Origin: Terasakiella sp. SH-1
Lineage (GTDB): Bacteria > Pseudomonadota > Alphaproteobacteria > Rhodospirillales > Terasakiellaceae
Assembly: GCF_004564135.1 (NCBI RefSeq)
Contig: NZ_CP038255.1
Coordinates: 838,501-902,500, forward strand
Length of the DNA: 64,000 bases
Direction: 5' to 3'
The notes beneath the pieces were generated by a model. The model ran no database searches. It saw only the letters and a list, made by a program, of their open reading frames with translations, and had not been told where the DNA came from. The position numbers were made by a program, and so were the translations under genes. How positions within the stretch are numbered: position 1 is the stretch's first letter; every line of letters starts with the position of its first letter. Below, piece after piece: positions 1 through 64,000 of the stretch.

Positions 1-1341
1 GTCTACTGGTTTGGCTGTGATGGTGGGTTCTTTTGGCGGCTCTTGTTTGGGCTTTACTTTTTCTGGCGGTGTCTTTTGTTTTATTTTTATCGGTTCAACA
101 AGAATGTGGCGTTCTGTATCTACCTCTTCGTTTGCACCAAAGGCTTGATCGAACATATTCTTAAAACGCTCAAGAAGACCTTCTGAGGTCTCTTCTGTGG
201 GCTCGTCTATTTCAGGCGTTTTCTCAACTGTAGCAACAGGAGCAGGGGTTGGCGTGCTTGGAGCAATATCTGTTGTTTGTTTGCTTGGTTCGACCGCTGC
301 TGCAGGTGGCGTGTCTTTGGGAGTAAAGAAATCACTAAGCCGATCAAAAAGCCCTTTTTGTAGCTTTTCTGATGGTTGTGCTTGAGAGGTCGTTGTCTCA
401 AGCGGCTGTGTCTCAAGTTTTTCTTCTGGTTTGGGCTTTGTTTCTACTGCGACTTCTTTTTTGTCTTGACTCAAAATCTCGTCAAACAGGGCGTCCGTGT
501 CCGGTTTTTCTGCAATAGGTTGGGGTGCCTCTTGCGTTTGGTCTTTTGCCTCGGAAGGGGAGAACATATCGCTGAGCTGATCAAAGAAAGATGTTTCTGT
601 CTGTTTTGTCGCAGGCTCTTTGGGAATGACAATTTCGGGAGCAGGGGCGACAGGAGGCTTCGTGGTTGCTTCGGGTATCTTTTTTGGTGTGAACAGGTCA
701 CTCAGCTGCTCAAAAAAAGAGGTTTTTTTTGCCTTGGGTTCTTGTGTCGTCAGTTCTGTTTTATCGTGGCTTTTGTCAGTTACTTTTTCTGTATCAGCTT
801 TTGGCGCTTTTACAACCGTTTCAGGCTTTTGGTCTGGTTCTTTGACATAAAGCGGTGCGGGGTAGGGCGTTTGAGGAAGGGCGTTAGGCAGGTTCGGGGC
901 CACTGATGTGGGGGCAAACGGGTTGGGTTCATTCGGGTTTGCCGGGGCGTGATAGGGGCGAGATGTTTCAACCGTTTGCGCAGGGGCCTTTGCAACAGGT
1001 TGCGAAGTCGGTTTGATATTCGTTTTGGGGGTCGGTGCAGGTCTAGTCGTTTTTTCAGGGGGCTCTTGAACCGTTTCAGGTATGGTAATCGGGGTGGCAA
1101 CAGGTTTTACCTCAACCGGTTTTGTCTGTACGGATTGTGGGGCGCGTGGCGGTAATTTTGGGGCAACAGGTACAGGGGCTGTCGGTGCGGCTGTGGGCAG
1201 GCTGGGGGCTATGGTGGTTGGGGCAAACGGATCGTTGACCGTTTGTGCCCAGGAAATTGAGCTTAGAGACAAGCAAATACCCAGCGATACACTAAAGCGT
1301 AAAGCGTTTTTAAAATTTCTATGTCGTCTTCGACAGCCCAT
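1..1341 (-). CDS. Secreted proline-rich repeat protein, C-terminus beyond window edge
   Basis: An uninterrupted frame runs from ATG at 1341 to the window edge (447 codons, no stop), so the gene is partial. Residues about 1-32 form a signal peptide: basic start (MGCRRRHRNFKNALR), hydrophobic core, probable cleavage after SISWA. The rest is rich in Pro, Thr, Glu and Lys and has two kinds of internal repeat. An N-terminal pair reads NDPFAPTTIAPSLP and PNPFAPTSVAPNLP. A spaced motif follows: FFEQLSDLFTPK (about 720-680), FFDQLSDMFSPS (about 590-555), LFDRLSDFFTPK (about 350-315), and a weaker LLERFKNMF (about 180-150). No catalytic domain is recognised. It lies 79 bases downstream of the subtilisin-like gene on the same strand and may be co-transcribed. 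Function unknown; the short amphipathic motifs could be docking sites in a disordered envelope protein (inference). Confidence 0.75.
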   Translation of the reverse strand, partial: MGCRRRHRNFKNALRFSVSLGICLSLSSISWAQTVNDPFAPTTIAPSLPTAAPTAPVPVAPKLPPRAPQSVQTKPVEVKPVATPITIPETVQEPPEKTTRPAPTPKTNIKPTSQPVAKAPAQTVETSRPYHAPANPNEPNPFAPTSVAPNLPNALPQTPYPAPLYVKEPDQKPETVVKAPKADTEKVTDKSHDKTELTTQEPKAKKTSFFEQLSDLFTPKKIPEATTKPPVAPAPEIVIPKEPATKQTETSFFDQLSDMFSPSEAKDQTQEAPQPIAEKPDTDALFDEILSQDKKEVAVETKPKPEEKLETQPLETTTSQAQPSEKLQKGLFDRLSDFFTPKDTPPAAAVEPSKQTTDIAPSTPTPAPVATVEKTPEIDEPTEETSEGLLERFKNMFDQAFGANEEVDTERHILVEPIKIKQKTPPEKVKPKQEPPKEPTITAKPVD

Positions 1342-1420
1342 GAGTGCCTGATTTTATTTTCTTATCAAAGTTCTTTAAGGCGGATATTGCGATCTCATGG
1401 ACTGTGATGCAAGGAAAAAC

Positions 1421-3067
1421 CTACCATCTCATGCTTTCACTACGTCCCGTACGGCTATCAAAAATGCGAATGCCACCCACTGAATTGCTTGTGGGTTGTT
1501 GTGTGTTTTGGGTGGGGCTGGTCGGTCGCTGGTTATAGGCCGGAGCTGGAGAACGTTCTGAAGACTGTTCTTTTGTCACCACAACCCGCTGGCTCAGAGC
1601 CTTGGCAATGTTCAGCCTGCCACCGGACAGAACTTTACCTTTCAGACTGGGCAGGGGGTCAGTGCCGGACATCAACATGCTTTTGAGTTGCAGATTGGTC
1701 AGGCGTGGGTTCTGTGCCAGAAGCAAGGCTGCTGCGCCGCTCACAACTGGGGCTGCCATTGAGGTGCCAGATGTGGAATAATAGCTGCTTTTAGGCCAGT
1801 CGCGTTTTACATCACGCGGCACTGTGCTGAGAATTTTGACGCCGGGGGCGGCAATATCCACATTGCGCGGCCCGAAATTTGAAAATTCTGCGAGCTGGTC
1901 ACGGCGGTTTGTTGCTGCAACACTTAAAATACCGGGAGCTTCATAACTGGCGGGATAGCTTTTTAAACGCTCGTCATTATTATTGGCTTCGTTCCCGGCC
2001 GCAGCGATGACCAGAACCCCTCGTTTACTCAGATAGTCATAAACATTCTTTGCCATTTTGGTTTTGCCGTACCCGCCAAGGCTCATGTTAATGATCCGCG
2101 CCCCCATCTGATAGGCATAAAGAACAGAGCGTAAAACCGAAATCGTGTCACCAGAACCACAAGGTCCCCCCAGAGCCTTAATCGGCAGGATCTTGATGCG
2201 ATCATAAATACCGGCAATGCCGATTTGATTGTTACGCGCCGCTGCAATAATGCCGGCAACATGTGTACCGTGCAGCTCATATTCACGCTTGGTAGGATGG
2301 CCTGTGCATTTAAAACGCCCGGTTGCTGAATCCACGGCAAGTACCGGGGTCGGGTTTAGGTGCGCATAAGGGATGGGGTTGTCATCATGGAAATTCCAGC
2401 CATATGTGTCATCCACAAAGCCGTTGTTATCATCATCTTCCAGGTTATCAGGGATTTCACGTTTGTTTTTCCACATTAAACCGTGCAAGTCCTCGTGATC
2501 CAGCTGAATGCCGGAATCCACAACGGCAACAATAATTTCCTCGTCATCAGATCGTTTGGAGGGCAGGCGGTCCCAAGCCTGAAATGCAGAAACCTTATTG
2601 AGATGCCACAGTTCATCAATGAATTCATCATTGGGCTTGGTGCCTGTGGCGTGCAGGATATAGTTCGGTTCAACAGCGGCAATGTTGGGGTCGGAAGATA
2701 AGGTATTGGCAAGGTTTTCCCATTGCCCGCTTGCTGCCGGGTTGGTCGTTTTAATATGGGCAATGTTAAAGGCGGAAAGAGACGTGTCAATTTTGGCGTC
2801 TTTGCCTAATTTGCGCACCCAGCTTGGTTTCGTGCCGCTTTGCAGGCTTTTAAGCGATGTGTCTGTTTTAAATTGAACCAGAAATTCGCCTTCTATGGCT
2901 TGTGCTTCCAGCGGGGTTTGAAAGACCCGAATGCCATCTTCATTCCCATCAGCAAAAGCCTTAGGAATCTGCGGAGTCGCACCAAGAAATAAAATTGAAA
3001 AAATGAATGCAAAGCTGTGTATTTTTGGTAAAAAACATGTATATTTTATTAATGTTCGCATTTTCAT
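1421..3067 (-). CDS. Subtilisin-like S8 family serine peptidase, secreted
   Basis: A 548-residue exported serine protease. With the start at 3067, the triad is D184 (VAVVDSGI), H266 (LHGTHVAG) and S436 (SGTSMAAP); the oxyanion Asn lies in AAAGNEANN. A hydrophobic signal segment ending near PKAFA follows the start. Before the catalytic domain a fervidolysin-like propeptide (GEFLVQFK...AAVEPNYIL) is visible, so the enzyme is probably made as a zymogen. The C-terminal 60 residues are Pro/Ser/Thr/Gln-rich and look disordered. The frame is open to 3160, but GAAAGAAAG just upstream of 3067 and the signal peptide there favour the shorter start. It is divergent from the coiled-coil gene and precedes the secreted repeat protein, a possible partner or substrate (inference). 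Confidence 0.9.
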   Translation of the reverse strand: MKMRTLIKYTCFLPKIHSFAFIFSILFLGATPQIPKAFADGNEDGIRVFQTPLEAQAIEGEFLVQFKTDTSLKSLQSGTKPSWVRKLGKDAKIDTSLSAFNIAHIKTTNPAASGQWENLANTLSSDPNIAAVEPNYILHATGTKPNDEFIDELWHLNKVSAFQAWDRLPSKRSDDEEIIVAVVDSGIQLDHEDLHGLMWKNKREIPDNLEDDDNNGFVDDTYGWNFHDDNPIPYAHLNPTPVLAVDSATGRFKCTGHPTKREYELHGTHVAGIIAAARNNQIGIAGIYDRIKILPIKALGGPCGSGDTISVLRSVLYAYQMGARIINMSLGGYGKTKMAKNVYDYLSKRGVLVIAAAGNEANNNDERLKSYPASYEAPGILSVAATNRRDQLAEFSNFGPRNVDIAAPGVKILSTVPRDVKRDWPKSSYYSTSGTSMAAPVVSGAAALLLAQNPRLTNLQLKSMLMSGTDPLPSLKGKVLSGGRLNIAKALSQRVVVTKEQSSERSPAPAYNQRPTSPTQNTQQPTSNSVGGIRIFDSRTGRSESMRW

Positions 3068-3222
3068 TGACTTTCTTTCACGCAAGAGAAGGGTGGGTGC
3101 GCCTTTTAGGTTGTCTAAAATCGGTCGATGTATCGTAATGGACGCTTTGTGGTGGCGCAAAGAAAATATGAACGGCTGTGAGGCTTTTTTCGATAACCCG
3201 CTTTACGGGCACGAGTGGCAAA

Positions 3223-6200
3223 ATGGGTAATGATGGTTCAAAACGGGAAGGCTCTTCTATAGAAGTGGCCTTCGATGCAGATAATCAGACAGAACAAACG
3301 TCTGAGGTGCAGGATGAAAAAGCGGCAGAAATGCCAACGCTTTCGCCCTTGCAGAAAGATTATTTGCTGGAAGATGGCGACCGCATGGTCGATGTGGAAG
3401 AACTCGCGTCCGAAGACTGGAGTGCGCCCTTCTATGTTCGTTTTCGCCTGTTGAGCCTGTCTGCTGCCTTGTTGAGTGTCGGCTGGGTCTATGGGGCCTA
3501 TGATTATATCGAAACCTATTTCGGCTGGTCGACCCTGACGGAATTGATGCCCCATGAAATTGGCGGCTTGGCTGCGGGGCTGGTGACGCCATTGGCTATG
3601 TTGTGGTTGGTTGCGGCTTATCTGGAACGCAGCCGTGCTATGGAAAATGAAAGTCAGGCGTTGCGCTGGTATCTGCGCCGCATGGTTTATCCCTCTGAAA
3701 CAGCAGAAGAACGCGTGCGTGCCATTACCGATTCTATTCGTGATCAGACACAGGAATTAACGCGTGCCTCAGAAGATGCGCTGGTGCGTTCACGTGCCAT
3801 CAATGACTTGTTGCGTTCACGCAGTGTGGAATTGACCGAAGTTTCAACCGAAGCCGATATTCGTGCCAAGGAAGCCGAAGACAGCCTGCGCCGTCAGGCC
3901 GAAGATTTGCTGAATGTATCTGATCGTGCCATTGACCGGGCGCGTGAAGTCGGCAACGTGTTGCACCACCAAGCCCATGATTTGGTCAATGTGTCTGAAC
4001 GTGCTTCCAGTCGGACCGAAGATATTGCGGAAACCCTGAAACGTCGTGCCCAGGATTTGGACCGGGTCTCTGATGGGATTGTCAATAAAACCAAGGAAAC
4101 GGCGTCGATCTTCCAGCGTGAAGGCAAATCGCTGGAAACCATCTATGAAAATGCCAAGGGGCGCAGCGAAGAACTGAGCGAACTTTTGTCTACCACCATG
4201 GGGGGTGTGACAGAGGCTGCTGAAAGTGCGGCTGATCGTATTGGAACCAGTGCCAAATTGCTGGAAGACCATACACTGAGTTTGCGCAAAAATACCGATG
4301 ATGCCCGTGAGCAGGGCGAGGCCATGGGCGAAGCGTTTGATCGTCAGCTTAAGGAACTGAATTCCACTGCTGAGCTGGTTCGTTCTCAAACAGGGCAAAT
4401 TCAGGACAATCTGTCGTCTCAAACAAGTCATTTGAATAAAACGGCTGATCAGGTTAGTGAGCGGGTCCGTGACATGCGCGATGTCTTGACGGACAGTGCC
4501 CAGCAATTAATGAATTCTACCGATAATTCCCTGATGGGGATGCGATCAACAGCTGATGGTTTTCGCCAACAGGCTCGTGAACTGGATGCGGCAACCGAAC
4601 GGGCATTGGATCGCACAGGTAAATTAACCGATGCCATTCATGACAGTACGCAAAAAGCGACCAACTCTTCCAATTTGGCGATTGAAAGTATTCGTCGGGT
4701 AGATGAACAAATTCAGGAAGCCGGACGTGATATTGAAATGATCGGTGATGAAGCCCGACAGCAGCTGCAAGGGACAGGTGAAGTTTTGCGTTCGCGTATG
4801 GATGAGTTGGAAGAACTGTCCATCATGTCCGAACAACGCCTGCAAAATGCCGGGACACATTTGCAGAAACGTTCCCTTGATTTGATTGATAAAGCGACCA
4901 ATGCAGCCAGCCGCATCCAGTCTGTCACATCGGCACTTCACGATGGGTCGCAGACCTTGTCCGTTTTGTCGGACAAAGGGGTTGATAGTATTGACCTGGC
5001 AACTGAGAGCCTGCGCCGCAGTGCACAGGAAGTCACGCTCTTGGGTGAAAAAGCACAGATCCAGAGTGATCACCTGGTCAATCGCCTTGATGAAATTCGC
5101 GACAGTGCCAACAATGTGGATGTGAATATGAAATCGCTGGGGGCAGAGATTTCAGAACAGCATGAACGGCTGCAAAAAACATCCATGGCTTCGCGTGATG
5201 CCTTGGCCGAAGCTGGTCGTCGTCTGGCGCACCATGCTTCCAACCTTGATACGGCCTCTAGTGAAGCGGCTGAACGGATGTCCAGTGTGAGTGAAACCTT
5301 GCAAGGGCGTACAGATGAACTGGATCAGGTGAGTGCACGAACCGCAGACCGTCTGCATGATATGGATAAGACCCTGCAATCCAGTACCCGTTCTTTGAAA
5401 AATACAGCCGATGCCGCAGCACGTCAGATGGAAGGGTATTCTGAACGTCTGGATCAGCAAACAGCTGTTTTGCAAACGACAGCGGATCAGACGGCAAGCC
5501 AGCTGGAGCAGGCACAGGCTTCTATTCGTCAAAGTGGTCATGAAATGGCCGGGGCATCTGACCGTGCGGCCAAGCTTATGGGGCTGGTTGGTTCTGGTTT
5601 CCAACGTCAACGCGATGCCATGATGAATGCGACCGAAGAAGCGGGTAAGCGCATTTTTGATATCGGTGAGGGGCTTGAAAACCATGCGTTGCGCGTGCAG
5701 GATGTGGCTGATCAGGCCGGGTCAACTTTGGCTGATACGGTTACGGAAATGGAAAACCGGGTGGAAGATGCTGGTGTCAGCCTGACCAAGCGGGTTCAGC
5801 GTGTTGGCATTCAGGCCGAAGCGGTTGTTGAAAGTGTTGATAACGTTACCAAGAGCTTGGAAGAACAAGCTTTGCGTATGTCACAATCGGCTGACCATGT
5901 GACCCATCAAATCAATAATGTCAGTGAAGAAACGCAAAAAGCCACCCATGAGGTGCTGGGGCTGACAAGTCAGACGGCGGAACGTTTGAACCAGATGGGT
6001 GCAGACTTGAAAGACCGCATGACGTCACTGGATGAAATGGCATCAGGTGCGCAAGGCACCTTGTTTGAAATGGGTGAGATGCTCTCCAAACGCGGCGATG
6101 ACATGACCCAGGCTGTGACCGATGCCCGTAATCAGGTGGTGATGGTTTCTCAAGAACTGGACCGTCAAAATGCTCGTGTCAATGATGTGACTGATAACGC

Positions 6201-7446
6201 CATGTCCCAAGTCAATCAGCTGGGGGATGAACTGGATTATCGTACTGAAAATATTTCCAAATCCATGACCCGTGCAGCAACCTTGATGACGCAAATGGCG
6301 CAAAAACTGCAAGTTGCCAGCCGTGAGACTTCGCAGGCCAGTGATCAGGCCAATACCCAGTTGCAGGCTGTCACTCATAATATGGAACGCAGCAGTGATC
6401 AGGTTGAACAGGTGACACACCAGACGGTCTCCCAGCTGAAAGATGCGATTACTGCCATGCAGGATTTCGTTACCCAGCTTGAAGGCCGAACTGACAAGGC
6501 AGCACAGCGTCTGGATAAAGCAGGTGAAACGGTACGTGATCGTTCTGAAGGCGTGGCCCATGCAGCCCAGAAAATCCATATGGATATTACGCAGGCAACA
6601 GACAAGCTGGATGAACAGGTCCGGGCTATTCAGTCGGCCGGGGAACGTTCAGCCGATCAAATTGATCAGGTTGCCAAATCCCTTGAGCGTAAAACGCAAA
6701 TGGCGCAAAGCGGAGCACAGGAAATCAAGAAAGGTTTCGATATTGCCGGGGCAGCTGTTCGCCAGCAGATGGACGAACTTACCGGAACCATGGCTCAGAC
6801 CATGAAGGAAATCCAAGGCGCAGCCGATGGTCTGGAAGATCGTGTGGGCGAGGTTCAGCAAGTTTCCGATACGGCGATGGACAAGCTGGGCGCATGGGAC
6901 GAGAACTTGCAGAAACGTTCCGACTTGCTGCGTAAAACATGGTCCGATGCGGCTCATGAAGCCCATGATGCTGCCAAGATGATGGAATCACAAACAAGGT
7001 CGATGAATGAGGCGAACAAGCATGCCAAACAGCTGACCATGGATCTGCGTGATGTGGACAGCAAGGTTGGTACCGAAGAATTTATGCGCCGCCATGCCTT
7101 TGTTGTGGAATCCTTGCAGTCCTTGGGTGTGGATATCACCCGTGAGCTTGAAATCGGGATTACCGAAGATGAATGGCGTCGCTTTACCCGTGGGGATCGT
7201 GGTATTTTCGTGCGTAAACTGGCAGCACTGAAAGATCGCAACAAGTTGAATGCGGTGAAAGATGCTTATCAAAATCACGAGGCTTTCCGGACCTACACCA
7301 ACCGTTATTTCAGCGAATTTGAACAGTTGATTGGCCAAGCCAAGGATAAGGACCAGCACGGTATTTTGGCGAATACCTTCTATGGGTCTGATGTGGGTAA
7401 AGTTTATTTGGCCCTGTGTGCCGGTTTGGGGCGTGAGCCTCAGTGA
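3223..7446 (+). CDS. Giant membrane-anchored coiled-coil protein of 25-residue repeats (GPR/TipN-like candidate)
   Basis: A 1407-residue protein. After an acidic N-terminal tail of about 75 residues come two hydrophobic segments (around LLSLSAALLSVGWVYGAY and GGLAAGLVTPLAMLWLVAAY), placing the bulk in the cytoplasm. From about residue 177 to 1250 it is alpha-helical and built of 25-residue units with consensus xxLxxxS/TxxAxxRxxxxxxxLxxxS/A. A globular C-terminal domain of about 115 residues (from EEFMRRHAFVVESL to GLGREPQ) has no repeats. The architecture resembles large polar scaffold proteins of alphaproteobacteria (growth pole ring protein GPR/RgsE, TipN), but identity is inference. GTG at 3178 is an alternative start; ATG 3223 is preferred because GAGTGG lies four bases upstream. 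Long antisense frames inside it are shadows of the repeat. Confidence 0.8.
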   Translation: MGNDGSKREGSSIEVAFDADNQTEQTSEVQDEKAAEMPTLSPLQKDYLLEDGDRMVDVEELASEDWSAPFYVRFRLLSLSAALLSVGWVYGAYDYIETYFGWSTLTELMPHEIGGLAAGLVTPLAMLWLVAAYLERSRAMENESQALRWYLRRMVYPSETAEERVRAITDSIRDQTQELTRASEDALVRSRAINDLLRSRSVELTEVSTEADIRAKEAEDSLRRQAEDLLNVSDRAIDRAREVGNVLHHQAHDLVNVSERASSRTEDIAETLKRRAQDLDRVSDGIVNKTKETASIFQREGKSLETIYENAKGRSEELSELLSTTMGGVTEAAESAADRIGTSAKLLEDHTLSLRKNTDDAREQGEAMGEAFDRQLKELNSTAELVRSQTGQIQDNLSSQTSHLNKTADQVSERVRDMRDVLTDSAQQLMNSTDNSLMGMRSTADGFRQQARELDAATERALDRTGKLTDAIHDSTQKATNSSNLAIESIRRVDEQIQEAGRDIEMIGDEARQQLQGTGEVLRSRMDELEELSIMSEQRLQNAGTHLQKRSLDLIDKATNAASRIQSVTSALHDGSQTLSVLSDKGVDSIDLATESLRRSAQEVTLLGEKAQIQSDHLVNRLDEIRDSANNVDVNMKSLGAEISEQHERLQKTSMASRDALAEAGRRLAHHASNLDTASSEAAERMSSVSETLQGRTDELDQVSARTADRLHDMDKTLQSSTRSLKNTADAAARQMEGYSERLDQQTAVLQTTADQTASQLEQAQASIRQSGHEMAGASDRAAKLMGLVGSGFQRQRDAMMNATEEAGKRIFDIGEGLENHALRVQDVADQAGSTLADTVTEMENRVEDAGVSLTKRVQRVGIQAEAVVESVDNVTKSLEEQALRMSQSADHVTHQINNVSEETQKATHEVLGLTSQTAERLNQMGADLKDRMTSLDEMASGAQGTLFEMGEMLSKRGDDMTQAVTDARNQVVMVSQELDRQNARVNDVTDNAMSQVNQLGDELDYRTENISKSMTRAATLMTQMAQKLQVASRETSQASDQANTQLQAVTHNMERSSDQVEQVTHQTVSQLKDAITAMQDFVTQLEGRTDKAAQRLDKAGETVRDRSEGVAHAAQKIHMDITQATDKLDEQVRAIQSAGERSADQIDQVAKSLERKTQMAQSGAQEIKKGFDIAGAAVRQQMDELTGTMAQTMKEIQGAADGLEDRVGEVQQVSDTAMDKLGAWDENLQKRSDLLRKTWSDAAHEAHDAAKMMESQTRSMNEANKHAKQLTMDLRDVDSKVGTEEFMRRHAFVVESLQSLGVDITRELEIGITEDEWRRFTRGDRGIFVRKLAALKDRNKLNAVKDAYQNHEAFRTYTNRYFSEFEQLIGQAKDKDQHGILANTFYGSDVGKVYLALCAGLGREPQ
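3751..6975 (+). repeat. About 43 tandem 75-bp units coding a 25-residue helical repeat
   Basis: Reading from residue 177 of the coiled-coil protein, units align without gaps for most of the length, for example QELTRASEDALVRSRAI..., HDLVNVSERASSRTEDI..., DELDQVSARTADRLHDM..., ARVNDVTDNAMSQVNQL..., each exactly 25 residues. At least one 11-residue insertion (EDAGVSLTKRV) and one irregular stretch near 5100-5160 break the register. The DNA copies are diverged, so the period is kept at protein level. 25 residues equals seven helical turns at 3.57 residues per turn, between a heptad and a hendecad. Confidence 0.85.
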
Positions 7447-7458
7447 TCTTAGGGAAAT

Positions 7459-8271
7459 TTAGGTCAATTTTTCCTTTGCGATTTCGACAATGAAATCGGC
7501 AATGGTGGGGTGTGAGCCCATGGCACGCATGATCCACAGTTTGTGATCATCGACTTCAAATGGGCCTGCCGGGGTGGCATGTTCGCGCATATCAAAGGCT
7601 TGTTGTTCTGTTGGCTCGACACCTAAAAAACGGGGGATGTCGCGTGCGCCATGAACCCCTGCGGCAATCATGAAAGGCAGGACAATGACATTAGGGGAGG
7701 TCGTGCGTTTTCGCCAGCCATGCAGAAAAGGCTTTTCTTCGATAAAGGCAGGCAGGATGGCATGGATTGGATGGTGTTGATAAATCCGTGTGGCCATCAT
7801 GACTGTGGTATCATGGGAGGCGGGGCGATCCGGATTGGGATTGCCATGGGCGACCAGAAAAACCGTGGTATCTTTGGCCTTTAAGTCCCGTTCTTCCATC
7901 ACTTCTTTGATGCGGTTGGCAATCAGGGCTGGTAGCCCGTCATGTTCCCCAACGGGTTTGCACAGGTGAATGTGCTGTCCTTCTTTTATCGTCAATTCAC
8001 CATCAAGCCCCATTTCGCGGGGGATCACCACCTTGTTGATGTGACCGGAACAGGCAAGGTTTGGGACAATCACCACCTCAGGGGTTTGAACGCTGCCCAA
8101 GACCTCATGCAAGCGGGTGTCTTCTTTCCAGAAGGCGGTTTTGACATCAGCAAAGATGTTTTTATCAGCGATATATTGGGCATGTTTACGTGCCGGGCGA
8201 GCCTGATTTGGGTTCTTGCTGGACCCGTGGCCTGCGATAATCAAAGTTGTCTGTTTGAGGCGATCAGTCAT
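7459..8271 (-). CDS. Two-domain CbiX/SirB-type sirohydrochlorin chelatase
   Basis: A 270-residue protein with two CbiX-like halves: LIIAGHGSSKN at the N-terminus and VFLVAHGNPNPDRPASHDT in the middle, each carrying the metal-binding and catalytic His of the family. The family inserts Co2+ or Fe2+ into sirohydrochlorin; next to cobA, a siroheme ferrochelatase role is most likely. The start ATG at 8271 overlaps the cobA stop by eight bases (ATGACTGA), indicating translational coupling; the frame is open further upstream inside cobA but those starts are unlikely. The metal specificity cannot be read from the sequence. It ends 13 bases from the convergent coiled-coil gene. Confidence 0.85.
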   Translation of the reverse strand: MTDRLKQTTLIIAGHGSSKNPNQARPARKHAQYIADKNIFADVKTAFWKEDTRLHEVLGSVQTPEVVIVPNLACSGHINKVVIPREMGLDGELTIKEGQHIHLCKPVGEHDGLPALIANRIKEVMEERDLKAKDTTVFLVAHGNPNPDRPASHDTTVMMATRIYQHHPIHAILPAFIEEKPFLHGWRKRTTSPNVIVLPFMIAAGVHGARDIPRFLGVEPTEQQAFDMREHATPAGPFEVDDHKLWIMRAMGSHPTIADFIVEIAKEKLT

Positions 8272-9019
8272 GGTTGAGTATTTTGGCAATTTCAATGACT
8301 TGCCCGACAATCAACAGGGAAGGCGGTTTGAAATCACCTTCGAGCCGGGTTTGCGGCAGGTCTTGCAGGCTGGTATAGGCAATGCGCTGTTTTTCCGTTG
8401 CGCCATTTTCAACGATGGCGGCAGGTGTATCAGGGGCGCGTCCTGCCTGAATCATATTGGCAACAATGTTATTGAGGTTTTTTAATCCCATATAAATGAC
8501 AACGGTCATTTCCGGGTCAGCCAGTGTAGCCCAGTCGATATCCAGCCCATGGCCTTCTTTATGATGGCCTGTGATGAAACGCACGCTACGTGCCATGCCA
8601 CGATGGGTCAGGGGAATGCGTGCCGCAGCCCCGCATCCGGCAGCTGCTGTAATGCCGGGCACCACGTCATAGGAAATGCCATGTTTAATCAGATGTTCGG
8701 CTTCTTCACTGCCCCGGCCAAACACAAAGGGGTCCCCCCCTTTTAGGCGCACGACGAGCTTGTGCTTGGTCGCCAGTTCCACCAACAACTCATTAATCTC
8801 TTCCTGTTTCAGGATATGACGACCGGGGGCCTTGCCGACAAAGACTTTTTCCACCCCTTCGGGGACAAGGCCAAGGATTTCATCACTGACCAGTCGGTCA
8901 TGAACAATCACATCGCCCCTTTGAATGAAATGGAGGGCACGCAGGGTTAAAAGGTCAGGATCGCCGGGACCGGCCCCGACCAGAACCACATGGCCGTTAT
9001 CTGTTGCTTGGTTAGGCAT
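8264..9019 (-). CDS. cobA: Uroporphyrinogen-III C-methyltransferase (SUMT)
   Basis: A 251-residue SAM-dependent enzyme that methylates uroporphyrinogen III at C2 and C7 to give precorrin-2, the branch point to siroheme, cobalamin and heme d1. Visible family motifs are VGAGPGDPDLLT near the N-terminus, VRLKGGDPFVFGRG (SUMT signature) around residue 85, GITAAAGC, and the GxTL-like central region. It lacks CysG oxidase/ferrochelatase domains, so it is a stand-alone SUMT of normal length. Its start overlaps the trpD2-like stop by eight bases and its stop overlaps the cbiX start, forming a three-gene operon. NirE (heme d1 branch) cannot be excluded. Confidence 0.92.
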   Translation of the reverse strand: MPNQATDNGHVVLVGAGPGDPDLLTLRALHFIQRGDVIVHDRLVSDEILGLVPEGVEKVFVGKAPGRHILKQEEINELLVELATKHKLVVRLKGGDPFVFGRGSEEAEHLIKHGISYDVVPGITAAAGCGAAARIPLTHRGMARSVRFITGHHKEGHGLDIDWATLADPEMTVVIYMGLKNLNNIVANMIQAGRAPDTPAAIVENGATEKQRIAYTSLQDLPQTRLEGDFKPPSLLIVGQVIEIAKILNHD

Positions 9020-10013
9020 TCGTCAGGTTATCTTTATTTCTGTTGGCCCAAAGGTCCTGGGCTTGTTGTTGTGCCGCTTTTGGGTTATCGGCCTTGCCCA
9101 TCAGGCGCAAGGCAATGGCAATGGTGCCTGTGATGGCTGATAAGGCATAAGGGTGAGTGTCTTCCCCAGCCCATATTTTTTTCAGGCGGGGCAGGTCCAT
9201 TTTTTCATCATGGGCTGCATGCTCGCTGTTCAGAAAAGCAGGCCATTCTTCATCACTTTTTTCACCCTCAACCAGATATTGCACAGTGACAGGCTTGGCT
9301 GCACGTCGCTCAATTTCCCCGCCTTCACCTTTAAAGACGCACATGCGTTTTTGGCCCAGCAGGTCTGCGCAGTCGCGATGAATTTCACGATATGCGGCAT
9401 GGGTAATGCATTGCATTATGTTTGGTGCATCAAAGGCATTGATCATGCGGGCAAAGGTATTTACGGGGGTACGCACCCCAAGGGTTGCTTTCAGGTCAAT
9501 GATTTCTTGCAAGGGGGGGCTGATTTCTTTAAGCGGCAGGTAGGTAAAATTATGGGTCCCAAGTTGCTCGGATGCTTCTTGCAGGCTGCGGGCTTGGGCA
9601 ATGCCGAGATGGGCCAACGTCTCTTCTGTATAAAGGCGCCCTTCTGTATGACCTGCTGCGCCGTGCATGAATATTTTAATACCGCTTTGGGCCATGGCGA
9701 GGACAGCCAGCACATAATAAGGCAATTGGCGGGCTTTTCCGGCGTAAGTCGGCCAGTCAATATCCACCTTTGGCAGTTGATCTGGGAGGTTCAGGTTGGC
9801 ACGCACGGCATCAATGAAACCTGCACCTTCGCTTGGGTCTTCAGAACGTACGCGCAAGATACATAAGAAGGCCCCGAGTTGAACCGGGTCGACTTCTTTT
9901 TTCAAGATCATAGTGGTCGCGGCACGGGCTTCTTCACGGCTAAGCGGGCGTGAGAGGCGCGGGCCTTTTCCAATAATGCGGATATATTGCGCAAAGGGAT
10001 GTTCTTGAACCAT
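9012..10013 (-). CDS. TrpD2/YbiB-like phosphoribosyltransferase family protein
   Basis: About 333 residues of the anthranilate-phosphoribosyltransferase fold. The N-terminal helical domain (REEARAATTMILKKEVDPVQLGAFL) and the central segment GAAGHTEGRLYTEETLAHLG match the TrpD2/YbiB subgroup rather than true TrpD, whose glycine-rich GTGGD loop is absent. YbiB of E. coli binds nucleic acid and lacks TrpD activity, so a role in tryptophan synthesis is unlikely. First gene of the trpD2-cobA-cbiX operon, a combination often met near nitrate/nitrite assimilation genes. ATG 10013 is chosen over 10028 because GGATGG lies just upstream. It is divergent from the CRP/FNR pair. Confidence 0.8.
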   Translation of the reverse strand: MVQEHPFAQYIRIIGKGPRLSRPLSREEARAATTMILKKEVDPVQLGAFLCILRVRSEDPSEGAGFIDAVRANLNLPDQLPKVDIDWPTYAGKARQLPYYVLAVLAMAQSGIKIFMHGAAGHTEGRLYTEETLAHLGIAQARSLQEASEQLGTHNFTYLPLKEISPPLQEIIDLKATLGVRTPVNTFARMINAFDAPNIMQCITHAAYREIHRDCADLLGQKRMCVFKGEGGEIERRAAKPVTVQYLVEGEKSDEEWPAFLNSEHAAHDEKMDLPRLKKIWAGEDTHPYALSAITGTIAIALRLMGKADNPKAAQQQAQDLWANRNKDNLTNA

Positions 10014-10167
10014 GGAAATTCCATCCAATATTGAGAATGTTTATTACATATGCCTTTCTACGCTTCAGGGGAAGTATATTGTGAAGAATTTGCTATAAAT
10101 TCGCCCCTTTTAGCGCTACACCAGTAAGGTGACTTTGCCTATTTCGAAAAACTGTAATCGAGTTTCC

Positions 10168-10857
10168 ATGAAAACAGATCGACTTGCTCGCCTGCCCATT
10201 TTAATGCGTTTGCCTCAAGCTTCTTTTGAACAGGTCGTTGGGGTGGGGGAATTACGAATTTTAAAAGAGGGTGACTCCCTTTGCCAACAGGGCCAACAGG
10301 TTGATGGTGTAATTTGGTTGGTTGACGGGCGGGTGAAAACGTCTGTGTCACACAATGACGGGCATGAAATTGTACTAGATATTCTTACGCGGGGGCGTGT
10401 GATCGGGCTGGCTGAAGTCTGTGATGGGGGGAGGCAGGCATTTAGTGCGCAGGCGATTGCTGAAACGATGGTTTTTACTGTGCCTAAAGCGGCTTTTACA
10501 GTCTTTTTAGATGATGATTTTGATTTTCAAATGGCCGTTTTTGCCCGTGTTTCAGCAGAATTACGCACAGCGGTGAAAGAAATAAATGATTTGAATTTGA
10601 AAAATACTTCAACCCGCCTGGGGACTTATCTTCTCGGGTTCACGGATCAAGAAGAAGGTGAGGTGAGGTTTGATGTGCCTTTTGGTAAAAAACTGCTGGC
10701 GGCACGTTTGGCGATGAAGCCTGAAAGCTTGTCTCGTGCTTTGGCAAAATTAAAACCCGTTGGGGTGACGACTAAAAGTACCAGAGTCCATATTCAGGAT
10801 ATTGGGGCTTTGCAGGATTTTTGTGGTTGGGAAGAAGGGGACGGCCATGAGTCATAA
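10168..10857 (+). CDS. CRP/FNR family transcriptional regulator (first of pair)
   Basis: A 229-residue regulator with an N-terminal cyclic-nucleotide-binding-type sensor (residues about 15-120, GDSLCQQGQQVDGVIWLVDGRV) and a C-terminal winged helix (LLAARLAMKPESLSRALAKL). The recognition helix ESLSR matches FNR/DNR-type regulators that read TTGAT-like half sites. The N-terminal cysteine cluster of oxygen-sensing FNR is missing, so a DNR/NnrR-like role is more likely. ATG 10168 has a weak ribosome site; GTG 10129 in the same frame is the alternative. Its last 11 bases overlap the next regulator. Divergence from trpD2-cobA-cbiX suggests it controls that operon (inference). Confidence 0.85.
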   Translation: MKTDRLARLPILMRLPQASFEQVVGVGELRILKEGDSLCQQGQQVDGVIWLVDGRVKTSVSHNDGHEIVLDILTRGRVIGLAEVCDGGRQAFSAQAIAETMVFTVPKAAFTVFLDDDFDFQMAVFARVSAELRTAVKEINDLNLKNTSTRLGTYLLGFTDQEEGEVRFDVPFGKKLLAARLAMKPESLSRALAKLKPVGVTTKSTRVHIQDIGALQDFCGWEEGDGHES

Positions 10858-11530
10858 GTTAAGCCCTCAGGATTATCAGGATGTTGCCAAGGTCCTGTTT
10901 TTTAAAGGTCTGTCAGACGAAGACTTGAAAGTATTACTTGCCAATGCGCTTGTCAGCGAAGAGCCAAAGGGCAGTTTGCTTTTTTCACAAGGCGATCAGG
11001 CGGATCGTTTCTATATTCTCTTAGAAGGACGGGTCAAACTCTTTACCGCGAATGAAGATGGGGAAGAAAGCATTGTTGAGGTCTATAACGGACCAAACAG
11101 TTTTGCCGAAGCAGCCATGTTTGCCTCTGCCCGTTTTCCTGTAAATTGTGAAACTGTCTCTGAAGTTCGGTTGGTGCGGGTTGATGCTGGACCGTTTTTA
11201 AAAGTGCTGCAAGACCAGCCTCAAATCAGTAAGTCCATTTTGAGAAAGCTGGCGACCCGTTATCGTGAATTACTCGATGAAGTCATACAGCTCAAAACAC
11301 AGTCTCCGGCACAGCGTTTGGGCGTTTTCTTCATTTCCTTGGTCGAAGGGATAGAAGATCTGTCTGTTGAACTCCCCTATGATAAGCATTTGATTGCAGC
11401 GCGTGTGGGAATGAAACCAGAAAGCCTGTCGCGTGCCTTGGTTCGCTTAAAAGAGATTGGGGTCAGTTGTGAAAAGAATATCCTTGAGATTAAGGATATG
11501 GAAAAACTGCGTGCCTTTTGTGAAGGCTAG
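10847..11530 (+). CDS. CRP/FNR family transcriptional regulator (second of pair)
   Basis: A 227-residue paralogue of the preceding gene. The sensor domain (GSLLFSQGDQADRFYILLEGRVKL) and HTH (LIAARVGMKPESLSRALVRL) are both complete, with the same ESLSR recognition helix. ATG 10847 is preceded by AAGGGGA at good spacing and lies inside the first regulator's 3' end, so translation is coupled. No FNR-type four-cysteine cluster is present. The C-terminal half is more conserved between the pair than the sensor domains, so they probably recognise similar DNA but different signals (inference). The stop is four bases from the convergent rsmA stop. Confidence 0.87.
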   Translation: MSHKLSPQDYQDVAKVLFFKGLSDEDLKVLLANALVSEEPKGSLLFSQGDQADRFYILLEGRVKLFTANEDGEESIVEVYNGPNSFAEAAMFASARFPVNCETVSEVRLVRVDAGPFLKVLQDQPQISKSILRKLATRYRELLDEVIQLKTQSPAQRLGVFFISLVEGIEDLSVELPYDKHLIAARVGMKPESLSRALVRLKEIGVSCEKNILEIKDMEKLRAFCEG

Positions 11531-11534
11531 TTGT

Positions 11535-12356
11535 TTACAGCTCTTGAACCAGAGAACAAAAATCCTGAACACTGAGTTCTTCTGCGCGTTTTGTTGGTTC
11601 AATCCCGGCAGACTTTGCCAGTTCTTCCCCGTTTACACCCAGGGTTTTGAGGCTGGCGCGCAGCATTTTGCGCCGTTGCCCAAAAGCAGCCTGGGTCACG
11701 CGTTCCAGTTTGTCACGTTCCACATCCACTAGCGGCGCCTCACGTGGGACAAGGGTTGCAACCGTGGACATGACCTTGGGGGGCGGGGTGAAGGCGGTTG
11801 GCTTAATGTTAAAATTGGGGCGAACCTCACACAGCCATTGGGTAAGGACAGACAGACGACCATAGTCTTTAGTACGTGGTTGGGCAGCTAGTCGATCAGC
11901 TACTTCCTTTTGGAACATCAGGGTCAGGCATTCATAGGCTTTGATGTTTTCCAGCCAATTTAACACCAGTTGGGTGGAGATATTATAAGGCAGGTTGGCA
12001 ACAATTTTACGCGGCCCGTCACATAGGCTGGCAGGATCAATGTCCAAGGCATCGCCTTCAATAATTTCCAGTCGGCCGGGGTAAGCCGTTGCGATTTCCT
12101 GAAGGGCGGCAATGGGGCGTTCATCACGTTCAATAGCAATGACTTTTTTTGCCCCTTCGGCCAAAAGGGCGCGGGTCAGGCCACCGGGGCCGGGGCCAAT
12201 TTCAATCACTGTACATTGGCTCAGGTCGCCAGCGGCACGTGCAACCCGTCCGGTCAGGTTCAAATCCAACAGAAAATGCTGGCCCAGTGATTTTTTGGCA
12301 GCCAGATCGTGTTTGGCAATGACATCGCGCAAAGGGGGCAGGTTATCGGTTGTCAT
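11535..12356 (-). CDS. rsmA: 16S rRNA dimethyladenosine transferase RsmA (KsgA)
   Basis: A 273-residue SAM-dependent enzyme that dimethylates two adjacent adenines in helix 45 of 16S rRNA during 30S maturation. Motifs are [11 protein letters not shown] at residues 20-30, [12 protein letters not shown] (SAM site) and the catalytic [11 protein letters not shown]. Length is normal for the family. ATG 12356 overlaps the pdxA stop as ATGA, so the two genes are translationally coupled; a longer frame to 12413 lies inside pdxA and is rejected. Last gene of the lptF-lptG-surA-pdxA-rsmA block. Confidence 0.96.
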
Positions 12357-13354
12357 GACTGTGTTTCCAGTTGTCTTTGGGCCATTTCGCCCGCCATTTT
12401 TAATGCAGCACACAGGCTGTTTTCACTGGCCTGTCCTGTTCCCGCAATCCCAAGGGCAGTGCCGTGATCCGGGGAGGTTCGAATGAAAGGCAGGCCAAGA
12501 GTGACATTTACCCCGAGATCAAAGGCAAGTGTCTTAATCGGGATCAGCGCCTGATCATGATACATACACATGGCGACATCATAAGTTTGACGGGCTTCTT
12601 GGTGGAACATGGTATCTGGGGGTAGGGGGCCGAACACATCCAGACCATCGGCTTTTAATTGTTCAATCGCAGGGGTAATCATGTCGATTTCTTCCCACCC
12701 CATATCGCCATCTTCACCGGCATGGGGGTTAAGCCCCGCAATGGCAAGTTTCGGGGTCTTGATCCCGGCGCGTTCCTGTAAAGAGCGAGCGGTGATTTTA
12801 CATTTTTCAACGATCAAGTCCGTGGTGAGTTCTTCAATCGCATCACGCAAGGAAACATGAACGGTCAGCGGGACCACGCGCAACTCATCACAGGCAAGCA
12901 TCATAATTGGCGGTGTGTTAATGCCTGCCAGATCTGCCAAAAATTCGGTATGACCGGGAAAGTTAAACCCGGCCTGATGAAGATTATGCTTATGGATGGG
13001 GTTGGTTACAACGCCTGCGGCCTCCCCTGAACGGGTTAAGCTAACCGCGCGTTCAATGGAGGTAATAACAGATTTGGCCGTATGTTTGCTGAGCTGCCCC
13101 GGCGTGCCTGCGGTGACAGGATGTTCTAAAATAGGCAGGGCATCGGGAAAAACATCATGGGCATCGTTGGCTTGTTCTATTGGGCAGACTGGGACTGTCC
13201 AGCCCAGTTGACTGGCAAGTCGGCTGATCCGGTCCGGGCAATCAATGAGAAAAAAGCCGGGAAGCTCTTGGCGATGATCCCGCCAGGCTTTCAGTGTAAT
13301 TTCCCCGCCAATCCCGGCAGGTTCCCCCATGGTCAATGCAAGGGGGGAGATCAT
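12353..13354 (-). CDS. pdxA: 4-hydroxythreonine-4-phosphate dehydrogenase
   Basis: A 333-residue enzyme of DXP-dependent vitamin B6 synthesis, oxidising 4-phosphohydroxy-threonine with NAD(P). Family motifs include [13 protein letters not shown] at the N-terminus, the metal-binding histidines in [10 protein letters not shown] and [13 protein letters not shown], and [13 protein letters not shown] with [14 protein letters not shown] near the C-terminus. The start overlaps the surA stop by four bases and the stop overlaps the rsmA start. The same window encodes dxs, which makes its co-substrate DXP, and pdxH, the salvage/oxidase step, though not in the same operon. Confidence 0.96.
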
Positions 13355-14628
13355 AAACGAATATCCACGAAGGCATTGCGGCGTAGCTTTTGCAGCAAAC
13401 GGCGACCTTCACGGCCAATTTTTTCCATACGCAAGCTTTGCTTAATCCGGTTTTTCTTGGCGATTTCCGGCACTTTTGCCACAGGCTGGCGCTTACAGAC
13501 CATCAAGACCAGCATGGCACGCCCTGTTTGTTCAAGTGTCGTGATCTGGTTTGCACTCAATGGTGTCAGGGTTTTGCGCACATCAGCGGACATGGTGGAC
13601 AGTTTGACATTGCTAAAGCGGCGGGCATCGACACCTTCAATCTTTTGACCCCGTGTCACAAGGTCGTTACAGCTTTGCGTTTCATGGGCAAGGTTGCGTG
13701 CTGCTGTTCGCTTGTCATTCAGCAAATCATCAGCCATGGTGGCTTTAAGAGGGAAAACGGCTTGTGCAACATCCAGAATTTCGTCATTCTCTTCTGCGCC
13801 CGCAATGCGTTTTTTGCGCAAGTGAAGAATGTAATAACCAGATGCGGTACGCAAGGGATTGGAATAGCCCCCTTCGTCAATAGCGTTTAGGCGAGCTTCA
13901 ATTTCAGCAGACATATTGCCGGACTGTACCCAGCCAAGATTACCGCCCTGAAGGGCAGACGGGCTTTGGGAAAAGTCACGTGCCAAGGCTGCAAAAGGAG
14001 AGCCGTTTTTAATATGGGCGATCAGTCGCTCACTCATTTGACGGGCAGAGGCATCATCGGCAGGTGTTTCAACAGGCAGGAAAATTTCAGAATAGAGATA
14101 TTCCGGCTTGCCTTTGTTGGCTTCAATCTGGGCAAAGATATCGTCAATTTCTTTGTCAGTCACCTTGATGCGATCACCACTGCGACGGGTCAAAACCTTG
14201 GTCCAGGTGATTTCTGCAATAGCCTGTTCTTCGATAATTTCCTTATCGACACCGATTTTATTGAAATAGGCATCAATCCCATCCGGCTTGATTTTTTGGG
14301 AGGCCGCGAAATTGGCAATGCCTGATTTAATCTCTGCATCCGTGGCGGCCATGCCTTGGCGTTTGCCTTCCTGTGCCTTGAGCCGTTCATCAATCATGGT
14401 GCGCAAAATTGTTGGGGCAAGGCGCTGACGCACCTGCCGTGTGTCTTTCATGCGCGAGGTGGCAATCGTCAGACTAATACGCTGGGCCAGATCAAGGGCG
14501 GAAATCACATCGTCATTGACGACGGCGGCAATGCGCATCACCCCCTGGGCATGAGACTGGATGGGCAGCAAGCAGGCCCCTGCAATCAACAGGGAAGCAA
14601 TGAATTTGAAGCTCTGACGTTTTATCAT
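13351..14628 (-). CDS. surA: SurA-like periplasmic peptidyl-prolyl isomerase/chaperone
   Basis: A 425-residue outer-membrane-protein chaperone. A signal peptide (FIASLLIAGACLLPIQSHA) is followed by the SurA N-terminal helical domain (RIAAVVNDDVISALDLAQRI) and one clear parvulin domain (about residues 185-285, ending ASGYYILHLRKK). A C-terminal segment packs with the N-domain in the family. It is followed by pdxA with a four-base overlap. The usual upstream neighbour lptD is not present; lptG comes directly before, separated by 70 bases. Its own promoter in that gap is likely. Confidence 0.9.
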   Translation of the reverse strand: MIKRQSFKFIASLLIAGACLLPIQSHAQGVMRIAAVVNDDVISALDLAQRISLTIATSRMKDTRQVRQRLAPTILRTMIDERLKAQEGKRQGMAATDAEIKSGIANFAASQKIKPDGIDAYFNKIGVDKEIIEEQAIAEITWTKVLTRRSGDRIKVTDKEIDDIFAQIEANKGKPEYLYSEIFLPVETPADDASARQMSERLIAHIKNGSPFAALARDFSQSPSALQGGNLGWVQSGNMSAEIEARLNAIDEGGYSNPLRTASGYYILHLRKKRIAGAEENDEILDVAQAVFPLKATMADDLLNDKRTAARNLAHETQSCNDLVTRGQKIEGVDARRFSNVKLSTMSADVRKTLTPLSANQITTLEQTGRAMLVLMVCKRQPVAKVPEIAKKNRIKQSLRMEKIGREGRRLLQKLRRNAFVDIRL

Positions 14629-14659
14629 TTTTCAGTAGATTATTAGCGTTTCGACAGTA

Positions 14660-14680
14660 ACCGTATAATTTATACAGTTT
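14660..14680. promoter_or_regulatory. 21-bp near-palindrome in the surA promoter region
   Basis: The gap between lptG and surA contains AAC-c-GTATAA-t-TTATAC-a-GTT, an inverted repeat with one mismatched pair in each arm. It lies 32 bases before the surA start. TATAAT-like hexamers fall inside it, so it may be a -10 element overlapped by an operator. No partner regulator is identified. Confidence 0.35.
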
Positions 14681-14698
14681 TTCGAAGAAGTATAGCCC

Positions 14699-15802
14699 CT
14701 AACCGTCTTCCAGATGCAATATCATGGCTGATCCGAGCAACAGGCAGATACATGCCGGTGCCCACGCTGCAAGCAAGACGGGAATACTGCCCGATAAAGC
14801 AAGCGCCATAGAGATATCTGAGAAGAAATATAGTACAAATCCTGTCAGCATTCCCCCCGCCACAACAAAGGTGGTGCCGCCTTTTCGGGTATGGCGCAGG
14901 GTGAAGGTCGCTGCAATCAAGATCATGGCAGCCAGCAGGAAAGGAGCTGACAGCAAGCTGTGCCAATGCAGCTTGTGGCGTTTACCGCTAAAGCCTGCAC
15001 GTTCCATGGTTTCAATAAAGCTGGGCAGGGACCAGAACGACATGGTTTCAGGCGAAGCAAAACTTTCCTGAATTTTATTCAATGTCAGGTCGGTTTCAAA
15101 CCACAGTTCTTCGTTAAACTGGGTGGGTTGTTCAGCAATATGAACCTGCACCTCATAAAGATGCCAAAACCCATCTTCCAGCGAGGCCCGGTCAGCTTCA
15201 ATACGATGGGAGAAATTATCCCGATCCCGATAGACAAAGATGCTGACATCGTTCAAATCCACGCTGTCTTCTTGTTGCAAGACAAAGCGGGAATGCAGAA
15301 CAGACTGACCATCCAGATTGCTTTGTCGTAGCCACAACCCATTGGCGGAAAGACTAAGCATATTGGATTTGCCATCAAAAAACTTGCTTTCCATTTGTTC
15401 AAAGGCACTCAGGCTGGCTGATCCCAATGGATTGACCACCATGACCTGAAACATGCCCAGAATAAAGGCCACTAAAATCGCCGGGGTCATGAAACGCCAG
15501 GCCGACACACCTGCAGCACGCGCCACCACCAGTTCATGAGATTTGGTCAGGCGGCTAAAGGCGGACATGCCTGCAAACAACACGGCAAAGGGGAAGGTCT
15601 CCTGGCCGATATGGGGCAGCTTCAACAGCGCCATTTGCAGGGCGATAAAGGCCGTGACGCCTTCTTTGTTCGAAGATCGGCGCAGCAGTTCAATGGAATC
15701 AATCAGGAAGATGAGGCCCAAAAACACCAGCATGAGGATGGCAAAATGGGTCAGAAAATGACGACCAATATAAAGCGACAGGGTAGGGGCAAGGCGGATC
15801 AT
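14699..15802 (-). CDS. lptG: LPS export ABC transporter permease LptG
   Basis: A 367-residue inner-membrane permease of the LptB2FG complex, which extracts lipopolysaccharide from the inner membrane. Three hydrophobic helices at the N-terminus and three at the C-terminus flank a large periplasmic domain (about residues 125-270) with a beta-jellyroll-type composition. The N-terminal signature YIGRHFLTHFAILMLVFLGL and conserved ELLRRSSNKEGV fit the YjgP/YjgQ family. It starts four bases after the lptF stop. Order within the pair assigns this as LptG. The ATPase lptB, lptC and lptA are not in the window. Confidence 0.93.
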   Translation of the reverse strand: MIRLAPTLSLYIGRHFLTHFAILMLVFLGLIFLIDSIELLRRSSNKEGVTAFIALQMALLKLPHIGQETFPFAVLFAGMSAFSRLTKSHELVVARAAGVSAWRFMTPAILVAFILGMFQVMVVNPLGSASLSAFEQMESKFFDGKSNMLSLSANGLWLRQSNLDGQSVLHSRFVLQQEDSVDLNDVSIFVYRDRDNFSHRIEADRASLEDGFWHLYEVQVHIAEQPTQFNEELWFETDLTLNKIQESFASPETMSFWSLPSFIETMERAGFSGKRHKLHWHSLLSAPFLLAAMILIAATFTLRHTRKGGTTFVVAGGMLTGFVLYFFSDISMALALSGSIPVLLAAWAPACICLLLGSAMILHLEDG

Positions 15803-15806
15803 GGGC

Positions 15807-16961
15807 TTAAGCCTCCTTCATACTGTCAGCTTGGGCGGCAAATTCCAGCTCGCGCGCGACACTTTTGGCGCTGCGCTTTTTATTCCAGCTCATGAAGAAG
15901 CTACAGACCGGAATGGGCAGAACCGTGGCGATATAGAGCAGGGGCAGCAAGTCAAGGTTCTTAGCCGATACGTTCGCCATGCCGAGCGAGGCCACCTGTA
16001 ATAAAATCACACCAGCAACAGCCATCATAATGCGTTTGCCTTGCCCGCGACGGCTGAAATGTCCGGCAGTTAGGAACATGACCGCAGCCAACGCGTTGGA
16101 CAGGCATAAAAACGGGCTGATGATGCGCTGATGACCTTCGACAATGAATTTGCCGTAATCATGGGTACCGATCAGGCGATTTTTTTCCGGTTCCAGCAAC
16201 TGATGAACCATAAGTTCGCGTGCTTCTGGCGCACGTTCGGTTGCGGCCTGACGTTTGAGCGGCACATCATGGGTATAACGATCGAAATAGAGCATGGAAA
16301 ACTTGCCACTGTGACGGTCCACCAGTTGGCGGTTGCCTTCAAACATAATCACGCGGGCAGAGCCTTCAACCTCAACCAAAACGCCACGTTCAGCCATTAA
16401 GGTCACTGGGCGGGTTTGGTCACTTTCATCATGCACCAAAATGCCCAACAGCTGGCCTTCCTTGGTGCGTTCGCGCACATAAACCGTGACCTTGCTGCTC
16501 AGTTCGTTAAAGGCCCCTTCGCGCAACAGCAGGTGGGAGGCAGAATGACGTAGTTCCCATTGTAGCTCGCGAAACAGCTCGTAAGATTTGGGCACAAGAT
16601 AGAGGTTCAGGGCATAGGATGCCATCATCACCACAGCGGTCAGGATCAGGGCTGGCTTGGCAATGGTCCAGTTGCTCATGCCACAGGCGCGCATCACAGG
16701 CAGCTCGCGATCCATGTTGAGGCGCGCATACACAAAGGTCACGACGGAAAAAAGCGCCACAGGCAGAATAATGGTGAGAAAGTTGGGCAGCAACAGGGCG
16801 GTAAAATAGACGAACATACCGATGCCCAGGCCCCGGTTTACAATCATTTCGACAAAGCGAAGCGATTGCGTGAGCCACAGCACACAGACAAGGGCCAGGG
16901 CCACCATCACGAAGCCGGCAAAGAGCTGTGCAAAAAGGTATCTGTCCAAACTTTTCATCAT
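15807..16961 (-). CDS. lptF: LPS export ABC transporter permease LptF
   Basis: A 384-residue partner of LptG with the same 3+3 transmembrane layout and central periplasmic domain. The N-terminus MKSLDRYLFAQLFAGFVMV and the segment MNMDRELPVMRACGMSN-like (LNMDRELPVMRACGMS) are typical of the family. ATG 16961 (or the adjacent 16958) is chosen; the frame is open to 17105 but the extra 48 residues are not conserved-looking. TATACT lies 12-17 bases before the start, suggesting a short or absent 5' leader. Divergent from the deaminase gene, sharing an 80-base promoter region. Confidence 0.92.
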   Translation of the reverse strand: MMKSLDRYLFAQLFAGFVMVALALVCVLWLTQSLRFVEMIVNRGLGIGMFVYFTALLLPNFLTIILPVALFSVVTFVYARLNMDRELPVMRACGMSNWTIAKPALILTAVVMMASYALNLYLVPKSYELFRELQWELRHSASHLLLREGAFNELSSKVTVYVRERTKEGQLLGILVHDESDQTRPVTLMAERGVLVEVEGSARVIMFEGNRQLVDRHSGKFSMLYFDRYTHDVPLKRQAATERAPEARELMVHQLLEPEKNRLIGTHDYGKFIVEGHQRIISPFLCLSNALAAVMFLTAGHFSRRGQGKRIMMAVAGVILLQVASLGMANVSAKNLDLLPLLYIATVLPIPVCSFFMSWNKKRSAKSVARELEFAAQADSMKEA

Positions 16962-17040
16962 GGGCGTGAAGTATAATCCTTTACGTCGGGAAGGAAAGCA
17001 ATATGATGGGCTGAGGCAAAAATGCAAGGGGATTGACGCC

Positions 17041-17493
17041 ATGTCTGGAAATAAATGGAATATGCGCGGGATCGAAGTGGCGCGCACCGTTGCCAAATGG
17101 TCCAAAGATCAAAGCACGCAGGTCGGTGCCGTGGTCATGATGGAAGACGGCACGCCCCTGACGTTTGCCTATAACGGTTTTGCCCGTGGCGTCGATGATA
17201 ATGTTGAGGCCCGCCACGAACGCCCTGCCAAATATAAATGGACCAGCCACGCCGAAGAAAACGCCATCGCCAATCTGGCACGCACAGGTCAACAAGCCAT
17301 GGGCTCCACCCTGTATGTCACCCATTATCCATGTACGGGATGTGCACGCAAAATCATTCAGGCGGGCATCAAGCGCGTGGTGGTGGATGGGGCATCCATG
17401 AGTGAAGACTTCCTGTCACGCTGGGAAGAGGATATGGAAGTCTCCAAAGAAATGTTTGGTGAAGGTGGCGTGGACGTGGTGGTCCATAAATAA
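17041..17493 (+). CDS. dCMP/cytidine deaminase family protein
   Basis: A 150-residue zinc-dependent deaminase. The catalytic zinc site is SHAEEN (H70, E72) and PCTGC (C98, C101), the pattern of the dCMP deaminase/ComEB group; deoxycytidylate deaminase (dCMP to dUMP for thymidylate supply) is the likeliest activity. ATG 17041 is preceded by AAGGGGA nine bases upstream. The frame is open to 16822 but that part overlaps the lptF promoter and start, so the extension is rejected. Cytosine or riboflavin-type deaminases share the motif, so the substrate is inferred. Confidence 0.85.
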   Translation: MSGNKWNMRGIEVARTVAKWSKDQSTQVGAVVMMEDGTPLTFAYNGFARGVDDNVEARHERPAKYKWTSHAEENAIANLARTGQQAMGSTLYVTHYPCTGCARKIIQAGIKRVVVDGASMSEDFLSRWEEDMEVSKEMFGEGGVDVVVHK

Positions 17494-17512
17494 ACCCAGC
17501 GCCTTTTATCTC

Positions 17513-17830
17513 TCACCCCCACGGCCTGCGCTCTGTGTCGTTCAAGCGATAAAGCGGCAGGCGCGACAGGGTTAAAATCAGAAAAAACGCCACATCGACT
17601 TCCTGATCATCCAAGGCATGATGGATTTGCTTGCGCAAGGCTGCATCCAGATTATCCCCATAGGTTTGGCTGAGTGTTGCCAGATAATCTTGCGGTGTGG
17701 TTGTACGCCACAGGCTGGCCCCGCTTTTGCGTTCATCTGCGGTGGATTTGGTGGGGTCCGTATGGTCGCGCAGGGCGTCGATGATACGGTTAATGAAGAT
17801 GTCGTAATCGTTGTTTTGGTCCAGATGCAT
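17513..17830 (-). CDS. Small hypothetical protein
   Basis: A 105-residue acidic soluble protein with no recognised domain. ATG 17830 has AAAAAGGAAAAG about ten bases upstream; a longer frame (to 17866) would start inside a palindrome and is less likely. The sequence is mostly helical by composition (DIFINRIIDALRDH, DNLDAALRKQIHHALDDQEVD). Its upstream region is an unusual palindrome-rich leader described separately, whose own overlapping frame reads into this gene, so expression may be controlled by that leader (inference). Confidence 0.6.
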   Translation of the reverse strand: MHLDQNNDYDIFINRIIDALRDHTDPTKSTADERKSGASLWRTTTPQDYLATLSQTYGDNLDAALRKQIHHALDDQEVDVAFFLILTLSRLPLYRLNDTERRPWG

Positions 17831-18064
17831 GTCGCTTTTCCTTTTTAAAACTCCATCTCTGGCCACCAGAATTTTCTGGTGACCGGGAGTTTAGCAACAT
17901 GTTAGTAGACATGCGGACCTATTTCCCGAGGGTGTTATATTCAGCCCACTCCCGACCATAGGAAAAGCCTTGCATGCCGTTTTACAGACACACAAAGACC
18001 GCCCAGTCGGGGGCAGTAAACCGCTACTAAAACGTTGCTAAACGTCACCTTGCACCATAAGGTG
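17790..18064 (-). promoter_or_regulatory. Palindrome-rich leader region with overlapping mini-ORFs
   Basis: The 515 bases between 17831 and 18345 hold no ordinary gene. The first part has a CACCAGAA-tt-TTCTGGTG palindrome (17864-17881), a 19-base inverted repeat with two mismatches (17890-17908 TTTAGCAACATGTTAGTAG against 18024-18042), CGGGAG/CTCCCG arms (17884/17949), and a CACCTT/AAGGTG stem (18046-18064). On the minus strand two short frames overlap: ATG 17959 to stop 17891 (22 codons, MVGSGLNITPSGNRSACLL...) and ATG 17912 to stop 17790 (40 codons, containing NSRSPENSGGQRWSF). From memory, near-identical peptides are annotated in leaders of mobile elements in other proteobacteria; this is unverified. 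It may be a structured regulatory RNA or a transferred control region. Confidence 0.45.
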
Positions 18065-18100
18065 AAAAACCGTGGGGAACAAGGGGTAATGAAAGCACAT

Positions 18101-18298
18101 GTCATCCCCAGCTTGACTGGGGATCTTTGTCCGTCTTGAAAAAGGTCCCCGCGTGCGCGAGGACGACGGTTTTATCGACAAGAAGAAACCAGTAACGACG
18201 TGACGGGGGCGTCATCCCCAGCTTGACTGGGGGTCTTTGTCCGTCTTGAAAAAGGTCCCCGCGTGCGCGAGGACGACGGTTTTATCGACAAGAAGAAA
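18101..18298. repeat. 88-bp direct duplication of the dispersed gtcatcc element
   Basis: Bases 18101-18188 and 18211-18298 are identical except for one A/G difference. Each starts with a 67-base copy of the dispersed palindromic element (CCCCAGCTTGACTGGGG hairpin, then TCCCCGCGTGCGCGAGGA hairpin, closed by gtcatcc/ggacgac) and continues for 21 more bases. The spacer between copies is 22 bases. The duplication must be recent. It fills the space just before the Ala/Tyr-tract gene. Confidence 0.9.
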
Positions 18299-18345
18299 AT
18301 GACCTGCTATCTTTTCGTGCAAATGAGATAGGCGTAGGGTAGCAG

Positions 18346-19932
18346 ATGACACAGGTGCAAAACCGTAAGGAATTTGAAGCGTGGTTGAAGGAACAGGACC
18401 GATGGGTGTCTGTCGCGATGGCTGCGCGGATTGGCTTGCGGGTCTTGCCGAAACTGGGGCCTGTGATTGTACAAGATCCGAAAGAATATAGCGCGACCAT
18501 TGTTTTGCCGGTTTTTCGTGCTATAGCTGTCCCTTGGGTCGCGGGCACAAGACCGACCCAAGGGACAGAGTTTAGAGCCGCCTACGCCGCCGACGCCGCC
18601 GCCGCCGCCTACGCCGCCGTTTACGCCGCCTACGCCGCCGCCGCCGCCTACGCCGCCGTTTACGCCGCCGACGCCGACGCCGACGCCGCCGCCGTTTACG
18701 CCGCCGACGCCGCCGCCGCCGCCTACGCCGCCTACGCCGCCGCCGCCTACGTCAACATCTGGGAAGAGATTCATCTGGATATTGCGGCCATTGAAACGGG
18801 CGCAACGGTTGAACAGTTGATGGAACGCCCCTTATGGGGAAAGATGCCGGATGATGTGAAAGAACATTGGCAAGAGCTGAAACAGGCCCTGTTGGGTCTG
18901 GACGAAAACTGGCAGGTCTGGACCCAATGGTATGAGGATCGTCTTATCAGCGGCCCCAAACCCAATGGCCGCCCGGTCTATTACCCGCTTGAAAAAGAAC
19001 GTGTCTTGATCCCCGATGAAGACTGGGAAAAAGGTCCGGCACATGTCAATGGGCTGATTGCCAGGATTGAAGAAAGATATCGCGGGATTTCTGAACCATC
19101 GGGGCAACAAGCGGCCTCTTTGGAATTTGAAAGAAAGCCCAATGGCAAAATTGGTCGCCAGCCCCTGCAGCCCCAAAAGGCGGAGGATGAAGAACAGGCT
19201 GAGATCTGGCGTGAAGCATGGGAAGGAATACGTTTTTCGTTTGATGATCTGTTGGAGATGCAACCTGCACGAAACCTGCCACGGCTTCAACCCATCTTAA
19301 AAAGATATGATCGGGCCTTGTCACAGGATTTCGACGATATGTCTGTGGTGCAGCTGGGGCAAATGGGGCAACGGCTTTTGGAACTGTTAAACCGTAATAC
19401 GGATATGCTTTCTGATGATGTGACTGGGGAAATATCGGCCTTGCTTGCCAGCCATCATGATTTCATCCGCCAAATGCCGCGCTGGCAGAAGTTTCTGGCT
19501 GCACGCAATGATGATATAGGCAAGGAAGATGTCGCCCTTTCCCTCACCCTTGGTCATCAAAGTATTGAAGAACCCGAGATGCTGGAAAAAGAAGCGGCGG
19601 AAGATGTTGAACTGTCGCTTAAATCAGTGGAAGACGTTCTTGATGAGGGGGAGGAACAGGAGGAGTGGCTGAAGGATAAAAGCCTGCCTGCGGACCATGT
19701 GCGCAGTATGGATAACCTGATGAATGTATCCTGCCAATTGATCATCCGTGAAATCCGTGAAAAAGGCAATGATGTCACCCAGCTTGATGACCCGACCAAG
19801 GACATGTTGATGAAACTGTGTGACGATGAAGTCTTGGTCCAAACCTTGATGGAACAAGGCGCACGCAGTGAATTTGCCTGGTTGATCCCATTGTTGCATT
19901 TTATCCGTACCGCATCAAAGGCGGAGTCTTGA
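18346..19932 (+). CDS. Hypothetical protein with Ala/Tyr/Asp low-complexity tract
   Basis: A 528-residue protein of unknown function. The N-terminal 75 residues (FEAWLKEQDRWVSVAMAARIGLRVLP, VLPVFRAIAVPWVAGT) are followed by a 58-residue tract of only Ala, Tyr, Asp and Val, then a conserved-looking segment with ENWQVWTQWYEDRL (about residue 188-201). I recall that motif from other alphaproteobacterial hypothetical proteins with similar tracts, unverified. The C-terminal half is acidic and helical without membrane segments. AGGGTAG lies upstream of ATG 18346. Flanked on both sides by dispersed repeats, and its tract is far more GC-rich than its surroundings. Confidence 0.75.
   Translation: MTQVQNRKEFEAWLKEQDRWVSVAMAARIGLRVLPKLGPVIVQDPKEYSATIVLPVFRAIAVPWVAGTRPTQGTEFRAAYAADAAAAAYAAVYAAYAAAAAYAAVYAADADADAAAVYAADAAAAAYAAYAAAAYVNIWEEIHLDIAAIETGATVEQLMERPLWGKMPDDVKEHWQELKQALLGLDENWQVWTQWYEDRLISGPKPNGRPVYYPLEKERVLIPDEDWEKGPAHVNGLIARIEERYRGISEPSGQQAASLEFERKPNGKIGRQPLQPQKAEDEEQAEIWREAWEGIRFSFDDLLEMQPARNLPRLQPILKRYDRALSQDFDDMSVVQLGQMGQRLLELLNRNTDMLSDDVTGEISALLASHHDFIRQMPRWQKFLAARNDDIGKEDVALSLTLGHQSIEEPEMLEKEAAEDVELSLKSVEDVLDEGEEQEEWLKDKSLPADHVRSMDNLMNVSCQLIIREIREKGNDVTQLDDPTKDMLMKLCDDEVLVQTLMEQGARSEFAWLIPLLHFIRTASKAES
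18577..18750 (+). repeat. 58-codon GCC/TAC/GAC trinucleotide tract
   Basis: 174 bases made only of GCC (40 copies), TAC (10), GAC (5) and GTT (3). Every alanine codon is GCC, and TAC is the only tyrosine codon. Such codon purity indicates growth by slippage or unequal exchange at DNA level. Sub-units such as gccgccgtttacgccgcc recur. The antisense Gly/Val frame seen opposite it is a by-product. Confidence 0.9.
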
Positions 19933-19958
19933 ATGACGGTGTTGGAAAGAAAAAACAC

Positions 19959-20025
19959 GTCATCCCCAGCTTGATTGGGGGGGGGCGGCCGTCTTTGAAA
20001 AGGTCCCCGCCTGCGCGAGGACGAC
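19959..20025. repeat. Dispersed gtcatcc/ggacgac palindromic element
   Basis: A 67-base copy between the Ala/Tyr-tract gene and the acyl-CoA dehydrogenase terminator: gtcatccccagcttgattg, a run of nine-plus G, then aggtccccgcctgcgcgagg and acgac. The first hairpin is disrupted by the G run. Same family as the copies at 18101, 18211, 25101, 36250, 47350, 49346, 50519 and 58828. Confidence 0.85.
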
Positions 20026-20034
20026 CATAGGGAT

Positions 20035-20073
20035 AAAAAAGAGCCTCCGCACAGAATGCAGGGGCTCTTTTTT
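20035..20073. terminator. Bidirectional rho-independent terminator
   Basis: AAAAAAGAGCC pairs with GGCTCTTTTTT around an inner TCCGCA/TGCAGG stem, giving a GC stem with A/T tails on both strands. It lies between the convergent Ala/Tyr-tract gene and the acyl-CoA dehydrogenase gene and can end both transcripts. Confidence 0.85.
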
Positions 20074-20095
20074 ATTCAATGGTGAAGAGGTGGGC

Positions 20096-21880
20096 TTAGA
20101 GCCATTCGTCTTCGCATTCCAGAACCGCACCGTAGCCTTTAGTAAAGATGGCTTTGAGCGCACTGGAGGTAGGCAGGATTTGTTCTGCGAAGAAGCGGGC
20201 TGTATTGATCTTGGCTTTCATGAAGTTTGGATCGCCAGCACCGTCATCCAGTTTACCTTGGGCGATGAGGGCAGATTTGGTCAAGAGCCAGCCACCGCAC
20301 AGGTTACCCATCAAACGCAGGTAGTGAACAGAACCTGTGGCCGCTTGTTTCGGGTCTTCCTTAAAGCTGTCGATCAGCCAGCTTGTGGCTTTTTCCGTAT
20401 TGGCAATGGCAACGTCCAACGCATCAGCCATTTCAGCAAACACGCCGCCTTTGGCTTTGGCAGCAGCCACGTCTTCTTTGATCATGGGCAGCAGGATATC
20501 AAGATATGTCCCACCGTTCATGGCGACTTTACGCCCGATCAGGTCGTTGGCCTGAATGCCGTTGGTGCCTTCGTAAATGGCGGTGATGCGCACATCGCGC
20601 AACCATTGGGCCGCACCGGATTCTTCAATAAAGCCCATGCCGCCATGAACCTGAATGCCATCATCGGCGACTTCGCGACCAATGTCGGTGGAATAGGCTT
20701 TGACAACCGGGGTCAGCAGTTGAACAAGCGCATCGGCTTGTGCACGTGATGCCTCATCTGCGCCTTTGACCTGAAAATCTTGCTGGCGGGCCGCGAAGTA
20801 CGAAATAGCACGGGCGGCTTCTGTCTTGGCCTTCATGGTCAAGAGCATACGGCGCACGTCCGGGTGTTTATCAATGGTGACAGATGTCTTGTCTTTGGAT
20901 CCAATCAGCGGGCTTTGCACACGCTCACGGGCATATTCACGGGCACATTGATAGGCACGTTCAGCCGCCGCGTAACCTTCGTTACCTACGTTCAGGCGCG
21001 CATTGTTCATCATGGTGAACATGCAGGCCAAGCCCTTGTTTTCTTCTTTCACCAGATAGCCTGTGGCTTCTTCAAAAGACATGGTGGCCGTTGGGGAACC
21101 GTGGATACCCATCTTATGTTCAATAGAGATACAATAAGCCGGATTGCGTTCACCCAAGGAGCCATCTTCATTGACCATATATTTCGGTACGATAAACAGG
21201 GAAATACCACGTGAGCCCGCAGGCGCATCCGGTGTGCGGGCCAAAACCAGGTGAATGATATTTTCCGCCATGTCATGTTCACCAAAGGTGATGAAGATTT
21301 TTTGACCGGAAATTTTGTAAGAGCCATCGTCTTGTGGCACAGCCTTGGTAGAGACAGCCGCCAGATCAGACCCGGCAGATGGTTCGGTCAGGTTCATAGT
21401 GCCTGTCCATTCGCCGGAGATCATCTTCGGCAGGTATTTTTCTTTTTGTTCGTCAGAAGCGTGGGCTTCAATAGCTTCAATCGCGCCGCCTGTCAGCATG
21501 GGGCACAGGCCAAAGGCGATGGAGGCTGAGTTCCAAATCTCGTTAACCGCATTTGACAGGACAAACGGCAGGCCCATGCCGCCATATTCAGGGTCACAGC
21601 CCAGACCCTGCCAGCCGCCTTCGATAAATTGGGCGTAGGCTTCTTTAAAACCGGGCGAGGTGGTGACTTCTGTATCTTTCCATTGTGCGGAATTTTCATC
21701 AGAGGTCCGTGCCAGCGGGGCGATGATGTCGCGACCCAGTTTGCCCGCTTCGTCCAAAATGGCGTCCACCATGTCTTCTGTCGCTTCTTCATAGCCGGGC
21801 AGGGCAGTGATGCTGTCAAGGTCCAGCAGGTCCTTGATCAGAAATTCCATTTCGTTAAGCGGGGCGTTATATACAGTCAT
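20096..21880 (-). CDS. Acyl-CoA dehydrogenase (long, DmdC-like subgroup)
   Basis: A 594-residue flavoprotein that introduces the alpha-beta double bond into an acyl-CoA. The N-terminal helical domain with the extra leader typical of the 590-600 residue subgroup, the FAD/middle-domain motif GTMNLTEPSAGSDL and GSYKISGQKIFITFGEHDM, the C-terminal FAD site QVHGGMGFIEESGAAQWLRD, and the flavin-contact YEGTNGIQANDLIGRK are present, followed by an extra C-terminal domain. This length class includes DmdC (methylmercaptopropionyl-CoA dehydrogenase), but substrate cannot be assigned from sequence alone. Stand-alone transcript ending at the 20035 terminator. Confidence 0.9.
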   Translation of the reverse strand: MTVYNAPLNEMEFLIKDLLDLDSITALPGYEEATEDMVDAILDEAGKLGRDIIAPLARTSDENSAQWKDTEVTTSPGFKEAYAQFIEGGWQGLGCDPEYGGMGLPFVLSNAVNEIWNSASIAFGLCPMLTGGAIEAIEAHASDEQKEKYLPKMISGEWTGTMNLTEPSAGSDLAAVSTKAVPQDDGSYKISGQKIFITFGEHDMAENIIHLVLARTPDAPAGSRGISLFIVPKYMVNEDGSLGERNPAYCISIEHKMGIHGSPTATMSFEEATGYLVKEENKGLACMFTMMNNARLNVGNEGYAAAERAYQCAREYARERVQSPLIGSKDKTSVTIDKHPDVRRMLLTMKAKTEAARAISYFAARQQDFQVKGADEASRAQADALVQLLTPVVKAYSTDIGREVADDGIQVHGGMGFIEESGAAQWLRDVRITAIYEGTNGIQANDLIGRKVAMNGGTYLDILLPMIKEDVAAAKAKGGVFAEMADALDVAIANTEKATSWLIDSFKEDPKQAATGSVHYLRLMGNLCGGWLLTKSALIAQGKLDDGAGDPNFMKAKINTARFFAEQILPTSSALKAIFTKGYGAVLECEDEWL

Positions 21881-22055
21881 CGGGGGACGCTCTCTTATTT
21901 CATGTTTCCAGTAATTTGGTATGACTATACCGATTAAGCGAAAAATATTCCAGAATAAATGTTCGGTCTGCGAATTAATATTTGTGAGGAAATGTAAAGG
22001 AATTTATGTTTTCTTTTGTCATCATTCGGGTTTCATTTTGTAATAGGAGGGGTGG

Positions 22056-22880
22056 ATGACCAGTCTGATCCGTCTGCCGCTTTCGGTGGATCATCAAAAG
22101 AAAAAGGCACGTTCCATTGAACTGCCTTTTGCGCTGTATCTACATTTTATTACAAGCGATGAATTTGAAGCGATCCTGCCCAAAGAGCTGAAGGCAAAGG
22201 CGGAGAAATCGAAGAAGACATTTCTGGCGCAAAATCAGTTTTTTAGCGAGGAATATCAGGCGGAATATGAGCGCAGTGGCTATATCCGTTTTCTGACGGG
22301 GCCGGATGTGCATAAATTTTTTGCAAAAATCCTGTCGCTCAATTATCAGGCCCATCAAAACCTGCTGCAGGAACAGGCAGGATCGTTTCAGGAATATTTT
22401 TCAGACTTGAAACTGTTCTGGAATGGGAAATATCATCGCGAGATTAAGGGGGCGGATTTCAGTCATCTCCGTCAGGCCCTGTTCTGTCAGGCATGTTTGC
22501 GCACACAACATAAACGCATGACGGAAAAACAGACCCTTTATGACAAGCTGGGAGACTTTGCCAAGCAGGAGATCAAGGCGAAAGAGCTGGAAGTCAAACG
22601 GCTTAAGCAGGAATTGAGGCAGACTCAGCAAGAAACACAGCACTTACAGGAAAAATGTGAGGGGGTGGAGCAGGAATTGGCGAAAGTCAAAGAAGACAAC
22701 ATCGTGCTGGTGCCCAGTGATCCACATTATATGCTGGGGCTTGACCCAAAATCTGCGCAGGATGTAGAAGCGCGGGCAAAAATACTGCTTAAAACATTGC
22801 ATCCGGATCGCAGTGGGTCCCATGAAACGGGCTATCTGTTTGATATGGTTGTGAAAGCGCGTGATATGATCTTGAAATAA
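22056..22880 (+). CDS. J-domain-like protein with central coiled coil
   Basis: A 274-residue soluble protein. The N-terminal 160 residues have no recognised domain (PLSVDHQKKKARSIELPFALY). Residues about 165-225 form a charged coiled coil (KELEVKRLKQELRQTQQETQ). The last 50 residues resemble a J domain: an alpha-helix, HPDR with H249, then a closing helix (GYLFDMVVKARDMIL). The HPD motif is how J proteins stimulate DnaK ATPase, so this may be a co-chaperone; helix I of a standard J domain is hard to see. A very strong ribosome site TAGGAGGGG precedes ATG 22056. The stop lies in a hairpin shared with the convergent gene. Confidence 0.6.
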   Translation: MTSLIRLPLSVDHQKKKARSIELPFALYLHFITSDEFEAILPKELKAKAEKSKKTFLAQNQFFSEEYQAEYERSGYIRFLTGPDVHKFFAKILSLNYQAHQNLLQEQAGSFQEYFSDLKLFWNGKYHREIKGADFSHLRQALFCQACLRTQHKRMTEKQTLYDKLGDFAKQEIKAKELEVKRLKQELRQTQQETQHLQEKCEGVEQELAKVKEDNIVLVPSDPHYMLGLDPKSAQDVEARAKILLKTLHPDRSGSHETGYLFDMVVKARDMILK

Positions 22881-22897
22881 GCCCTTTGTCTTATTTC
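22874..22897. terminator. Hairpin spanning two convergent stop codons
   Basis: GAAATAAG and CTTATTTC form an 8-bp stem around an 8-base loop. Both arms hold a stop codon: TAA 22878-22880 of the J-domain-like gene and, on the other strand, TAA 22893-22891 of the binding-protein gene. There is no long T run, so termination strength is uncertain. Confidence 0.4.
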
Positions 22898-23646
22898 CAG
22901 CTGTGCTCTGTGCTGGACCCGCTGTTTAATTGCTTGAAATAGGCTGTTTTAGAGAAAGCCTGATAGGTTTTGGTCATGGTTGTGCGTAGTTTTTGGTGGG
23001 CACGGTTGATATACATATAGGTTTCTTCAAAATAGATCGGATTTTTTGATGTTTGAAACGGGGTGTGTTTGTATTTACTCAAAATATAGTCAAGATTGCT
23101 TTTTGATACAAAGGCAAGATCAATCCGGCCAATTTTGATGAGCTTTACCAACTGATCAAGGTTTTTCGCCCTGACCAAACGTTGTCCGGGCAGGGGGCGG
23201 GTGAAGGAATTATAAATGAGATAGCCAATTTTAAGATTTGTGTTGTTTTTCAGCTCTTTTTGCATATCCATTTGCTTGGTCGACAGGGCAAACATGGGCG
23301 ATTTATCAATCACAAAAGGTAATTTGCGGATGTTTTCAAGGGGCAGATTACTGGCAACGGCATAATCGACAAGCAAGGCGCTGCTGTAAGGGCCAATCAT
23401 ATGGAGTTCTTTCTGGCTTAAGGCCCAGATGGAACGTTTAAAGGGCTGGCGAAGCAGTTTAAATTTATAGCCGCTTTTCTCCATGACCTCTGTAAGTAGA
23501 GTATGGAAATAAAAATTATCACCAGTTGTTGCAATTTTAATGACAGTCTCGGGCTTGTCTTGGGCCTGTGTTGGCACAGTCGTGATACAGGCAGCAAAAA
23601 ACGACAGCATGATAATGCTGGTGATGCGATGTGCTGATGATAACAT
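22891..23646 (-). CDS. Orphan periplasmic substrate-binding protein (SBP_bac_3-like)
   Basis: A 251-residue exported protein. A signal peptide (ITSIIMLSFFAACITTVPTQAQ) precedes a solute-binding fold similar to the amino-acid binding family: VIKIATTGDNFYFHTLLTEV, then a region GRIDLAFVSKSNLDYIL typical of lobe II. No permease or ATPase gene is nearby, so it may act alone or with a sensor. ATG 23646 has AGGAAA seven bases upstream; an in-frame extension to 23766 overlaps hemN and is rejected. It follows hemN by 58 bases on the same strand and could share its transcript. Confidence 0.72.
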   Translation of the reverse strand: MLSSAHRITSIIMLSFFAACITTVPTQAQDKPETVIKIATTGDNFYFHTLLTEVMEKSGYKFKLLRQPFKRSIWALSQKELHMIGPYSSALLVDYAVASNLPLENIRKLPFVIDKSPMFALSTKQMDMQKELKNNTNLKIGYLIYNSFTRPLPGQRLVRAKNLDQLVKLIKIGRIDLAFVSKSNLDYILSKYKHTPFQTSKNPIYFEETYMYINRAHQKLRTTMTKTYQAFSKTAYFKQLNSGSSTEHSWK

Positions 23647-23704
23647 GCAGCGTTTCCTGACCCGATCTTTATCTGTTTGTGTAATTTTCGCACTATAACG
23701 AAAA

Positions 23705-25063
23705 TTACACAGCACGGGAATGTTTTTTCTGACCTTGTTGCAGATATGTGTCAAAGGTGGCGGCAACCATACGCATCAGCGGGCGCCCTTCTTCGGGCAG
23801 GCTCAGGACATGGTTGTCCAATGTGCAGATTTCATCTTCGACCAAGGGCTGGAGGCGTTTGATTTCATCGGCAAAAAAGTCTTCTGCGACATTGTGTTTG
23901 TTACACATGGCGGCAAGGTCGACTTTCATATTGCACATGATCTGTTCAATGACCTCCCGGCGCAGGATGTCTTCGCTACTTAAATCACGTGTGCGCCCCA
24001 CAGGCAGGATGCCCGCATCAATCATGCGTTTGTAATCACGCAAAGGCTGAACGTTTGCCACATACCCCAGTGGCGTTTGCCCGATGGAAGACGCGCCAAG
24101 GGGCAGCATCACCGGATTGTTATCTACCGTATAGCCTTGGAAGTTACGATGCAGGCGTTCTTCGCGCATGGCGATGGTCATTTCATCATCTTCACGGGCA
24201 TAATGATCCAGACCGATTTTGACAAAGCCAAGTTCTTCCAGCTTTTGGGCGGCTGCTTCCATCTGTTCCCAACGTTCCATGGCATTTGGAAGGGCCTCTT
24301 CGGGGATGAGCTTCATATGAGATTTCATCCAGGGTACATGGGCATAGCCAAAGACCGCAAAGCGTTTTGGGCCAAGGCTGACGGCCTTTTCCACCATATC
24401 AGTGACTCGTTCGGTGGTTTGGAATGGCAGGCCATACAGCAAGTCAAAGTTAATGGAGGTAATGCCATATTTTTTTAGCCATTCTACGACTTGTTTGGTG
24501 GTCTCAAAAGGCTGAACACGGTTGATGGCAACCTGAACTTCTTCATGGAAGTCCTGTACGCCGATAGAGGCACGGTTGATCCCGGCTGCAGCAATGGCTT
24601 TGACATAATCTTCTGTGGCGGTACGTGGGTCCAGTTCAACGGCGAGTTCGGAACTGTCATCAATATCGAAAACGTCTTTCAGTTTGTCGATGATGGATTT
24701 CCAGTCTTCGGCCTTCAACATGGTGGGCGACCCACCGCCCCAATGGACATGTTTGGCAGTCATGCGCGCTGGCAAGGCAGCGGCCAGCAGGTCAATTTCT
24801 TTGTGAACATATTCAAGATATTCACTTACCGGGTCGTAGCGTTTGACGATCTTGGTATAGCAGCCACAAAAAGAGCACATGGAGTCACAAAACGGCACAT
24901 GGATATAAAGCGAGACCCCGGCTTTTGGGTCCAACTTGCCCAGCCAGTCACGATAATCCTGATCCGTATCCGTTTCCTGAAAATGGGGCGATGTGGGATA
25001 GCTGGTATAACGGGGGACACGAAGGTCGTATTTTTCTGATTTCTCAGCGATGGAAACGCTCAT
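23705..25063 (-). CDS. hemN: Oxygen-independent coproporphyrinogen III oxidase
   Basis: A 452-residue radical-SAM enzyme that converts coproporphyrinogen III to protoporphyrinogen IX without oxygen. The 4Fe-4S motif is HVPFCDSMCSFCGC (C59, C63, C66, with C68 following), and YTSYPTSPHF near the N-terminus plus HWGGGSPTML are diagnostic of HemN rather than HemW. The C-terminal HemN domain is complete. ATG 25063 is chosen; two further Met lie 15 residues upstream without a better ribosome site. An anaerobic heme enzyme fits the CRP/FNR pair and SUMT in this window, but no clear FNR box was found in its promoter. Confidence 0.95.
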   Translation of the reverse strand: MSVSIAEKSEKYDLRVPRYTSYPTSPHFQETDTDQDYRDWLGKLDPKAGVSLYIHVPFCDSMCSFCGCYTKIVKRYDPVSEYLEYVHKEIDLLAAALPARMTAKHVHWGGGSPTMLKAEDWKSIIDKLKDVFDIDDSSELAVELDPRTATEDYVKAIAAAGINRASIGVQDFHEEVQVAINRVQPFETTKQVVEWLKKYGITSINFDLLYGLPFQTTERVTDMVEKAVSLGPKRFAVFGYAHVPWMKSHMKLIPEEALPNAMERWEQMEAAAQKLEELGFVKIGLDHYAREDDEMTIAMREERLHRNFQGYTVDNNPVMLPLGASSIGQTPLGYVANVQPLRDYKRMIDAGILPVGRTRDLSSEDILRREVIEQIMCNMKVDLAAMCNKHNVAEDFFADEIKRLQPLVEDEICTLDNHVLSLPEEGRPLMRMVAATFDTYLQQGQKKHSRAV

Positions 25064-25100
25064 GACTACTCTTTTATCAATAGATTGACTGGCCCTATTC

Positions 25101-25163
25101 GTCATCATCGCGTATGCGGGGATCTTTTAAATCCAAGAGATCCCCAGTCAAGCTGAGGATGAC
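25101..25163. repeat. Dispersed gtcatc palindromic element, reverse orientation
   Basis: gtcatcatcgcgtatgcggg begins and agctgaggatgac ends a 63-base copy between hemN and the cyclophilin terminator. The GCG-type hairpin comes first and the CCCCAGTCAAGCT hairpin second, opposite to the 18101 copies. Confidence 0.8.
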
Positions 25164-25217
25164 AGCAAAGGACAATAGGCTATATCGCGTTTAAATGTGG
25201 TCATTGTGGGGCAAAAG

Positions 25218-25246
25218 AAAAGCCCCGACTGAAATCAGGGCTTTAA
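25218..25246 (-). terminator. Rho-independent terminator after the cyclophilin pair
   Basis: On the minus strand AAAGCCCTGA pairs with TCGGGGCTTT and is followed by TCTTTTG. It sits 29 bases after the stop of the periplasmic cyclophilin gene. Confidence 0.75.
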
Positions 25247-25274
25247 AATAGTCGTGACCGGTTGTTTGTGAAGC

Positions 25275-25823
25275 TTATTTCACATCCGCAGCGACTTGCA
25301 TTTTGATGATCTTGTCTGGGTTTGTGACTTTACCGTTATTATAGCTGCTGCCTTTTTTGATGCGGTTTACAAACTCCATACCTTCGACCACTTGGCCCCA
25401 AACGGTATATTGACCGTCAAGGTGGCCTGCACGTTTAAACACAATAAAGAATTGGCTGTTGGCACTGTGCGGGTTGCTGGAACGTGCCATGGACAGGGTG
25501 CCTGTCACATGCGGTTCATTGGAAAATTCCGCAGGCAGGTCAGGATAGTCACTGCCGCCCATGCCTGTGCCGGTTGGGTCGCCGGTTTGGGCCATGAAAC
25601 CACGGATTACCCGGTGAAAGACAATCCCGTCATAAAAGCCTTCGCGAGTCAGCTTTTTAATGCGTTCCACATGTTTCGGGGCCAGGTCCGGGCGCATTTT
25701 AATCACCACACGACCATCTTTTAAGTCCAGATACAGGCTGTTTTCTTTATCAAAATCCTGTGCCTGTGCACTGAAGGACAGGCCAGTCACCAAAAGGGCT
25801 GTCAGAAGAAGGCGTTTTAACAT
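25275..25823 (-). CDS. Periplasmic cyclophilin-type peptidyl-prolyl isomerase
   Basis: A 182-residue proline isomerase with a signal peptide (LLLTALLVTGLSFSAQA) and a single cyclophilin domain. Catalytic-site motifs are IVFHRVIRGFMAQTGDPTGTG, with the active Arg in FHRV, and HSANSQFFIVF. It acts on folding of exported proteins. It lies 18 bases after the cytoplasmic paralogue, the two sharing most of the core (LYLDLKDGRV, RPDLAPKHVERIK), a tandem duplication in which one copy gained a signal peptide. Order and spacing suggest one transcript ending at 25218. Confidence 0.93.
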   Translation of the reverse strand: MLKRLLLTALLVTGLSFSAQAQDFDKENSLYLDLKDGRVVIKMRPDLAPKHVERIKKLTREGFYDGIVFHRVIRGFMAQTGDPTGTGMGGSDYPDLPAEFSNEPHVTGTLSMARSSNPHSANSQFFIVFKRAGHLDGQYTVWGQVVEGMEFVNRIKKGSSYNNGKVTNPDKIIKMQVAADVK

Positions 25824-25841
25824 GGTTGGCTTCCCTTAATC

Positions 25842-26336
25842 TTAGTCTTGTACGTCTGCAACAACTTGCATTTTAATAATAGAGTCTGGGTCTTCGACAG
25901 ACCCATTGTCAAACGGGCTGCCTTTTTTAATAGCATGAACATGTTCCATACCATCAATGATTTGGCCCCAGAACGTATATTGATTGTCCAGATGCGGTGC
26001 GCGATCAAAACACAGGAAGAACTGGCTGTTGGCGCTGTCTGGTTCCATGGACCGCGCCATAGAACAGGACCCTTCGATATGGGGTTCATCAGAAAATTCC
26101 GCCGGCAGGTCAGGATAATCACTCCCACCAAAGCCTGTACCGCTTGGATCACCGGACTGGGCCATGAAACCGTCAATGACACGGTGGAAGACAACGCCGT
26201 CATAAAAGCCCTCACGCGCCAACATTTTTAGGCGTTCCACATGTTTGGGGGCAAGGTCCGGGCGTAGCTCAATTGTGACGCGACCGTCTTTAAGGTCAAG
26301 GTAGAGGGAATTTTCTGGATCTTTGATATCGACCAT
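25842..26336 (-). CDS. ppiB: Cytoplasmic cyclophilin-type peptidyl-prolyl isomerase
   Basis: A 164-residue cyclophilin lacking a signal peptide. It shows VVFHRVIDGFMAQSGDPSGTG and DSANSQFFLCFDRAPHLDNQYTFWG, the standard active-site segments. It is close in sequence to the downstream periplasmic copy. First gene of the two-gene unit. The ppiB symbol rests on cytoplasmic location and length, so treat it as a class name. Confidence 0.9.
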   Translation of the reverse strand: MVDIKDPENSLYLDLKDGRVTIELRPDLAPKHVERLKMLAREGFYDGVVFHRVIDGFMAQSGDPSGTGFGGSDYPDLPAEFSDEPHIEGSCSMARSMEPDSANSQFFLCFDRAPHLDNQYTFWGQIIDGMEHVHAIKKGSPFDNGSVEDPDSIIKMQVVADVQD

Positions 26337-26458
26337 CGGGGTACTGCCTAACTTGTTAAGTAATCAAAATTGGCAAGCAGACTATCATAAAATGCGTGAA
26401 GAGAAAGAGGGGAAATGTAAAATGCTTTATTGTGCTTTTTATAAGGGGCATAGTGATA

Positions 26459-26533
26459 TGTCGTGTCCTGTCACCTTGCTGTCGTGTCCGTGTCGTGGTT
26501 GTTTGGTCATGTTTTTCTTAGCGTGTCGACGTG
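26459..26533 (+). promoter_or_regulatory. Helically phased TGTCG repeats before the XRE-2TM gene
   Basis: TGTCG occurs at 26459, 26480, 26491 and 26524; the first two extend to TGTCGTGTCC. The intervals of 21, 11 and 33 bases are close to 2, 1 and 3 turns of B-DNA. The block ends about 30 bases before ATG 26562. This is the arrangement expected of a cooperative operator, probably for autoregulation by the downstream HTH protein. Confidence 0.5.
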
Positions 26534-26561
26534 TTTTTTGAATTTAACAAAGGGAAGTCAG

Positions 26562-27038
26562 ATGTCTCATATTTTGAAAATGTTACGTACAGAGAAAAAC
26601 TGGTCGCAGGAACAATTGGCTGAATGTGCCGGAATTAGTGTGCGCACGATCCAGCGCATTGAGAATGGGGCTGCTTGTTCTCTTGAAACAGCCAAATGTT
26701 TGGCCGCTGTATTTGAAGTGGAAGCCAGTGTCTTCCTGACACAGGAAGAAGACGATACCAGTAATGAAGACCAACTCACCCTGATTTTAGCCCGTCAAAA
26801 GGTGAAAGAAGAGCTGAAATTTTATTATCATCTTGTGGCCTATATTGCCGCCAATGCCGGGATGATTGGGGTCAATCTGAAGACCAATAGCGATCATCTA
26901 TGGTTTATTTATCCGTTACTGGGCTGGGGCATTGGTTTGGCTTTTCATGGCATTAAAGCCTTTTCAGCCGGGTGTGAGCAAAAGCTGATTAATAAGCTTG
27001 CTGAAAAGAAGTTACAAAAAGAGAAACTGGCGGATTAG
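26562..27038 (+). CDS. XRE-family regulator with C-terminal 2TM domain
   Basis: A 158-residue protein. Residues 1-55 are a Cro/C1-type HTH (MLRTEKNWSQEQLAECAGISVRTIQRIENG). After a linker, residues about 80-140 hold two hydrophobic helices (YYHLVAYIAANAGMIGVNL and LWFIYPLLGWGIGLAFHGI) that match the 2TM domain found in small membrane-bound regulators. It would bind DNA from the inner membrane and may sense a membrane or redox signal. AAAGGGAAG precedes ATG 26562; an in-frame extension to 26463 translates the phased operator repeats and is rejected. Its stop overlaps the convergent gene's stop by two bases. Confidence 0.82.
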   Translation: MSHILKMLRTEKNWSQEQLAECAGISVRTIQRIENGAACSLETAKCLAAVFEVEASVFLTQEEDDTSNEDQLTLILARQKVKEELKFYYHLVAYIAANAGMIGVNLKTNSDHLWFIYPLLGWGIGLAFHGIKAFSAGCEQKLINKLAEKKLQKEKLAD

Positions 27039-27583
27039 GCAACAAAGTCCATTTTGTTTTCAACCCCTTTGAGAACGCCGAGAATTCGATCAATTTGGTT
27101 CAGGGTTTTCGGGTTCTCTGATGGGTAGCGCTGTTCAAAATCATAGCGCTCCTGCCATTCCTGAACATAGTCACGCGGGCGGTCCGGTTCGGAATGTTCG
27201 CCTGTCAGGGCGCCAATGGTGTCTTCAAAACGGGGATGCATTTCCGGCTGAAAGGCCAGCATGGAATATTCATCATAAGAAAGAACCCCGTCGATATAAA
27301 GATCAAGACTGAAGTCCCCCATTTCACGGGGGCTGAGCTTGCGAATGTTAAAGGTGTCTTCGCCAACACCGCCTTCGGGGATATTGTCCAGATCAATTTC
27401 GATGCCTTGAAATTCAACAATATCTTTTGGGGCTGTACGTTGGGCTTGTTGGGCAAGCTTTTCCTGTTCCTGGGTATTGGGGGGCGGGGTAATAAGGACA
27501 TTGGGCTGGGACGCAGCGGACTGTCGAGACAGGCTTTCCTGCTCGTTTAACAAAACCTGAGAAAGGCTTGCATCAATATGCAT
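27035..27583 (-). CDS. Conserved-looking hypothetical protein
   Basis: A 182-residue soluble acidic protein of unknown function. The first 50 residues are Gln/Pro-rich and disordered in character (SQPNVLITPPPNTQEQEK). Residues about 75-165 look folded: IRKLSPREMGDFSLDLYIDG followed by YVQEWQERYDFEQRYP and a closing helix. AAAGGG lies eight bases before ATG 27583. It sits between the XRE-2TM gene (overlapping stops) and the diguanylate cyclase on the same strand (42 bases upstream), so it might be co-transcribed with the cyclase. Confidence 0.65.
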   Translation of the reverse strand: MHIDASLSQVLLNEQESLSRQSAASQPNVLITPPPNTQEQEKLAQQAQRTAPKDIVEFQGIEIDLDNIPEGGVGEDTFNIRKLSPREMGDFSLDLYIDGVLSYDEYSMLAFQPEMHPRFEDTIGALTGEHSEPDRPRDYVQEWQERYDFEQRYPSENPKTLNQIDRILGVLKGVENKMDFVA

Positions 27584-27625
27584 GACACAACCCTTTCAAA
27601 GAACCTGATAATGTAAATCCGTGCG

Positions 27626-28330
27626 TTATTCCGCAGCGTTCAATGTGCATTTGTCCGGTTTCTCTTCCTGTCGTGATTTTTTGGCCGCATACATGGCCCG
27701 GTCAGCGCCATTGAGCAAATCCTGTGGCGTGGATGAGCTATCATAGAACTGAATGCCCACACTGGCCTTGATCCCCAGAATGTGACCTTTCCAGCGTAAT
27801 GTGGAGGTGTTGAGTTCCTGTGTGATTTTTTCAATGCATTTTTGACCGTCAACCCAGGAGGTCCGTACCAGCAAAATCGCAAATTCATCACCGCCCAAAC
27901 GGGTGACATAATCTGTATCACGGGTGTAGCGTTCCATAATATAAGAGACATGGCGCAAGACTTCATCCCCGCAGGCATGCCCATATTCATCATTGATATC
28001 TTTGAAATCATCCAGGTCGATATAGGCCAGCACCCCTGTTTCCTGAAACCGTTTTGCTGTGGCAAGAACCCGATGAAGTTCGGCTTCAAAACCGCGACGG
28101 TTTAAAAGGTCGGTCAGGCTGTCCGTCATGGCGAGACGGTCAAGGTAGGCGATCTGGTCATTGCGCTGGTTCAGCACACCTTCCAGCTTATAAGCCAGTT
28201 GTAATGCGTCGTGCAAAGCTTCTTCCCTTTCAGATGCGGAGGCACGGCCCTCTAAACAGCTGGCCAATTTGCAAATTCCGCCTACGAGTTCACAAACATT
28301 CGTTTCTGTATTCTTTCCATTATCAAACAT
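27626..28330 (-). CDS. GGDEF-domain diguanylate cyclase
   Basis: A 234-residue cytoplasmic protein. The N-terminal 60 residues are helical with no recognised sensor. The GGDEF domain is complete: DSLTDLLNRRGFEAEL, AYIDLDDFKDINDEYGH, and RLGGDEFAILLV with GGDEF at residues 146-150. An inhibitory I-site RDTD (137-140) lies five residues before it, so the enzyme should make c-di-GMP with product feedback. ATG 28330 has AGGTGGAG upstream; GTG 28342 is an alternative. The EAL fragment at the window end is a potential counterpart, not linked. Confidence 0.92.
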   Translation of the reverse strand: MFDNGKNTETNVCELVGGICKLASCLEGRASASEREEALHDALQLAYKLEGVLNQRNDQIAYLDRLAMTDSLTDLLNRRGFEAELHRVLATAKRFQETGVLAYIDLDDFKDINDEYGHACGDEVLRHVSYIMERYTRDTDYVTRLGGDEFAILLVRTSWVDGQKCIEKITQELNTSTLRWKGHILGIKASVGIQFYDSSSTPQDLLNGADRAMYAAKKSRQEEKPDKCTLNAAE

Positions 28331-28501
28331 ATGGGTCTCCACCTCTTATTCGTTCGATATGCCGATGTGGAAGTTATCGCAAAAGATATGCCAGTTTTAA
28401 AACGGCGGAATCTCTCTACTTACGGTTATTTTTTGTCGTTATTTCTTATGCGCTAGGCAAAATATGCCGCCTTCTAGGCAAAAATGACCTATAGTGCCTG
28501 T

Positions 28502-29299
28502 ATGAGAAATGTTTTTTCCTTTGCCATTGCGATGGCTTTTTCCTTCCCTGTTTGTGCAGAACAGGTGATTTTACGCTCCCACGATGCGACTTATGCCATG
28601 AAGCAGGTGCGACAGTTTGATCGCAACTGGTCAGTGCTGGAACGTGCCGATGGGGTCTTGCGTTATAAGTTTCGCAATACCTGTGAAGGCTGGACGGTGG
28701 AACATCAAAGCGCCATGCATATGGAATATGAAAATCAGCAGCAGGCTCAGATGACCTGGAATTATACAAGCTGGGAAAGCCGGGACGGTCAGCGCATGCG
28801 TTTTCGTAGCCGAACAAAACATAATGGGGTGGTGAGCGAGAACCAACGTGGTGAAGCGCGCAAGGAAGAGGGAAAAACCATTGCGATCTATGCAGAACCA
28901 AACGGTCGACGCGAGGTTATGCCCGCAGAGACGCTATTTCCAACAACTCATTTGCGCCATTCCTTACAGCAGGCGCAAAAAGGACTGAGCGTTTTTTCCA
29001 GCCCTTATTTTGATGGCAGTGGTCAGGAAACATTTTATGAGGTGGATAGCGTTATGACCCCTTATAAGGGTCAACCTGTTTTGGAGGTTAATGGGCAAAA
29101 GCTTGTTAAACAGAAAACATGGGATATGCAGCTGTCTTTTCATCTGCCCAAAAGCCAAAACAGTGTGGCGGAAATGGAAATCGGTGCGCGGTATCGCTTA
29201 GATGGAGTTTCAACCCGCCTTGTACAGGATTACGGGGATTTTGTGTTGGAAGGTCAGTTGGTCGAGTTGACCTATGTGGATGAACCGGTGTGTGAGTAG
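28502..29299 (+). CDS. EipB-like periplasmic protein (DUF1849)
   Basis: A 265-residue exported protein. A signal peptide (VFSFAIAMAFSFPVCA) precedes a beta-rich body. The pattern HDATYAMKQ, the cysteine in RNTCEGW, and a final cysteine in PVCE fit the DUF1849/EipB family, whose Brucella member forms a periplasmic beta-spiral needed for envelope integrity and has a disulfide between the two corresponding cysteines. ATG 28502 is preferred, since it directly precedes the signal peptide; ATG 28484 is in frame. Stand-alone gene ending at the terminator near 29310. Confidence 0.82.
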   Translation: MRNVFSFAIAMAFSFPVCAEQVILRSHDATYAMKQVRQFDRNWSVLERADGVLRYKFRNTCEGWTVEHQSAMHMEYENQQQAQMTWNYTSWESRDGQRMRFRSRTKHNGVVSENQRGEARKEEGKTIAIYAEPNGRREVMPAETLFPTTHLRHSLQQAQKGLSVFSSPYFDGSGQETFYEVDSVMTPYKGQPVLEVNGQKLVKQKTWDMQLSFHLPKSQNSVAEMEIGARYRLDGVSTRLVQDYGDFVLEGQLVELTYVDEPVCE

Positions 29300-29309
29300 G
29301 TAAAAAAAG

Positions 29310-29335
29310 AGGGCACCCGTTTTATAGGGTGCCCT
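29310..29335. terminator. Hairpin terminator between EipB-like and autotransporter genes
   Basis: AGGGCACCC and GGGTGCCCT form a 9-bp stem around an 8-base loop. On the minus strand it is followed by a T-rich run (TCTTTTTTTA), so it mainly ends the autotransporter transcript; the EipB-like gene stops 10 bases before it on the other strand. Confidence 0.8.
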
Positions 29336-29361
29336 TGTCAAGGTTCGTCGTGATAATCCGT

Positions 29362-31257
29362 TTAGAATTGCAGCTGTAGGTTCAAGTTGAACTCGGGACT
29401 GTTTTCACCGATTTCAGAGGCTGTTTGCGTCACATCAAAGCTGGCGGACAAGGCATTGGCATCGTCTGTAAATTTTACACCTGTTGCAAACGTCTGTGCA
29501 TCATTGGTGAAGTTTGTTTTGATGTAAGGTTCTGCAATTCCAGCTTGTTGACCATCATTGTGGTCTACGGTGAAGCTATAAGCAATCAGGCCGCTGAAAC
29601 TATGTTCAGAATAATCGGAACGACCATATTGTTTTTCGCCTTCCAAAGAACCGCTTAAGCCTGTTGCGCTGGAGGCAATGCGCACACCGCCACCGATATT
29701 ATAGGCCCCACTGTCCCCATTGGTCGCATCCGTTGCATCATAGATGTAATCGGCCTTGGCATAGGGCTGAATGGCTTTTCCCTCAATGTCAAAGGTATAG
29801 GCAGCTTCAACACCAGGCTTGAACTGGCGGGTGTTGGAAATGGACTTTGCTACATCCGTATTGTCACTTTCCACGAAAGCATCTACCGTTTTATGGGCTG
29901 CAAGGAAAGAGGCTTTGGCCGTCAAATCGAGCGGGAGGGCCTTGTTTGGGCGGGCTTTATAGGCCCCGGAAAGGGAGGCAAACCACATTTTTGAATCTGT
30001 CTTGCCGGTGACTGTCCCGCGTGTACGGTCAATATCACCAATGGTATAGCCCGCGACCATGGACAGGGTTGTTTCTGGTGTGGGTTGATACATGGCATAA
30101 GGCGACAGGGTCCAGCCCTTTTCGTCATACGTGCCACTGTTATACGTTGTCGTCAGGTCGGTTTTGGTATAGCCAAGGGACAGACCAGCGACCAAATTCG
30201 GGCGGTAGCGGTAATCAACCCCAATGTTGTATCCCCAGACATCCCCGTCATACCGGCTGTCATCATTGGTGCGGTTACGTTCATTTTCAACAGAAGTATA
30301 AGATCCGTGGCCCCAAACGGTATAGTTGCTCAAAGCGCCTAACGCCTGACGTTGTTTGGTCCCTTGTAAGGGATCATTGTCATCACCTGCGGCAGACAGA
30401 ACCATTTGTGAACTATCAAAATGTGCCATCATGGCGAGGTCACGCAAGGACCCTTTGCGCGACGAAAATTCCATGTTGTCCCAATCTTGCACAGAAGAAG
30501 ACAGGCTGAACATAGGGGCAAAGCTGGAAGCTTGTTCCTGTGTCCCCGGTGTCCCTGTCGGTGCCCCACCAGATGGTGTACTCCCGGACGGAGCCCCACC
30601 TGAAGGGATATTGACAGCGGGGGCAGAAGTTGCTGCCGCATAAGACAGGCGGGTCTGCACGTTCTCGGTTACGACTTTGGAAACAGAGCGTGAAACAGCT
30701 GATTGGACAGCCTTATTTGCGTGAGTGTTGGTTACGCTGGATGCTGCTGATACACCATAGCTTACAGTCGCACTTGTAATGTCGATGTCATTGCCATTAC
30801 TCGAGATCGTGTAACTGACGTTCATGGTGTAGGTTTCACCATTAATTAAATAGCTGGCGCTGGCGGTTTCTGAACCATTTGTTGTTCGATTGTCTGCGCA
30901 ATCTGTACCGTCAGAGATGCTAAAGCTCCCAATCGTACAAGTGCCTGAATAGGTTGTTTTGTTGTATGAATTTGATATTTTCTGGTTAAATGATTCATCG
31001 TTTGCGCCAGTAGCTGCGCGAAAGAAGATTGAATTTGTATTCCAATTGGTCGAATCGGCAAATAAGCCATCTGTTACAACACATTGGTCAGTTGCAGGAT
31101 CGAAGGTCACACCAGATGCATTGCTGGTGGTTTCTGAAGCTGTTCCGGTACAGGTAATCACTGCTGCTTGAGCTTGTCCGGTCCATAACGCGGATATGAA
31201 CAGACCTGCCCCTAACGATAGGGTTTTAAAATATCTAAATTGTGTGAAAGCTTGCAT
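29362..31257 (-). CDS. Autotransporter outer-membrane beta-barrel protein
   Basis: A 631-residue surface protein. A long signal peptide (LSLGAGLFISALWTGQAQA) is followed by a small passenger rich in Thr/Ser/Asn with two cysteine pairs (ITCTGT/QCVV, GTCTIG/GTDCAD), a Gly/Ser/Pro linker (PSGGAPSGSTPSGGAPTG), and from about residue 330 an autotransporter barrel with alternating beta strands. The last residues NLNLQLQF end in Phe, the usual outer-membrane assembly signal. The passenger is short, so a display or structural role is more likely than an enzyme. The promoter region contains four phased TGTTAATG repeats. Confidence 0.85.
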   Translation of the reverse strand: MQAFTQFRYFKTLSLGAGLFISALWTGQAQAAVITCTGTASETTSNASGVTFDPATDQCVVTDGLFADSTNWNTNSIFFRAATGANDESFNQKISNSYNKTTYSGTCTIGSFSISDGTDCADNRTTNGSETASASYLINGETYTMNVSYTISSNGNDIDITSATVSYGVSAASSVTNTHANKAVQSAVSRSVSKVVTENVQTRLSYAAATSAPAVNIPSGGAPSGSTPSGGAPTGTPGTQEQASSFAPMFSLSSSVQDWDNMEFSSRKGSLRDLAMMAHFDSSQMVLSAAGDDNDPLQGTKQRQALGALSNYTVWGHGSYTSVENERNRTNDDSRYDGDVWGYNIGVDYRYRPNLVAGLSLGYTKTDLTTTYNSGTYDEKGWTLSPYAMYQPTPETTLSMVAGYTIGDIDRTRGTVTGKTDSKMWFASLSGAYKARPNKALPLDLTAKASFLAAHKTVDAFVESDNTDVAKSISNTRQFKPGVEAAYTFDIEGKAIQPYAKADYIYDATDATNGDSGAYNIGGGVRIASSATGLSGSLEGEKQYGRSDYSEHSFSGLIAYSFTVDHNDGQQAGIAEPYIKTNFTNDAQTFATGVKFTDDANALSASFDVTQTASEIGENSPEFNLNLQLQF

Positions 31258-31378
31258 GGATTGCTCTTAATTTTATTGGCAATAGACAGGGTTGGCCCCA
31301 TCAGACTGCAGCTTTTTTAGCGGTCTGAAAAAAAAGATGAATTACCCAAAGAGATAGAAAAATCAGATTCTTAGGCGG

Positions 31379-31418
31379 TGTTAATGGCCTGTTAATGTCT
31401 GTTGATGGTTTGTTAATG
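31379..31418. promoter_or_regulatory. Four phased TGTTAATG direct repeats
   Basis: TGTTAATG at 31379, 31390 and 31411 and TGTTGATG at 31400 are spaced 11, 10 and 11 bases, one helical turn each. They lie 122-162 bases before the autotransporter start (read there as CATTAACA) and after the dinB stop. Direct repeats at one-turn spacing are typical of OmpR/PhoB-type response regulators. Confidence 0.5.
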
Positions 31419-31464
31419 TAGAGTCAGTTTCAGGCGCTGATTCTGGATGTGGACAGTTTACGCC

Positions 31465-32742
31465 CTAAAGTAACCGCCCTTTTACAATCGCATTTCCCCC
31501 ATATTTCTGGCGGATTTCTTCAATGGCTTTGGCGGAGCGTTGGTCTTTTTGTTTTTCGGCCAGTTCAAACAGGTCGGGGGCATCTGGTGTGAGCTGGTTG
31601 ACGTCTTCCAGCATGGAAAAACCTGTGCCAATCAGGCGATAGCTGCGGCCATCACATAAAGGTTCCAGCAGGTCAATGGAACAATCAAAGAGGTCTTCTG
31701 CCGATTGGGACGGTTTGGGCAGTTGGCGCGAACGGGTGATATTACGAAAACCAGTGGTTTTGACTTTTAAGGTAACGGTACGCCCGGCCAGTTGAGCCTT
31801 TTTCATGCGTCCTGAGATTTTTTGGCAGATGGGATAAAGGGCATCTTTCAGGTCAGTAAAACTATGCAGGTTTTCATCCAGTGTGACCTCGTTGGAGATG
31901 CTTTTTGTTTCTGACTCTGGTGTGACTTTTCGTTCATCTTCGCCGCGACAAAAATGATATAGCCGTGCCCCTATGGCCCCATAGGCCCGCATCAGGTCCG
32001 TCTTTTCAAAGGGGCGCAGTTGACCAATGGTGGCAATACCGTCTGAGGCAAGCTTTTTTTCCATGGCCGCACCAACGCCAAAAATCATTTTAACGGGTTT
32101 ATCTGCCAGATAATCAACGGCCTCGTCGCGTCCTAAAATGGCAAAACCACGGGGTTTATCCAGGTCTGAGGCGAGCTTTGCCAGTGACTTGTTATAGCTT
32201 AACCCGATGGAGGCCGTAATGCCGATTTCCGTTTCAATGCGTTTGATCAGCCGGACTAATGTGCGGGCAGGACTTCCGCCATGCAGGGCTTCGGTGCCGC
32301 TGAGATCAAGGAAGGCTTCGTCAATGGAAAGCGGTTCCACCAAGGGGGTGGTTTCAAACATGAGGTTACGCACCTCGCGCCCGACACGGCCATACTTATC
32401 TTTGGAAGGAGGGACGATGACCAAATCCGGGCAAAGCTTTAAGGCCCGCATCATCGGCATGGCAGAACGCACCCCGTAAATACGCGCAATATAACAGGCT
32501 GCTGCGACAACACCACGATGGCGCCCGCCCACGGCGACGGGTTTGTCTTTCAGCTCAGGGTTATCGCGTTTTTCGACGGTGGCAAAAAAAGAGTCACAGT
32601 CGATATGGGCGATGTGAAGGCTGTTAAGTTCCGGGTGTGAGAGCAAACGCACCGAACCGCATTTTGGGCAGCGTTCGCTATCGGGACGGTCTTCAAAACT
32701 ATGGGCGCAATCGCGGCATAAGGTCGGCAGGGTCTCACTCAT
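31465..32742 (-). CDS. dinB: DNA polymerase IV (Y family) with N-terminal zinc ribbon
   Basis: A 425-residue error-prone translesion polymerase. An N-terminal zinc ribbon (CRDCAHSF...CPKCG), common in alphaproteobacterial DinB, precedes the polymerase. Catalytic acidic residues are in HIDCDSFFATVEKRD and LSIDEAFLDLSG; the steric region CYIARIYGVRSAMPM and the thumb/little-finger domains follow. The C-terminus ends AIVKGRLL, with no obvious canonical clamp-binding motif at the very tip. Stand-alone; no clear LexA box was seen upstream. Confidence 0.94.
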   Translation of the reverse strand: MSETLPTLCRDCAHSFEDRPDSERCPKCGSVRLLSHPELNSLHIAHIDCDSFFATVEKRDNPELKDKPVAVGGRHRGVVAAACYIARIYGVRSAMPMMRALKLCPDLVIVPPSKDKYGRVGREVRNLMFETTPLVEPLSIDEAFLDLSGTEALHGGSPARTLVRLIKRIETEIGITASIGLSYNKSLAKLASDLDKPRGFAILGRDEAVDYLADKPVKMIFGVGAAMEKKLASDGIATIGQLRPFEKTDLMRAYGAIGARLYHFCRGEDERKVTPESETKSISNEVTLDENLHSFTDLKDALYPICQKISGRMKKAQLAGRTVTLKVKTTGFRNITRSRQLPKPSQSAEDLFDCSIDLLEPLCDGRSYRLIGTGFSMLEDVNQLTPDAPDLFELAEKQKDQRSAKAIEEIRQKYGGNAIVKGRLL

Positions 32743-32853
32743 AAGACATAATATAGCCTGCCGACTTTGAAAGGGTATAGCAAATCACGAGGAATTGTGA
32801 TTAAAAATGGCGACGACGTATTTGCGTAAAATCAAAGAGTTATAGCGATAGGC

Positions 32854-33279
32854 TTATTCAGGTGTGCTAACCGGATGGCCAGCTTCTGTCCAGGCTGGCA
32901 TGCCTGCACGGAAATATTTAATGTTGGTATAGCCCCAGCTGACAGCACGGGTACTGGCGGTATAAGAGCGCATGCAGGCCGTGCCGTAACAGTAAAACAC
33001 GATGGCCTGGTCTTTTTCCGCCAGCATTTCGATGGCATCTTTATTAAACGGGCCTGCCAAATTCAGGCTTTCAGAACCGGGGATATGACCCTTGGCAAAA
33101 TCTTCTTCCATGCGCAGGTCGATGAAAAGGGCACCATCATCATGCAGGGCCTTTGCCTGTTTGACATCAATGGTTTCTGCGCCTTCTACATTTGGCGGGG
33201 CGACTTCTGCGGCCTGTGCATTTGTATGTGCAATAATAAAGAAACCCGTGACGACAACGGCGAGAAAAGATTTGAACAT
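32854..33279 (-). CDS. Exported rhodanese-like protein
   Basis: A 141-residue single-domain rhodanese with a signal peptide (FLAVVVTGFFIIAHTNAQA). The active-site loop is FYCYGTACMRS: the first Cys corresponds to the persulfide-carrying residue. The domain also shows LFIDLRMEEDFAKGHIPGS, the usual N-terminal rhodanese signature. It probably transfers sulfane sulfur or serves as a thiol chaperone in the periplasm. Unlinked to the sulfur-type regulators further on, but of related theme. Confidence 0.87.
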   Translation of the reverse strand: MFKSFLAVVVTGFFIIAHTNAQAAEVAPPNVEGAETIDVKQAKALHDDGALFIDLRMEEDFAKGHIPGSESLNLAGPFNKDAIEMLAEKDQAIVFYCYGTACMRSYTASTRAVSWGYTNIKYFRAGMPAWTEAGHPVSTPE

Positions 33280-33347
33280 AGTGTCTCCCTGTGTTTATTA
33301 AGTTTTTTTAATACTACCTGTGGGTTAGGGGCTTGTCTATGGTTTTA

Positions 33348-34238
33348 TCAGGTTTTGGGCCATAACCAGGCCGCGCCACGCACGCCACTTGAATCGCCAT
33401 GTTCTGCTTTTAATAAAACAGTATTGCATTCATTGCCAAACACCCACTTGTGCCAAAGTTGAGGCACGGTGTCATACCAGCGATCAATATTGGACAGGCC
33501 ACCGCCCAAGATGATGGCATCCGGGTCAAAGACATTAATAATACTGGCAAGGGCACGGGCTAGCCGGTCTTCATAAATCTGAAATACCGGATTGCTGATA
33601 TCGGCGGGCAGGGCGGCAATATCCTTGGCTTCAATGTCTGTCCCGCAGATATTCTTAAAGGTCCGTGTCAGGGCGGAACCACATAGGAAGGTTTCAATGC
33701 AGCCTTTTTGTCCGCAATAACATTCTTCACCCGGCAGTTCATGGGGCTGTGCCCAGGGCATGGGATTATGCCCCCATTCACCGGCCACACCGTTAAGACC
33801 ACCGAGGATTTGTTTCTGAACAACCAGTCCACCGCCTGTGCCTGTTCCCAAAATAACACCGAAAACCGTTTCGTAATTTGTTCCGGCCCCATCAACAGCT
33901 TCGGACAAGGCAAAACAATTGGCATCGTTGGTCATGCGCACGTCGCGCTCCAGAGCATCGGATAAATCTTTCTGAAAGGGATGACCGATGAGCCATGTGG
34001 AATTGGCATTCTTAACCAAGCCTGTTTTTTTAGAAATAGAACCGGGAATGCCGACACCGACACTGCCTTTTTTATCAATTTCTCTTTCCGTAGACAGAAC
34101 AAGATCGCGAATCGAAGCGACTGTTTTTTGATAATTTCCGGGAGAGGTAGGAAATCTTTTCCTTAAAATTTCTTCATCATTGTTGCCAAGACAGAGAATC
34201 TCTGTTTTGGTGCCGCCAAGATCGATTCCGATTCGCAT
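33348..34238 (-). CDS. mak: ROK-family fructokinase (Mak-like)
   Basis: A 296-residue cytoplasmic sugar kinase. The ATP site MRIGIDLGGTKTEI, the ROK zinc motif ECYCGQKGCIETF, VKNANSTWLIGHPF and the end HGDSSGVRGAAWLWP match E. coli manno(fructo)kinase Mak closely by memory. It phosphorylates fructose, and possibly mannose, to the 6-phosphate. The catalytic Asp lies in TNDANCFALSEAVDG. Stand-alone gene without transporter neighbours. Confidence 0.85.
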   Translation of the reverse strand: MRIGIDLGGTKTEILCLGNNDEEILRKRFPTSPGNYQKTVASIRDLVLSTEREIDKKGSVGVGIPGSISKKTGLVKNANSTWLIGHPFQKDLSDALERDVRMTNDANCFALSEAVDGAGTNYETVFGVILGTGTGGGLVVQKQILGGLNGVAGEWGHNPMPWAQPHELPGEECYCGQKGCIETFLCGSALTRTFKNICGTDIEAKDIAALPADISNPVFQIYEDRLARALASIINVFDPDAIILGGGLSNIDRWYDTVPQLWHKWVFGNECNTVLLKAEHGDSSGVRGAAWLWPKT

Positions 34239-34432
34239 AAGAATTTCCTTGTGGTTACGAAGTGTTAATCTTTTGCAGGCATTGTATCACAAGATCGGAT
34301 CTGTCAATGGGCATTATTTGCCTAGTCGATCAGGGCGAAACTTCTTTGCAGATCAAGGAGTTTAAAGTTAAAATATCGTTTACTCGTACAATGAGTGCGA
34401 ATGCGAAATTTAAATTCAGGGAAGACCAAGTA

Positions 34433-35197
34433 ATGGTTGATCAGGTCGAGTCAAAAACAGGAATTACAAAAGCAGGCATTTCCTGTGCGTTGGACCTTAA
34501 AGAAAAATACAAGGCCAATCAGCCGATTTGCGTACCCGGCGAGAAAACAAAAATCCTGATGCCGGAAAATCTGCTGAATATTAATCTGGATCTGGAAGCT
34601 CTGGAAGATCCGATGCCGCTTTCCCTGATGGCGACACGTGATCCTGAATCTCCGATGTCTATGGCAGCTGCGGCACGTTTGAGCCCGCAGGCAGGCAAAA
34701 ATAAATTTGTCGGTGAAGTTATGCGCATTGTGGCTGATTCATCCAAACATGAAAATGTGACGCATGCCATTAACATGTTGCATGAAAATGACTTCCACCC
34801 CAAAGCCATTGGTGAAGTCGTTCGTCAAACAAACCGTGTGATCGTTCAAACGCGCAAGCAATTCTCATCTGCACTTCGCCAAAACCTGCATGCCCTGCTG
34901 GAAGGTGATATGGCGCCGCGTTCGTTTGTTCATGAATTTTTTGAGCTGACGGAAAATGGCAACCTGCGCCATGATATCCGCAAGCGTCTGGTGACATCCA
35001 TGTTGCTGTCCACCACCATTCGTCCTTCTATCAAGTTCCTGTTTTTGGAAAACTTTGACCGTTTGCCGGAAGCCGTGCGTATGACCATCATTAAAGATGT
35101 GTTGAACGCCCCGGAAAACCATCACACTGAAGTGATTAAGGAAGAACTTGCCTGGATTGTGAATAACGAAAAAGGCGGTACGTTCAAGTATCACTAA
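34433..35197 (+). CDS. Hypothetical helical protein
   Basis: A 254-residue soluble protein of unknown function. After a short N-terminal part (GITKAGISCALDLKEKYKAN) with a proline-rich stretch (LSLMATRDPESPMSM), residues about 90-250 are mostly helical: FVGEVMRIVADSSKHENVTHAINMLH, LLEGDMAPRSFVHEFFEL, MTIIKDVLNAPENHHTEV. AGGGAAGA lies seven bases before ATG 34433; ATG 34391 is an alternative start in frame. It precedes the metallo-hydrolase gene by 12 bases and is probably co-transcribed with it. Confidence 0.65.
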   Translation: MVDQVESKTGITKAGISCALDLKEKYKANQPICVPGEKTKILMPENLLNINLDLEALEDPMPLSLMATRDPESPMSMAAAARLSPQAGKNKFVGEVMRIVADSSKHENVTHAINMLHENDFHPKAIGEVVRQTNRVIVQTRKQFSSALRQNLHALLEGDMAPRSFVHEFFELTENGNLRHDIRKRLVTSMLLSTTIRPSIKFLFLENFDRLPEAVRMTIIKDVLNAPENHHTEVIKEELAWIVNNEKGGTFKYH

Positions 35198-35209
35198 GCG
35201 CGAAAAGTT

Positions 35210-36241
35210 ATGAGCGACGCTAAAATCCTTTATCCTTTTGATGCAGTGCCTGCTGGCGGTGAGGCTGTGGAAGTCGCGCCCGGTGTGTTCTGGCTGCGCA
35301 TGCCATTACCTTTCAAGCTGAACCATATCAATTTATGGATGTTGGAAGATGGCGATGGCTGGACCATTGTTGATACCGGGATTAATACCCCTGAAGTTCG
35401 TGAAAATTGGGAAACGCTTTTGGCTGGCCCGATGGGGGCAAAGCCGATCAAGCGGATGATTGTGACCCATTTCCACCCTGACCATGTTGGTTTGGCCGGG
35501 TGGTTTGAAGAAAAATTTGATATTGCCTTGTGGATGACCATCGGTGAATGGGGCATGGCGCGTAATCTCAAGCTGGAAACCACAGAACGCTCCACTGACT
35601 ATCTTAATCAATTTTATCATCGGGCAGGCTTTGATAAGGCCCTGATGAATATTATCCCGGAACGCAGTGTTTCTTATCCCTCACGTATTACGGTGCCACC
35701 TGCCGGGATCAGGCGGATTGTGAATGAAGAAAAAATCACCATTGGCAATCACGATTGGGAAGTGATCGTCGGTACAGGCCACAGCCCGGAACATGCCTGT
35801 CTTTATTGTGCGGACCTGAATGTGATGATTTCAGGGGATCAGATTTTACCGCGCATCAGCCCGAATATCAGTATTTGGCCACAAGAACCGGATGCGGACC
35901 CGCTGACCCAGTTTTTGGATAGTCTGGAATTGTTTGACCATTTACCGCGTGATGTATTGGTCTTGCCGTCTCATGACTGGCCGTTTCGTGGGCTGCATTA
36001 TCGCTTGAACCAGCTGGCCTGCCATCATGATGAACGTCTGGAAGAAACGTATAACTTATGTGAAAAGCCCGTAACTGCCTTGCAGGTTTTGCGAGGTCTC
36101 TTCACCCGTGAACTGGATAGCCATCAGGTGTTTTTTGCCATTGGTGAAAGTCTGGCCCATCTCCATTATCTGGTTGCCCAAGGGCGCTTGATCCGTGAAG
36201 ACGGTATGGATGGGGTGACGATGTTTCGGCAGAAACCTTAA
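35210..36241 (+). CDS. Metallo-beta-lactamase-fold hydrolase
   Basis: A 343-residue protein with the MBL-fold dinuclear metal motif HFHPDHVGLAGW, then TGHSPEHACLYC and SGDQILPRISPN giving further ligands, and a C-terminal extension with SHDWPFRGLHYRL. Residues LWMLEDGDGWTIVDTGI form the N-terminal strand pair. The subgroup acts on thioesters, lactones or nucleic acids, so substrate is not assignable. It follows the helical hypothetical protein by 12 bases. Confidence 0.85.
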   Translation: MSDAKILYPFDAVPAGGEAVEVAPGVFWLRMPLPFKLNHINLWMLEDGDGWTIVDTGINTPEVRENWETLLAGPMGAKPIKRMIVTHFHPDHVGLAGWFEEKFDIALWMTIGEWGMARNLKLETTERSTDYLNQFYHRAGFDKALMNIIPERSVSYPSRITVPPAGIRRIVNEEKITIGNHDWEVIVGTGHSPEHACLYCADLNVMISGDQILPRISPNISIWPQEPDADPLTQFLDSLELFDHLPRDVLVLPSHDWPFRGLHYRLNQLACHHDERLEETYNLCEKPVTALQVLRGLFTRELDSHQVFFAIGESLAHLHYLVAQGRLIREDGMDGVTMFRQKP

Positions 36242-36249
36242 GGGCAAAC

Positions 36250-36306
36250 GTCATCCCCGGCGTTATGTAGGGGGGAGGGAGGTCTTCCGCTTTCGTGGAA
36301 GGCGGC
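36250..36306. repeat. Degenerate dispersed gtcatcc element
   Basis: gtcatccccggcgttatgtag, a G-rich run, then cttccgctttcgtggaagg. Only the left end matches the family well; the right half has its own short hairpin (CTTCCgctttcgtGGAAG), and it may double as a weak terminator between the convergent hydrolase and methyltransferase genes. Confidence 0.5.
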
Positions 36307-36318
36307 CTGTTCCTTGAC

Positions 36319-37179
36319 TTACTTATTCACAGCTGCCGCAATGACATGAATCCAGCCAAGATAACCATCTTCGGCCGCACGTTGCCATAATTCCATGCCT
36401 TCACGGGCATTGTCATAAGACTCTTGGCCGATACGCGGCAGGATTTCTGATTTTTTACGTTCCAGCTGCTTTAATGCCCAGCCGTAGGTGCGCGCCACAT
36501 TATCGGACCAGTCATCCCATTTTTCCACCTGAAAATTGGCTTCTTTCAGGTTGATTTCATATTCATGTTTGGACCACATGGACGGGCTTTTGACCCGTTT
36601 GAGGATTTTTTCGCGCAAAGCTGGCGGGGTGGAACGGCGAAGTGTGATTTCAGAAAATGCCAGCAGGCCAAAGGGTTCCAGCACACGGTGGGCTTCGCTT
36701 AAAACACGCATGCGATCCCCGGCATGGAGGAAGCTTTCTTGTGACCAGTAAACCTCAAAGCTGTTATTGGCATAAGGCAATTGGTGATAATCGCATTTTT
36801 CAAAGCGGACTTTCTCAGAAAGCCCTTCGGCTTCTGTTAATTCAGCGGCGCGGGCGAGCTGTTTATCGGAAATATTTGTCGCCAGAATAGAACAGTCAAA
36901 ACTGCGTGAAAGCTGGCGGGCCAATGTGCCATAGCCACAGCCGACTTCCAAAACCTTGCTTTCGTTATGAAGGGCAATGCCGTCAATCATAGTGTCTTTG
37001 GCGCGTTGCATGGCGCTGGGCAGGGTTTCATCGACAGAAGAAAAAAGCCCCAGATGAATGCTGCTGCCCCAAATGCTGCGATAAATTTCGTCAGCAGTTC
37101 CATCATAATAATCGACCGCAGCTTCGACAGCAGATTCAATATGTTGGCTTTTGGCAAGAGAAAGGGGCGTCATGGTCAC
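36319..37179 (-). CDS. Class I SAM-dependent methyltransferase (SDMT-like)
   Basis: A 286-residue methyltransferase. The SAM motif VLEVGCGYGTLARQL and the UbiE/COQ5-type core are clear. The N-terminal YYDGTADEIYRSIWGSSIHLGLF resembles sarcosine/dimethylglycine N-methyltransferases, which make glycine betaine. Partner glycine/sarcosine methyltransferase genes are absent, so this assignment is tentative; other small-molecule methyltransferases share the pattern. Located between a convergent repeat-bearing gap and the SqrR-like regulator on the same strand. Confidence 0.7.
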   Translation of the reverse strand: MTMTPLSLAKSQHIESAVEAAVDYYDGTADEIYRSIWGSSIHLGLFSSVDETLPSAMQRAKDTMIDGIALHNESKVLEVGCGYGTLARQLSRSFDCSILATNISDKQLARAAELTEAEGLSEKVRFEKCDYHQLPYANNSFEVYWSQESFLHAGDRMRVLSEAHRVLEPFGLLAFSEITLRRSTPPALREKILKRVKSPSMWSKHEYEINLKEANFQVEKWDDWSDNVARTYGWALKQLERKKSEILPRIGQESYDNAREGMELWQRAAEDGYLGWIHVIAAAVNK

Positions 37180-37255
37180 AGCTTTATCATCTATTTGGAA
37201 TCAAACAGGCCGCCACAAAATGACGACCTGGTTGTTAATGTACTCGTTATAAAAC

Positions 37256-37579
37256 TTAAGCGCAAGCTGCGGTTTCATCATTTGCACAATAAAGATTGTA
37301 CAATGTTTCAATCACAGTTGCTGCTTCTTCCCCCTTAAGGGAGTAATAAATTGTCTGGGCATCACGGCGGGTTTGCACCAGATTATCGCGACGCAGGCGG
37401 GCCAAATGTTGAGACAGGGCCGATTGGCTTAAGCCGATAATCTCTTCCAGTTCGCCAACAGATTTTTCCTGACCTGAAATCTGGCACAGGATCATCAGGC
37501 GATGCTGGTTGCTCATGGCTTTAAGTAGGGTGCTGGCACGACGGGCGTTTTCTTCGAGTTTTTGGAGTTCAATATCCAT
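37256..37579 (-). CDS. ArsR-family regulator, SqrR/BigR-like (locus A)
   Basis: A 107-residue winged-helix repressor. The HTH is [19 protein letters not shown]. Cysteines C32 (LMILCQI) and C98 (LYNLYCAN) are spaced 66 residues apart, the same as the persulfide-sensing pair of SqrR and BigR (C41/C107, C42/C108 from memory); C106 is extra. Classical ArsR metal-site CxC is absent. In SqrR/BigR persulfide forms a tetrasulfide bridge and releases DNA. A TusA-like gene lies divergently and an RND pair lies nearby. An inverted repeat at 37630-37665 is a candidate operator. Confidence 0.82.
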   Translation of the reverse strand: MDIELQKLEENARRASTLLKAMSNQHRLMILCQISGQEKSVGELEEIIGLSQSALSQHLARLRRDNLVQTRRDAQTIYYSLKGEEAATVIETLYNLYCANDETAACA

Positions 37580-37629
37580 TGATCTATTCGCTGAAAAGTT
37601 TGTTAATAATCTTTCTTAATTGGCTAAGC

Positions 37630-37665
37630 GCGTATATAAGAAGATTGCATAAACGGAATATACGC
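37630..37665. promoter_or_regulatory. Inverted repeat between SqrR-like and TusA-like genes
   Basis: GCGTATAT (37630-37637) and ATATACGC (37658-37665) form perfect 8-bp arms with a 20-base gap, 51-86 bases upstream of the regulator start and 144-179 before the TusA start. A candidate operator in the shared divergent promoter. Confidence 0.4.
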
Positions 37666-37808
37666 AGATACGTTAAAATAATCTACATAAAAATGTGAAT
37701 ATTACGAAAAAAAATAGTATTTATCGTTGTGGGTAAACTGCGTGCTGTTCATTTGCATAAAACCGTCTTATAAGGGCTCTTCCTGTCAGGCAAAGATGAA
37801 ATACAATG

Positions 37809-38036
37809 ATGCAGATTGATCGAACATTAGATGCGTCGGGGATGCGATGCCCCATTCCGGTTTTACGTGCAGGCAAGGAAATTCGTGCCATGCAATCTGG
37901 TGAGGTGATTGAAATCATCGCAACAGACGGGCAGGCCCCACGTGATTTTCATGACTTTTGTCTGGAAGCCGGTCATGAAATTTTGATCAGTGAAGAACGT
38001 GATGGCAAATATGTCATCATCATCCGTAAAGGGTGA
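37809..38036 (+). CDS. TusA-like sulfurtransferase
   Basis: A 75-residue protein of the TusA/SirA fold. The sulfur-carrying cysteine is C14 in GMRCPIPVLRAGKEI (CPxP motif). TusA-family proteins relay persulfide sulfur to tRNA thiolation, molybdenum cofactor or sulfur-oxidation systems. Its position divergent from a SqrR/BigR-like persulfide sensor favours a role in sulfane-sulfur handling (inference). A GTGATGCAG double start is seen; ATG 37809 chosen over 37806. Convergent with the RND gene (16 bases). Confidence 0.85.
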   Translation: MQIDRTLDASGMRCPIPVLRAGKEIRAMQSGEVIEIIATDGQAPRDFHDFCLEAGHEILISEERDGKYVIIIRKG

Positions 38037-38051
38037 AGTGGGGCCCTGATC

Positions 38052-41000
38052 CTAAGCTTTCTTTGGCAACACAATCGTTAACAAAGGTGGAATAATCACG
38101 AGAGTCAGCAGCGCTGATAAGGTCAACCCGCCGACAACGACTGAGCCTAACCCCCGATAAAGTTCTGAGCCCGCACCGGGAAACAGCACGAGGGGCAACA
38201 TGCCAAAGACACTGGTTAGTGTGGACATAAAGATCGGGCGAATACGGCTTTTGGTCGCAAGGCGAATGCTGGCTGCGGGGCTCAGGCGTTCTTCACGCAC
38301 GTGGAACAGGCTTTGATGAACCAACAAAATAGCGTTATTAACTACAATGCCGACCAGAATGACAAAACCCAGTAATGTCAGCATATCAAGAGGCTGTGGT
38401 GTGAAGAGATTGAGCAAGCCAAGCCCGGCAATGCCGCCCGCCGTTGCTAGGGGGACCGACAGCATAATGACAAAGGGATAGACAAAGCTTTCAAACAGAA
38501 CAGCCATGGTGAGATACACAATGGCAACGGCAAGCAACATTTCCCAAACCATCGCATCCCATGCCTGTGTCAGCTTATCAGCCGTCCCCGACATATGAAG
38601 GGTGACACCATTCGGAAGCCCTTCTTTTTGTAGAGGTTTCATCACTTGATCACGCAAAATGTCCATGGCGCTTTCAAGAGGTATATTCGGGCTGGGTCGG
38701 ACCTCAAGCGTGACGGTACGTTGGCGCTCAAGATGGCGGATTTCTGTCGGGCCGGAGGTGACTTTGACATCGGCCACATCATTGACCGATATAATATCGC
38801 CACTTTGGGTCACAACAGGCAGGTAGCCAATGCCTTGAGTTTGAGTGACTTTTTTCTCAGGGCCTTTCAGGGTCAGGTCAATACGTTTGCCTTCAACGGT
38901 AATTTCAGCCACCCGCATGCCATCATTAAAGGCATCTACGGTTTGGCCAAGGTCACGCGCTGTGACCCCATTATCGGCCAGCTTTAACGGGTCGGGATAA
39001 ACGCGCACTTCCGGGGCACCCAGTTCCAAGCCCGGCTTTGGCCTGAATTGGTTGCCTTCGGTACGAGGAAGAAGCTGGGTGATTTTCCCGGTGGCACGCA
39101 GGGCGACTTCCAGTACTTTTTCAAGATCAGGGCCAGATACATTTAAATCAATGGACCGCCCAGACCCAATGGATCGGCCAAATAGCGAGGGTTGAGTAAC
39201 AAAGCCAAAGGTTCCCGGTTCACTAAAGACCGGCTGGCGCAGCACCGGGATCAGTTCTGCCGCACGCGAGGGGTCTTCACTTGCCGCGCCAACAAAGGTA
39301 GTCGTGTTACGTGCAACGAAGAAGAAATTCTTGATTTTGGGCGGTTGGCCTTCTTCACTTTCCGGTCCGGTCTCACTGGACCAGAGATGTTTAACAGCGT
39401 TTTCAACCCGATTGGCAATGCCGGTGGTGGTTTCCAGATTATACCCCGGTGGGGGGAGCAACATGCCGAAGACGAGATTACGATTGCCTTCGGGCAGGTA
39501 TTCCATCTTGGGTAAAAAGGCCCAGCTGGCAAGCAAGGCACTCAGGCTGATTGCACCAACCACAATGAGGGAGCGAATTTTTGATTTGGTAACAAGGTCG
39601 GTATAATCCAGCACCTTTTGAACGAAGAGAGCCGCAAATTTATCAAGGGCTGGTAATTTTACCTCATCTTCATCCTTGCTGTATTGCTCTTTGAGCAGGC
39701 GGTTGGACAGGGCCGGGATAACGGTGATGGCAACCACAAGGGAAAGCAGGACAGCAACGGAAATGGCGACTGCAATATCACGAAACAGCTGGCCGATTTC
39801 CAAATTCATGATCAGCAGCGGCAGGAAAACCAAAACGGTGGTCAGGGCTGAAACCAGTACGGCACTCCAAACCTGAGCTGCGCCTTGATAGGCGGCCTCA
39901 GAGCGTGATTTGCCTTCTTGTCGCAGGCGATAGATATTTTCCAGCACGACAATGGCTGCATCGACCACCATGCCAACAGCAAAGGCAATGCCCGCCAGTG
40001 AAATCACGTTGATCGAGCGCCCCATGGCGGCCATGGCGACGAAGGACCCAATGACGGAAACCGGAATGGCAAGGGAAATAATGACGGTTGCCCGTGTTGA
40101 CCGTAAGAAGACCAGCAGGACAAGGGCGGCTAAAACACCACCGATATAAATATTTTGCTGTACCAGTTCAATGGCGGAATTGATATAGACCGTTTCATCA
40201 TAGACTTGCGTCAGTTTGAGCTTGGCTGCAGGGAGTTCATTTTCATTGAGTTCGGCAATCGCAGCTTTTAACCCAGTCATAGTTTCAATGACATTGGCCC
40301 CGGTATCGCGTTGGGCATTCATGGCAATGGCAGGTTGGCCCAATTGGCGAATACGGGCTGTTGGCTCTTTATACTTAAAGGTCACATCGGCAATATCAGA
40401 CAGGCGCACCCGCGCCACACGGCCGCTTGCCACATCCTGAGTACTGCGCACCACGACATTTTCCACCTGTTCGGTACTGGTCAGTTCGCCTTCGGTACGT
40501 ACCACATAGCGGCGTTTGCCTTCTTCCACATCCCCAGCAGAGATAGAGGCATTGGCACTGCGCAAGGCGTTGACCACTTGGGGCACGGTCAGCTGATATT
40601 GGCTGAGGCGCACAGGATCAACGGTGACAACCAGTTCACGTTCGGAACCGCCATAGACATTGACCATGGCAATGCCGTTAACCCGTTCTATTTTGTCTTT
40701 AATGACATCTTCGGCAAAATCATCATAGGTGTGAATGGGGCGCTCATTACCGTCAAGGCGTTGCAAGACAAACCAGGCAATGGGGTTATCTTCACTGCCC
40801 GATGTATCAAAGGTGGGCTCGTCTGCTTCTTCTGGATAGCCGGAAACCCGGTCCAGCCGATTGGCGACCAACAGCAGGGCCTTGTCCATATTTTGGCCGA
40901 CAGAAAATTCAAGCGTGATGCGCGAGCGCCCCTGTTCAGAGCGGCTGGTCATTTCATCCAGCCCTTCCAGTCCGCGCAAGACTTCTTCCTGTCTATTCAC

Positions 41001-41189
41001 AATCTCGCGTTCAATTTCAGCCGGGGCGGCACCGGGCCAGTTGGTGCGTACCGTAATGACAGGCTTGCGTACATCAGGGGTAAGCTGAATGGGAATGGTT
41101 TGCAGGGCGACCAGTCCAAACAGAATCGTCATAATCACCGCAGCAATAACGGCAATCGGGCGATAGATGGAAGTATGGATCAGGTTCAT
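38052..41189 (-). CDS. RND efflux permease (locus A)
   Basis: A 1045-residue inner-membrane proton-driven efflux pump of the HAE-type RND family, with 12 transmembrane helices and two large periplasmic loops. In TM4 the motif is VGMVVDAAIVVLENI: the first of the two Asp found in AcrB is kept, while the second is Ala here. Substrate is unknown. The start overlaps the adaptor stop by four bases, so the two genes are a coupled operon; no outer-membrane factor gene is nearby. Regulated possibly by the SqrR-like protein or by the inverted repeat at 42328-42389. Confidence 0.94.
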   Translation of the reverse strand: MNLIHTSIYRPIAVIAAVIMTILFGLVALQTIPIQLTPDVRKPVITVRTNWPGAAPAEIEREIVNRQEEVLRGLEGLDEMTSRSEQGRSRITLEFSVGQNMDKALLLVANRLDRVSGYPEEADEPTFDTSGSEDNPIAWFVLQRLDGNERPIHTYDDFAEDVIKDKIERVNGIAMVNVYGGSERELVVTVDPVRLSQYQLTVPQVVNALRSANASISAGDVEEGKRRYVVRTEGELTSTEQVENVVVRSTQDVASGRVARVRLSDIADVTFKYKEPTARIRQLGQPAIAMNAQRDTGANVIETMTGLKAAIAELNENELPAAKLKLTQVYDETVYINSAIELVQQNIYIGGVLAALVLLVFLRSTRATVIISLAIPVSVIGSFVAMAAMGRSINVISLAGIAFAVGMVVDAAIVVLENIYRLRQEGKSRSEAAYQGAAQVWSAVLVSALTTVLVFLPLLIMNLEIGQLFRDIAVAISVAVLLSLVVAITVIPALSNRLLKEQYSKDEDEVKLPALDKFAALFVQKVLDYTDLVTKSKIRSLIVVGAISLSALLASWAFLPKMEYLPEGNRNLVFGMLLPPPGYNLETTTGIANRVENAVKHLWSSETGPESEEGQPPKIKNFFFVARNTTTFVGAASEDPSRAAELIPVLRQPVFSEPGTFGFVTQPSLFGRSIGSGRSIDLNVSGPDLEKVLEVALRATGKITQLLPRTEGNQFRPKPGLELGAPEVRVYPDPLKLADNGVTARDLGQTVDAFNDGMRVAEITVEGKRIDLTLKGPEKKVTQTQGIGYLPVVTQSGDIISVNDVADVKVTSGPTEIRHLERQRTVTLEVRPSPNIPLESAMDILRDQVMKPLQKEGLPNGVTLHMSGTADKLTQAWDAMVWEMLLAVAIVYLTMAVLFESFVYPFVIMLSVPLATAGGIAGLGLLNLFTPQPLDMLTLLGFVILVGIVVNNAILLVHQSLFHVREERLSPAASIRLATKSRIRPIFMSTLTSVFGMLPLVLFPGAGSELYRGLGSVVVGGLTLSALLTLVIIPPLLTIVLPKKA

Positions 41190-42310
41190 TTCGCTGCCCC
41201 CATTGCCTTGACGGCTTGACCTGGGCGCAGGCGTTCATTGCCGCGTACAACCACGACATCACCATCTTTCAGGCCGGAGAGAACTTCAAAATAACTGCCT
41301 GTAGCATCGCCTAGTTTGACTGGTGTGATGGTCGCTTTTCCGTCTTTGATGGCATAGACCATCTGTTTGCCCTTTTTATTTAAAACAGCATCTTTTGAAA
41401 CGGTGAGGACTTTGCGGGCATCTCCTTGCGGGATATGGACCGTGATGGTCTGGTTACTGGCGAGTTGATAATCTGTCGGGTTAAAGTCAGGTGTGAGCCG
41501 GACGGCACGGGTTCGGGTCAGAGGGTTTTCTTCGGGGACAATTGCCCGCACTGTGCTGGTGAGTTTTTGGCCTTGACCTAAAGTAATGCTGACAGAAGCC
41601 CCTTTTGCCAACCCGCTGAGACGATGGGTTGCCACATCAGCTTCGATTTCCAGATCCCGTGCGTTGATCAGTTTCAGCACCGTTTGCCCAACACTGACAT
41701 AATCCCCCTGATCAACTTGGCGCAAAGTGACCGTACCGGGGTAGGGGGCGACGATCTGGCTATAGGTTAAGTCCAGTTCCCGTAAATTCAAGTCAGCTTT
41801 GGCCTTGCGTACAGCAGCTTCGGCCTCGCTGACCGCACTTTGAGACTTGATTTGCTCCAGTCGTTTATCGTCATAGCGTGCCTGATTAAAAGCAGCTGAT
41901 TTTCTTAAACGTTGTAGGCGTTTGAGTTCTTGGGACACAATATTGAGCTGGGCTTTTGCTGTTTGCAGGGCGGCTTGGGCGCGTTCCAATTCTGCAACGG
42001 CCAGTTCTTTTTGATGGATCAGGCGATCTGCAACCAATTTGACAAGGGGCTGTCCGGCAAACACGTGATCCCCGACATCCACCAGAACATGTGCGATCGG
42101 TGCATTGATGCGTGCAGCAATCTCACTGGCTTGTTTGGCGATGAGGCGCCCGGAAACAGGGATGGTTTGGCTGAGACTGCGAAGTTCCACAGAATCTGCC
42201 CCCACAGCTGTGGCACGAGGAACAGGCTTTTTCTCTTGAGCCTGTACGTTTGTACCCACAACGAGCAGGCCAGCGAGAATCAGGGCAAGAGCTGTCTTTT
42301 GTTTTTCCAC
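41186..42310 (-). CDS. RND efflux periplasmic adaptor subunit (locus A)
   Basis: A 374-residue membrane fusion protein. A signal peptide (TALALILAGLLVVGTNVQAQ) is followed by lipoyl/barrel halves around a long helical hairpin (about residues 90-170, ELERAQAALQTAKAQLNIVSQELKRL) and beta-barrel and membrane-proximal domains (APYPGTVTLRQVDQGDYVSVG). No lipobox cysteine is present, so it is probably anchored by the uncleaved or soluble route. It links the inner-membrane pump to an outer-membrane channel encoded elsewhere. Confidence 0.92.
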   Translation of the reverse strand: MEKQKTALALILAGLLVVGTNVQAQEKKPVPRATAVGADSVELRSLSQTIPVSGRLIAKQASEIAARINAPIAHVLVDVGDHVFAGQPLVKLVADRLIHQKELAVAELERAQAALQTAKAQLNIVSQELKRLQRLRKSAAFNQARYDDKRLEQIKSQSAVSEAEAAVRKAKADLNLRELDLTYSQIVAPYPGTVTLRQVDQGDYVSVGQTVLKLINARDLEIEADVATHRLSGLAKGASVSITLGQGQKLTSTVRAIVPEENPLTRTRAVRLTPDFNPTDYQLASNQTITVHIPQGDARKVLTVSKDAVLNKKGKQMVYAIKDGKATITPVKLGDATGSYFEVLSGLKDGDVVVVRGNERLRPGQAVKAMGAAK

Positions 42311-42327
42311 CGAATTATCCCCTTTAT

Positions 42328-42389
42328 TTGAACCTTTAAAGCCTTGTGAAATGATATTCAGCTTTCTTGACCAAAAGGTAAAGGTTCAA
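42328..42389. promoter_or_regulatory. Perfect 11-bp inverted repeat upstream of the RND operon
   Basis: TTGAACCTTTA (42328-42338) and TAAAGGTTCAA (42379-42389) are exact inverted copies separated by 40 bases, 18-79 bases upstream of the adaptor start. The spacing suggests either two operator half sites bound by a dimer of dimers or a DNA loop. The region also faces the HDAC-like gene on the other strand. Confidence 0.45.
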
Positions 42390-42502
42390 TTTGTAACTGT
42401 TTGTAAGCCTATGCTTAAACACGCTAAAAGAGATTTGGCTTTTGTGTTGATCTTTTCTATGATGTGCCTCACACAAAACGATAAAAAACAGTGGGGACGG
42501 TC

Positions 42503-43441
42503 ATGGCGACATTATTACTTACGCATCCGGTGTGTCTGAAACACGATACCGGGGAACATCATCCAGAACGCCCGGCACGGCTTCGTACCATTTTGCGCCA
42601 TCTTGACCGTCAGGAATTTCATTTTCTGATTCGCGATCAGGCACCGCGTGCGACCCATGCTCAACTGGAACTGGCTCATCCTACCAATTATATTGAAGCC
42701 GTTGAAAAAGCTGTCCCGACAGAAGAGGGGCATTTGAATTCCATTGACGGGGATACGATTGTGTCACCGGGCACATGGGATGCCGCCTTGCGTTCGGCTG
42801 GCGGGGCCTGTTTTGGTGTGGATGAAGTGATGGCAGGCAAGGCGCGCAATGCTTTTTGTGCCACACGTCCACCGGGGCACCATGCAGAAACATCAAAGGC
42901 CATGGGGTTTTGTTTCTTTAACAATGCGGCGATTGGAGCGATCCATGCGGTGGCGAAATATCCTGAGGTTAAAAAGGCAGCCGTGATTGATTTTGATGTG
43001 CATCACGGCAATGGCACGCAGGATATTTTTTATAATAGCCCGAACCTGTTTTATGGCTCTTCCCACCAATCACCGGGCTATCCGGAAACAGGGAAAGAAA
43101 GTGAAACCGGTGTTGCCAATAATATCTGCAATGTGGAATTGGAACCAGGTTCCAAGCCAGAAGAATTTCGCAAAGCTTATTCAGAAAAAATCCTGCCGCG
43201 CCTGCGTGAATTTAATCCGGACTTTTTGATTATTTCTGCCGGATTCGATGCGCATGCCCGTGATCCACTGGCTCATTTGCGTTTGTCCATTGATGACTTT
43301 ATCTGGGTGACCGAAGAATTGCTCAAGGTGGCAAATGAGTGTTGCGAGGGCCGTGTAGTGTCTGTTTTAGAAGGCGGATATGAGGTTGATGCGCTGGCTG
43401 CCAGTGTGGCTGCCCATGTGAAAACACTCATGCATGTCTAA
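42503..43441 (+). CDS. Histone deacetylase-family protein (class II-like amidohydrolase)
   Basis: A 312-residue zinc amidohydrolase of the HDAC/acetoin-utilisation/polyamine-deacetylase superfamily. Active-site motifs are RPPGHHAE (catalytic His pair), DFDVHHGNGTQDIF (zinc Asp and His) and SAGFDAHARDPLA (third zinc Asp). Bacterial members deacetylate polyamines or other acetylated amines; substrate unknown. GGGGAC lies before ATG 42503. It precedes xseB by 66 bases on the same strand, the usual gene order in this class. Confidence 0.9.
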   Translation: MATLLLTHPVCLKHDTGEHHPERPARLRTILRHLDRQEFHFLIRDQAPRATHAQLELAHPTNYIEAVEKAVPTEEGHLNSIDGDTIVSPGTWDAALRSAGGACFGVDEVMAGKARNAFCATRPPGHHAETSKAMGFCFFNNAAIGAIHAVAKYPEVKKAAVIDFDVHHGNGTQDIFYNSPNLFYGSSHQSPGYPETGKESETGVANNICNVELEPGSKPEEFRKAYSEKILPRLREFNPDFLIISAGFDAHARDPLAHLRLSIDDFIWVTEELLKVANECCEGRVVSVLEGGYEVDALAASVAAHVKTLMHV

Positions 43442-43507
43442 ATGCTTGCTCTAAAGGGGGGGCGGGGCTAGACTGCGCGCCACTTTTAACGAACAGAAGA
43501 TATCTTG

Positions 43508-43747
43508 ATGTCCCAATCTGAAATCGAAAAGCTCAGCTTCGAAGAAGCGCTGGCACAGCTTGAAGAAATCGTCCGTCAGCTGGAAAGCGGTTCTGGCAAG
43601 CTTGATGATGCGATTACGGCTTATGAAAAGGGCGCATTGCTCAAACGTCATTGCGAGGCCAAACTGGCCGAAGCCAAGGCCAAGGTGGATAAAATTTCAC
43701 TGGCCCCCGATGGCAGTGTGACGGCGCAGCCGACAGAAATTTCTTAA
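43508..43747 (+). CDS. xseB: Exodeoxyribonuclease VII small subunit
   Basis: A 79-residue helical protein with the family core LSFEEALAQLEEIVRQLESG and KLDDAITAYEKGALLKRHCEAKL. It forms the ssDNA exonuclease with XseA, which is not in the window. ATG 43508 is preferred to the TTG one codon earlier. Starts the xseB-ispA-dxs-tlyA unit, with 14 bases to ispA. Confidence 0.95.
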   Translation: MSQSEIEKLSFEEALAQLEEIVRQLESGSGKLDDAITAYEKGALLKRHCEAKLAEAKAKVDKISLAPDGSVTAQPTEIS

Positions 43748-43761
43748 AGGTTGGGATCGCC

Positions 43762-44649
43762 GTGCCTGATTTAAAACTGGCCTTAAAGGCCGAAGCTGAA
43801 AGTGTCGATCAAGTCATCGATATGCTTCTGGAAGAACCAGAAGGCCCCGAAGCCCAAGTGGTGAAGGCCATGCGTTATAGTGCGCTGGGTGGCGGTAAAC
43901 GGGTGCGCCCGTTCTTGGTGATGATGTCATCGCGCCTGTTTAATGTATCTGAACAAAGTGCGCTGCGCGTGGCGGCTGCCCTTGAGATGGTGCATTGTTA
44001 TTCGCTGATCCATGATGATCTTCCAGCCATGGATGATGATGATCTGCGCCGTGGTCGTCCCACGTGCCATATCGAATTTGATGAAGCCACAGCTATTTTA
44101 GCAGGTGATGCGTTGCTCACCCGTGCTTTTGAAGTGTTGGCGGATGAAGAAACCCATCCCTCCCCATCTGTGCGCTGCCAATTGGTCAGTGAACTGGCCA
44201 AAGCTTCTGGCATGAACGGCATGGTCGGTGGTCAGATGATTGATCTGATGGCGGAAAAGCGTGAACTGGATATCCCTGAGATCACTCGTTTGCAGCGTTT
44301 GAAAACCGGGGCCTTGATTGTCTTTGCTTGTAAGGCCGGGGCCATTTTGGGCAAGGCGGAAGAGCTTAAACGCCATGCGCTGCGCAACTATGGTCATGAT
44401 CTTGGTCTGGCGTTTCAGATCGCCGATGATCTGCTGGATGTAGAAGCCTCAGAAGAAGAAACAGGTAAAAAGGTTGGCAAGGATGCTGAACGCGGCAAAG
44501 CCACCTTTGTTTCTCTGTTAGGGGTGGAACGTGCGCGCGAACAAGCCCATATTCTTTCAGAACAGGCGTGCAAACATCTGGATGTTTTTGACAGCAAAAC
44601 AGAATTATTGCGCGCCATGGCCCAATATGTGGTAAATCGCCGTAGTTAA
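43762..44649 (+). CDS. ispA: Farnesyl diphosphate synthase
   Basis: A 295-residue trans-prenyltransferase that condenses IPP with DMAPP and GPP to farnesyl diphosphate. Both aspartate-rich motifs are present: [18 protein letters not shown] and [13 protein letters not shown], with [10 protein letters not shown] near the N-terminus. GTG start at 43762. Between xseB and dxs, the usual alphaproteobacterial arrangement that links isoprenoid synthesis with DNA-repair nuclease genes. Confidence 0.95.
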
Positions 44650-44681
44650 GAAAAAAGACATATAAATTAGGAATACGTAAC

Positions 44682-46595
44682 GTGTCTGACACCCCATTAC
44701 TTGATAACGTCAATTCACCTGCTGATCTAAAGTCACTGGATCTGGAGCAGCTCAAGCAGCTTAATGATGAATTGCGCAGTGATGTGGTTCGCATTGTCTC
44801 GCGCACAGGCGGGCATCTAGGGGCGAGCCTTGGGGTCAATGAACTGACATTGGCGTTGCATTATGTGTTTAACACCCCAGATGACAAGATCATCTGGGAT
44901 GTGGGCCATCAATGTTATCCACATAAGGTGCTGACCGGACGTCGCGAGGACATGAAAGGCTTGCGCCAAGCTGGTGGCCTGTCCGGTTTTACCAAACGCA
45001 CGGAAAGTGACTATGACCCCTTTGGCGCAGGTCACAGTTCGACCTCTATTTCTGCGGGGCTGGGCATGGCGGTGGCACGCGACCTCAAAGGTGCAGACAA
45101 CCATGTTGTTGCGGTCATTGGTGATGGTTCCATCACCGCAGGCATGGCTTATGAGGCCATGAACAATGCCGGTGCGCTGGATAGCCGCTTGATCGTGATT
45201 TTAAACGATAATGACATGTCCATTGCCCCACCTGTGGGCGCCATGAGCTATTACCTGTCAGAACTATTGACCAGCACGACGTTGAAGTCTTTCCGTCACA
45301 GTGCCAAGGATATCGTCAATAAACTGCCGCAATCCATTGCCCAGACGGTGAAGGGTGCAGAAAGTGCCGCGCGCAAGATGGTGACAGGTGGCAGCAATAT
45401 CTTTAGTGATCTCGGCTTTTATTATGTTGGCCCCATTGATGGGCATAATCTGGAATATCTGATTTCGGTTTTGGAAAACCTGCGTGACGATAAAGATCCG
45501 GGTCCGGTTTTGCTGCATATCAAAACGCAAAAAGGCCATGGCTATGAACCTGCGGAAAAATCCGCTGATAAATACCATGGGGTGTCCAAGTTTGATGTGG
45601 TGACAGGCAAGCAGCAAAAAGCCAAATCCAATGCGCCAAGTTATACAGGCGTGTTTGCCAAGGCCCTGGTGAAAGAGGCCGAATGTGATGACAAGATCGT
45701 TGGCATCACGGCAGCCATGCCGTCTGGTACAGGTTTGGATGTGTTTGCCGATCGCTTCCCTGATCGTATGTTTGATGTGGGGATTGCTGAACAACATGCC
45801 GTGACTTTTGCGGCCGGTATGGCGACAGAAGGCTATAAGCCGTTTTGTGCGCTTTATTCCACTTTCTTGCAACGCGGATATGATCAGCTGGTTCATGATG
45901 CGGTGTTGCAACATTTGCCCGTGCGTTTTGCCATTGATCGCGCAGGTCTGGTGGGGGCTGATGGCCCAACCCATGCCGGGACCTTTGATATCGCCTTTTT
46001 GGCGTGCTTGCCCGATATCGTCGTCATGGCCCCATCGGATGAGGCCGAATTGATGCATATGGTTGCGACCTCCGCAGCCATTGATGATCGTTCAAGCGCG
46101 TTTCGTTATCCGCGTGGCGAAGGTGTGGGGGTGGAACTACCGGAAAAAGGCAGCGTCCTTGAAATCGGCAAGGGTCGCATTGTGAAAGAAGGCGGCAAGG
46201 TGGCGATCCTGTCTTATGGCACGCGCCTGAAAGAAGCGCTGTTAGCGGCCGAAAAGCTGGAAGCTTTGGGTTTACCAACAACTGTGGCGGATGCGCGTTT
46301 TGCTAAACCGATTGATGAGGCATTGACCAAGCAATTGGCGCAAAACCATGAAGTGCTGATTACGGTGGAAGAAGGTTGCGTTGGCGGCTTTGGTTCCCAA
46401 GTCACGCAATATCTCATGAATGAAGGTCTGTTGGATGGCAATTTGAAAATGCGTTGTCTGACCATGGCTGATGCCTTCATTGATCATGGGGATGTCTATG
46501 CCCAATATGAAGCCGCAGGTATCAATGCCTCCGGTATGGTGGGAGCTGTTTTAAAAGCACTGGGACGCTCGGTTAAAGATGCCCAACACGCCTAA
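44682..46595 (+). CDS. dxs: 1-deoxy-D-xylulose-5-phosphate synthase
   Basis: A 637-residue thiamine-diphosphate enzyme that joins pyruvate and glyceraldehyde-3-phosphate to DXP, the entry to the MEP isoprenoid pathway and to vitamin B6. It shows [14 protein letters not shown], the ThDP-binding [18 protein letters not shown], and the transketolase-like C-terminal part ([32 protein letters not shown]). GTG 44682 with AGGAATACG upstream. The stop overlaps tlyA by 17 bases. Confidence 0.96.
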
Positions 46596-47343
46596 GAAAA
46601 AAGTCGCCAAGCTGCGCCTGGACCAATTGCTGGTGGACCGTGGCCTTGTGGAAAGCAAGACTCGCGCCCAAGCCATGATCATGGCAGGCAATGTCTATTC
46701 TGATACCAAACGTATGGATAAGGCAGGCCAGAAGGTCGCCGAAGATATCCCCATTGAGCTGAAAGGTCAGGATCATCCGTGGGTGTCGCGCGGCGGACTT
46801 AAGCTGGTGAAAGGCTTGGATGAATTTGATATTGATGTCACTGATTTTATCGGCATTGATGTGGGGTCCTCCACCGGGGGCTTTACCGATGTGCTACTGA
46901 CCCGCGGTGCAGCCAAAGTCTACAGTGTTGATGTGGGCCATGGCCAGTTGGCGTGGAAGTTGCGATCTGATGATCGTGTTGTGGTCATGGAACGCACCAA
47001 TGCGCGTCACCTTGATGAAGACATGATCCCTGATCCCATTGATATCGTGGTCTGTGATGCCAGTTTCATCGGCTTGCAAACTGTTTTACCTGCGGCCATG
47101 GATCGGGTGAAAGACGGCGGTTATCTCTGTGCCTTGATCAAACCGCAGTTTGAGGTCGGTAAGGGTCGTGTGGGTAAAGGCGGTGTGGTGCGCGAACCGG
47201 AACTGCATCAGGAAGTCTGCGGTAAGATCGAAGGCTGGCTCAATGAGTTGCCCAATTGGTCCGTCCTCGGCCTGACCCAAAGCCCGATCAAGGGGCCGGA
47301 AGGCAATATCGAATTTCTGATTTGTGCCCGTAAGGAAGCATAG
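46579..47343 (+). CDS. tlyA: TlyA-family rRNA 2'-O-methyltransferase
   Basis: A 254-residue protein with an N-terminal S4 RNA-binding domain ([20 protein letters not shown]) and a Rossmann methyltransferase ([22 protein letters not shown] site). TlyA in mycobacteria methylates 16S and 23S rRNA; the older name hemolysin A has weak support. The start lies inside the dxs 3' end, and no separate ribosome site is needed if translation is coupled. Followed by a dispersed repeat. Confidence 0.92.
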
Positions 47344-47349
47344 ATAAAT

Positions 47350-47411
47350 GTCATCCTCGCGTACGCGGGGATCTCTATGATCAGAAAGGTCCCCGCATTC
47401 GCGAGGACGAC
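47350..47411. repeat. Dispersed gtcatcc/ggacgac palindromic element
   Basis: gtcatcctcgcgtacgcggg starts and gcgaggacgac ends a 62-base copy between tlyA and the convergent membrane-protein gene. The left hairpin is CTCGCGTACGCGGG; the right half is CCCCGCATTCGCGAGG. It starts six bases after the tlyA stop and may also act as transcript end. Confidence 0.85.
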
Positions 47412-47419
47412 AAACTGTG

Positions 47420-48358
47420 TTACAACAACACCCAATGCAGAACGGTACGTAGTGCAATGGCAATAGCACCACCCAGTAGCGCAGGCTTTAACACTTCAGC
47501 CACGCGCGGGCCTGCGGAAATGAGTACAGCGATACCTGCCACATCATAGGGGCTGATGAGAAAACCGGCGAGGCGGTTAAATTCATCAATGCTCATCAGG
47601 TCCTGATCAAGGAAGTCTTTCATCACCCCCATCATGGCCGTACCGCCTGCAATGACTTTAGTGATTGCTGCCATAATGAAGCTACCGGGCAGGTCAAGCT
47701 GGTTTAGCGCTGGGGTGAGGAGATCTTCCAGTAATCCCATAAATCCACTGGCACGCATGAGGGCGACAAAGACAAGGGCGAGCACCAACATGGGGATGGC
47801 CCCGACGGTGATTTTAAGGGCTTCGGCCCCGGCCTTATTGATGACGTCCAGAATTCCTTTGGGGCCATCGGCATCCTTGTGTTTGACCGTCATTTCATTT
47901 TCGTCATCACGGTCCGGTAGGTTTTTGGCAAAGATATGATAGGTAAAGGCCGCGCCGATCAGGCCACAAAGCGCGGAAATCCCCATGGTGACAGGGGCGT
48001 TTAGACCAAGGGCGGCCATGGGAAAAACCACATTGGCTTGGGCCATACCCAAAACCATGGCAAGGGTTGCAGCAATATGACGTCGTGGGGAACCACCACG
48101 ATCCATCATGGCGAGTGTTGCCATGGGGGCGGCAAAACTGACAAATAGCACTTGGATCATGGCAAAAACCCCAAGGCCGGGCAGGCCAAAGGGGCGTAAA
48201 AGTGGGGCAACCAGATCGACTAATTTATCCAGAATGCCTTTGGCTTCAAGCAAACGCATGAAGCTGAGCATCACAATCATCACAGGTAAGAGAACAAATA
48301 GGGCAAGTTCAACACCTGCACGTCCAGCATGGAGAATGATAGTGGCAAATTCAGTCAT
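47420..48358 (-). CDS. Nucleoside-recognition (Gate) domain membrane protein
   Basis: A 312-residue membrane protein with about eight hydrophobic segments, in two halves related by the Gate domain fold: FVLLPVMIVMLSFMRLLEAKG and ITVGAIPMLVLALVFVALMRASG. Motifs such as AAITKVIAGGTAMMGV and LISPYDVAGIAVLISAGPRV resemble the SpmA/SpmB and YjiG families of concentrative nucleoside-transporter-like proteins. Substrate unknown. A soluble loop of about 35 charged residues lies in the centre. Confidence 0.82.
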   Translation of the reverse strand: MTEFATIILHAGRAGVELALFVLLPVMIVMLSFMRLLEAKGILDKLVDLVAPLLRPFGLPGLGVFAMIQVLFVSFAAPMATLAMMDRGGSPRRHIAATLAMVLGMAQANVVFPMAALGLNAPVTMGISALCGLIGAAFTYHIFAKNLPDRDDENEMTVKHKDADGPKGILDVINKAGAEALKITVGAIPMLVLALVFVALMRASGFMGLLEDLLTPALNQLDLPGSFIMAAITKVIAGGTAMMGVMKDFLDQDLMSIDEFNRLAGFLISPYDVAGIAVLISAGPRVAEVLKPALLGGAIAIALRTVLHWVLL

Positions 48359-48422
48359 GGTCTGGGGCCTAAGTTTAAGAGGGCGCCTCTTTTAACAGAA
48401 ATAAATTTTCAGGCAAAAGAAA

Positions 48423-48474
48423 AACCGTCCCGGGCGTGGGGGTAGGAACAGGGGGGGGGAAGTCGCCCGAGACG
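48423..48474 (-). terminator. Rho-independent terminator with a G8/C8 homopolymer loop
   Basis: On the minus strand ACCGTC-t-CGGGCG pairs with CGCCCG-g-GACGGT across a 26-base loop and is followed by TTTTTCTTTTG. The loop contains a run of eight C (eight G on the plus strand at 48450-48457). It lies 162 bases downstream of the peroxidase-related gene, the only gene transcribed towards it. The rest of 48359-48635 shows nothing further recognisable beyond AT-rich sequence. Confidence 0.65.
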
Positions 48475-48635
48475 GTAGGAAACGTGGCTGTCTCAATCTT
48501 TTTAAAAGCGTTAACGTTCTTAATAAGATCTCATCAACTTAGTGAGAACAATTATTAATCGGATAAAACACACCTGTCAACATAAATTATAATAATTATA
48601 AACTGATAAAGTGTAGGGTTATTATCCTTTGGTTA

Positions 48636-49208
48636 TCAACGCGATAGATTGTGGTACTCAGGGTTTGGAATCATATCCGTACCATGGGCCATACGGTTGG
48701 TGTAATTGAAGAAGGCTGTTACATCACAAATGTCAAGGATAGCGCTTTCACTCCAGCCCACATTGCGCAGGGCGTCACGGTCTGCATCGCTGATATCATG
48801 CGGGGTGTCGGTCAGTTTCCAGGCGAAATCCAGCATGGCGCGTTGTTTGTCATCCAGTTCAGCTACGCGGTAGTTAATCACCATCATTTCCCCAAGTTGC
48901 GGATCACCAGACAGTTCACGCACAGCCTGACCATGGGCCACAAGGCAGTAGTAACAACGGTTACAGCTTGAGACCACAACAGCAATCAGTTCGCGTTCCA
49001 GTTTGCTCAGCTCACTCTCGCCCAGCATCAATTCATTATAGAATCGGGTAAAAGTGCGGAATTTATTTTGGTTGAAGGTGAAGGCTTTCAGCACATTGGG
49101 CACCATGCCGAGCTTTTCATTACAGACATCAAGATAGCCCTTAACATCGTCTTCCAGTGTAGATTCGTCAGGTAGGTCGAATTTTACGATATGGTTAGGT
49201 TGTGGCAT
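48636..49208 (-). CDS. AhpD/CMD-fold peroxidase-related protein
   Basis: A 190-residue protein of the carboxymuconolactone decarboxylase/AhpD fold. The redox motif is CNRCYYCLVAHG, CxxC followed by a conserved His as in AhpD; a further Cys lies three residues earlier. The C-terminal part AFFNYTNRMAHGTDM is typical of the uncharacterized peroxidase-related group. It probably reduces organic peroxides or alkyl radicals with a thiol donor. Stand-alone gene; the 225 bases upstream hold an AT-rich promoter and a dispersed repeat. Confidence 0.85.
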   Translation of the reverse strand: MPQPNHIVKFDLPDESTLEDDVKGYLDVCNEKLGMVPNVLKAFTFNQNKFRTFTRFYNELMLGESELSKLERELIAVVVSSCNRCYYCLVAHGQAVRELSGDPQLGEMMVINYRVAELDDKQRAMLDFAWKLTDTPHDISDADRDALRNVGWSESAILDICDVTAFFNYTNRMAHGTDMIPNPEYHNLSR

Positions 49209-49345
49209 GAAATCCTCCGTTCATTAATGTTCGTTATGCAAACAATAAATAACGTATTTGTATGACAAATAAAAGAGGTAAATGAAAAAAAGTTGAAGTA
49301 GGATAGAAAGGTTTTTTATTTCAATGATCTAGGCGCAGTTATTCA

Positions 49346-49420
49346 TCATGCCCAACTTGATTGGGAATCCAGTTTCGTTATAGAAAATGCTCTGGATGCC
49401 CGATCAAGCCGGGCATGACG
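49346..49420. repeat. Diverged dispersed element (tcatgccc...gggcatgacg)
   Basis: tcatgcccaacttgattggg and gatcaagccgggcatgacg bound a 75-base copy with a longer middle. The ends pair as CATGCCC/GGGCATG. It is more diverged than others and lies directly before the aroC stop. Confidence 0.6.
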
Positions 49421-49433
49421 ATTCAGCTTTTAC

Positions 49434-50507
49434 TTAACCCTGTTGGGCGCGGTTCAGCATCATGTGATCAGCCAGGACGCACGCCATCATGGCTTCGGCC
49501 ACAGGTACGCCGCGAATCCCAACACAAGGGTCATGGCGACCTTTTGTGATCAGGTCACATTCATTGCCTTGTGTATCAATGGTTTTGCGTTCCACCAGAA
49601 TGGAGCTGGTCGGTTTGATGGCGACGCGCACGACAATATCTTGACCGCTGGAAATCCCGCCGAGGATACCGCCAGCATGGTTGGACAGGAAGACAGGCTT
49701 GCCGTCTTCGCCCATGCGAATCTCATCGGCATTATCGACGCCGCTGAGGGCTGCGGTGTCAAAACCATCGCCGATTTCAACGCCTTTAACCGCGTTGATG
49801 GACATCATGGCCTTGGCAAGGTCTGCATCCAGCTTGTCATAAACCGGCTGGCCCCAGCCCACAGGAACACCTTTGGCAACGATTTCCAGTACAGCACCGA
49901 TGGAAGAACCATCTTTGCGGATTTCATCTAGATAATCTTCCCATTCTTTGGCGACAACAGGGTCAGGGCAGAAAAACGGATTGTTATCAATTTCACCCCA
50001 GTCAAAACGGGAACGATCAATCTTGTGCGGGCCAACCTGAACCAGATAGCCTTTGATATCAATGCCATCACCTAGCACTTTACGTGCAATGGCACCCGCA
50101 GCCACACGCATGGCCGTTTCACGCGCACTGGATCGCCCACCACCGCGATAATCGCGAATGCCGTATTTTTGCCAATAGGTATAATCGGCATGGCCGGGGC
50201 GGAATTTATCTTTGATGTCACCGTAATCTTTGGAACGTTGGTCCTGATTGATAATTTCCAGACCAATGGGGGTGCCTGTGGTGACGCCTTCAAACACACC
50301 GGAAAGGATACGCACTTCGTCCGGTTCTTTTCGCTGTGTGGTAAAGCGGCTTGTTCCGGGTTTCCGTTTTTCCAGCCAAAACTGGATATCTTCTTCTTTC
50401 AGCGGAATTTGCGAAGGCACCCCATCGACAATACAGCCAATGGCCGGACCATGACTTTCCCCAAAAGTAGTGAAGCTGAAAACGTGACCGAAACGATTAC
50501 CGGACAT
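49434..50507 (-). CDS. aroC: Chorismate synthase
   Basis: A 357-residue enzyme that makes chorismate from EPSP with reduced FMN, the end of the shikimate path. Signatures are [20 protein letters not shown] at the N-terminus, [20 protein letters not shown], and the late motif [16 protein letters not shown]. Length is normal. A dispersed repeat (50519-50586) separates it from fabI on the same strand. Confidence 0.97.
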
Positions 50508-50518
50508 ATTCTTTCCTC

Positions 50519-50586
50519 GTCATCCCCAACTTGATTGGGGACCTTTTAAAAGCAGGCACGAGGTCCCCGCTTATGCGAGGACCACG
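50519..50586. repeat. Dispersed gtcatcc palindromic element between fabI and aroC
   Basis: gtcatccccaacttgattgg starts and gcttatgcgaggaccacg ends a 68-base copy in the 87-base gap between two same-strand genes, so it is probably transcribed as part of the fabI-aroC message and could act on its stability. Confidence 0.8.
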
Positions 50587-50594
50587 ATGATTAT

Positions 50595-51404
50595 TTAAGA
50601 TGTGGCGATATCTGGTGCATCAACGGCTTTCATACCAACCGTATGGAAACCAGAATCCACATGATGGGTTTCCCCAGTCACACCAGATGATAGCGGAGAA
50701 AGCAGGTACAGGCCACTGCCGCCCACATCTTCCATGGTGGTGTTGCGGCGAAGCGGGGAGTTCAGCTCGTTCCATTTCAGGATATAGCGGAAATCACCAA
50801 TGCCGGAGGCAGCCAGTGTTTTCATCGGACCCGCAGACATGGCATTGACACGAATGCCGTCTTTACCCAGATCTTCGGCCAGATAGCGAACAGACGCTTC
50901 AAGGGCTGCTTTTGCCACACCCATGACGTTGTAATGGGGGATGACACGTTCTGCACCGTAATATGTCAGCGTCAGCATGGAACCGCCTTCATTCATCATG
51001 GCAGCTGCGCGTTTGGCAACAGCTGTGAAGGAGAAGCAGGAAATATCCATGGTTTGCAGGAAGTTCTCGCGCGAACAATCCACATAACGCCCTTTCAACT
51101 CGGACTTGTCAGAATAAGCAATCCCATGGAGGATAAAATCAATTTTACCCCATTTTTCTTCCAACGTGTTAAAAACCGCATCAATACTGTCTTGATCGGT
51201 CACATCACAAGGCAGAACGATATCGGAACCGATGGATTCAGCCAGTGGCTCCACACGTTTTTTCAACGCATCACCCTGATAGGTAAAAGCCAGTTCTGCA
51301 CCTTGTTCTTTCAGTGCCTGTGTAATGCCCCATGCGATCGAACGATCGTTGGCAACGCCCATGATCAGACCTTTTTTACCAGCCATAATTCCAGCGGCAG
51401 TCAT
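50595..51404 (-). CDS. fabI: Enoyl-[acyl-carrier-protein] reductase (FabI)
   Basis: A 269-residue NADH-dependent reductase for the last step of fatty-acid elongation. The divergent SDR signature GVANDRSIAWGI and the catalytic YNVMGVAKAAL (Tyr-x6-Lys) define FabI; AERVIPHY precedes. Two possible Met starts, 51404 and six residues later. It precedes aroC on the same strand and is divergent from the YihY gene; the shared region carries a 10-bp inverted repeat (51445-51481). Confidence 0.96.
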   Translation of the reverse strand: MTAAGIMAGKKGLIMGVANDRSIAWGITQALKEQGAELAFTYQGDALKKRVEPLAESIGSDIVLPCDVTDQDSIDAVFNTLEEKWGKIDFILHGIAYSDKSELKGRYVDCSRENFLQTMDISCFSFTAVAKRAAAMMNEGGSMLTLTYYGAERVIPHYNVMGVAKAALEASVRYLAEDLGKDGIRVNAMSAGPMKTLAASGIGDFRYILKWNELNSPLRRNTTMEDVGGSGLYLLSPLSSGVTGETHHVDSGFHTVGMKAVDAPDIATS

Positions 51405-51444
51405 GTCATCCTCACTTCATAGTCTTATTCTAAACTCACCAGAT

Positions 51445-51481
51445 TTGAAGCCTTTTTGCCTTTTTTCAAAGAAGGCTTCAA
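51445..51481. promoter_or_regulatory. 10-bp inverted repeat in the fabI/yihY divergent promoter
   Basis: TTGAAGCCTT (51445-51454) and AAGGCTTCAA (51472-51481) are perfect inverted copies with a 17-base gap, 41-77 bases before the fabI start. It could be an operator or a transcript hairpin; T-rich spacer. Confidence 0.4.
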
Positions 51482-51576
51482 TATTTCTTTGAACTTTGTA
51501 TAGGATATTATCAACAAAGGTGAAAGAATTCTCTCCTCACAATTTTAAAGTTTTTGGTAACAGTCGGTAACAAAAC

Positions 51577-52797
51577 ATGGATCAGGCAGAAAAAAAGACC
51601 TTCGACAAGGAAGCCATCGCAGAAATCTGGAAACTGGTTTTACGCCGTTTTGGTGAAGATCAATGCCTGCGCATTGCCGCTTCGCTCAGTTACACATCGC
51701 TTTTATCGCTGGTCCCGCTTATGGCGATCAGCTTTGCGATTTTTGCGGCTTTTCCTGCTTTTGAAGGGGTGCAGCAACAGCTTCAATCCTATGTGTTTGA
51801 AAATTTTGTGCCCGCTGCTGGTGATGCGGTGTCGCAATATCTGAAATCCTTTACTGAAAAAACGGGTGGCATGACCACCATCGGGATCGTTGGTCTGGGT
51901 GTCACGGCCATCATGTTGCTTGCCACCATTGAGGATGCCTTAAATCGAATCTTTAGGGTGCGTGAGAAACGCCCCTTTGTTTCACGCCTGTTGATGTTTT
52001 GGGCGTTGTTGACACTCGGCCCGCTGTTGATGGGGGCAAGTTTGTCGCTGTCCACTTATTTTTACGCCCTGGCCAATTGGGTTAATGTGGATCAGATGGG
52101 CGGGATTAATGTTTCTGCCTTTGCCAGTGTGATCTTGCCCAATGTCATGGTGATGGCGGCGCTGACTTTCTTTTATATATTTGTGCCTAACCGCACGATC
52201 TCAAAACGAAACGGGCTGATCGGCGGGGTGGCAGCAGGGGCCGTCTTTGCGGTTTTGAAAACTCTGTTCGGCTTGTATGTCTCTCATTTTCCATCCTATC
52301 AAGCCATTTATGGTGTGCTGGCGACCATTCCTATTTTCTTGATCTGGATGTATCTGGCCTGGGCGGTTGTGTTGATGGGGGCCTTGTTGACGGCAACCTT
52401 AGAAGACTGGGGCCATACGGCCTTTCGTGAAGGCAAGTTGATTACACCGGCAGACCGGCTGGCCGCTGCCCTTCATGCGTTGCGTCTGTTAAAGGAACAA
52501 CATGGTAAGGGGGGACCGCTGGCTGATACCATTCTTAATCAGGAATTGGGCACTCATGTGGCTTCTGAGGTCATGAAAGCGCTGAATAAGGCAGGGTTTG
52601 TGGCCCTGACAGGGGAAGATAAATGGGTACTGGCCCGTGATCTGACACAGGCAGAACTCGCTGAGCTTCATCAGGTTCTAGGGCTTGAATTAACAGATGC
52701 GCAATATGGGCATGGCAAGACGGCGCAGGCGATTAACGAAGCGGAACAGGCCCGCCTGAAAGCCATGCAAAAGGCATTGTCCGAGGTGATTGATTAG
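51577..52797 (+). CDS. YihY/virulence factor BrkB family membrane protein
   Basis: A 406-residue protein. About six hydrophobic helices in residues 20-290 carry the family marks CLRIAASLSYTSLLSLVPLMA, PNRTISKRNGLIGG and FLIWMYLAWAVVLMGA. The C-terminal 120 residues are soluble and look like a winged-helix extension (ADRLAAALHALRLLKEQHG). The family was once called ribonuclease BN in error; a transport or envelope role is likely but unproven. The downstream small gene begins three bases after its stop. Confidence 0.88.
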   Translation: MDQAEKKTFDKEAIAEIWKLVLRRFGEDQCLRIAASLSYTSLLSLVPLMAISFAIFAAFPAFEGVQQQLQSYVFENFVPAAGDAVSQYLKSFTEKTGGMTTIGIVGLGVTAIMLLATIEDALNRIFRVREKRPFVSRLLMFWALLTLGPLLMGASLSLSTYFYALANWVNVDQMGGINVSAFASVILPNVMVMAALTFFYIFVPNRTISKRNGLIGGVAAGAVFAVLKTLFGLYVSHFPSYQAIYGVLATIPIFLIWMYLAWAVVLMGALLTATLEDWGHTAFREGKLITPADRLAAALHALRLLKEQHGKGGPLADTILNQELGTHVASEVMKALNKAGFVALTGEDKWVLARDLTQAELAELHQVLGLELTDAQYGHGKTAQAINEAEQARLKAMQKALSEVID

Positions 52798-52799
52798 TC

Positions 52800-53306
52800 A
52801 TGGCTATTGGCAAACAGATCATTGTAAATGACAAGATGCAGCAGGGGTATTGTTACGCGTTGGTTGCCCCTATGGGAGAAGATTTTGCGGATGGCTTTAG
52901 CCCGTATTACAGCCCGAAGGAAATGCTCCAGATGGGTGTGTTTGAAGGGAAGTACCTCAATGATTGTCGTGATGAATTTCCTGCGGACTGGTTTGAAGGG
53001 GTAAAGCTGAGTGAAACACCAGATGTCTCTTTAAACTATTTTGGCGTGAAGAGCCGTCAGCCCTTATCTGTTTGGCAGGAAAAGGGCTGGATTTATGGCC
53101 CGGACCCAAGAGGCTGGTTTCAATGGTATTGTCGCTATTATATGGGACGCCGTTTGCCTGAAATAGATGAGAAACAGATTAAACGCTGGCGCAGCTTTGC
53201 TCGTCATAGCGCACAGGTGCGCAAAAATTGTGAGCCGGGAAATGTGTTTTGTCGTCCCCGTCAAAGGCAAGGTTTGCTACAATGGGCGTATGATCCATTA
53301 ATTTAA
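52800..53306 (+). CDS. Conserved hypothetical protein
   Basis: A 168-residue protein of unknown function, rich in aromatic residues. Features: GYCYALVAPMGEDFADGFSP near the N-terminus, then FGVKSRQPLSVWQEKGW and GPDPRGWFQWYCRYYMGRR, with KRWRSFARHSAQV and several cysteines (CEPG, FCRPR). These blocks look like a small enzyme or binding fold and I recall similar proteins annotated without function in many bacteria. It starts three bases after the YihY gene, so the two are co-transcribed. Confidence 0.75.
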   Translation: MAIGKQIIVNDKMQQGYCYALVAPMGEDFADGFSPYYSPKEMLQMGVFEGKYLNDCRDEFPADWFEGVKLSETPDVSLNYFGVKSRQPLSVWQEKGWIYGPDPRGWFQWYCRYYMGRRLPEIDEKQIKRWRSFARHSAQVRKNCEPGNVFCRPRQRQGLLQWAYDPLI

Positions 53307-53384
53307 AATTATTCTAGAAACCATTGCATAACTATCAGAAAACATTAAAATATAGCTTTATCTTTGTGCGTTTTACTATCGGTG

Positions 53385-54335
53385 ATGAAGTTTCTTTCCA
53401 TACTCTTTTTAAGTGTTGTGTTCCTTTTGTCCATGATCGGGCAGGGGCGTGCGCTAGAGGCTGTTTCCTTAAAGCTTCAGTGGTTGGACCAATTCCAGTT
53501 TGCCGGATATTATATGGCAAAGGAAAAGGGCTTTTATCAAAACGCCGGTCTGGATGTTGAGATTATTCCTTTTACATTTGGGTCTTCCAATGTCGTGGAA
53601 GATGTTGTTTTGGGGAAGGCAACTTATGGAACGGGACGTTCTTCCCTTTTGGCAGCACGTTATCAGGGATTACCCGTTGTTGCATTGGCGGCTGTTTTTC
53701 AGGAGACACCATCTGTCTTATTGACACGAACAGATACTGGAATTGAAAATATTTCTGATTTGATTGGACGTCGTATTATGATCACGCCAGATGAGCTGGG
53801 GGCAGCTGCGACGATGGGAATGTTGGCTTCTCAGGGGTTACGGGCCTTTGATATCGTGCGCATTAAGCACAGCTATAATCTGGATGACCTGATTAACAAA
53901 AATACAGATGCTATGGCTTGTTATGTTTCTAACGAACCATTTGTCCTGAAAGAAAAAGGTGTGGCTTTTAACAGTTTTGCTCCTAGCCAATATGGTCAGA
54001 ATTATTATGGTGATTTGCTGTTTACCTCTGAATCTGAGGCTAAGTCTCATCCAAAGCGGGTGGCGGCATTTAAAAAGGCATCGTTGCAGGGCTGGGCTTA
54101 TGCCTTTAACCATATTGAAGAGACGGCCCGCTTGATTAAGGCAAAATATAACGGGCAGGATAAGTCGATTGAAAGCCTGATTTTTGAAGGCCGGGAATTG
54201 AAAAAGCTGGCCTATAAAAAAGGTGTGCCTTTAGGGAATATCAGCACAGAACGTTTTCAGGAAATTGCCCGGCTTTACTATGACCTTGGGGTCTTATCTG
54301 AGATTAAGCCCATTGATGGGTTTATTTGGGATTGA
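53385..54335 (+). CDS. NMT1/THI5-like ABC substrate-binding protein
   Basis: A 316-residue exported binding protein. The signal peptide (FLSILFLSVVFLLSMIGQGRA) is followed by the NMT1/THI5 pattern: VSLKLQWLDQFQFAGYYMAKEKGFYQNAGLDVEI... (first 20 quoted in part), GRSSLLAARYQGLPVVALAA. These bind pyrimidine precursors, riboflavin or sulfonates. No permease or ATPase gene is adjacent, so it is an orphan; related domains also sit on sensor kinases. ATG 53385 follows the start of a short in-frame extension (53364). The last 14 bases overlap the convergent DUF188 stop. Confidence 0.85.
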   Translation: MKFLSILFLSVVFLLSMIGQGRALEAVSLKLQWLDQFQFAGYYMAKEKGFYQNAGLDVEIIPFTFGSSNVVEDVVLGKATYGTGRSSLLAARYQGLPVVALAAVFQETPSVLLTRTDTGIENISDLIGRRIMITPDELGAAATMGMLASQGLRAFDIVRIKHSYNLDDLINKNTDAMACYVSNEPFVLKEKGVAFNSFAPSQYGQNYYGDLLFTSESEAKSHPKRVAAFKKASLQGWAYAFNHIEETARLIKAKYNGQDKSIESLIFEGRELKKLAYKKGVPLGNISTERFQEIARLYYDLGVLSEIKPIDGFIWD

Positions 54336-54777
54336 AGCTTTTCTGAACCAGTGTGTCCAGATTGCTTAAAAATTTGGAACGATCGCTTTTGGAAAAGCTT
54401 TTGCCTGATCCACCTTCAATTTCCCCAATATCACGTAAATGGGTCATTAGATCACGAGAGGCAAGGGCCATCCCGATACTGTCTTCGGTAAATTCCTGAC
54501 CATTGTGATTGATGACAGCAGCCCCCTTTTTAATGCAGCGCGCAGCCAGTGGAATATCCCCGGTAATACAGATATCATCTGCATTAATATGCTCGGCAAT
54601 CCAGTTATCGGCTTCATCGGGGCCTTCGGGGGCCAGCTGCATATGGATGAGAGGGCTTTGGGGCAGGCGCAGCCACTGATTTGCGACAAAGTGGACGGGG
54701 GTGTTGTGACGGGCAACCACTTTTAAAGTTTCGTCTTTAACCGGACAAGCATCCGCATCCACATAGATTTTGCTCAT
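54322..54777 (-). CDS. YaiI/YqxD family protein (DUF188)
   Basis: A 151-residue protein with the PIN-like DUF188 fold: IYVDADACPVKDETLKVVARH at the N-terminus, then DADDICITGDIPLAARCIKKG-like segment (NADDICITGDIPLAARCI) and a C-terminal helix. Acidic residues fit a nuclease-like metal site but no activity is known for the family. Its stop overlaps the convergent binding-protein gene by 14 bases. Confidence 0.88.
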   Translation of the reverse strand: MSKIYVDADACPVKDETLKVVARHNTPVHFVANQWLRLPQSPLIHMQLAPEGPDEADNWIAEHINADDICITGDIPLAARCIKKGAAVINHNGQEFTEDSIGMALASRDLMTHLRDIGEIEGGSGKSFSKSDRSKFLSNLDTLVQKSFNPK

Positions 54778-54798
54778 ATTACAGCCCTTTTCTCTAAA

Positions 54799-55602
54799 TC
54801 ACATCATTGGTTTATGCCGTTCGTCAATATCCATATAAAGTGTGTACACATTTCCGTCGCGCCAAAACGTTACAGGAACTTTATTTTTTCCAGGTAATGT
54901 GTTTGCAATAGATCTAAAATGTTTTGCATCTTTGATTTTTATATCATCAACAGAAATGAGAATATCATCTTTGAATAGATTGGCGTTAAAGGCGGAAGAG
55001 TCTTTAAACACAACAGCGATGACAGCGCCAAAATTACTGCTGGTTGCTTTGCGTTGTTCAGTTTTTAGATTGCTGACAAGAACGCCAAAGCCACCAGGGG
55101 TGCGTTTTACGAAAAAGAGGGCCTCTTGTTCATATTTTTTTATGTAATTTGGGATCCAGGTTGTCGTTGTACCATAAGTTGTTGATGTTCCAGAAAAGAA
55201 TGTCGTTCCGCTTGAGTAGGCATTGTTGACTCTTCCTGAATGATAGGTTGTTTGGGTGTCTGGTGTTGTTAGGGCGAACGAGCGGTCCTCTGTTCCGGTA
55301 TATTTTTTGATAAAGAGAACTCTAGCCGCTTGTAACTTCTGAGCAACGCTTTGGATATGAGCATTTGTTGCGGCTTCGCCGTTAAAGGAGGAGCTTCCAA
55401 CGTACAAATAGCCTTCTTCCATGAGGCTATCTAGCTTTTCTTTGGCGCCTTCATGTTTTGAGAGAATAATCTCAGCAGGGCCTGTGTGGGGAATAAAGTC
55501 TGATAGGGCAGGGCTGTTTGGACTCGCCTTATAAAATTTTTCAACACTATTTACGCAGGCTGACAAGCTGAACAATAAAGTGAAAATTGCAATGTAACGC
55601 AT
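54799..55602 (-). CDS. Lipoprotein with C-terminal PDZ domain
   Basis: A 267-residue outer- or inner-membrane lipoprotein. The lipobox LSAC follows a short hydrophobic leader (MRYIAIFTLLFSLSACVNS). Residues about 30-175 have no recognised domain (Ser/Thr/Tyr-rich loop YHSGRVNNAYSSGTTFFSGT). The final 80 residues form a PDZ domain (FGAVIAVVFKDSSAFNANLF, DDILISVDDIKIKD). ATG 55602 chosen for the lipoprotein signal; the frame is open upstream to 55872 inside the dnaJ-like gene, which is rejected. GAAGG lies upstream. Confidence 0.8.
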   Translation of the reverse strand: MRYIAIFTLLFSLSACVNSVEKFYKASPNSPALSDFIPHTGPAEIILSKHEGAKEKLDSLMEEGYLYVGSSSFNGEAATNAHIQSVAQKLQAARVLFIKKYTGTEDRSFALTTPDTQTTYHSGRVNNAYSSGTTFFSGTSTTYGTTTTWIPNYIKKYEQEALFFVKRTPGGFGVLVSNLKTEQRKATSSNFGAVIAVVFKDSSAFNANLFKDDILISVDDIKIKDAKHFRSIANTLPGKNKVPVTFWRDGNVYTLYMDIDERHKPMM

Positions 55603-55669
55603 AAAGGGTACCTTCAACTGATTTTGTTGAAGGAGTATAGTATGCGTATTATGTTCTTTAAAGTGTATT

Positions 55670-56641
55670 TTAGCTTTTCTTTGCACGGACGCTGTAGGGT
55701 TTGCGTTCGGCCCATTGTTTGACAAACTCGGCAAATTCCTTGTCGGACTTTTCCGGTAGCATGACACGCAGTTTGACATATTGGTCGCCGCGTTTACCGT
55801 CTTTGGATTTAATGCCTTTTCCACGCAGGCGCAGGGTTGTGCCGGAGTTGGCATGTTCCGGGACCTTGACATTTACAGGGCCGTCAATGGTTGGAGCTTC
55901 GATCTTGGCCCCCATAATGGCTTCGGGAACGGTGACGGGCAAATCCAGATGAACATCATTGCCTTTGCGTGAGAACATCGGGTCTGGCTTGATGTGGATT
56001 TCCACCATGGCATCCCCGCTGGGCGCACCGTTTAAGCCCGGCATACCTTGACCTTTTAAGCGCAGGGACTGACCGTCTTCAAAGCCGGGGGGGACATTGA
56101 CATTCAATTTCTTACCTGTGGGCAGGCGGACTTCTTTTTTGCAGCCGCGTGCGGCTTCACTGAAATCAAGTTCCAGCCAGCAATTAACCGTTGCGCCTTT
56201 TTGTTGGGGATGGGTTTCATCGCCAAAGCCGCCGCTGAAGTTGGAATTAAAGCCACCAAAGCCGCCGCCAAATCCGGAAAACGGATCATCATCTTTTTGC
56301 CCGCCACCACGGGCTTGATTGGCAAAATCCTTGAAAATATCGTGAAAGCTTGCGCCATCGCCAAATCCGCTGGTGGAGCTGCGGCGTTGGCCGCGAAAAC
56401 CACCAGAACGGAATGTGGGATTACCATCGGCATCAATTTGCCCCCGGTCAAACTGTGCACGTTTATCTTCGTCTGAGAGAAGCTGATAGGCCGCTTGAAT
56501 CCCTTTAAAACGCTCTTCCGCCTTACTGTCGCCTTGGTGCAGATCAGGGTGATTCTGACGGGCAAGTTTACGGTAGGCCGATTTGATCTCATCTTGAGAT
56601 GCGTTTTTACTGAGTCCGAGGACGGCGTATGGGTCTCTCAT
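55670..56641 (-). CDS. DnaJ-like (CbpA-type) co-chaperone without zinc finger
   Basis: A 323-residue type II J protein. The J domain (residues 1-70) has HPD in KLARQNHPDLHQG. It is followed by a long Gly/Phe-rich region (SGFGGGFGGFNSNFSGGFG) and two DnaJ C-terminal beta domains; the CxxCxGxG zinc repeats are absent, as in CbpA. It delivers substrates to DnaK. No partner gene is nearby in the window. Confidence 0.93.
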   Translation of the reverse strand: MRDPYAVLGLSKNASQDEIKSAYRKLARQNHPDLHQGDSKAEERFKGIQAAYQLLSDEDKRAQFDRGQIDADGNPTFRSGGFRGQRRSSTSGFGDGASFHDIFKDFANQARGGGQKDDDPFSGFGGGFGGFNSNFSGGFGDETHPQQKGATVNCWLELDFSEAARGCKKEVRLPTGKKLNVNVPPGFEDGQSLRLKGQGMPGLNGAPSGDAMVEIHIKPDPMFSRKGNDVHLDLPVTVPEAIMGAKIEAPTIDGPVNVKVPEHANSGTTLRLRGKGIKSKDGKRGDQYVKLRVMLPEKSDKEFAEFVKQWAERKPYSVRAKKS

Positions 56642-56700
56642 GTTTTCAACAAAATCCTAATTATAGAAATCTTGGCGCATAAATAGTCGCCTTCGCAGGA

Positions 56701-57183
56701 TTAGTCAACGGTGCGCCATGTGCCATCGGGGCGGCGACAGGCTGTGCCTGAGATGGTTTCCAGCTGTCCGTCAATGGTAACGGTACTGCTATATTCACGA
56801 CAAGGTTCTGTGCGTGCGGGTTCGTAATAGGTTTTGGTCGGTGTGACGCTGCCATAATTACCGCTATCGGGGTTTGACCAGCTGGAGGTTTCGCCAACGG
56901 GTTTGTTTTCCAGTGCTTCCTGTGTGGTGCGTTCCATTTTCATTTTATCCAGCTCGTCCATGGAGCGGCCAATGGAACTGCCCAGCCAGGCACCAGCCAG
57001 AGTGCCCAAGGCAACGCCAACTGTATTTCCTTTTCCCTTACCCATGTTGGAGCCAATAACCGCACCGGCAGCGGCCCCTAAAATTGTCCCGAGGGTCTCT
57101 TTAGGGTTGTCTTCCATGGTGGTTTGACAGGCTGCCAGCATGGAAAGGGCACCAAGGGCACATGCAAATTTTGACATAGACAT
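56701..57183 (-). CDS. Glycine-zipper outer-membrane lipoprotein (RT0821/Lpp0805-like)
   Basis: A 160-residue lipoprotein. The lipobox LAAC lies after a leader starting MSMSKFACALGALSM. A glycine-zipper segment follows: GTILGAAAGAVIGSNMG and GVALGTLAGAWLGSSIG, then a soluble domain with a cysteine pair (EPCREYSS, SGTACRRPDGTW), the pattern of the RT0821/Lpp0805 surface-protein family. Probable outer-membrane location. Divergent from pdxH. Confidence 0.87.
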   Translation of the reverse strand: MSMSKFACALGALSMLAACQTTMEDNPKETLGTILGAAAGAVIGSNMGKGKGNTVGVALGTLAGAWLGSSIGRSMDELDKMKMERTTQEALENKPVGETSSWSNPDSGNYGSVTPTKTYYEPARTEPCREYSSTVTIDGQLETISGTACRRPDGTWRTVD

Positions 57184-57274
57184 GACGAAAGACCTTTCGT
57201 GTGGGTTGACAAATGCGTAACAAGAAGCGAACTCTACTTATATCGCTTATTTACAATTTTAAGACAGGTTTGTC

Positions 57275-57859
57275 GTGACGCAAAGCCCTAATCCCATTTC
57301 TTTATTCCATGAATGGATGAAAGAAGCCGAAGAAAGTGAAATCAATGACCCAAACGCCATGTCTTTGGCAACGGCGACAAAAGACGGTGTGCCATCGGTT
57401 CGCATGGTGTTGTTGAAAGGTGCAGATGAAGACGGGTTTGTCTTTTATACAAATCTGGGAAGCCGCAAGGCCGAAGAATTGTTGGAAAACCCCCATGCCG
57501 CCCTGTGTCTGCATTGGAAATCCTTGCGCAAACAGGTGCGTGTGGAAGGGGCGATTGAACCCGTGAGTGAGGCAGAGGCAGATGAGTATTTCCACAGCCG
57601 CGCCCGCGTCAGCCGCATTGGTGCCTGGGCGTCCAAACAGTCACAGGAAATGGAAGGGCGTTGGGAGCTGGAAAAACGGGTGGCGGAATTTACCGCAAAG
57701 TTCGGTATTGGCGATATCCCCCGTCCTGAATTTTGGTCCGGTTTTCGCTTGAAGCCACGGGCGATTGAGTTTTGGAGTGACCAAAAGTTCCGTCTTCATG
57801 ATCGAGTCGTCTATAGCCAGCTTGATGGGGACTGGGTGACAAAACGCCTTTTCCCATAA
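57275..57859 (+). CDS. pdxH: Pyridoxamine 5'-phosphate oxidase
   Basis: A 194-residue FMN enzyme that oxidises PNP or PMP to pyridoxal phosphate. Diagnostic stretches are [34 protein letters not shown], and the C-terminal [22 protein letters not shown] (PNPOx signature). GTG start at 57275. Length is slightly short at the N-terminus compared with E. coli PdxH, which is normal in this class. Followed by fieF after 19 bases, likely one transcript. Confidence 0.95.
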
Positions 57860-57878
57860 ATTCAAAAGGTAGGTTGTG

Positions 57879-58793
57879 ATGAATATAACGCAGGAAGAGC
57901 TGAACAAGCCCAGACTCATGCGTGCGGCGACCTATGCCTCTGTGAGTGTCGCGGTGGTTTTGATTGGGGTAAAAATCTTTGCCTGGCTGGCAACGGATTC
58001 TGTCAGTTTACTCTCAACCTTGGTGGACTCTATTCTGGATGCCGGGGCGTCACTGGTGAATTTAATCGCTGTCCATTATGCCTTACAGCCAGCTGATCGC
58101 GACCACCGTTTTGGTCATGGTAAGGCAGAGCCTTTGGCGGGTTTGTTGCAATCCGGTTTTATTTTTGCATCTGCTTTGTTTTTGATTTTTGAAACGGGCA
58201 AACGCTTTTTGGCCCCTCAGCCCATTGAAAACAGTACGATGGGAATTAGTGTCATGGGGATTTCCATTGCCTTGACCATTGCGTTGGTCACGTTTCAAAA
58301 ATATGTGGTGCGCAAAACCCAGTCTGTGGCTGTAAATGCAGACTCATTGCATTATACCACCGATATTTTGGTCAATGTCGGGGTCATTGTGGCCCTGATT
58401 GTGACAAGCTTGACGGACTGGTTGTGGTTTGATCCGCTTATTGCTGGGGTGATTGCGCTTTATATCTTGTGGTCTGTGCGTGCCATTGCCATGGATGCCA
58501 TGGATTTATTGATGGATCACGAGTTTCCTGACCATGAACGTGCGACCATTAAAAATGCGGTAATGTCTGTGAAGCAGGTCAAAGGCTTACATGATTTACG
58601 GACCCGTTCCAGTGGGCCGCATAAATTCATCCAGCTCCATCTGGTTTTGGATGGGGATTTAACGTTGCGCGACAGTCATGCCATTTCTGATGAGGTAGAA
58701 GCATTGCTGCGTCAGCTTTACCCGGATGCAGAGATCCTGATCCATGAAGACCCGGATGATATTGTTGAAGATATCCCGGAATTTGAGAAATAA
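57879..58793 (+). CDS. fieF: Cation diffusion facilitator, FieF-like
   Basis: A 304-residue CDF exporter of divalent metals. Six hydrophobic helices are followed by the cytoplasmic metal-binding domain. Site A residues are in LSTLVDSILDAGASLVN and HYTTDILVN; RDHRFGHGKAEPLAGL and HDLRTRSSGPHKFIQLHL match E. coli FieF (YiiP) closely, which exports Zn, Fe and Cd. AAAGGTAGG precedes ATG 57879; a GTG lies one codon upstream. Co-transcribed with pdxH by spacing. Confidence 0.9.
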   Translation: MNITQEELNKPRLMRAATYASVSVAVVLIGVKIFAWLATDSVSLLSTLVDSILDAGASLVNLIAVHYALQPADRDHRFGHGKAEPLAGLLQSGFIFASALFLIFETGKRFLAPQPIENSTMGISVMGISIALTIALVTFQKYVVRKTQSVAVNADSLHYTTDILVNVGVIVALIVTSLTDWLWFDPLIAGVIALYILWSVRAIAMDAMDLLMDHEFPDHERATIKNAVMSVKQVKGLHDLRTRSSGPHKFIQLHLVLDGDLTLRDSHAISDEVEALLRQLYPDAEILIHEDPDDIVEDIPEFEK

Positions 58794-58827
58794 AGTTTTT
58801 CTATTTTATGAGTTTACGCCCTAAAAC

Positions 58828-58892
58828 GTCATCCTCGCGTATGCGGGGATCTTTGTGACCCCCATAGATTTCCGATCAAGTCGGGAATGACG
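58828..58892. repeat. Dispersed gtcatcc palindromic element after fieF
   Basis: gtcatcctcgcgtatgcggg starts and gatcaagtcgggaatgacg ends a 65-base copy 34 bases after the fieF stop. The left half carries the GCG hairpin and the right half the diverged GATCAAGTC hairpin. Confidence 0.8.
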
Positions 58893-58940
58893 AATTGGGT
58901 GGTTGATTGAGCAATCTTTTATGTTTAGGGCAATAAAAAA

Positions 58941-58980
58941 GCGCACCAACCGACAGGTTTGAGGGGATCGGTTGATGCGC
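58941..58980 (-). terminator. Rho-independent terminator after DUF2892 gene
   Basis: On the minus strand GCGCATCAACCGA pairs with TCGGTTGGTGCGC (one G-T type mismatch) around a 14-base loop and is followed by TTTTTTATTG. It ends the regulator-DUF2892 transcript 68 bases after the stop. Confidence 0.8.
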
Positions 58981-59048
58981 TTAGAGCGTGAACGCTCCAC
59001 ACCCGAACTTGGGAGGGGCCCCGTCGGGAATTTGGTATCTTTGGAAGC

Positions 59049-59252
59049 TTAGCTGAAAGCTTCGCCCGGCTTTGCACCCAGCTTTTTCAGGATGGTCGCC
59101 AGTGGGCAGAACCCTGTAAATGCCGCCTGAAACATATTGGCACCGACAAAAGCAGTCAGCCACCAGAAGTTCGGGTGAACGAAGAAGGTCAGGGCCAGAG
59201 ACAGCAGAATCATTGCGCCAGCAAAAGCCATTACGATACGGTCAATACTCAT
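59049..59252 (-). CDS. DUF2892 membrane protein
   Basis: A 67-residue protein with two hydrophobic segments ([19 protein letters not shown] and [19 protein letters not shown]) and a conserved-looking cysteine in [12 protein letters not shown], the DUF2892/YgaP-tail family often found in sulfide-responsive BigR operons. ATG 59252 overlaps the regulator stop as ATGA, so the two are coupled. Function unknown; membrane location is clear. Confidence 0.88.
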
Positions 59253-59566
59253 GAGTTTTCCTTCAAGTCCAGTGTCGGGCAATAGAGCCCATAAAGGGTT
59301 TCAATCAATTTCTCCACTTCACCAGAAGTCAGAGAATAAAAAATCATTTGCGATTCCCGCCGGGTTGTGACCAGACCTTGAGAACGCAGTTTGGCAAGAT
59401 GTTGCGATAAAGCTGATTGTTTTAAACCAACAAGGTCTTCCAGCTCTCCGACTGACTTTTCACCGTTGCCAAGTTGGCATAAGATCATCAGACGTCGTTC
59501 ATTCCCCATCATTTTGAGGAGTTCGGATGCTGCAAGTGCCTTATCTGCAAAATCTTTAATATTCAT
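59249..59566 (-). CDS. ArsR-family regulator, SqrR/BigR-like (locus B)
   Basis: A 105-residue winged-helix repressor, paralogue of the regulator at 37256. [23 protein letters not shown]30 (LMILCQL) and C96 (LYGLYCPT) are 66 residues apart, as in SqrR and BigR. It is coupled to DUF2892, a usual BigR-operon partner, and divergent from the RND adaptor and pump. ATG 59566 follows a promoter so closely that the message may be leaderless. A longer frame to 59632 runs across the promoter and is rejected. Confidence 0.85.
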
Positions 59567-59573
59567 AGTTGCT

Positions 59574-59604
59574 AATTTAGCTGTGAATGATACTATTGTC
59601 AATA
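59574..59604 (-). promoter_or_regulatory. Promoter and candidate operator of the locus B regulator
   Basis: On the minus strand TTGACA (59602-59597) and TAAATT (59579-59574) are 17 bases apart, a near-consensus promoter. The palindrome TATTG-t-CAATA (59594-59604) covers the -35 and is a candidate operator for autoregulation. The ATG begins seven bases after the -10, so +1 falls at or next to the start codon. Confidence 0.55.
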
Positions 59605-59630
59605 CGAATAATTCTAATTGGAGCCTTCCC

Positions 59631-60611
59631 ATGAATTTGCGCCGCTTTGCCTTGCTTTCTTCGCTGGTCCTTTTTCAACCTGCTTTGCTTCAGGCTCAGG
59701 AGGTCTTTCCCGTACGGCTTCAGATGATTGAAGATAAAAAAGCGGTGCTGGCGACCGTGCAAACCGTTGACTTGACCCCGGCGCGTGCCCGTATTGGCGG
59801 AACAGTTGTGGAACTGTTGGTCGATGAAGGCAGTGCGGTGAAAGATGGTGAAGTCATCGCCCGCATTAAGGATGAAAAGCTCCAACTGGAAAAACAAGCG
59901 GTGGAAGCACGCATTGCTTCCTTGCAGGCAGAACGCAAGCTGGCCAAGATTGCTTTGGATCGGGCGCAGCGTTTGCGCAAAAGTGGGGCGGGGTCTCAAG
60001 CCAAGCTGGATGAAGCCCGCACCAATCTGGATGTGGTGGTGAAAAACCTGACGGCCATGGAAAATGAACGTGGCCTTGTTTTACAGCGTGAACGCGAAGG
60101 TGCAGTTCTGTCTCCGGCCAAGGGCCGGGTGATCAGTGTGAAAGTCACCAGCGGGGTGGTGGTGATGCCGGGTGAAGCCATTGCGACGATTGCGGATCAA
60201 ACCTATATCCTGCGTATCGAAGTGCCTGAACGCCATGCCCGGTTTATTCAGCACGGTGATACGGTGCAGGTTGGTGAACGTGGCACAGGAAACGGGATGG
60301 AAACGCTGCGCACTGGGAATGTGCGACAAGTGTATCCCGCCATGCAAAATGGCCGTGTTATTGCAGATGTTGAGGTTTCAGGGTTGGGAGATTTCTTTAT
60401 TGGGGAACGTATCCGCGTGTTTGTCTCTACGGGCAAACGCGAAACTTATTTGGTGCCCCAAGATTATGTCTACAGCCGTTATGGGCTTCATTATGTGCGC
60501 TTAAAAGATAATCGTGAAGTGGTGGTCCAGCCCGGTCGTTTGATGGATGGAAAGTATGAGATCCTTTCCGGTTTACGTAGCGGAGATCAGTTGATTGGGG
60601 GTGGCTCATGA
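59631..60611 (+). CDS. RND efflux periplasmic adaptor subunit (locus B)
   Basis: A 326-residue membrane fusion protein with a signal peptide (FALLSSLVLFQPALLQAQ). It shows the lipoyl half ARIGGTVVELLVDEGSAVKDG, a helical hairpin (EARIASLQAERKLAKIALDRAQRL), and the second half LSPAKGRVISVKVTSGVVV with barrel and proximal domains. TTGGAG lies before ATG 59631; the frame is open to 59391 across the regulator gene and that extension is rejected. The stop overlaps the pump start as ATGA. Confidence 0.92.
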   Translation: MNLRRFALLSSLVLFQPALLQAQEVFPVRLQMIEDKKAVLATVQTVDLTPARARIGGTVVELLVDEGSAVKDGEVIARIKDEKLQLEKQAVEARIASLQAERKLAKIALDRAQRLRKSGAGSQAKLDEARTNLDVVVKNLTAMENERGLVLQREREGAVLSPAKGRVISVKVTSGVVVMPGEAIATIADQTYILRIEVPERHARFIQHGDTVQVGERGTGNGMETLRTGNVRQVYPAMQNGRVIADVEVSGLGDFFIGERIRVFVSTGKRETYLVPQDYVYSRYGLHYVRLKDNREVVVQPGRLMDGKYEILSGLRSGDQLIGGGS

Positions 60612-63600
60612 AACTCGGTATTTCAGGGGCAATTACCAAAGCCTTTATTACATCGCCATTAACACCTTTACTCTTACTGGCCTCCCTTGTTGTGGGAACG
60701 GTGGCACTTGTGATGCTACCACGTGAAGAAGAACCGCAAATTTCGGTGCCGATGGTCGATATCCTGGTGTCTGCCAATGGGTTGAAAGCCGCCGATGCCG
60801 TGGAATTGGTGACAGAACCGCTGGAAGATATCGTTAAAGGTATTGATGCGGTGGAACATGTCTATTCCCAGACACAGGATGATTATGTGGTCGTGACCGC
60901 ACGTTTTCTGGTGGGAACCAGTGAAGATGATGCGATTTTGCGTGTCCATGAAAATATGCGGGCCAATGCAGCCAAGTTGCCCCATGGGGTCGCTGAACCT
61001 TTGATCGTTGGGCGTGGCATCAATGATGTGGCGATTGTGACGTTGACCTTATCACCTACGCAAGAGGCGTTGGCGCGTTGGGATGACAATGCTCTTTATG
61101 CTGTGGCCGATGAATTACAACATGAGTTGGTCAAGGTGAACAATGTGGGCTTGAGCTATATTGTTGGCGGACGCGCCGACCAAATTCGTGTGGAGCCGGA
61201 CCCGGAAAAACTGGCTCTTTATGGGATTGCGCTCAATCAGCTGGTGGATAAGATCGAACACGCCAACCGATCTTTTATGATTGGTCGTTTGCGCGAACAA
61301 AACCGCTCGCTTCCAGTTGTGGCGGGGCAAACCTTGCAAGGGATGCCGGATGTCGGTTTGTTGCTGCTGACCTCTCATGATGGTCGTCCGGTTTATGTGA
61401 AAGATGTTGCCCATGTGATTGTTGGGGCCAAGCCGGAAGAAAAACGTGTCTGGCAAATGGAAAAGGCAGAAGGGGGCGCATTGGTGCGTAAGCCTGCTGT
61501 GACACTGGCTTTGGCAAAACGCCAAGGGGCCAATGCGGTTTTTGTTGCAGAAGATATCCTGACCCGCCTGGAAATGGTGAAAGGTAAGCTTTTACCAGAA
61601 GGTGTGCAGGTTGATGTCACCCGTAATTATGGGGAAACAGCGACGGAAAAAGCAGATGAGCTGCTTTTCCACCTTGGGCTTGCGACGGTTTCCATCGTTA
61701 TTTTGATTTATTTTACGGTAGGCTGGCGTGAGTCTGTGGTGGTTGCCGTGGTGATCCCGACAACCATTTTGCTCACGCTGTTTGCGTCTTACCTGATGGG
61801 CTATACCATCAACCGGGTCAGCCTGTTTGCCTTGATCTTCTCTATCGGGATTTTGGTGGATGATGCCATCGTGGTGGTGGAAAACATCGTGCGCCATTGG
61901 AATATGAAAGATGGTCGCCCACCGCTACAAGCTGCGATTGAAGGGGTGGCCGAAGTCGGCAATCCGACCATTATTGCCACGCTGACCATTGTGGCAGCCT
62001 TGTTACCCATGATGTTTGTGTCCGGCCTGATGGGACCGTATATGAGCCCGATCCCGGCCAATGCGTCTGCCGCCATGTTGTTTTCTTTCTTTGTCGCAGT
62101 GATCATTACGCCGTGGTTGTTGATGCTGTTGCGCGGGCGCATGTTGGAAGAAGAGGGTGGTCATCATGAGGAAAGTGATGGCGGCAAGATGGGGCGTTTT
62201 TATGAACGTTTTGCCCGTCCGGTCATCGCTGATCGCAGCAAGTCAAAAAAGTTCCTGACCATTGTTGGTGTGGCGACCATTGTTTCTTGTGGCTTATTCT
62301 ATACCAAAAGCGTAACCGTCAAGTTGTTGCCTTTTGATAATAAATCTGAAATTCAAGTTGTCGTGGACCTGCCTGAAGGGGCAAGTCTGGAAGCAACGGA
62401 ACGTGTGTCGATGGAGGTGGCAAACAGGCTGAAAGATATTCCGGAACTGATGAATATGCAGGCGTATGTCGGGACGTCCATGCCGTTTAATTTCAATGGT
62501 CTGGTGCGTCATTATTACCTGCGTGACAAGCCGGAATATGCCGATGTACAGCTTAACCTGTTACCCAAACATGAACGTGATCGTGAAAGTCATGAAATTG
62601 CGCTGGAAGTGCGTGAATTGCTAAAAACGGTTGAGGCCCCTGAAGGAACCTCAATTAAAGTGGTGGAAGTCCCGCCAGGGCCACCCGTTATGGCGACCTT
62701 GCTGACAGAAGTTTATGGCCCGGATGCCGATAGTCGGCGTGAGGCTGCGGCAAAACTGCGCAAGGTGTTTGAAGAGATCGACTTTATTGTTGATGTCGAT
62801 GATAGTTTCGGCAGCCCATCGGAGCGCCTGCGTCTTGAAATTGATCAGCAGCGCCTTGAATTCCATGGGGTCGAACAAGAAGCGGTTTATGACACATTAG
62901 GGGCACTTCTCGGCGGGGTGAAAGTTGGATATTCCCATCGGGGGAGTGGCGCGGACCCCATGGAAATTATGGTGCGTTTGCCCAAAGAAGACCTGCATAT
63001 GTCCGAACGCCTGCTTTCCACCCCGGTTCCGGGCCTGAAAGGCAATGTGGAACTGGGCGAAGTGGTGAATTTAGTGCGTGAACAGGCTTCCCATCCGATC
63101 TTTCGTCGTGATGGTTATGCCGCAGAAATGGTCACGGCAGAATTGGCTGGGCGTTATGAAGCGCCGATCTATGGTATGTTTGCGGTGGAAGATGCCCTTC
63201 AAAATGTCGATTGGGGGGCTGCTGGCATGCCTGCGCTGAAATATCATGGTCAGCCGCTTGATGAAAGCCATGTGACCTATCTCTGGGATGGGGAATGGGA
63301 AATCACTTATGTGACGTTCCGCGATATGGGGGCGGCCTTTGGTGTGGCGATTTTGGCGATCTACTTGCTGGTGGTCGGTCAGTTTGGGAGCTTTAAATTG
63401 CCTTTGGTGATTTTGGTGCCCGTGCCCTTGACTTTAATCGGGATTGTGCTGGGGCACTGGATGTTTTCAGCGCCCTTTACCGCGACCTCCATGATTGGCT
63501 TCATTGCCTTGGCCGGGATTATTGTGCGTAATTCCATCTTGTTGGTGGATTTCATCCGCCAGCGCCAAGGCGAAGGTCGTGCGATCCGCGATGTGTTGTT

Positions 63601-63805
63601 GGAAGCTGGGATGATCCGCTTTAAGCCGATTTTCCTGACAGCGGCCGCCGCCATGATTGGTGCCGCCTTTATTCTGGCCGATCCGATCTTTCAGGGGTTG
63701 GCGATTTCATTGGTCTTTGGCCTGTTTTCATCCACAGCCCTGACGTTGCTGGTGATCCCGGCTATTTATGTGGTCTTGCGCGATGATGGCAAGGAAATGA
63801 GCTAA
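60608..63805 (+). CDS. RND efflux permease (locus B)
   Basis: A 1065-residue RND pump with 12 membrane helices and two large periplasmic loops. In TM4 both acidic residues are present (SIGILVDDAIVVVENIV). It is only distantly similar to the locus A pump. Start overlaps the adaptor by four bases. Substrate unknown; the divergent SqrR-like regulator suggests a response to sulfide, persulfide or a related stress (inference). The stop overlaps the stop of the EAL-domain gene by three bases. Confidence 0.95.
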   Translation: MKLGISGAITKAFITSPLTPLLLLASLVVGTVALVMLPREEEPQISVPMVDILVSANGLKAADAVELVTEPLEDIVKGIDAVEHVYSQTQDDYVVVTARFLVGTSEDDAILRVHENMRANAAKLPHGVAEPLIVGRGINDVAIVTLTLSPTQEALARWDDNALYAVADELQHELVKVNNVGLSYIVGGRADQIRVEPDPEKLALYGIALNQLVDKIEHANRSFMIGRLREQNRSLPVVAGQTLQGMPDVGLLLLTSHDGRPVYVKDVAHVIVGAKPEEKRVWQMEKAEGGALVRKPAVTLALAKRQGANAVFVAEDILTRLEMVKGKLLPEGVQVDVTRNYGETATEKADELLFHLGLATVSIVILIYFTVGWRESVVVAVVIPTTILLTLFASYLMGYTINRVSLFALIFSIGILVDDAIVVVENIVRHWNMKDGRPPLQAAIEGVAEVGNPTIIATLTIVAALLPMMFVSGLMGPYMSPIPANASAAMLFSFFVAVIITPWLLMLLRGRMLEEEGGHHEESDGGKMGRFYERFARPVIADRSKSKKFLTIVGVATIVSCGLFYTKSVTVKLLPFDNKSEIQVVVDLPEGASLEATERVSMEVANRLKDIPELMNMQAYVGTSMPFNFNGLVRHYYLRDKPEYADVQLNLLPKHERDRESHEIALEVRELLKTVEAPEGTSIKVVEVPPGPPVMATLLTEVYGPDADSRREAAAKLRKVFEEIDFIVDVDDSFGSPSERLRLEIDQQRLEFHGVEQEAVYDTLGALLGGVKVGYSHRGSGADPMEIMVRLPKEDLHMSERLLSTPVPGLKGNVELGEVVNLVREQASHPIFRRDGYAAEMVTAELAGRYEAPIYGMFAVEDALQNVDWGAAGMPALKYHGQPLDESHVTYLWDGEWEITYVTFRDMGAAFGVAILAIYLLVVGQFGSFKLPLVILVPVPLTLIGIVLGHWMFSAPFTATSMIGFIALAGIIVRNSILLVDFIRQRQGEGRAIRDVLLEAGMIRFKPIFLTAAAAMIGAAFILADPIFQGLAISLVFGLFSSTALTLLVIPAIYVVLRDDGKEMS

Positions 63806-64000
63806 AGGCGTGTAACCGGGGCGGGTGCGCAATCCAGATATTGTGCATATTGGTTAATTCCCATGGGCGCTGCATAAAGAAAACCTTGGCCGAAGTCACA
63901 TCCTAAATCCCTGAGGATGTCGGCTTCGGCTTCATATTCAATGCCTTCTGCCACCACATGACAGCCGAAATCATGAAACAGCTTGATCAGAGATGTTGCA
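63802..64000 (-). CDS. EAL-domain protein, C-terminal fragment at window edge
   Basis: The last 66 codons of a gene that enters from the right edge. The frame reads LIKLFHDFGCHVVAEGIEYE, then LRDLGCDFGQGFLYAAPMG, the end of an EAL phosphodiesterase domain (VAEGIE and DFGQGFL motifs), and stops at 63802. It would degrade c-di-GMP if the upstream catalytic part is intact, which cannot be seen. Other domains (GGDEF, PAS) may precede it. Confidence 0.85.
   Translation of the reverse strand, partial: ATSLIKLFHDFGCHVVAEGIEYEAEADILRDLGCDFGQGFLYAAPMGINQYAQYLDCAPAPVTRL

Follow-up and report, generated by a model that had tools for sequence, protein, structure and literature searches.

The closest described systems are two phage RNAs, C4 and the P4 CI RNA, and one bacterial family, sRNA-Xcc1. 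According to the portions of PMC5320573 and PMC12197685 available to us, C4 of phages P1 and P7 is a three-stem RNA that is cut from a longer transcript and carries two pairing segments; matching sites lie upstream, and an antirepressor is controlled. The P4 CI RNA has its targets, seqA and seqC, up- and downstream, and the outcome is premature termination (PMC4825925, in the available excerpts).

sRNA-Xcc1 is described in Xanthomonas as a discrete 88-nt RNA by RACE (PMC2996969, available in part) and as an sRNA linked to virulence, for which many distant targets are predicted (available parts of PMC2996969 and PMC12189769). The most widespread Xanthomonas integron cassette couples it with symE, the mechanism being unexplained in the available description (PMC12444791), and in the accessible part of one paper, loci for C4 and for sRNA-Xcc1 are listed close together in Xylella. 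In this literature, as far as its text was available, sRNA-Xcc1 is either an sRNA controlled by HrpG/HrpX or a neighbour of symE; the targets predicted for it are distant, and none in its own leader is named. In the accessible text of the open PMC literature, outside of which the 2011 sRNA-Xcc1 paper lies, we found neither a comparison of sRNA-Xcc1 with C4 nor a target assigned to it in a leader.

Here we describe a leader in the window, which is the whole 64,000-nucleotide stretch of Terasakiella sp. SH-1 DNA that was analysed. The leader (window 18066-17820, minus strand) precedes a small gene and, judging from its sequence features, is probably a self-targeting antisense-RNA switch that works like phage C4 and P4 CI RNA.

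The RNA domain and its complementary sites

A search with Rfam at curated cut-offs returned nothing in the window. Judged by E-value, the sRNA-Xcc1 model (RF02221) nonetheless aligns over its full length to 17957-17873, scoring 46.4 bits (E 4.3e-7), and because this score is under the gathering score of 53 bits we class the RNA as a distant sRNA-Xcc1 relative and not as a member. Genome-wide the model finds four loci at 45.8-48.5 bits (E 2e-7 to 9e-7), none above the cut-off. The consensus fold, a closing stem with two inner hairpins, is full-length in the window RNA (model positions 1-87, two non-standard pairs marked). The C4 model (RF01695) has no match in this genome at E <= 1, and the window RNA, which appears to work like C4, is yet not filed as C4 and is a below-cut-off sRNA-Xcc1 relative. 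The features of the locus are as follows.

17517..18086, minus strand: whole duplicated unit of leader and gene, ~570 bp, from pairwise alignment of copies; inverted CCCCACGG / CCGTGGGG near its ends
18054..18082, minus strand: promoter-like site TTGTTC-17-TATGGT, weak, 7/12 matches to the sigma-70 consensus
18024..18043, minus strand: seqA, bipartite upstream target, GTTTAGCAAC (18034-18043) plus TTAGTAG (18024-18030)
17998..18017, minus strand: terminator-like hairpin ACTGCCC-CCGACT-GGGCGGT, followed by CTTTGTGT; U tract poor
17873..17957, minus strand: structured RNA, distantly related to sRNA-Xcc1 (RF02221) and aligned to model positions 1-87
17902..17908, minus strand: apical loop CTACTAA, complementary to TTAGTAG of seqA
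17889..17898, minus strand: 3' linker and hairpin foot GTTGCTAAAC, complementary to GTTTAGCAAC of seqA
17889-17908 / 18024-18043: inverted repeat of 20 nt, 90% complementary, arms 115 nt apart
within 17872-17890 / 17948-17966: GGGAG/CTCCC arms
17861..17884 (17861-17871 / 17874-17884), minus strand: near-palindrome forming the hairpin 3' of the RNA, from repeat analysis
17828..17836, minus strand: candidate seqC AGCGACATG at the start codon, 7 exact pairs in the window copy and more with G-U pairs
17513..17830, minus strand: orphan gene, 105 aa, matching no known family

What appears as a long inverted repeat is a bipartite site (18043-18024) that complements the apical loop and the 3' linker of the RNA. 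As in C4, both the loop and the linker of the window RNA are pairing segments for which a cognate site lies upstream. RNase P processing of C4 occurs at a GGW 5' end (available part of PMC5320573), and the RNA domain in the window starts 5' with GGU. Across five copies of the unit (see below) the upstream site is the best duplex site of the RNA in 5/5; the start-codon site is second best in three, the window copy included, and third in two, with small margins in two. Candidate seqC has 9 exact bases in two other copies. The predicted folding energy of the strand from 18066 to 17825 is -96 kcal/mol; 200 shuffles average -69.5 kcal/mol (sd 4.7), which gives z -5.6, and not one of them is as low. 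The promoter-like site lies where it does in relatives, at a score that for the window copy taken alone is no better than chance.

The 105-aa protein has no family in Pfam, PHROGs or NCBIfam, and a single relative outside this genome (63% identical) was found among the 60 genomes searched. Its structure model, a weak one (mean pLDDT 66.7), has no PDB match at E <= 0.001.

An earlier note, made from the letters alone, had read this region as a possible control-RNA leader ahead of a small orphan gene, and the analysis supports that reading. The palindrome, inverted repeat and GGGAG/CTCCC arms that it reported are present as described, on the minus strand, as are its two mini-ORFs, 17790-17912 (minus), containing NSRSPENSGGQRWSF, and 17891-17995 (minus). 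The observation is real and exceeds chance, given the fold, the sRNA-Xcc1 match and the four copies in the genome, albeit with limits that cut the unit, which spans ~18086 to 17517 and includes the gene.

Copies of the unit and covariation of the pairing

Three full copies of the unit are present in the genome at different sites; they are 94.5-97% identical and their proteins 98-100% identical. The gene is found at three of the four RF02221 loci, the fourth (C1:1357603) having no intact copy. A further unit in a same-genus genome of a sister species (G001) occupies the same site as the window's, with both flanks aligning, and has the same loop and a compensated linker change. Between copies, the apical loop and 3' linker vary together with the site 67-86 nt upstream of the RNA, and the loop/target sets are CTACTAA/TTAGTAG (two copies), CTAACAG/CTGTTAG, CTTTTTA/TAAAAAG and CTAATAG/CTATTAG.

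The earlier note had proposed a search for covariation, and it was found. In a set of five copies, four from this genome and one from G001, the 17 loop-plus-linker/target pairs are 100% standard, with 8 changed on both sides and 0 on one. None of 500 shuffles reached the observed paired cells, two-side-changed pairs or cells, or covariation score, and the number of pair types alone was reached by 120/500. When the partners were slid by 1 to 3 columns, pairing dropped to 26-48%. Mismatches at paired positions make up 6/17, 8/28 and 12/32 of those among the three full units, and all fall in complete pairs.

Cognate sites and layout in other genomes and viruses

RF02221-related loci were collected at several levels. 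Matches were present in 6/60 genomes of relatives at E <= 0.01 and in 37/385 genomes of the class at E <= 1e-4 (five matches left out, and L074 and L076 dropped for short upstream DNA), from which the 79 class-level loci were drawn, and in 37/398 at E <= 1e-8 (phylum set). The phylum set gave 61 rows. Of these, 11 were left out and one duplicated a locus of the class set; from the other 49, L237 was dropped for short upstream DNA, leaving 48 loci. Viral contigs were taken by core pattern and yielded at least 80 loci with 82 matches, one dropped at an edge and 62 distinct. A cognate site was scored as an exact linker complement followed by a loop complement within 25 nt, inside 200 nt upstream, with the two lengths summed and related loci all weighted equally in the counts.

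Summed lengths of at least 13 were found in 76/79 class loci and of at least 15 in 62/79. The corresponding controls were 13.6% and 1.9% for swaps within the same genome (258), 5.1% and 0.6% for swaps between genomes (5904), and 4.6% and 0.3% for shuffled upstream DNA (1580). By the exact test, 54/79 loci had their own partner as the single best match among all 79, and in 50/55 it was strictly best within its genome; by duplex energy the own partner was first in 46/79, in the top three in 57/79 and strictly best within its genome in 49/55. Phylum loci reached at least 13 in 42/48 (9.3% swapped) and at least 15 in 29/48 (1.5%). Among the viral matches listed, 49/62 reached at least 13 (12.5% swapped) and 35/62 at least 14 (5.3%), and only 13/62 had their own partner as the single best match, because the viral loci are close kin. 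Taking the loop by itself, a complement of at least 7 was present at 106/127 loci from 67 genomes, against 15% for swaps and 22% for swaps within genomes, and when partners were permuted within genomes (82 loci, 22 genomes) the observed sum was never reached in 10,000 trials.

An upstream target is likewise present at above-cut-off sRNA-Xcc1 relatives in other genomes and phages, and named phage records with related DNA have hosts such as Escherichia, Vibrio, Mannheimia, Moraxella and Bordetella. Two genomes of 1.4 and 1.6 Mb, G152 and G347, each have at least 10 sRNA-Xcc1-like loci (L029, L036, L055-L073, L079 and L081), with a loop/target pair of its own at each locus.

The elements around the RNA recur as well. 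A promoter-like site (at least 9/12 consensus) lies 5' of the target in 40/118 chromosomal loci and in 40/49 of the viral loci listed (shuffles 8.4% and 11.4%), and a hairpin with a U run lies directly 3' of seqA in 50/107 and 39/49 of those listed (shuffles 7.5% and 8.3%); these shuffles preserve single-base content only. By the criterion used, the terminator element is absent in 57/107 chromosomal loci, and viral relatives have strong terminator-like versions of the window's 17998..18017 hairpin. The hairpin 3' of the RNA was found in 86/130 chromosomal loci (43% shuffled) and in 43/62 of the viral loci listed (20% shuffled). Many loci repeat the target over the ribosome-binding site of the next gene: among phylum loci a second copy at that gene's start reaches at least 12 in 22/48 against 7.4% swapped, and at least 10 in 38/48 against 47%, a threshold that is little informative.

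The full layout can be seen in Escherichia phage Rac-SA53 before an annotated ant gene, with an RNA of 78.1 bits. The order there is TCGAAACC..TACAAG, the hairpin CCAACCCC..GTGTTGG-ATTTTTT, the RNA, and then TTCGAA..TACAAGAGG..ATG. The existing annotation of Vibrio phage VPBES already includes sRNA-Xcc1, followed by a hypothetical gene and one for a DNA-binding protein. Two similar loci of one genome (G608), L232 and L256, lie 1.3 kb apart; one has both targets, and at the other the site at the gene start remains and the upstream one has apparently been lost.

The earlier note had also pointed to nearly identical peptides in the leaders of P4-like satellites and other mobile elements of gammaproteobacteria, and had suggested a widely travelling module. 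Related RNAs do occur far beyond close kin, so that this check named in the note, like that for covariation, came out in its favour. The near-identity was not supported: when 50,697 phage records were searched with the leader by blastn, the outcome was three weak fragments, the best at E 0.2. What survives of the likeness to P4 satellites is the layout, CI RNA with seqA and seqC, without near-identical peptides or DNA. The order seqA, terminator, RNA and seqC is present in many relatives, the window's hairpin having a poor U tract, and the comparison of the window with P4 CI is one of arrangement, the downstream gene here being a chromosomal orphan.

As to C4 itself, one relative (G057) has a C4 RNA whose two pairing segments occupy the same positions and recur both upstream and downstream (TTCACAG, CAAAAGG), and the C4 of another (G022) has downstream sites only and no clear upstream site. 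Both genomes (L265, L266) carry above-cut-off C4 RNAs together with sRNA-Xcc1-like RNAs at other loci. The c4-a1b1 target model (RF03163) matched the target of 1/20 scanned loci (L036, E 0.0011, below cut-off) and none of the four loci of the window's genome; at E <= 1 it also matches 9/14 control genomes.

Proteins encoded downstream of the RNA were scanned for 89/106 chromosomal and 43/52 viral ORFs, several Pfam families being possible per protein. The chromosomal proteins included Rha (8), HTH_3 (6), SymE (4), Bro-N (4) and YdaS (3), and the viral ones P22_AR_C (12), AntA (11), Bro-N (10), KilA-N (7) and ORF6N (5). The four SymE proteins among the 89 recall the Xanthomonas cassette (PMC12444791, known here by description). 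Their loci score 14 (L244, the sole one at 13 or more), 12 (L213 and L253) and 9 (L256) in the exact upstream test. With G-U pairs allowed, L213, L244 and L253 have a two-part upstream duplex; L256 lacks one even so, and pairs over the gene start instead. SymR differs in being encoded opposite symE, whereas the window RNA lies upstream on the same strand as the gene.

The proposed switch and its alternatives

By analogy with C4 and the CI RNA, the leader could operate as follows. Transcription would start just 5' of seqA and then meet the terminator-like hairpin, and read-through would yield the structured RNA of ~85 nt and then the gene. The RNA would be cut from the leader transcript and, once free, would act in trans on new transcripts, where pairing of their seqA with its apical loop and 3' linker would favour termination at the adjacent hairpin. 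Pairing at a second site, the translation start of the gene, would block the ribosome. The RNA lies 3' of the terminator-like hairpin, and early termination would therefore also limit its own making; the gene would be kept off while the RNA restrains its own production.

These elements differ in standing. The predicted RNA domain, the cognate bipartite pairing with its covariation, and the family-wide promoter-like, terminator-like and start-site elements are well supported at the level of sequence. Processing, trans action, termination and repression we infer from the phage systems, and by the same analogy the RNA most likely terminates its own transcript early and blocks translation. Within the window itself, the 7/12 promoter-like match and the poor U tract weigh against reading the leader as a switch.

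The main alternative is a purely cis-acting leader, in which seqA and the RNA domain pair within one transcript as a long-range, fold-switching stem. The predicted fold of the strand does contain that stem, and pairing in cis would be expected to leave the same covariation, which cannot separate cis from trans. A single cis stem, however, would make superfluous the second target over the start of the next gene (22/48 against 7.4% swapped, and seen at viral loci too). Moreover, sRNA-Xcc1 is a discrete RNA in Xanthomonas, and C4 and the CI RNA act in trans, as the available portions of those reports describe. We regard a purely cis-acting leader as unlikely.

That the unit is a mobile MITE- or REP-like repeat, with hairpins serving its own copying and an incidental likeness to the RNA, would account for the occurrence, at different sites, of three units of ~570 bp that are nearly identical and have inverted CCCCACGG / CCGTGGGG close to their ends. 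It is nevertheless very improbable: inspection of the flanks by eye showed no target duplication, a large share of the mismatches between copies are compensated loop/target pairs (6/17, 8/28 and 12/32), and the same layout precedes phage antirepressor genes. Mobility and regulation need not be mutually exclusive.

Attenuation through a translated leader peptide is the least probable explanation of all, for although 4/5 copies keep all 34 codons of the 17891-17995 frame (TTG start) free of stops and one copy shortens it, conservation of the RNA alone could explain this, the variation is gathered in the pairing bases and not by codon position, neither mini-ORF peptide matches a family in Pfam or PHROGs, and the NSRSPEN frame differs between copies. 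That frame, which the earlier note took for a conserved peptide, is not kept across the five copies: it enters the gene's frame in two and has other ends in three.

Returning to the self-targeting switch, the occurrence of the same design in many sampled bacteria and prophages suggests a function for a poorly understood RNA family. On balance we lean, by a modest margin over even chances, toward viewing sRNA-Xcc1 as another large class, besides C4 itself, of self-targeting antisense switches of the C4 type, one that extends well beyond phages. The family would be a single transferable leader standing ahead of genes for antirepressors, SymE toxins and HTH regulators and ahead of orphan genes, in which loop and target change together within genomes, so that each RNA would fit its own leader best and the switches would be mutually insulated. 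The co-change of loop and target in the window's genome, between units otherwise 94.5-97% identical, would be part of this same picture. If this is correct, the co-varying target within its own transcript would give sRNA-Xcc1 a concrete and testable function and a possible explanation for the Xanthomonas sRNA-Xcc1/symE cassette, and control of the C4/CI type would extend to genes unlike those of phages. Natural sets of matched RNA/target pairs would also be available within single genomes.

The surroundings of the unit have features of their own. An ORF of 528 aa (window 18346-19932) includes a long segment of low complexity made up of Ala, Tyr, Asp and Val, with no Pfam match and one PHROG at E 0.35. 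An integron attC site was considered and set aside, on a comparison by eye with the core-site consensus. Just upstream of the unit, 18101-18188 and 18211-18298 are direct, hairpin-rich repeats of 88 nt that are 99% identical to each other, and a 67-nt part of this repeat is 94% identical to DNA beside another copy of the unit.
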